Source: Clostridia bacterium (GTDB lineage Bacteria; CBDUZB01; JAGLHV01). Taken from it: a stretch of DNA of 17,648 nucleotides. The DNA lies in the NCBI GenBank assembly GCA_030595925.1, contig JAUVLC010000050.1:1-17648 (forward strand). The letters run 5' to 3'. How positions within the stretch are numbered: position 1 is the first letter of the stretch; each line of letters starts with the position of its first letter. A model generated the notes under the pieces. The model searched no databases. It saw only the letters and a list, made by a program, of their open reading frames with translations, and was not told the DNA's origin. This document shows, in pieces, positions 1 through 17,648 of this stretch. The position numbers were made by a program, and so were the translations under genes.

Positions 1-214
1 CGTTATCCAGTAAAACTTTACCCTCTGCTTTTATTCCCGGAATAACATCATTCATCCGATTAAGGCAGCGTAAAAAAGTAGACTTTCCACATCCTGAAGG
101 CCCAATTATACCGGTAACCATATTTTGTTGTATACCAATTATTATATTGTTTAAAGCCTTCTCTTCGTCATAATAAAAATTAAAATTGATTACATCGATT
201 TTCGTGTTATTCAT
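1..214 (-). CDS. pstB: Phosphate ABC transporter ATP-binding protein PstB (partial, 3' end outside window)
   Basis: This is the N-terminal 71 codons of the ATPase that powers the PstSCAB phosphate importer at the inner-membrane cytoplasmic face. The frame reads [20 protein letters not shown], followed by a Walker A motif GPSGCGKST at about residues 38-46 and then [10 protein letters not shown], which is typical of PstB. The ATG at 214 lies 4 bp after the pstA stop. Its ribosome-binding site (AGGGAG) is embedded in the last codons of pstA, so the two genes are probably translationally coupled. The gene runs off the left edge, so the Q-loop, signature motif, Walker B and any downstream phoU cannot be seen. 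Motif and operon position together make the identification near certain. Confidence 0.95.
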
Positions 215-218
215 ACGA

Positions 219-1073
219 TTACTCCCTTTTAAGTTTTCGCAAACGGTATCTTAAAATTACGGCTGATAGATTTATAACCAGCACTAACATTATTAGTACC
301 AGAGCCGTTGCATAAGCAATCGGCCGCACTTTAGTTATTGCATGGTGTTGAGTGGACATTATATAGAGATGGTAAGGTAAAGCCATAAATTGACTGAATA
401 GTGACTTCGGAATAAAAGGAAGGTAAAAAGCCGCCCCGGTAAAAAGAATGGGAGCTGTTTCCCCTGCAGCACGGGCCAAACCAAGAATCGTTCCGGTAAG
501 CATCCCTCCGGCAGCATAAGGCAGCACATTGGTTTTAATCATTTGCCATTTGGTGGCACCCAAAGCCAAAGAACCCTCCCGGTAAGAATTAGGTATATTC
601 TTTAAAGCTTCTTCGCTGGCAGTAATGGTCCAGGGAAGAGTCATTAATCCTAAAGTCAAACCAGCTGATAAAATACAAGTACCAAGATGCATTAACTGCA
701 CAAATAATATCACCCCGAATAATCCATACACTATAGAGGGAACCCCGGATAAATTTCTAATTGACATCCGAATAATCCGGGTTATTTTATTTTTTTTAGC
801 GTATTCATTCAAATATATAGCACACCCCATCCCCAACGGTATAGCTAAAACTGCGGTAATAACGGTTACCATAAAAGTGCCGATAATAGCGGGTAAAATA
901 CCACCTTCGGTCATTCCCTTACGAGGCATCGCAGTAAAAAATTCCCAGCTTATCTTACTTATCCCTTTACTAGTTAAATCATATAAAATAATTATCAGGA
1001 TTGCGCCGACAATCCCCACACACAATCTTAACAGATTAAAGCCCAATCTTTCCTGTAACTCTTTGTTTTTCAT
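219..1073 (-). CDS. pstA: Phosphate ABC transporter permease PstA
   Basis: This is one of the two inner-membrane permease subunits of the high-affinity phosphate importer. The 284-residue length is normal for PstA. It has an N-terminal membrane segment at about residues 15-33 and further hydrophobic segments throughout. The binding-protein-dependent permease loop (EAA-like) is visible as [24 protein letters not shown] at about residues 153-176, which contacts PstB. The adjoining [12 protein letters not shown] and [10 protein letters not shown] stretches are characteristic of PstA. The start ATG overlaps the pstC stop by 4 bp (ATGA), a standard coupling arrangement, and pstB follows 4 bp after its stop. 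PstA rather than PstC is assigned from the AGETAP motif and the gene order S-C-A-B. Confidence 0.95.
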
Positions 1074-1954
1074 CTTGTTTTCCTTTCGTGTCTGTGCAAA
1101 ATAATATCGGAAATCATATTGACAATAAAAGTTATCACGAATAATACCAGCCCAACACCAAAAAGGGCGTAATAATGAGTGGTATTATAAGGGACTTCTC
1201 CCAATTCAATGGCAATGGTAGAAGTCATTGTCCGCACTGAACCCAAAAAACTTTTGGGCATTGCCGGGGCACACCCTGTAGCCATAAGAACAGTCATTGT
1301 TTCCCCTATTGCCCTGCCCATTCCTAACATACATGCTGCTAATATCCCTGAACAGGCAGCCGGAATTTTTATTTTTACCAGGGTTTGCCATTTAGTTGCC
1401 CCCAGAGCCAGCGAAGCTTGCGTATACGATTTAGGAACACTTTTTAAAGCATCTTCGGACAAACTGATAATAGTGGGCAAGGCCATTATTGCCAAAAGAA
1501 CGGACCCATTTATGGCGTTAAGTCCATTATGTAAACCAAAAAGCCGGGCAATAAAAGGCCCTACCAGAAGAATGCCCAGGAAACCTATAACCACCGAGGG
1601 AATTCCCGCTAATATTTCAATAATGGGCTTAGCAATTTCTCTTACCCTGGGGCTGGCTAAATCCGTTAAGTAAGCGGCAGTTCCGATACCTAAAGGAATA
1701 GCAATTAAAAGTGCCCCAAAAGTAACCATTAAGGTACTTACCAGCATAGAGACAATCCCATAAGCTGGTTTAACATAAGAGGTGGGATTCCAATGTGATT
1801 TAAACAAAAATTCGGTTACTTTTATTTCTTCAAATCCGGGAAGAGCTGTAAAAACCAAAAGAGCAAATATTCCCAGTAGTATTAACACAACCAATAATCC
1901 ATTAAAGAAAAAGAGGCTATGGATTATTTTTTCTTTAAATTTATTCATCTTCAT
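1070..1954 (-). CDS. pstC: Phosphate ABC transporter permease PstC
   Basis: This is the partner permease of PstA in the inner membrane. The 294-residue protein opens with a short basic stretch and a strong membrane segment at about residues 14-37. It has the permease coupling loop [24 protein letters not shown] and PstC-like motifs EILAGIPSVVIGFLG and GRAIGETMTVLMATG. The ATG at 1954 is preceded by AAGGAG about nine bases upstream, which favours this start over the ATG two codons later. It sits 30 bp downstream of the pstS stop with no obvious terminator between them, so pstS and pstCAB are probably co-transcribed. Nothing is missing or unusual. Confidence 0.95.
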   Translation of the reverse strand: MKMNKFKEKIIHSLFFFNGLLVVLILLGIFALLVFTALPGFEEIKVTEFLFKSHWNPTSYVKPAYGIVSMLVSTLMVTFGALLIAIPLGIGTAAYLTDLASPRVREIAKPIIEILAGIPSVVIGFLGILLVGPFIARLFGLHNGLNAINGSVLLAIMALPTIISLSEDALKSVPKSYTQASLALGATKWQTLVKIKIPAACSGILAACMLGMGRAIGETMTVLMATGCAPAMPKSFLGSVRTMTSTIAIELGEVPYNTTHYYALFGVGLVLFVITFIVNMISDIILHRHERKTR

Positions 1955-1984
1955 AGCCTCTTTCTCCTTTTCTTTTTATTTCAC

Positions 1985-2863
1985 CTACATTCCTAAATTT
2001 TTATTGTTAAAATCGCTATATTCGGAAGGTATGGGGAAAAATCCTTCTTCCTCCACGATTCTTTGTCCCTTTTCACTCAATTCAAAAGCAATAAAATGAC
2101 TAATCGCACCTTTGGGTATGCCATTTAGATACTGATTAAGCGGACGGGTAATAGGATATTTTCCGCTTTTAACATCTTCAGCATCAAGCGGGCTAATATA
2201 TTTTTTTCCGGAAGCAGAAGCAACCTTTACAACAGTAAGTCCGGTTACTTTTTTTACATATCCTACTCCGACATAGCCAATGCCGCTAACATCCTGTTTT
2301 ACCGCTTCTACTATCTGTGCGTTACCATTCATGCGATTCATTTTTTGTGAATAATCCGCCTTTAATATTGCTTCTTTGAAGAAAACAAACGTTCCTGAAT
2401 TAGATTGTCTGCCGTAAAGAGTAATGGACATATCTTCTCCGCCGATTTCCTTCCAATTAGTAACTTCTCCACGAAATATTCTACCGAGTTCATCCTTAGT
2501 TAATTTGCTAATCGGATTTCTATCATTAACAATAACACTTAAACCATCCATAGCAATTACAATTCTTTTAGGTGTTATTTTTCTGCTGTTGGCTTGCTTT
2601 ATTTCTTTGGATTTCATCAAACGGGAAGCATTGGCAATATCACATTTTCCGTTAATCAATCCTGCAATTCCCGTACCCGATCCTCCTCCGGTTATGGCAA
2701 TAAACTTGCCTGGATTTTCTTCCATATATACCTCTGATAATCGTTGTACAAGATTAATCAGCGTATCCGAACCTTTTATTTGAACCATCTCCCGGGCATA
2801 AAGATTTGTAGTTAAAATCAGTCCCAACCCAATTCCTGCTAAAACCTGTAAACATCTTTTCAT
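1985..2863 (-). CDS. pstS: Periplasmic phosphate-binding protein PstS (PstS_2 / TIGR02136-like)
   Basis: This is the extracytoplasmic phosphate receptor that delivers phosphate to PstCA. The 292-residue protein begins MKRCLQVLAGIGLGLILTT with cleavage probably after NLYA, a Sec signal peptide without a lipobox. The mature part starts with the family pattern VQIKGSDTLINLVQRLSE. It continues with AITGGGSGTGIAGLINGKCDIANASR, the Ser/Thr-rich phosphate-coordinating segment, and later YGRQSNSGTFVFFKE and GIGYVGVGYV. The frame stays open 23 codons upstream to 2932, but the ATG at 2863 is chosen because a strong AGGAGG lies just before it and a signal peptide starts there. The longer form would also overlap the Pho box promoter. 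The gene heads the pstSCAB unit and is most likely induced by PhoB under phosphate limitation. Confidence 0.95.
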   Translation of the reverse strand: MKRCLQVLAGIGLGLILTTNLYAREMVQIKGSDTLINLVQRLSEVYMEENPGKFIAITGGGSGTGIAGLINGKCDIANASRLMKSKEIKQANSRKITPKRIVIAMDGLSVIVNDRNPISKLTKDELGRIFRGEVTNWKEIGGEDMSITLYGRQSNSGTFVFFKEAILKADYSQKMNRMNGNAQIVEAVKQDVSGIGYVGVGYVKKVTGLTVVKVASASGKKYISPLDAEDVKSGKYPITRPLNQYLNGIPKGAISHFIAFELSEKGQRIVEEEGFFPIPSEYSDFNNKNLGM

Positions 2864-2870
2864 TTTAAAT

Positions 2871-2880
2871 CCCTCCTTTT
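2871..2880 (-). promoter_or_regulatory. Strong ribosome-binding site that fixes the pstS start
   Basis: The minus strand reads AAAAGGAGGG, followed by seven bases and then the ATG at 2863. This near-perfect Shine-Dalgarno sequence shows that pstS starts at 2863 and not at the in-frame ATG at 2932. Confidence 0.85.
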
Positions 2881-2890
2881 TATTTGGTAA

Positions 2891-2924
2891 AGAATAACAT
2901 TTAAATGTGACAATTTGGTGACAA
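2891..2924 (-). promoter_or_regulatory. Pho box and -10 element of the pstS promoter
   Basis: On the minus strand two identical 7-mers, TTGTCAC, are separated by CAAA (2924 to 2907), giving the 11-bp period of a PhoB dimer site. The enterobacterial consensus is CTGTCAT-N4-CTGTCAC. Ten bases further on is TATTCT (2896-2891), a 4/6 match to the sigma-70 -10 hexamer. There is no -35 box, as expected where PhoB replaces it. The predicted transcript would start near 2884, leaving a leader of about 20 bases with the strong ribosome-binding site. The arrangement and the phoBR genes upstream support PhoB control. No binding data exist here. Confidence 0.8.
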
Positions 2925-2966
2925 CTTAGCAAATTTTATGTAAATTTTAGTTAAGCAGTATATCGT

Positions 2967-4199
2967 TTAAAACTTCAACAATAAATCAACCTGTAATATC
3001 TCTTCAGTTACTACCGGAGCGTTTATCTTTTCACTACAATAATAATCAAACCCTAAAATTACATTTTTTGCCAATGCATACTGTAATATTACTTCTGAAC
3101 CATTTACACCCGTTTTTCCGCCATAGAAATCAGAATCAGAAAATGTATCCAGCCATGCATCTTTTTCCAATTGGCGATAGGTATATTTAAATTGCCACTG
3201 CCCTTTCTTTTTTACTTTTTTATCTCCAAATTTTAATCCATAAAGATATCCCTCATTATCTTCGTCAGGGTCAAGATTAGAAGCATATCCACCGAATAAA
3301 GCAAAATAAGGCACATTACTACAAGATGTCTTAACTGCTAAATCCAATTCCGGATTAACGACATTATAATCATAAATTAAACAATCATTGCTATCCAGAC
3401 TATTCGTTTCTTCGGAATGGTCAAGTGAATCGCCTTTTACGTTATATGCATCATAAAAAGCAATTGCGGGCTTTAATGAAAAAGAATTACCTATTTTCCA
3501 AATTATCCCTGCCTGGCTAAAATACATCACAGGATCAGATATATCACTACTTGATTCATCCAAAATAAGACTTCCAAAACTTAGCAATAAATCTGTTTTC
3601 ATTCCGCAGGATTTATTAATGACAAAAGCACTCCCTTCAATGTTAATATCAGAATCCCACAAAAGATCGGAATTTTGTCGAATTATTGCTTTTCTCTTAG
3701 ATTTACCGCCATAAAAATCAAGCCATGCCTTAGGTGACCATTGCATATACGCATAATCCAAGCGTAAATCCGGAGTTTCAAAGGTGTTTCTCATAGTCTG
3801 ATTAGTCGACCGGGGATCCGTTCCCCCGGAACAAAATCCAAATCCTACTTTCACTTTATCTACTACATTTGCTTTTGCACCCAGTCTAAATCTGTATCTT
3901 CCCCGATGACGTTCAACCTTTGCCTCTTTTTTGTTCCATTGGTAACGTAAACGCAAATCCCCTTTGAAAGTCATTTTTTGAACCCAACCGGGAACACTGA
4001 CTAATTTACCCTGAGCCAATTCATTAGCTACTGTCTGTTTGGTTTCATCCATAATAATTTGTGCTTCTACCGGATTAAGTATTCCTTTATCTACCAGTTT
4101 ATTTACTAAAATCTCAACTTCACCGGCAAAAGAGTGGATTGCATTAAATGTAACTGTTAATAACATTCCTACCATTAAAATTAAAAATTTCGTTTTCAT
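2967..4199 (-). CDS. Outer-membrane porin, Porin_5-like; probably phosphate-starvation induced
   Basis: This is a predicted beta-barrel channel of the outer membrane. The 410-residue protein has a Sec signal peptide (MKTKFLILMVGMLLTVTFNA, cleavage probably near HSFAG). A short periplasmic helical stretch follows (ILVNKLVDKGILNPVEAQII), a hallmark of the putative-porin family PF16930. Alternating-polarity strands run from about residue 70 (TFKGDLRLRYQW) to the end. It terminates in VDLLLKF, with the C-terminal Phe used as an outer-membrane assembly signal. Basic and aromatic strands such as RHRGRYRFRLGA could line an anion-selective pore, but this is inference. It lies directly upstream of pstS and downstream of phoBR. 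A possible Pho box at 4799-4816 suggests the role of a phosphate-starvation porin, analogous to OprP/PhoE but from another family. AAAGGAGAT supports the start. Confidence 0.8.
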   Translation of the reverse strand: MKTKFLILMVGMLLTVTFNAIHSFAGEVEILVNKLVDKGILNPVEAQIIMDETKQTVANELAQGKLVSVPGWVQKMTFKGDLRLRYQWNKKEAKVERHRGRYRFRLGAKANVVDKVKVGFGFCSGGTDPRSTNQTMRNTFETPDLRLDYAYMQWSPKAWLDFYGGKSKRKAIIRQNSDLLWDSDINIEGSAFVINKSCGMKTDLLLSFGSLILDESSSDISDPVMYFSQAGIIWKIGNSFSLKPAIAFYDAYNVKGDSLDHSEETNSLDSNDCLIYDYNVVNPELDLAVKTSCSNVPYFALFGGYASNLDPDEDNEGYLYGLKFGDKKVKKKGQWQFKYTYRQLEKDAWLDTFSDSDFYGGKTGVNGSEVILQYALAKNVILGFDYYCSEKINAPVVTEEILQVDLLLKF

Positions 4200-4270
4200 T
4201 TTTTAAAATCTCCTTTAAATTATTTTTGTCTTCTGCTTCTTTATACCGCTGATCTTTTACATTTCCTTGT

Positions 4271-4278
4271 CCCCCCCC
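4271..4278 (-). repeat. Homopolymer G8 tract upstream of the porin
   Basis: There are eight consecutive C on the plus strand, which is G8 in the porin's sense direction, about 72 bases before the porin ATG. Such a run stands out in AT-rich surroundings. Similar tracts can vary in length by slippage. Confidence 0.6.
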
Positions 4279-4367
4279 TTTATTTTCAACTTTAAACTTC
4301 CCATAAAATATTTTTTTACTCTTACTGCCTACCCACCAATCTGTTTCCTAATGTAGTTGCCCAATTT

Positions 4368-4511
4368 AGAGATTGTTGAAAAAAGCTTTTTTGTCTCTGT
4401 CATTGCAAGCCCTAAGGGCGTGGCAATCTCATTCTTCGACGATAACAACGAGATTGCTTCGTCGCTTCGCTCCTCGCAACAACACCTTAGAGTAGTTTTT
4501 CAACAATCTCT
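4368..4511. mobile_element. MITE-like palindromic element with 16-bp perfect terminal inverted repeats
   Basis: The left end AGAGATTGTTGAAAAA (4368-4383) is the exact reverse complement of the right end TTTTTCAACAATCTCT (4496-4511). Inside, GCAATCTC and GAGATTGC form a second pair. They are flanked by GC-rich arms (CATTGCAAGCCC and GCTCCTCGCAAC), giving a nested, mostly self-complementary unit of 144 bp. It encodes no transposase. The internal string (GAGATTGCTTCGTCGCTTCG) belongs to a type of dispersed repeat that I recall from many low-GC and uncultivated-phylum genomes. No clear target-site duplication is visible. Confidence 0.7.
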
Positions 4512-4538
4512 TTATTGGGCGGAACAGATAATAATGAC

Positions 4539-4554
4539 GCCTCATAAATGAGGC
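4539..4554. repeat. Small perfect hairpin
   Basis: GCCTCAT and ATGAGGC are exact inverted repeats separated by AA. Neither strand has a following T-run of the kind that defines an intrinsic terminator, although on the minus strand it lies downstream of phoR. Its function is unknown. Confidence 0.45.
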
Positions 4555-4598
4555 AATTACAATTGCTTTAAAAATCAGAATCATGTCATTTCTGCGAA

Positions 4599-4708
4599 CA
4601 GACTGTGTCATAATCCCTTTTTTGGTAGTCGCAGGCTTTAAGCTCCGACGATAACGCAGGCTAAAGCCTGCGGCTACCTCATGAAAATATGAGTTGTGAC
4701 ACAGTCTG
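4599..4708. repeat. Palindromic repeat, copy A (GCAGGCTTTA family) with terminal inverted repeats
   Basis: The outer ends CAGACTGTGTCA (4599-4610) and TGACACAGTCTG (4697-4708) are exact inverted repeats. The inner arms GGTAGTCGCAGGCTTTA (4624-4640) and TAAAGCCTGCGGCTACC (4662-4678) pair with one mismatch. The core is shared almost base for base with the copy near 17520-17606. The common blocks are CCCTTTTTTGGTAGTCGCAG plus GCTTTA, and CGATAACGCAGGCTAAAGCC plus TGCGGCTACCTC. The loop differs, because copy B has extra sequence. It is non-coding and probably a non-autonomous mobile palindrome. Confidence 0.75.
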
Positions 4709-4798
4709 GAAAGCAGGAATCTAAAAAACATTTATACTTTAAATTTTTTTATTTCTAAGGAAAGTATATATTATCGGTGTGGCAAAAAAAGAGCATTT

Positions 4799-4816
4799 GT
4801 GTGAATTCTTTGTGAA
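4799..4816 (-). promoter_or_regulatory. Candidate Pho box upstream of the porin
   Basis: The minus strand reads TTCACAA-AGAA-TTCACAC, two near-identical 7-mers with an 11-bp period. This is the geometry of the pstS box, and TTCACA also resembles the Bacillus PhoP half-site TT(A/C)ACA. No good -10 lies ten bases downstream. The best one, TATACT at 4768-4763, is about 30 bases away, so activation would need a second site or another geometry. The distance to the porin ATG, about 600 bases with repeats between, also lowers confidence. Confidence 0.4.
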
Positions 4817-4944
4817 CTATTTTTTGTTAATTTGGATTTATAGAAAAGATTTGTCGAGGTAAAAAAGAGAAATATCTGTGTGTCTGAAACATATCGTTCT
4901 TAAAAAGACTATGTAAACATAAAGACAATAGAGTAGCGTATTTA

Positions 4945-6732
4945 CTACGCCTTAGGTAGAGTAAAACTAAAAACAGAACCCTGACCCAGGGTGCTTTGAA
5001 CAAAAACTTCTCCTTGATGAGCTTGAATGATGTATTTAACGATAGCCAGTCCTAATCCCGTTCCCCCTAATTCCCGGGAACGGGCTTTATCTACCCGGTA
5101 AAATCGTTCAAAAAGCCGGGAAATGTGTTCCTGAGCAATCCCACATCCGGTATCAGCAATATTTACCTGAATAAAGCCGTTCTTTTCATCAACTGAAAGA
5201 CTAATATCCCCTCCGTCCCGGGTATATTTAATGGCATTATCAATAAGATTAAATAAAACCTGGGCAATTCTTGTTTCGTCAATTAAAAGAGAACCCGGCT
5301 TTTTAGGAATACTTGTTTTAATAGTAATGGATTTATCCCGGGCTTGTTTATTTAATCCGGAAACAATGCGTTTAATTATGGGAGAAATAGCACATAGTTG
5401 TAAATTCATTTTGAATTTGCCCGATTCTATTCTGGATAAATTAAGTAAGTCGTCAATCAATCTTGCCAGACGGTCGATATCAGTATAAATTATTTTTAAA
5501 AAATCCTTAGCATTATTTTTATCTTCCAGTGCTCCGTCCAATAATGTCTCGGCATAACCTTTAATGCTGGCTACAGGGGTCCTTAATTCATGAGAAACAT
5601 TAGCCACAAAATCCTGCCGAACCTTCTCCAGTCGCCTCAAATCGGTTATATCATGAAATACTAAGACTGCTCCTTCCGTTTCATTTTCCCGAACAACTGG
5701 TGCTGCATGAACCAATAAAATTTTTTCTTCCGGAAATAAAACAGATATTTCACGGGATTCAACCCCTTGTTTTAACTTTAATGTGTTATCAACCATTTCC
5801 TGAATTTCAATGTTTCGAAGTATTTCCAATGGTTTTTTATCTACAAATTCGTCTTTAACTTGTAATAAATCTTTTAGTGCCCGGTTCATCAATAAAATAG
5901 TTCCCTTTATATCAACAACCATTACCCCTTCAAACATACTTAAAAGAATCGCTTCAAATCTTGATTTATTTAAGTTAACTTCATTAATTTTCAATTTAAT
6001 TTGTTCAGACATATAATTGAAAGCCTTAGCTAAGTCACCTAATTCATCTTTGGTTAAATTTAAAATTCTTTTAGAGAAATCACCTTTAGCTATCTTTTGG
6101 GTTAACAAAGACATCTTTTTTATTGGTTGAGAAATAAACATAGAAGCAGCAAAACTAATCATAATTGCCAGAAAAAAAGCAAATAAAAGAGAAACAATCA
6201 ACAATTTCTTTAAATGATTGGATATTAATTCAATTTCAGATAGCGGCATAGATAATCTGATTATTCCCTCTGGTTTATTTCGACCAATAGTACTGGCAAC
6301 ATAAAGCATATCTTTCTTTACCGTGGTACTGAAACGTCTGCTTTCTCCCATACCGGAATATAGGGCCTGTTGAATCTCAGGCCGATAAAGATGATTTTCC
6401 ACTTCACCCAGAATATCCCGGGTTAGTTCCGAATCAGCTACAACTATTCCTTCCGGATTGATAATAGTAACTCGCAAATTTAAACTATCAGCAATTTTAT
6501 GTGAAAAATCATCTAATTCCTGAGATTGAAGGTTCTGAATATAGTGTTGTTCTATAAATGATTTGCATAAAGCAGTTTCTTTAAGCAGATTTGTTTTAAT
6601 CCGTTGGTAGGTATTGTCCTTTAAGTTGCTATTCAGACACAAATAAATCCCAAAAAGGATAATGGCGAGAATTATAGTAAAGATAATTGTAATTTTATAA
6701 TGGATATTAATTCTTAAATAATTATTTTTCAT
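4945..6732 (-). CDS. phoR: Phosphate-regulon sensor histidine kinase PhoR
   Basis: This is a membrane histidine kinase expected to phosphorylate PhoB when phosphate is scarce. Numbered from the ATG at 6732 (595 aa), it has membrane segments at about residues 13-33 and 178-200. They enclose a roughly 145-residue extracytoplasmic Cache-like sensor (VTIINPEGIVVADSE). Next come HAMP (about 201-253), PAS (about 258-365, EGVMVVDIKGTILLMNRA), HisKA with the phospho-acceptor His about 381 in VSHELRTP, and HATPase with N-box NLIDNAIKYT, G1 DTGCGI and G2 GGTGLGL. A TTG two codons earlier at 6738 is possible, but ATG is preferred. The start overlaps the end of phoB by 11 bp. The large sensor is the Gram-positive-type architecture, unlike the short E. 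coli PhoR. The adjacent pst genes support the phosphate role. Confidence 0.9.
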   Translation of the reverse strand: MKNNYLRINIHYKITIIFTIILAIILFGIYLCLNSNLKDNTYQRIKTNLLKETALCKSFIEQHYIQNLQSQELDDFSHKIADSLNLRVTIINPEGIVVADSELTRDILGEVENHLYRPEIQQALYSGMGESRRFSTTVKKDMLYVASTIGRNKPEGIIRLSMPLSEIELISNHLKKLLIVSLLFAFFLAIMISFAASMFISQPIKKMSLLTQKIAKGDFSKRILNLTKDELGDLAKAFNYMSEQIKLKINEVNLNKSRFEAILLSMFEGVMVVDIKGTILLMNRALKDLLQVKDEFVDKKPLEILRNIEIQEMVDNTLKLKQGVESREISVLFPEEKILLVHAAPVVRENETEGAVLVFHDITDLRRLEKVRQDFVANVSHELRTPVASIKGYAETLLDGALEDKNNAKDFLKIIYTDIDRLARLIDDLLNLSRIESGKFKMNLQLCAISPIIKRIVSGLNKQARDKSITIKTSIPKKPGSLLIDETRIAQVLFNLIDNAIKYTRDGGDISLSVDEKNGFIQVNIADTGCGIAQEHISRLFERFYRVDKARSRELGGTGLGLAIVKYIIQAHQGEVFVQSTLGQGSVFSFTLPKA

Positions 6733-7411
6733 CAGCAAATCTATACCCCACCCCTCTCACCGTTTCAATCAACTCTCCTACCTTACCTAATTTTTGTCGT
6801 AGACGCTTAATATGTGTATCTACTGTGCGGGTAGTAATTTCAGAGGATATATCCCAAACATCATCTAACAACCTATCCCGTGATTGAACCCTGCCTTTTC
6901 TTTGCACAAGAAGAACCAAAAGTTTAAATTCTATAAGAGTTAATTCTATTTCTTTTTTATTAACAGTTACTTTATGACGAGAAATGTCAATGGCTAATTT
7001 ATCCACAATTAATATACTTTGAGGGGGCTTTGTTTTTTTGTTTCGTTTCAAGATTGCTTTTATTCTCAAAATTAATTCCCGCACACTGAACGGTTTAACT
7101 ATATAATCATCTGCACCCAGCTCAAACCCGACAATCCTATCTATTTCTTCACCTCTGGCGGTTAACATAATGATGGGAATAACCGCTAATTTTTTATCTT
7201 GTTTTATTTGTTTACAAACCTGAAGTCCATCCATCTTAGGGAGCATTATATCTAATATAATCAAATCAACGGGTTGTTTGTCTAAGGTTTTTAATGCAAT
7301 TTCACCGGTTGGAGCTGCTACGCAGTCAAAACCGGCCTTTTCCATATTATACTTGATAAGTTTGGAAAGATGTTTATCGTCCTCAACAACTAAAATTCTT
7401 TCTTTAGACAT
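6722..7411 (-). CDS. phoB: Phosphate-regulon response regulator PhoB (OmpR/PhoB family)
   Basis: This is a DNA-binding response regulator of 229 residues. The receiver domain (about 1-120) has the acidic pair DD at 11-12, phospho-acceptor Asp54 in LIILDIMLP, the Thr of MLTARG and Lys of IVKPFS. The C-terminal winged helix (about 130-227) shows IELTLIEFKLLVLLVQRKGRVQSRDRLL and RTVDTHIKRLRQKL, the recognition-helix region of the OmpR/PhoB family. The order regulator then overlapping kinase, next to a porin and pstSCAB with a good Pho box, makes PhoB the likely identity over other OmpR members. The start lies 5 bp after the methyltransferase stop, with only a weak AG-rich ribosome-binding site, so coupling is likely. 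Confidence 0.9.
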   Translation of the reverse strand: MSKERILVVEDDKHLSKLIKYNMEKAGFDCVAAPTGEIALKTLDKQPVDLIILDIMLPKMDGLQVCKQIKQDKKLAVIPIIMLTARGEEIDRIVGFELGADDYIVKPFSVRELILRIKAILKRNKKTKPPQSILIVDKLAIDISRHKVTVNKKEIELTLIEFKLLVLLVQRKGRVQSRDRLLDDVWDISSEITTRTVDTHIKRLRQKLGKVGELIETVRGVGYRFADEK

Positions 7412-7416
7412 TTTAT

Positions 7417-8151
7417 TTAATTTCTTTCTTCTCTGGTCATTGGTACAAATCTGACCGGAATGATATCAGTAGTTTTTATTTTTCCCTTTATTTTTTCTAA
7501 CAATTTTAATTCCTGATAATGAACCCCCACAGGAATAACCATTTTCCCTCCTTCAGCTAATTGGTCAATTAAAGGTTGGGGAATATAGGGTGGAGCACAG
7601 GTGACAATAATACCATCAAAAGGAGCATATTCTTCCCAACCCAGATAACCATCTCCACATTTCACAGTAACATTACTGTAATCCAGTTCCCGGAGTATTT
7701 TTTCCGCATTTATGGCCAATGGCTCTAATATTTCAATGGTATAAACTTCTTTAGCTAATTCCGCTAATATAGCCGCCTGATATCCGGAACCCGTTCCAAT
7801 TTCCAAAACCTTTTCATTGCCTTTTAATTGTAATAATTCGGTCATCAAAGCAACTATATAGGGCTGAGAAATGGTTTGTTCTTCTCCAATAGGTAAAGGA
7901 TAATCTTTATAAGCAAGTTTTTGTGTGCTTTGGGAAACAAATTTATGCCTTTTGACTTTAAACATTGCTTCCAGCACCCGTTGGTTTTTAATTCCTCTTC
8001 TTTTTATCTGGGTTTCGAGCATTTCTTTTCTGGCTTGAGTAAAAATAGTTTCTTCACTCTTATTAAATTCTTGCATTTTATTTGTTTCTCCTTTACAACC
8101 GATTAAAAAACAAAGTATTATCATCACAATTAAAATATTTTTTTTATTCAT
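7417..8151 (-). CDS. pcm: L-isoaspartyl (D-aspartyl) O-methyltransferase, predicted lipoprotein form
   Basis: This SAM-dependent enzyme methylates isoaspartyl residues in damaged proteins to start their repair. Of 244 residues, about the last 205 match the PCMT family: ARKEMLETQIKRRGI at the start, then YPLPIGEEQTISQPYIVALM, SAM-binding motif I VLEIGTGSGYQAAILAEL, CGDGYLGW and FDGIIVTCAPPYIP. The N-terminus is unusual. MNKKNILIVMIILCFLIGCKG is a lipoprotein signal peptide with lipobox LIGC (Cys19), so the enzyme is probably exported and membrane-anchored rather than cytosolic. AGAGGG before the ATG supports this start. It stands between a PPC-domain gene (23 bp) and phoB (5 bp), probably in one transcript. 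Whether SAM is available outside the cytoplasm is unclear, so the anchored form needs testing. Confidence 0.88.
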   Translation of the reverse strand: MNKKNILIVMIILCFLIGCKGETNKMQEFNKSEETIFTQARKEMLETQIKRRGIKNQRVLEAMFKVKRHKFVSQSTQKLAYKDYPLPIGEEQTISQPYIVALMTELLQLKGNEKVLEIGTGSGYQAAILAELAKEVYTIEILEPLAINAEKILRELDYSNVTVKCGDGYLGWEEYAPFDGIIVTCAPPYIPQPLIDQLAEGGKMVIPVGVHYQELKLLEKIKGKIKTTDIIPVRFVPMTREERN

Positions 8152-8174
8152 TATTCCCTCTGCTTTTTAATTGC

Positions 8175-8591
8175 CTACCATAAACTTAGCCCTGTTTCCG
8201 AGTCATTTTTTCTTTCCAGTTTTCCCCCGACAAGTTCCTGAATATAATATTCAGCGGCAAACACAACCGATTCAGGCATAAGATGTCCTCCGTAACATTG
8301 CCCCTGATGGTCAGCTAAGGTTATATGGGCATGAACAAAAATTTCCGACTCCTTTAATGATATGTTCCCTACACATGTGGTTATTTCCAATTTTTTATTT
8401 AGATTTACACATTCGGTATATTTTTTATTGTCTTGATCATAATATCCTAACTTTACCTGCATTAAAGCTCCGATAACGGAAAAAGTGCCCAGGCGTATAT
8501 TTTTCTCTTTACAAAATTCAGTCAAGGAAGATAAAAGGTCTACTTTTGATTTAAATCTTCCCATAAATAATCTACCTTTTTTTACTTGCAT
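8175..8591 (-). CDS. PPC domain (DUF296) protein
   Basis: This is a small 138-residue protein made of one PPC/DUF296 domain, the fold found alone in bacteria and archaea and attached to AT-hooks in plant DNA-binding proteins. The family signature is clear: IFVHAHITLADHQGQCYGGHLMPESVVFAAEYYIQEL at about residues 85-121, with the conserved His pair (HAH) and GGHL. The N-terminal part GRFKSKVDLLSSLTEFCKEKNI is the usual first strand-helix. There is no AT-hook or signal peptide. Bacterial members have no well-established function, so none is assigned. GGAGA before the ATG at 8591 supports the start. The next gene, pcm, begins 23 bp after the stop, so both probably belong to the phoBR transcript. 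Confidence 0.85.
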   Translation of the reverse strand: MQVKKGRLFMGRFKSKVDLLSSLTEFCKEKNIRLGTFSVIGALMQVKLGYYDQDNKKYTECVNLNKKLEITTCVGNISLKESEIFVHAHITLADHQGQCYGGHLMPESVVFAAEYYIQELVGGKLERKNDSETGLSLW

Positions 8592-8614
8592 TTTTATTTC
8601 TCCGTTTTATGAAT

Positions 8615-8760
8615 AATTTAAGAGTTTTGCAAAACAGCTTTTTTGCCTTTATTGCCTGCCCGCTCCGCTTCAGGCGGATAAGGCTGGTCTTTCCTGCTAA
8701 CAATCAACAGAGCAAGCTCTGTATCTACAATTATGCTCCAGTCTGTAAATGATAAATGAC
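8615..8760. repeat. Composite palindromic repeat (element C)
   Basis: This gap contains two GC-rich palindromic pieces. One is GCCTGCCCGCTCCGCTTCAG followed by GCGGATAAGGC (8654-8684). The other is ACAGAGC-AA-GCTCTGT at 8707-8722. Its left flank (AATTTAAGAG...AGCTTTTTTG) resembles the left end of the MITE at 4363. Its right end, read on the minus strand, is TGTCATTT...ACAGACTG...CATAAT, which matches the left end of repeat copy A at 4584. It has no coding capacity. Confidence 0.55.
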
Positions 8761-8775
8761 AAAAAATAATTTTTT

Positions 8776-9411
8776 TTAATCAAAATTGAGCATCAAGTCT
8801 TTCTTGTTGTTTTTGTCATTGTTCTGGTTATAAGAAATATGCAGTGTGCCGCTTTCATTGAAAACTTGTTCAATTTTTTCGACAAGGCTATTTTTTTTTG
8901 ACTTTACCGTTATAGAATGTATCCCTTCTTTTATTTCTAATATCAATTGAGGCGGAAAAGAACATTGATGTATCCCATTTCTGCCAAATGGAATCTTATC
9001 AAAAACCAATTCATTATCCATAAATATTTTAAAAGAATCTCCGAGTTGAAAATATGATTCATTTACAAAATCAATCTTAATTTTTATTTTATCCTGAATT
9101 GTTTTAACCACTAAATCCTTGTTTTTAAAATCATAGAATATTACTAATACAGTATTAGTGTTGAATATCCTTTCGATTTTTTTCGTAACACCGGTATCCT
9201 TTAATTCTACGGTTATAGTATGGTATCTTCCATTACTTACATTTATTGTCGGATCAGAATCATCTTTTATTGATTGGATTAAAATTCTATCAAAAACTAA
9301 ATTACCATCAACATGTATTTTAAAAGGATGCTTTGAATTTATATTTTGATTTTCTTCTGAATTATATGCGTACAAAAACAATCTAATCTTTGCCATTTTT
9401 CTTGTCATCAT
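8776..9411 (-). CDS. Protein of unknown function with an internal duplication of a beta-rich domain
   Basis: I do not recognise this 211-residue protein. It consists of two tandem copies of an approximately 85-residue unit, residues about 8-93 and 107-194. Aligned landmarks are HPFKIHVDGNLVFDRI against DSFKIFMDNELVFDKI, then GRYHTITVELKDTGVTKKIE against GIHSITVKSKKNSLVEKIE, then RIFNTNTVLVIFYD against QVFNESGTLHISY. The alternating hydrophobic pattern suggests beta-sandwich or carbohydrate-binding-like modules. There is no signal peptide or membrane segment, so it looks cytoplasmic. The tail (about 195-211) is Asn/Lys-rich. The start ATG directly follows the protease stop (TAAATG), so translation is probably coupled to that exported protease. 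The ribosome-binding site is weak, and starts at M2 or M6 are possible. A functional link to the protease is inferred from position only. Confidence 0.75.
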   Translation of the reverse strand: MMTRKMAKIRLFLYAYNSEENQNINSKHPFKIHVDGNLVFDRILIQSIKDDSDPTINVSNGRYHTITVELKDTGVTKKIERIFNTNTVLVIFYDFKNKDLVVKTIQDKIKIKIDFVNESYFQLGDSFKIFMDNELVFDKIPFGRNGIHQCSFPPQLILEIKEGIHSITVKSKKNSLVEKIEQVFNESGTLHISYNQNNDKNNKKDLMLNFD

Positions 9412-10893
9412 TTATTTCTTCAGTAATTTTATTTTTAAATCCTTTGACCGGTCAAAATTTATTTTATATTTTTTTAAAATTTTTTGATTGTTTTTCTCCA
9501 CTTTCTTTCTGTCTAAAACTATCCTATATCCACGTTCATCTACTATTGTATGATACTTTCCTTTATACCCTTCAAATGCTTTTACCAAATCCTTTATGCT
9601 TGATATCTTTTGATCATTAACATAAGAAATTACATTATATTTCCAATTGTGATAACCGATATTAATTTCGTCTGCTAAAACCTGCACCAGTATGACTATT
9701 TCTTTCCGTTCGGATGATATTTCTCCATGATAATAATAGTTTATTAAATTCTTAAGTGCATCATTATTCCAATCTCCACCCCATTCATTCAGAAAATCTA
9801 ATGTCAATGGTTCAAAAACCATCCCTCCTAAAATATAATAAGTAGGAACGACATCATACTGTTCATGCGGAACCAATCGCCAAAAATTCACTGAATTAGT
9901 TAGTTTTATTTTTGTATTAATAATTTTATTATTTCTCAAAATTTTAAATTTGACAAAATCATTGGTGTATTTGTTTTGAATTACATATACAAAAGGAGTT
10001 CTTTCGTTCTTTCTAAATTCTATCGTTCCGTCATTTGCAATATTCTTATCATCTACGGAAAGAATTACATCCCCTGATTTTAATATTCCGCCGGCAGAAG
10101 AACCGGGGTAAATTTTATTTATCAATAATCCTGATTTGTTATCATTTACACTATATTTCAATCTGAGATCTAAATTTTCCATTTTTTGATAAGAAATACC
10201 AATATCGGGAATTCCATCGTATTTATTATCTTTTATGTCTTGTAAAAAATGATTAATAACCGGAACGGGGACCATATATCCTATATTTTCACCCCCACCG
10301 GCTTGAAATGCTATACCGATTATTTTATCATTCTTAATTACAGGTCCTCCGCTATTTCCCGGATTAATGGGAGCATCAATTTGGCAGCTTAATAAATAAG
10401 CCTTACTATGAGTGTAGGCACAATGTTCTATGCGGGAAACCACTCCTTCTGTTATACATAATTCATCACCCCCTACCGGAAAACCATACACTGCAACTTT
10501 ATCCCGAACCTGCGATAATTTTCCAATTTTAAGAGGTTTAACCCCTGCAAAAAATGAATCATCTTTAACACTCAAAATAGCAAGATCACATTCATGAGCC
10601 ACGATTTTCACCTCTGCGGTATATTTCTTTGATTGTCCTGCCCGTTTTACCTGAATAAAGGTTTGGTCTGCAATCACATGGGCATTGGTTAATATTCTAT
10701 TGCCACTGATAATACACCCTGAACCGGTTCCTCTTCTTTGGCCACGCATCTGCCACGGTTCATAATAGTTATACCGGTTACAAACAGTATATATTTTCAC
10801 TATAGATTCTTTTACATTGGTTTTTGCCTGAGCAGATGAATAAACAATAGTGCAAAAAACTATTGTTAATATTATTTTTGCCGATGTTTTCAT
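9412..10893 (-). CDS. Exported DEG9-like trypsin-family serine protease with PDZ domains
   Basis: This 493-residue protein is a predicted periplasmic ATP-independent protease. The signal peptide is MKTSAKIILTIVFCTIVYSS with cleavage probably after AQA (residue 23). The trypsin-like domain (about 25-222) has a complete triad: His72 in LTNAHV, Asp103 in ECDLAIL and Ser181 in INPGNSGGP. A PDZ domain follows (about 240-330, SGLLINKIYPGSSAGGILKSGDVILSVDD). The C-terminal half, with RLVPHEQYDVVPTYYILGGMVFEPLT and VILVQVLADEINIGY and then VISYVNDQKISSIKDLV, matches what I recall of plant DEG9/DEG10-type proteases rather than DegP. That region includes a second, divergent PDZ. No AT-rich regulatory site was recognised. 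Substrate is unknown. It lies 50 bp after the CBS gene and abuts the duplicated-domain gene. Confidence 0.9.
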   Translation of the reverse strand: MKTSAKIILTIVFCTIVYSSAQAKTNVKESIVKIYTVCNRYNYYEPWQMRGQRRGTGSGCIISGNRILTNAHVIADQTFIQVKRAGQSKKYTAEVKIVAHECDLAILSVKDDSFFAGVKPLKIGKLSQVRDKVAVYGFPVGGDELCITEGVVSRIEHCAYTHSKAYLLSCQIDAPINPGNSGGPVIKNDKIIGIAFQAGGGENIGYMVPVPVINHFLQDIKDNKYDGIPDIGISYQKMENLDLRLKYSVNDNKSGLLINKIYPGSSAGGILKSGDVILSVDDKNIANDGTIEFRKNERTPFVYVIQNKYTNDFVKFKILRNNKIINTKIKLTNSVNFWRLVPHEQYDVVPTYYILGGMVFEPLTLDFLNEWGGDWNNDALKNLINYYYHGEISSERKEIVILVQVLADEINIGYHNWKYNVISYVNDQKISSIKDLVKAFEGYKGKYHTIVDERGYRIVLDRKKVEKNNQKILKKYKINFDRSKDLKIKLLKK

Positions 10894-10943
10894 TTTTTTC
10901 CCCTAAAATTAAATTTAACAAATTACCTTGTTACTATTTTTTT

Positions 10944-11420
10944 TTATAGATACAAATCCTTTTCTATCGCGTAAAAATTCTTAAAAACATCGCGTCTTCC
11001 AATTACTCCGACCATTTTAGTCCCTTCAAAAACAGGAAAAGTATGTGCGTTTTTGTATTTCATTAAGGTAAGAATTTCATCCAGGGTTGTGTCTTTTTTT
11101 ATCTTAATAACTTCGGTGGACATAGCAAATTTTACCGTTGGATTAGAAATTGGTTCCATTCCGTTTTTTACAACCTCTCCGGACTTTATCATATCCATCA
11201 CCAGGAAAAGATCGGTATTAGTAATTAAACCGATTATTTTACCTTTCTTCCCTATTACCGGTATCCCATTTATTTTTTCTTTAATCATGATTTCCGCAAT
11301 ATCAGCTAACGTTGTAGTTTCCGTAGTGGTAATAACGCGTTTAGTCATAATATCTTCAGCTTTAATTGCTTTTAATTTCTTGGTTAAATCTTTTAATCTG
11401 AATTTTGTGTTTTTTATCAT
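10944..11420 (-). CDS. Tandem CBS-domain protein
   Basis: This is a 158-residue cytoplasmic protein consisting only of a CBS pair (a Bateman module), which in other proteins senses adenine nucleotides or SAM. CBS1 spans about residues 22-77 (EDIMTKRVITTTETTTLADIAEIM, then GIPVIGKKGKIIGLITNTDL). CBS2 spans about 97-150 (KFAMSTEVIKIKKDTTLDEIL, then HTFPVFEGTKMVGVIGRRDV). No catalytic or DNA-binding domain is attached, so the partner is unknown. A strong AAAGGAGG precedes the ATG. It is 51 bp downstream of the GH65 fusion gene and 50 bp upstream of the protease gene, all co-directional, so it could be read in one transcript with either. Confidence 0.85.
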   Translation of the reverse strand: MIKNTKFRLKDLTKKLKAIKAEDIMTKRVITTTETTTLADIAEIMIKEKINGIPVIGKKGKIIGLITNTDLFLVMDMIKSGEVVKNGMEPISNPTVKFAMSTEVIKIKKDTTLDEILTLMKYKNAHTFPVFEGTKMVGVIGRRDVFKNFYAIEKDLYL

Positions 11421-11471
11421 TTAAAAAACCTCCTTTAGGAAAAAAGAATCCTGTTTTAAAATGTTTTTATT

Positions 11472-14324
11472 CTACTGAGAACAAATATCGTCTTTATTTA
11501 AAATATTTTTTACTTCGTTTAAAAATAAATCTACAGAATATGGTTTAACAAAAAAGATGTCTGCTCCCATTATTTCAAATATTCTTTTCATTGCAGCTTT
11601 ATTGCTTTGCATAGCAATAGGTATTTTTGAAAGCCGCTTCCTCTTTTTTATTTCTTTAAAAAATTGAAAACCGTTCATTCCTCCTTGAAAAATAATAGCA
11701 GATATAATTAAATCCACCCATTTTGTTTCTAAAACATCTAAAGCTTCTTTACCCGTGTGGGCACAATCTATTAAATAACCCATAGCCTGTAATCTTGTTT
11801 TTAGTATTTCCGTTTGAGTAATATTACCATCAACAATTAATATCCTCTTTTGCACCATTTTCAAATTTCCTTTCCCCTTAATATTTTTTTCAAGTGAAAT
11901 ACTATATTTTTTTCTAAAAAGGAAATGATACAATTTTCCATGAATTTTAACGGGAACAGTAAGTGATTTTGATGGAGAACCGGATATAAAAATTGTAAGT
12001 TGTTCTTTAGTTATAAACAAAGAAAACCAATTTCCTTTATAACAAAATTTAAACCTGAGACTTTGCCAATTAGAAGGAAGGTTAGGAGTAATGTTAATTA
12101 TCTCTTCCCCCATATATATCCCGGCGAATCCCCTTATCACCATATCAATGGAACCACCCATTATCCCGGTATGAATACCCTCAACAGTTGTTCCTCCCTG
12201 AACATCATAAATATCTGATTTGAGAACACCGGAAAACCACTGCCATCCTTCTTTTGACCTTCCTAATAAATAAGCAACGTAACAGTGAACAATTTTACTC
12301 AAACTTGAACCATGGGAAGTTCTTTTTACATAATAGTCGTAATTTCTTTTCAAAATATACCTATCAAACCTGTATCCTAACCGATGAAACAAATCTTTTA
12401 TTTCAAACAAAGGAAATAAGTAAAAGAGCATCAAAACATCCGCTTGTTTGGCCGCCTTATAGTCGTTTGGTGATTTTCCTTCTGCTTTTAAAATTCGATC
12501 CATGCGCTCTACTTTGTCATATTTTCTCCTGTAAGCATCCCAATTTAATTCTTTTAACTTAAAATATCCGTCAAACTGACCAATAATGCCTTCCTTATTA
12601 ATAATTATATTCATCTTGCGGGTAATATCTTTCCATCGCAGTAATTCCATTTGATCAAGTTTCAATTTCTTAATTATTCGAGTTCGATGCTGTGGAGGTA
12701 AAATAGCAATAACTTCTTTTGCTTTAAGTAATGTCCGCACAATTAATAAATTGGTATAAGCATTGTCTTTAAATCCGGGTTTTTGTGAATTAGAAACTTT
12801 TTCGTGAAATTCATCAGGGCCCATAAGTCCATGGGTATGATATCTCCTGTCATCAACGTCATATTGGGCAAGACTGGCTCCAAATTGGGCAATTGACAGT
12901 AACATCTCAGCCCCATAGTCTATAAGAAAATCCAGGTCATTAGATTTTTTCCAATATTGCCATACATTATAAGCAATAGCAAAGGAAACATGTCTTTGCA
13001 CATAAGTATGATCAGGTCCCCATTTACCCGACATTGGATTCAAATGAATAAACTGAGTTTTTTCCTTACCGTCAAAACCGCTTTGCCAGGGAAACATTGC
13101 TCCCTTATATCCGCTTTTTTTCGCAGATTTCCTGGCAGGTATAAGACGCCGGTATCTATATAAAAGTAATGCTTTTGATATTTCCGGATTATGAAAATCA
13201 AAAAAAGACATAACAAAAAGTTCATCCCAAAAAATATGCCCCCGGTAGGCCTCTCCATGTAACCCTCTGGCCGGAAGTCCGGCATCAATCTTAGTGTTAT
13301 GAATAGAGGCTGTTTGCAATAAATGGAAAATATGCAGCCTTAGTGCTTTTTGGGAAAAAGCATCATCCTCAATTTGAATATCAAATTTTTTCCACAAATC
13401 TTTCCATGCACATTGATGAGTTTCGAAAAGCGTGTTAAATCCAGGCGATTTTTTTACTGAATTAATAGCGGAAGAAAGCGGATTAATAACATCTTTATCC
13501 TTGGAAGTATAAATACTAACAATTTTTTCAACTTTACAGTGTTGTTGTTTACGTACGAATACTTTAAATTCCTGCTCAATTTTTTCCTTTTTTTTAGTCG
13601 CAATTTTATTTGCCGATTTAACTTTTTTACCGTTAATAGATACCAGATTTTTTGCCGCCTGGCAAATTTCAATCTTTGATTGAGTTGTTTTCATTGCCAG
13701 ATAAACCCCATTATTATCAAAGCTCCCCAAAGAGGAGGACATCAAATGCTTAGAGTTTAATTGTCTATATCTGGGGACACCGGTATTTTGTACTGTTCCG
13801 TCAAGTGCTGATTTTATAGTTATGAAACCTTCGTAATTTTCAGGAATAATGGTATATTTAATTGCGGCACAATGCGGATCTTCTAAATGAACGATTCTTT
13901 CTGTTTCAATGGTGGTTATTTGTCCGTTATCATCATGAATTCGAACTTTTCTAATAAGAACTCCCCGGCGAAAATCAAGTTGTTGATGATAAAAAAGAAT
14001 TTTACTTGTGGAAAAAGAAACCCAGTCCCCTTTTTCAGTTCTGAAAGTTAAAGGTAACCAGTTGGGACAATTCACAAAATCTTCATTTAATATTTTTTTC
14101 CCGGCAATAAGGGTCGGCAATTCATTATAAACTCCGGCAATGTAAGTGCCCGGATAATGCACCCTGGAAGCGGAAGATTCATAAATAGCTCCCCTGACCC
14201 CTAAATAACCATTTCCCAGGGTACAAAGTGCTTCTCTCAAGCCCTCCTGCACGGGTTGAAAGCGGCTGTAAGATAATTTCCAGGTAAAAGTTTTACTAAT
14301 ATCTTCATTCACTTTTTCAGGCAT
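11472..14324 (-). CDS. GH65 glycoside phosphorylase/hydrolase fused to a degenerate receiver domain
   Basis: Counted from the ATG at 14324 this is 950 residues. Residues about 10-815 are a GH65 protein, cytoplasmic, the family of maltose, trehalose and kojibiose phosphorylases. Visible marks are ALCTLGNGYLGVRGA in the N-terminal beta domain, HGEAYRGHIFWDELF in the (alpha/alpha)6 barrel, catalytic general acid Glu about 505 in MGPDEFHE, and EGIHTGIMGGSIDM in the phosphate-binding area. FWDELFV and YRYRRLIPARKSA resemble the clade next to beta-phosphoglucomutase in actinobacteria. Residues about 825-950 form a CheY-like domain that has lost the phospho-acceptor Asp (Ala876) and one of the acidic pair (DG), but keeps KP. 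An internal ATG at 11858 with AAAGGAAA upstream could start the receiver separately. A TTG at 14342 is possible, but ATG with AAAAGG nine bases upstream is preferred. It overlaps the HAD gene by 8 bp. Confidence 0.88.
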   Translation of the reverse strand: MPEKVNEDISKTFTWKLSYSRFQPVQEGLREALCTLGNGYLGVRGAIYESSASRVHYPGTYIAGVYNELPTLIAGKKILNEDFVNCPNWLPLTFRTEKGDWVSFSTSKILFYHQQLDFRRGVLIRKVRIHDDNGQITTIETERIVHLEDPHCAAIKYTIIPENYEGFITIKSALDGTVQNTGVPRYRQLNSKHLMSSSLGSFDNNGVYLAMKTTQSKIEICQAAKNLVSINGKKVKSANKIATKKKEKIEQEFKVFVRKQQHCKVEKIVSIYTSKDKDVINPLSSAINSVKKSPGFNTLFETHQCAWKDLWKKFDIQIEDDAFSQKALRLHIFHLLQTASIHNTKIDAGLPARGLHGEAYRGHIFWDELFVMSFFDFHNPEISKALLLYRYRRLIPARKSAKKSGYKGAMFPWQSGFDGKEKTQFIHLNPMSGKWGPDHTYVQRHVSFAIAYNVWQYWKKSNDLDFLIDYGAEMLLSIAQFGASLAQYDVDDRRYHTHGLMGPDEFHEKVSNSQKPGFKDNAYTNLLIVRTLLKAKEVIAILPPQHRTRIIKKLKLDQMELLRWKDITRKMNIIINKEGIIGQFDGYFKLKELNWDAYRRKYDKVERMDRILKAEGKSPNDYKAAKQADVLMLFYLFPLFEIKDLFHRLGYRFDRYILKRNYDYYVKRTSHGSSLSKIVHCYVAYLLGRSKEGWQWFSGVLKSDIYDVQGGTTVEGIHTGIMGGSIDMVIRGFAGIYMGEEIINITPNLPSNWQSLRFKFCYKGNWFSLFITKEQLTIFISGSPSKSLTVPVKIHGKLYHFLFRKKYSISLEKNIKGKGNLKMVQKRILIVDGNITQTEILKTRLQAMGYLIDCAHTGKEALDVLETKWVDLIISAIIFQGGMNGFQFFKEIKKRKRLSKIPIAMQSNKAAMKRIFEIMGADIFFVKPYSVDLFLNEVKNILNKDDICSQ
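11848..11875 (-). promoter_or_regulatory. Possible internal translation start at the GH65-receiver junction
   Basis: The minus strand reads GGGGAAAGGAAATTTGAAA directly before the in-frame ATG at 11858 (MVQKRILIVDGN). An SD-like AAAGGAAA lies about 7-8 bases upstream. It could produce the receiver domain alone in addition to the fusion, or be a remnant of a formerly separate gene. Confidence 0.4.
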
Positions 14325-15930
14325 GAGAAATAACCTTTTCAAATAATTTTTTTACTTCCTCCGTTGAAGATAATTGAAAATCCGCAGCTGATTCTCTGTG
14401 TTCATCAGAAACTAAAATTCCAAATCCTCTTGTACGCAATGTTCTAAAAACATATTCGTCGGTAACATCATCTCCTATGTAAACCACACAAACATCCTGC
14501 CAGGAAACTTTTAAAGCATCCATAATCCATCGTACTGCTTTACCTTTATCCCAGTCAATATCAGGCAAAATTTCGAAAACTTTTTTCCCGCTCATTAACC
14601 GAAGTTCTTTTTTCTCTTGAACGATTTTATTAACAGTTTCACTAATTAGGGACAAATATTGTTGAGCAACTAAACGATAATGCACAGCTACACTAAACTT
14701 TTTCTTTTCGATTATTATCCCCGGCACATCCCCCAATTTTCGGGAAAGTTCTTTAATTACCTGAGAAATAACCGGCACAATTTTTTCAACTTCGGGCTGC
14801 ACCATTGAAAATCCGGGACCCATAATATCAAACCCGTGGCTTCCGGCATAAAAAATCCCTTTAATCCCTACAAGTTTTTCTACGTCTTCTCTCATTCTCC
14901 CGCTAACAATAGCCACAGTATATTTTTCAGAAAGATGTTTTATCGTAGCCCTCATTTCCGGGGACAAAACCGCCAGTTCCGGCCGTTCTACAATGGGAGT
15001 CAACGTACCATCGTAATCTAGAAATATAACTTTTTTTTTGTTAAAAAAAGTTTCTTTATTAGTCTGATTATAGTGAGGATTAATAATTACATCTTTTCCA
15101 TTCGTTGTATTTTCGGATAAATTATTTATTGTTTCTTCGCTATTTTGCAAAAATGAAGGCAAGGATAGCGGTTTTCGATGAAACCACTTTTCAATATACT
15201 CAATGCTTATTTGCGCTAAATCAGAAACAACAATATCTGCTCCGTTTTCAAGAAGATCCGATTCATTGTTATGTCTGGCAACACCAAGAATTAATCCGAA
15301 TCCTCCGTTTCTACCTGCCTGAATTCCTGAAATAGCATCTTCCACAACAACCGCTTTAGCTGGGATCGTCCCTAAATTATGTGCCGCTTTAACAAAGATA
15401 TCTCCCTCCGGCTTGCCTTTAAGCTTGAGTTGAGCAGAAACTACTCCGTCAATCCTCGTTTCAAACAGTTTTTCCAAACCTACTGATTCCAAAATAATTT
15501 CACAATTTCTTGAAGAGGAGGCAACCCCTACCCGAACACCTATCTCTTTTAAAGTTTTTATAAACTGAATTGTAGTAGGATAAATCTCTGCACCTTTTTC
15601 TTTAAGTAATTGACGAAATAAGCCGTTTTTTTTATTTCCAATCCCACAAATTGTTTCTCTGTCCGGGGTATCGGACGGATCACCAAAGGGAATATCAATT
15701 TGGCGTGACTCAAAAAAACTTCTAACCCCTTCATATTTAGGTTTGCCATCAACAAAAGGAAGATAATCGTCCTCATGGGTAAACTCGCGAAAAGGCTCGT
15801 TATCTTTTTTTTCTCTTTGTTTCAAATATTGGTCAAAAGTAGCTTTCCATGCTTTGGAATGTAAAATAGCTGTTTTAGTAACGATACCATCCAGGTCAAA
15901 AATAACAGCATCAAAAGAATATTTTTTCAT
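14317..15930 (-). CDS. Bifunctional beta-phosphoglucomutase-like HAD / trehalose-6-phosphate phosphatase
   Basis: This 537-residue cytoplasmic protein has two HAD domains. Residues about 1-245 are beta-phosphoglucomutase-like: DAVIFDLDGIVTKT with nucleophile Asp12 and acid/base Asp14, then VASSSRNCE, KLKGKPEGDIF and VVVEDAISGIQAGRNGG. It would turn beta-glucose-1-P into glucose-6-P. After a low-complexity linker (about 255-298), residues about 299-535 are an OtsB-type trehalose-6-P phosphatase: VIFLDYDGTLTPI with Asp305 and Asp307, IVSGRMRED, AGSHGFDI, WDKGKAVRWIM and IGDDVTDEYVF. Both active sites look intact. The two activities flank the GH65 step encoded by the next gene, whose ATG overlaps this stop. 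AAAGGAAT precedes the ATG at 15930, and a sigma-70-like promoter lies at 15969-15997. Substrate assignment is from family knowledge. Confidence 0.9.
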   Translation of the reverse strand: MKKYSFDAVIFDLDGIVTKTAILHSKAWKATFDQYLKQREKKDNEPFREFTHEDDYLPFVDGKPKYEGVRSFFESRQIDIPFGDPSDTPDRETICGIGNKKNGLFRQLLKEKGAEIYPTTIQFIKTLKEIGVRVGVASSSRNCEIILESVGLEKLFETRIDGVVSAQLKLKGKPEGDIFVKAAHNLGTIPAKAVVVEDAISGIQAGRNGGFGLILGVARHNNESDLLENGADIVVSDLAQISIEYIEKWFHRKPLSLPSFLQNSEETINNLSENTTNGKDVIINPHYNQTNKETFFNKKKVIFLDYDGTLTPIVERPELAVLSPEMRATIKHLSEKYTVAIVSGRMREDVEKLVGIKGIFYAGSHGFDIMGPGFSMVQPEVEKIVPVISQVIKELSRKLGDVPGIIIEKKKFSVAVHYRLVAQQYLSLISETVNKIVQEKKELRLMSGKKVFEILPDIDWDKGKAVRWIMDALKVSWQDVCVVYIGDDVTDEYVFRTLRTRGFGILVSDEHRESAADFQLSSTEEVKKLFEKVISHA

Positions 15931-15968
15931 AATTTATTCCTTTCCTCTATTAACTAATACAATAATTT

Positions 15969-15997
15969 ATTTTACTATTTTTTAATAGATAAAACAA
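15969..15997 (-). promoter_or_regulatory. Sigma-70-like promoter of the HAD-GH65 unit
   Basis: The minus strand has TTGTTT (15997-15992), a 17-bp spacer and TAAAAT (15974-15969), matching the -35 and -10 consensus at four and five of six positions. It is about 40 bases before the start codon. In such AT-rich DNA a chance match is possible. Confidence 0.5.
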
Positions 15998-16066
15998 GAA
16001 CTAATCTATTTTGTTTTTTTAATCTGTTCTTTTTATCCTTGACAATTACACATATACTAAACTTTT

Positions 16067-17149
16067 TTATTTCAGTATTTCTTTATATATCTTTTCGGTT
16101 TTTCCCACCATTCTTTCTTTACTAAACTCTTTTACTCTTTCTTTCCCCTTCATTCCCATTTCCTTGGCTAAAACATTATCTTTAAGTAATTGTAAAATTC
16201 CATCGGCTAATTCTTCGGAATTTTTAGGGGGGACAAGAATACCGGTCACTCCGTTTAAAACAACTTCAGGAATACCACCGGTTCTGGTAGCAACAATAGG
16301 TTTAGCCAAAGCCATTGCTTCCAGTAAAACACTGCCCATTCCTTCCAGATAAGAACTTAAAACGAAAACATCAAAGGTTGATATAATTTCTAAAGAATCC
16401 TTTCTAAAACCGCTAAAAATCACTTCTTTTTCCAATCCTAATTGGTGACAAAGATTTTTTAAGTCTTCCTCTAATTCCCCTTCTCCCACTATTAAAAATT
16501 TTGCCTGAGGATAATTTTTTTTCACCATATTTGCTGCATACAAAAAATTCTGATGATCTTTATGCGGAGCTAAAGCCGCCACAATTCCTACTATAGGAAC
16601 ATTGCTATCCAAATTAAATTCTTTATAAAGATAATCATTGCTTTTAGTTTTATTGAATCTTTCTAAATCCACCCCGCTATGTACAGCAATAATTTTCTCT
16701 GATTTTATTCCGTCTTCTATTAGCACCCTCTTAATTTGTTCACTAACGGTAATTATTTTATCAATGCCCCTTCTATTATATTTAAACCGGGAACGAATAT
16801 GAAAATCAACCCGGCGGGAGACAACTACCTTACAAGCAGGATTAAATTTTGCAGCAAATAATCCTAATGTATGCGCATGGGCAGTATGCAAATGAAGAAT
16901 CTGAATATTATTTTTTTTTATAATTTTAGCTAATTTAATAGCGGCAATTATATCCCACTCTCCGCGCATCGGCAAAGAAAAAACAGGTATTTTCAAGGAA
17001 GACACTTTTTCTTCTAACACGCTTTTTGGCTGACAAACGACAAAATTACTATGCCCTCTTGATTGCAAACTTTCAACCAGATAAACTACCTGTTGTTCTC
17101 CGCCTCTCCAATTTTTTGCTGTATTGACATGTAAAATTCGATAACCCAT
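16067..17149 (-). CDS. Family 4 glycosyltransferase (GT-B), probably for surface polysaccharide or LPS core
   Basis: This 360-residue GT-B enzyme is expected to act at the cytoplasmic face of the inner membrane. Its N-terminus, ILHVNTAKNWRGGEQQVVYL, is typical of LPS-core-type GT4 proteins, with the glycine-rich acceptor-side motif. The C-terminal donor-binding half has SGVDLERF, LIVGEGELEEDL and the GT4 signature LEGMGSVLLEAMALAKPIVATRTGGIPEVV, with Glu269 and Glu277 in the E-x7-E arrangement. The sugar donor cannot be read from sequence. The start is ambiguous. A TTG at 17161 has AAGGAG only two bases before it, while the ATG at 17149 is fourteen bases away. ATG is chosen because family members begin just before ILHVN. 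It is 41 bp downstream of a small lipoprotein gene. Confidence 0.85.
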   Translation of the reverse strand: MGYRILHVNTAKNWRGGEQQVVYLVESLQSRGHSNFVVCQPKSVLEEKVSSLKIPVFSLPMRGEWDIIAAIKLAKIIKKNNIQILHLHTAHAHTLGLFAAKFNPACKVVVSRRVDFHIRSRFKYNRRGIDKIITVSEQIKRVLIEDGIKSEKIIAVHSGVDLERFNKTKSNDYLYKEFNLDSNVPIVGIVAALAPHKDHQNFLYAANMVKKNYPQAKFLIVGEGELEEDLKNLCHQLGLEKEVIFSGFRKDSLEIISTFDVFVLSSYLEGMGSVLLEAMALAKPIVATRTGGIPEVVLNGVTGILVPPKNSEELADGILQLLKDNVLAKEMGMKGKERVKEFSKERMVGKTEKIYKEILK

Positions 17150-17190
17150 TATTTTTCTCAATTCTCCTTTTTGCTAAATCATTTTATACA

Positions 17191-17367
17191 TTATTCCCTG
17201 TTTTCGTCAATCGGTGAAGGCATAGCTGCTTCCGGTACATTTTGAACGGCACACATTGCTTCTATTCCCTTTTCCATTTCTTCGGTTATTTCTCCACTTT
17301 TGCTGCATCCATTAATAATTACAGCCACAGAAAAAATTGTCAGAATAAAAACTAATTTTGTTTTCAT
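17191..17367 (-). CDS. Small predicted lipoprotein, 58 residues
   Basis: This short gene reads MKTKLVFILTIFSVAVIING and then CSKSGEITEEMEKGIEAMCA, followed by an acidic tail ending DENRE. The N-terminus is a lipoprotein signal peptide with lipobox IING-Cys21, so the mature product would be a lipid-anchored peptide of only 38 residues with one further Cys (39). A strong AAAGGAGG lies upstream of the ATG, which makes it a convincing gene despite its length. I recognise no family. It is followed 41 bp later by the glycosyltransferase, possibly in the same transcript. MEKGIEAM suggests a short amphipathic helix. Confidence 0.75.
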   Translation of the reverse strand: MKTKLVFILTIFSVAVIINGCSKSGEITEEMEKGIEAMCAVQNVPEAAMPSPIDENRE

Positions 17368-17445
17368 TGTTATTATCCCCTCCTTTCTTCAAGTAATGTC
17401 AAAAATATCTGCACATTTCTCTTCTGATTTCTGTCCATGTAACTA

Positions 17446-17467
17446 CAGGCTTTATAGAGTAAGCCTG
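17446..17467. repeat. Degenerate hairpin related to the GCAGGCTTTA repeat
   Basis: CAGGCTT and AAGCCTG pair around an eight-base loop. The context, ACTACAGGCTTTA...AAGCCTGCG, resembles the arms of the copy B repeat 60 bases away, suggesting an eroded third copy. Confidence 0.4.
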
Positions 17468-17498
17468 CGTATAATTAGCTCCTGTTGCACAAAGCCCA

Positions 17499-17606
17499 TG
17501 TCAGGTCGGAGGACAGATTGTATCACAATCCCTTTTTTGGTAGTCGCAGGCTTTAGCCTGCGAAAAATCTCCAACGATAACGCAGGCTAAAGCCTGCGGC
17601 TACCTC
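17499..17606. repeat. Palindromic repeat, copy B (GCAGGCTTTA family)
   Basis: This is a second copy of the element at 4599-4708. The blocks CAATCCCTTTTTTGGTAGTC and GCAGGCTTTA, and CGATAACGCAGGCTAAAGCC plus TGCGGCTACCTC, are identical to copy A apart from one base next to the first block. Copy B has a longer loop containing another GCCTGCG. The left end, TGTCA-N9-ACAGATTG, keeps the spacing seen in copy A, but the right inverted end is not recognisable. No coding frame. Confidence 0.75.
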
Positions 17607-17648
17607 CCCCTATTTACAGAAGATTTTCCCTTTATCTACAAACTTCTT

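Follow-up and report, generated by a model that had tools for sequence, protein, structure and literature searches.

A GH65 phosphorylase-like protein fused to an aspartate-less receiver domain, next to a CBS-pair gene

The fusion gene and its predicted enzyme

The stretch of DNA analyzed here, referred to as the window (17,648 nt), carries a long open reading frame that joins a glycoside hydrolase family 65 (GH65) protein to a receiver domain. The features of the frame and of the genes on either side are as follows.

14317..15930, minus strand: bifunctional HAD protein, N-terminal beta-phosphoglucomutase-like (beta-PGM) and C-terminal trehalose-phosphatase (OtsB); Pfam HAD_2/Hydrolase and Trehalose_PPase
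14324-11472, minus strand: fusion ORF, 950 aa, from ATG at 14324 to the stop at 11472, no internal stop
Fusion aa 19-275: Glyco_hydro_65N (Pfam, above cut-off)
Fusion aa 329-726: Glyco_hydro_65m (Pfam, above cut-off)
Fusion aa 741-799: Glyco_hydro_65C (Pfam, above cut-off)
Fusion aa 828-937: Response_reg, PF00072 (Pfam, 50.6 bits against a curated cut-off of 30.2)
11928..14324, minus strand: GH65 part (aa 1-799), predicted trehalose-6-phosphate (T6P) phosphorylase (Pfam, alignments, Foldseek)
11844..11927, minus strand: linker (aa 800-827), formed by the last part of the GH65 beta domain and what used to be the start region of the receiver gene
11514..11843, minus strand: pseudo-receiver (aa 828-937; Pfam), with D13 changed to G833, D57 changed to A876, and S907 and K927 kept
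CheY equivalents in the fusion: D832 (D12), G833 (D13), A876 (D57), S907 (T87), K927 (K109)
10944..11420, minus strand: CBS-pair protein, 158 aa, next gene after the fusion; Pfam CBS in two stretches, ATG preceded by AAAGGAGG

A sequence-only reading of the window had described one uninterrupted frame running from a GH65 protein into a receiver. Our analysis bears this out, with all four Pfam domains above cut-off in the 950-aa frame, which can be extended upstream to a TTG at 14342. Assignment to GH65 rests on matches to the N-terminal, catalytic and C-terminal domains and on Foldseek matches to six GH65 structures, 9lb6 being the best match to the whole fusion model (TMt 0.94). The receiver assignment combines the Pfam score with secondary structure in (beta-alpha)5 order in the AlphaFold2 model and with Foldseek matches of the C-terminal domain to receivers (e.g. 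1nxo, TMt 0.83). AlphaFold2 modeled the GH65 part confidently and the receiver moderately (pLDDT about 57-79), with a loose linker between them (pLDDT under 50 for aa 814-824).

Alignment to CsKP identifies E505 as the general acid and K626, H718 and S673/S674 as the phosphate site, residues characteristic of GH65 phosphorylases (PMC8626586) as opposed to hydrolases; the second phosphate-site Ser is Thr in most relatives. The motif for T6P-phosphorylase specificity is DQGQDE, at CsKP positions 64, 392, 394, 402, 416, and 585 (PMC8537180). Five of these positions match in the window protein (D82, Q414, G416, Q424, and E615), and CsKP 416, in a part of the alignment with gaps, corresponds to either W435 or D438.

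The HAD gene, which shares its last 8 nt with the beginning of the GH65 gene, also precedes GH65 in nearly all of the relatives for which upstream sequence exists. Against NCBIfam, its product scored 177.9 bits for TIGR00685 (cut-off 68) and 150.4 bits for TIGR02009, just under the cut-off of 153.35. The window's genome also has, at another site, a gene for an OtsA-type synthase (GT20). The specificity residues, the beta-PGM/OtsB neighbor, and the genomic OtsA together point to T6P as the substrate. The earlier idea that the fusion couples disaccharide breakdown to signaling is modified in this respect, as motif and operon make T6P more likely than a free disaccharide. T6P made by OtsA would then have two fates, either dephosphorylation by the OtsB domain or cleavage by GH65, with the resulting beta-Glc1P passing to the beta-PGM domain for conversion.

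Known GH65 T6P phosphorylases (EC 2.4.1.216), such as Lactococcus lactis TrePP and Caldithrix abyssi CaGP, share with the window protein the GH65 domains, the general acid and phosphate-site residues, five of the six specificity residues, and the beta-PGM neighbor, whereas the window locus, whose enzyme activity is predicted, has in addition a pseudo-receiver at the C-terminus and a CBS gene. To our knowledge, T6P phosphorylases have not been described with a receiver, and our literature search found no paper on a GH65 protein with a receiver, nor anything closer. In mycobacterial OtsB1 (Rv2006), HAD, OtsB, and GH65 parts are joined together, whereas in the window the HAD-OtsB protein has its own gene, which overlaps that of GH65, and the GH65 C-terminus is extended by a receiver.

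Fused and separate forms among relatives

The window's phylum is sampled by three genomes, all of one genus. The congener G001 encodes the same fusion (956-aa ORF, 90% aa identity), with dN/dS relative to the window of 0.15 for GH65 and 0.10 for the receiver. In the third congener the contig ends inside GH65, and the assembly holds neither a receiver nor a CBS orthologue. Between the window and G001, dS is lower in the receiver (11514-11843; 0.15) than in the CBS gene (0.27) and GH65 (0.35), values based on few sites. All three congeners also have a second GH65 gene without a receiver, which in the window's genome (G000:C93:26896-29124, L038) is an 800-aa frame with 35% identity.

Outside the genus, a search for the same architecture recovered the full fusion in 7 of 384 sampled genomes from the phylum of the locus L040, which belongs to the named Omnitrophota relative Ca. 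Omnitrophota BS750m-G32; identity over the C-terminal query was 50-58%. An eighth Omnitrophota fusion came from the order to which one of the seven belongs. Relative to the window, these eight show GH65 identities of 55-64% and receiver identities of 43-57%. The fused total is thus ten genomes, with frames of 956-963 aa that run on without a stop, against eight loci with separate genes, so that the arrangement that would have spoken against a genuine fusion, a stop codon between the domains in all relatives, is not what relatives show. That an assembly or sequencing error joined two genes is practically out of the question: all genomes are probably metagenome assemblies, but independent genomes already refute it, given the eight fused Omnitrophota at such GH65 divergence and the substitutions between the window and G001 that span the junction and preserve the frame.

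In a sample of 386 genomes, the majority from distinct bacterial families, the fusion occurred only in the window and G001, by which a broad bacterial architecture was rejected; one further genome in this sample (G476) has GH65 and receiver genes side by side. Long ORFs from other phyla (1053-1409 aa) match the query over the GH65 part only, and among 128 genomes from the order of L040's genome the GH65/receiver pair is present in L040 only.

At the eight separate loci, a stop closes the GH65 gene and the receiver gene follows next, with a spacing that in seven ranges from an ATGA overlap (L117) to 83 nt; the eighth is L155. The closest relative outside the genus, L040, is one of these (GH65 67%, receiver 61% identity). 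Its GH65 gene stops at TAG 6463, and its receiver gene starts in a different frame at ATG 6498, preceded by AAAGGGGG. In DNA alignments with L040 and G001, indels in the window lineage removed the stop and joined the frames, and the linker codons still include the former start codon and a piece of the SD. Of the earlier suggestion that two genes merged by losing a stop codon, the merger therefore stands and the simple stop loss falls for this lineage, since the L040 frames differ and indels were needed.

Fused and separate forms are interleaved in a tree of 57 GH65 proteins, where supported branches force at least two fusion/fission changes and the best tree needs five. Separate forms are deepest in the receiver tree (modest support), suggesting that separate genes are probably ancestral. 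The pseudo-receiver would then descend from a stand-alone gene adjoining GH65, and in several lineages it would have been joined to the GH65 C-terminus via small indels where the gene ends lay close together or overlapped. The window GH65 groups with L040 and L117 (support 97/93), both from genomes of another phylum, which may reflect either horizontal transfer or inheritance between sister phyla. Several genomes within the GH65-tree clade lack a receiver.

Two further GH65 genes in these relatives are irregular. The Ca. Theseobacter exili gene (L041, 1717-4116) is interrupted near 2082 by a stop or frameshift, possibly a sequencing error, and one Omnitrophota genome (L064, 7-858) has a second, partial GH65 gene upstream of its cassette (32% identity).

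Receiver residues and the adjoining CBS gene

The residues reported earlier for the receiver, namely Ala in place of the acceptor Asp, an Asp-Gly acidic pair, and a retained switch Ser and Lys, were all recovered in our alignments. With G833 and A876, the domain departs from canonical phospho-receivers in both acidic pair and acceptor Asp, and A876 places it among aspartate-less receivers (ALRs), which make up about 4% of receivers (PMC4395418). These residues support the view that the window receiver cannot be phosphorylated in the usual way.

Loss of the acceptor Asp extends to 16 of 18 family members. Site 57 is Ser in seven, Ala in six, Gly in two, and Glu in one; Asp is retained in two (L104 and L117), and the family is therefore not uniformly dead. 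Site 13 is Gly in 16/18, Lys109 is kept in 17/18, and S/T87 in 18/18. Seven of the eight separate receivers adjoining GH65 likewise lack the acceptor Asp, L040 having the same Ala. Because stand-alone and fused receivers are alike in this respect, the loss of phosphotransfer characterizes the family, and fusion was rejected as the cause of site loss. Compared with CheY, and with PhoB also included, all 18 receivers have one extra residue and no Pro after beta3, suggesting common descent.

The receivers of L112, L117, and L155 run on, by eye, into a second stretch resembling a tandem degenerate receiver. In L155 (4592-5374), a stand-alone 260-aa tandem receiver adjoining GH65 has Glu at the acceptor site, possibly a built-in phospho-mimic.

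The window domain resembles ALRs, whose archetype is RitR, in having a receiver fold without the acceptor Asp, an altered acidic pair, and a kept Lys, and differs in the extra residue and missing Pro; the outputs of ALRs are mostly regulators (PMC4395418), whereas the partner here is a glycoside phosphorylase. Since Asp-less receivers were already known, what is new in the fusion is the output and the genomic context; the domain itself belongs to an established kind.

The sequence-only reading had missed that the next gene, for a CBS-pair protein, accompanies the receiver with hardly an exception. The first repeat of its product contains GLITNTD (GxxTxxD motif). Whether fused or separate, 17 of the 18 loci with a receiver have a CBS gene directly downstream, compared with none of the 33 loci that lack a receiver and have at least 700 nt sequenced on that side (Fisher p 1e-12, with no correction for kinship). 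Kinship weakens these statistics, as the tree contains only two independent supported contrasts, both concordant, and almost always so in random pairings. The single exception, L112, has a divergent receiver without a CBS gene. CBS is absent wherever the receiver is absent, including L114, L136, and L141, which are nested near receiver-bearing genomes, and no CBS match with >44% identity was found anywhere in the 17 genomes whose cassette has no CBS (16 receiver-less and G317).

CBS pairs commonly bind adenine nucleotides, and the protein encoded here is likely an adenine-nucleotide sensor. Of possible partners for the pseudo-receiver, the CBS protein, which may bind it, is the strongest candidate, because its gene is gained and lost together with the receiver.

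Possible role of the pseudo-receiver

We favor, with modest confidence, a reading of the locus as a four-part T6P cassette, consisting of beta-PGM/T6P-phosphatase, GH65 T6P phosphorylase, pseudo-receiver, and CBS-pair protein, in which the receiver serves as a phosphorylation-independent docking or allosteric module. The kept fold and switch residues, the lost acceptor, and purifying selection point to a binding role without phosphorylation. A phosphorylation-independent interaction module had been proposed before; we retain it as the best reading and add the CBS protein as a candidate partner.

Most likely, a receiver family that had mostly lost its phospho-acceptor already would have supplied the phosphorylase with a module to which the CBS protein, a likely nucleotide sensor, could dock, and the module may affect enzyme activity. 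Fusion would fix a 1:1 ratio of enzyme to receiver. A more specific version, in which the Asp-less receiver is the docking site by which the CBS nucleotide sensor controls the T6P phosphorylase, in an arrangement repeatedly fused or split and shared by two phyla, is put forward tentatively and we regard it as rather doubtful.

The pseudo-receiver of Caulobacter ShkA is similarly an allosteric module within an enzyme, where it is controlled by a nucleotide (PMC7010744). ShkA is a histidine kinase under c-di-GMP control and, unlike the window protein, involves neither a CBS partner nor a sugar enzyme.

Most receivers control transcription or signaling outputs. Here, a receiver that has lost phosphotransfer is attached to a carbohydrate phosphorylase in uncultured bacteria, and a likely nucleotide sensor is inherited along with it. 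Were the proposed role confirmed, it would show a phospho-switch turning into a plain allosteric subunit, provide a natural series of fused and separate forms for testing that change, and suggest how Omnitrophota-like bacteria control T6P.

The receiver could instead be a passenger, left decaying after close or overlapping neighboring genes were merged by chance indels and the fusion was tolerated. Such decay would fit an acceptor site that is lost and variable, the faster evolution of the receiver than of GH65 in the fused Omnitrophota, and its absence from several genomes in the clade, but is difficult to reconcile with the low receiver dN/dS, with retention of the fold, S/T87, and K109, with maintenance of the fused form across divergent genomes (50-58% identity), and with the tight CBS association. 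We consider it unlikely.

The internal ATG noted earlier (11858-11856, in frame) is present with the SD-like AAGGGGAAAGGAA upstream, and it corresponds exactly to the start codon of a relative's stand-alone receiver gene, supporting a possible leftover internal start. The receiver might thus act mainly as a stand-alone protein even when fused, an alternative consistent with retention of SD and ATG in both the window and G001 and with the strong SD of fused L106, L107, and L164 (-11.5 kcal/mol). The window site is only moderate, however (-6.0 kcal/mol, equalled at 12% of in-frame sites), and fused L104 and L110 have no SD and a lost or moved ATG, so that dual products cannot be the general rule. 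They are possible in the window, but as the main mode of receiver action we judge them improbable.

An equally poor prospect is that the receiver places or oligomerizes the phosphorylase, through contacts between receivers or by docking to some unrelated protein, with CBS coupled by operon inheritance only. Receivers commonly dimerize, Asp-less ones included (RitR, PMC4395418), and the kinship effect on the CBS statistics leaves room for this alternative; the absence of CBS where the receiver is absent, even in the nested L114, L136, and L141, argues against it.

Elsewhere in the window, positions 219-7411 of the same strand hold what appears to be a phosphate-regulon-like cluster (Pst-like permeases, PstS-like and porin-like proteins, a sensor kinase, and a PhoB-like regulator), whose end is some 3.5 kb away from the CBS gene. 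A repeat of ~100 nt occurs in two copies (4582-4680 and 17497-17606; 84% and 95% identity in two blocks), has palindromic GCAGGCTAAAGCCTGC arms, and resembles a small mobile or REP-type element.
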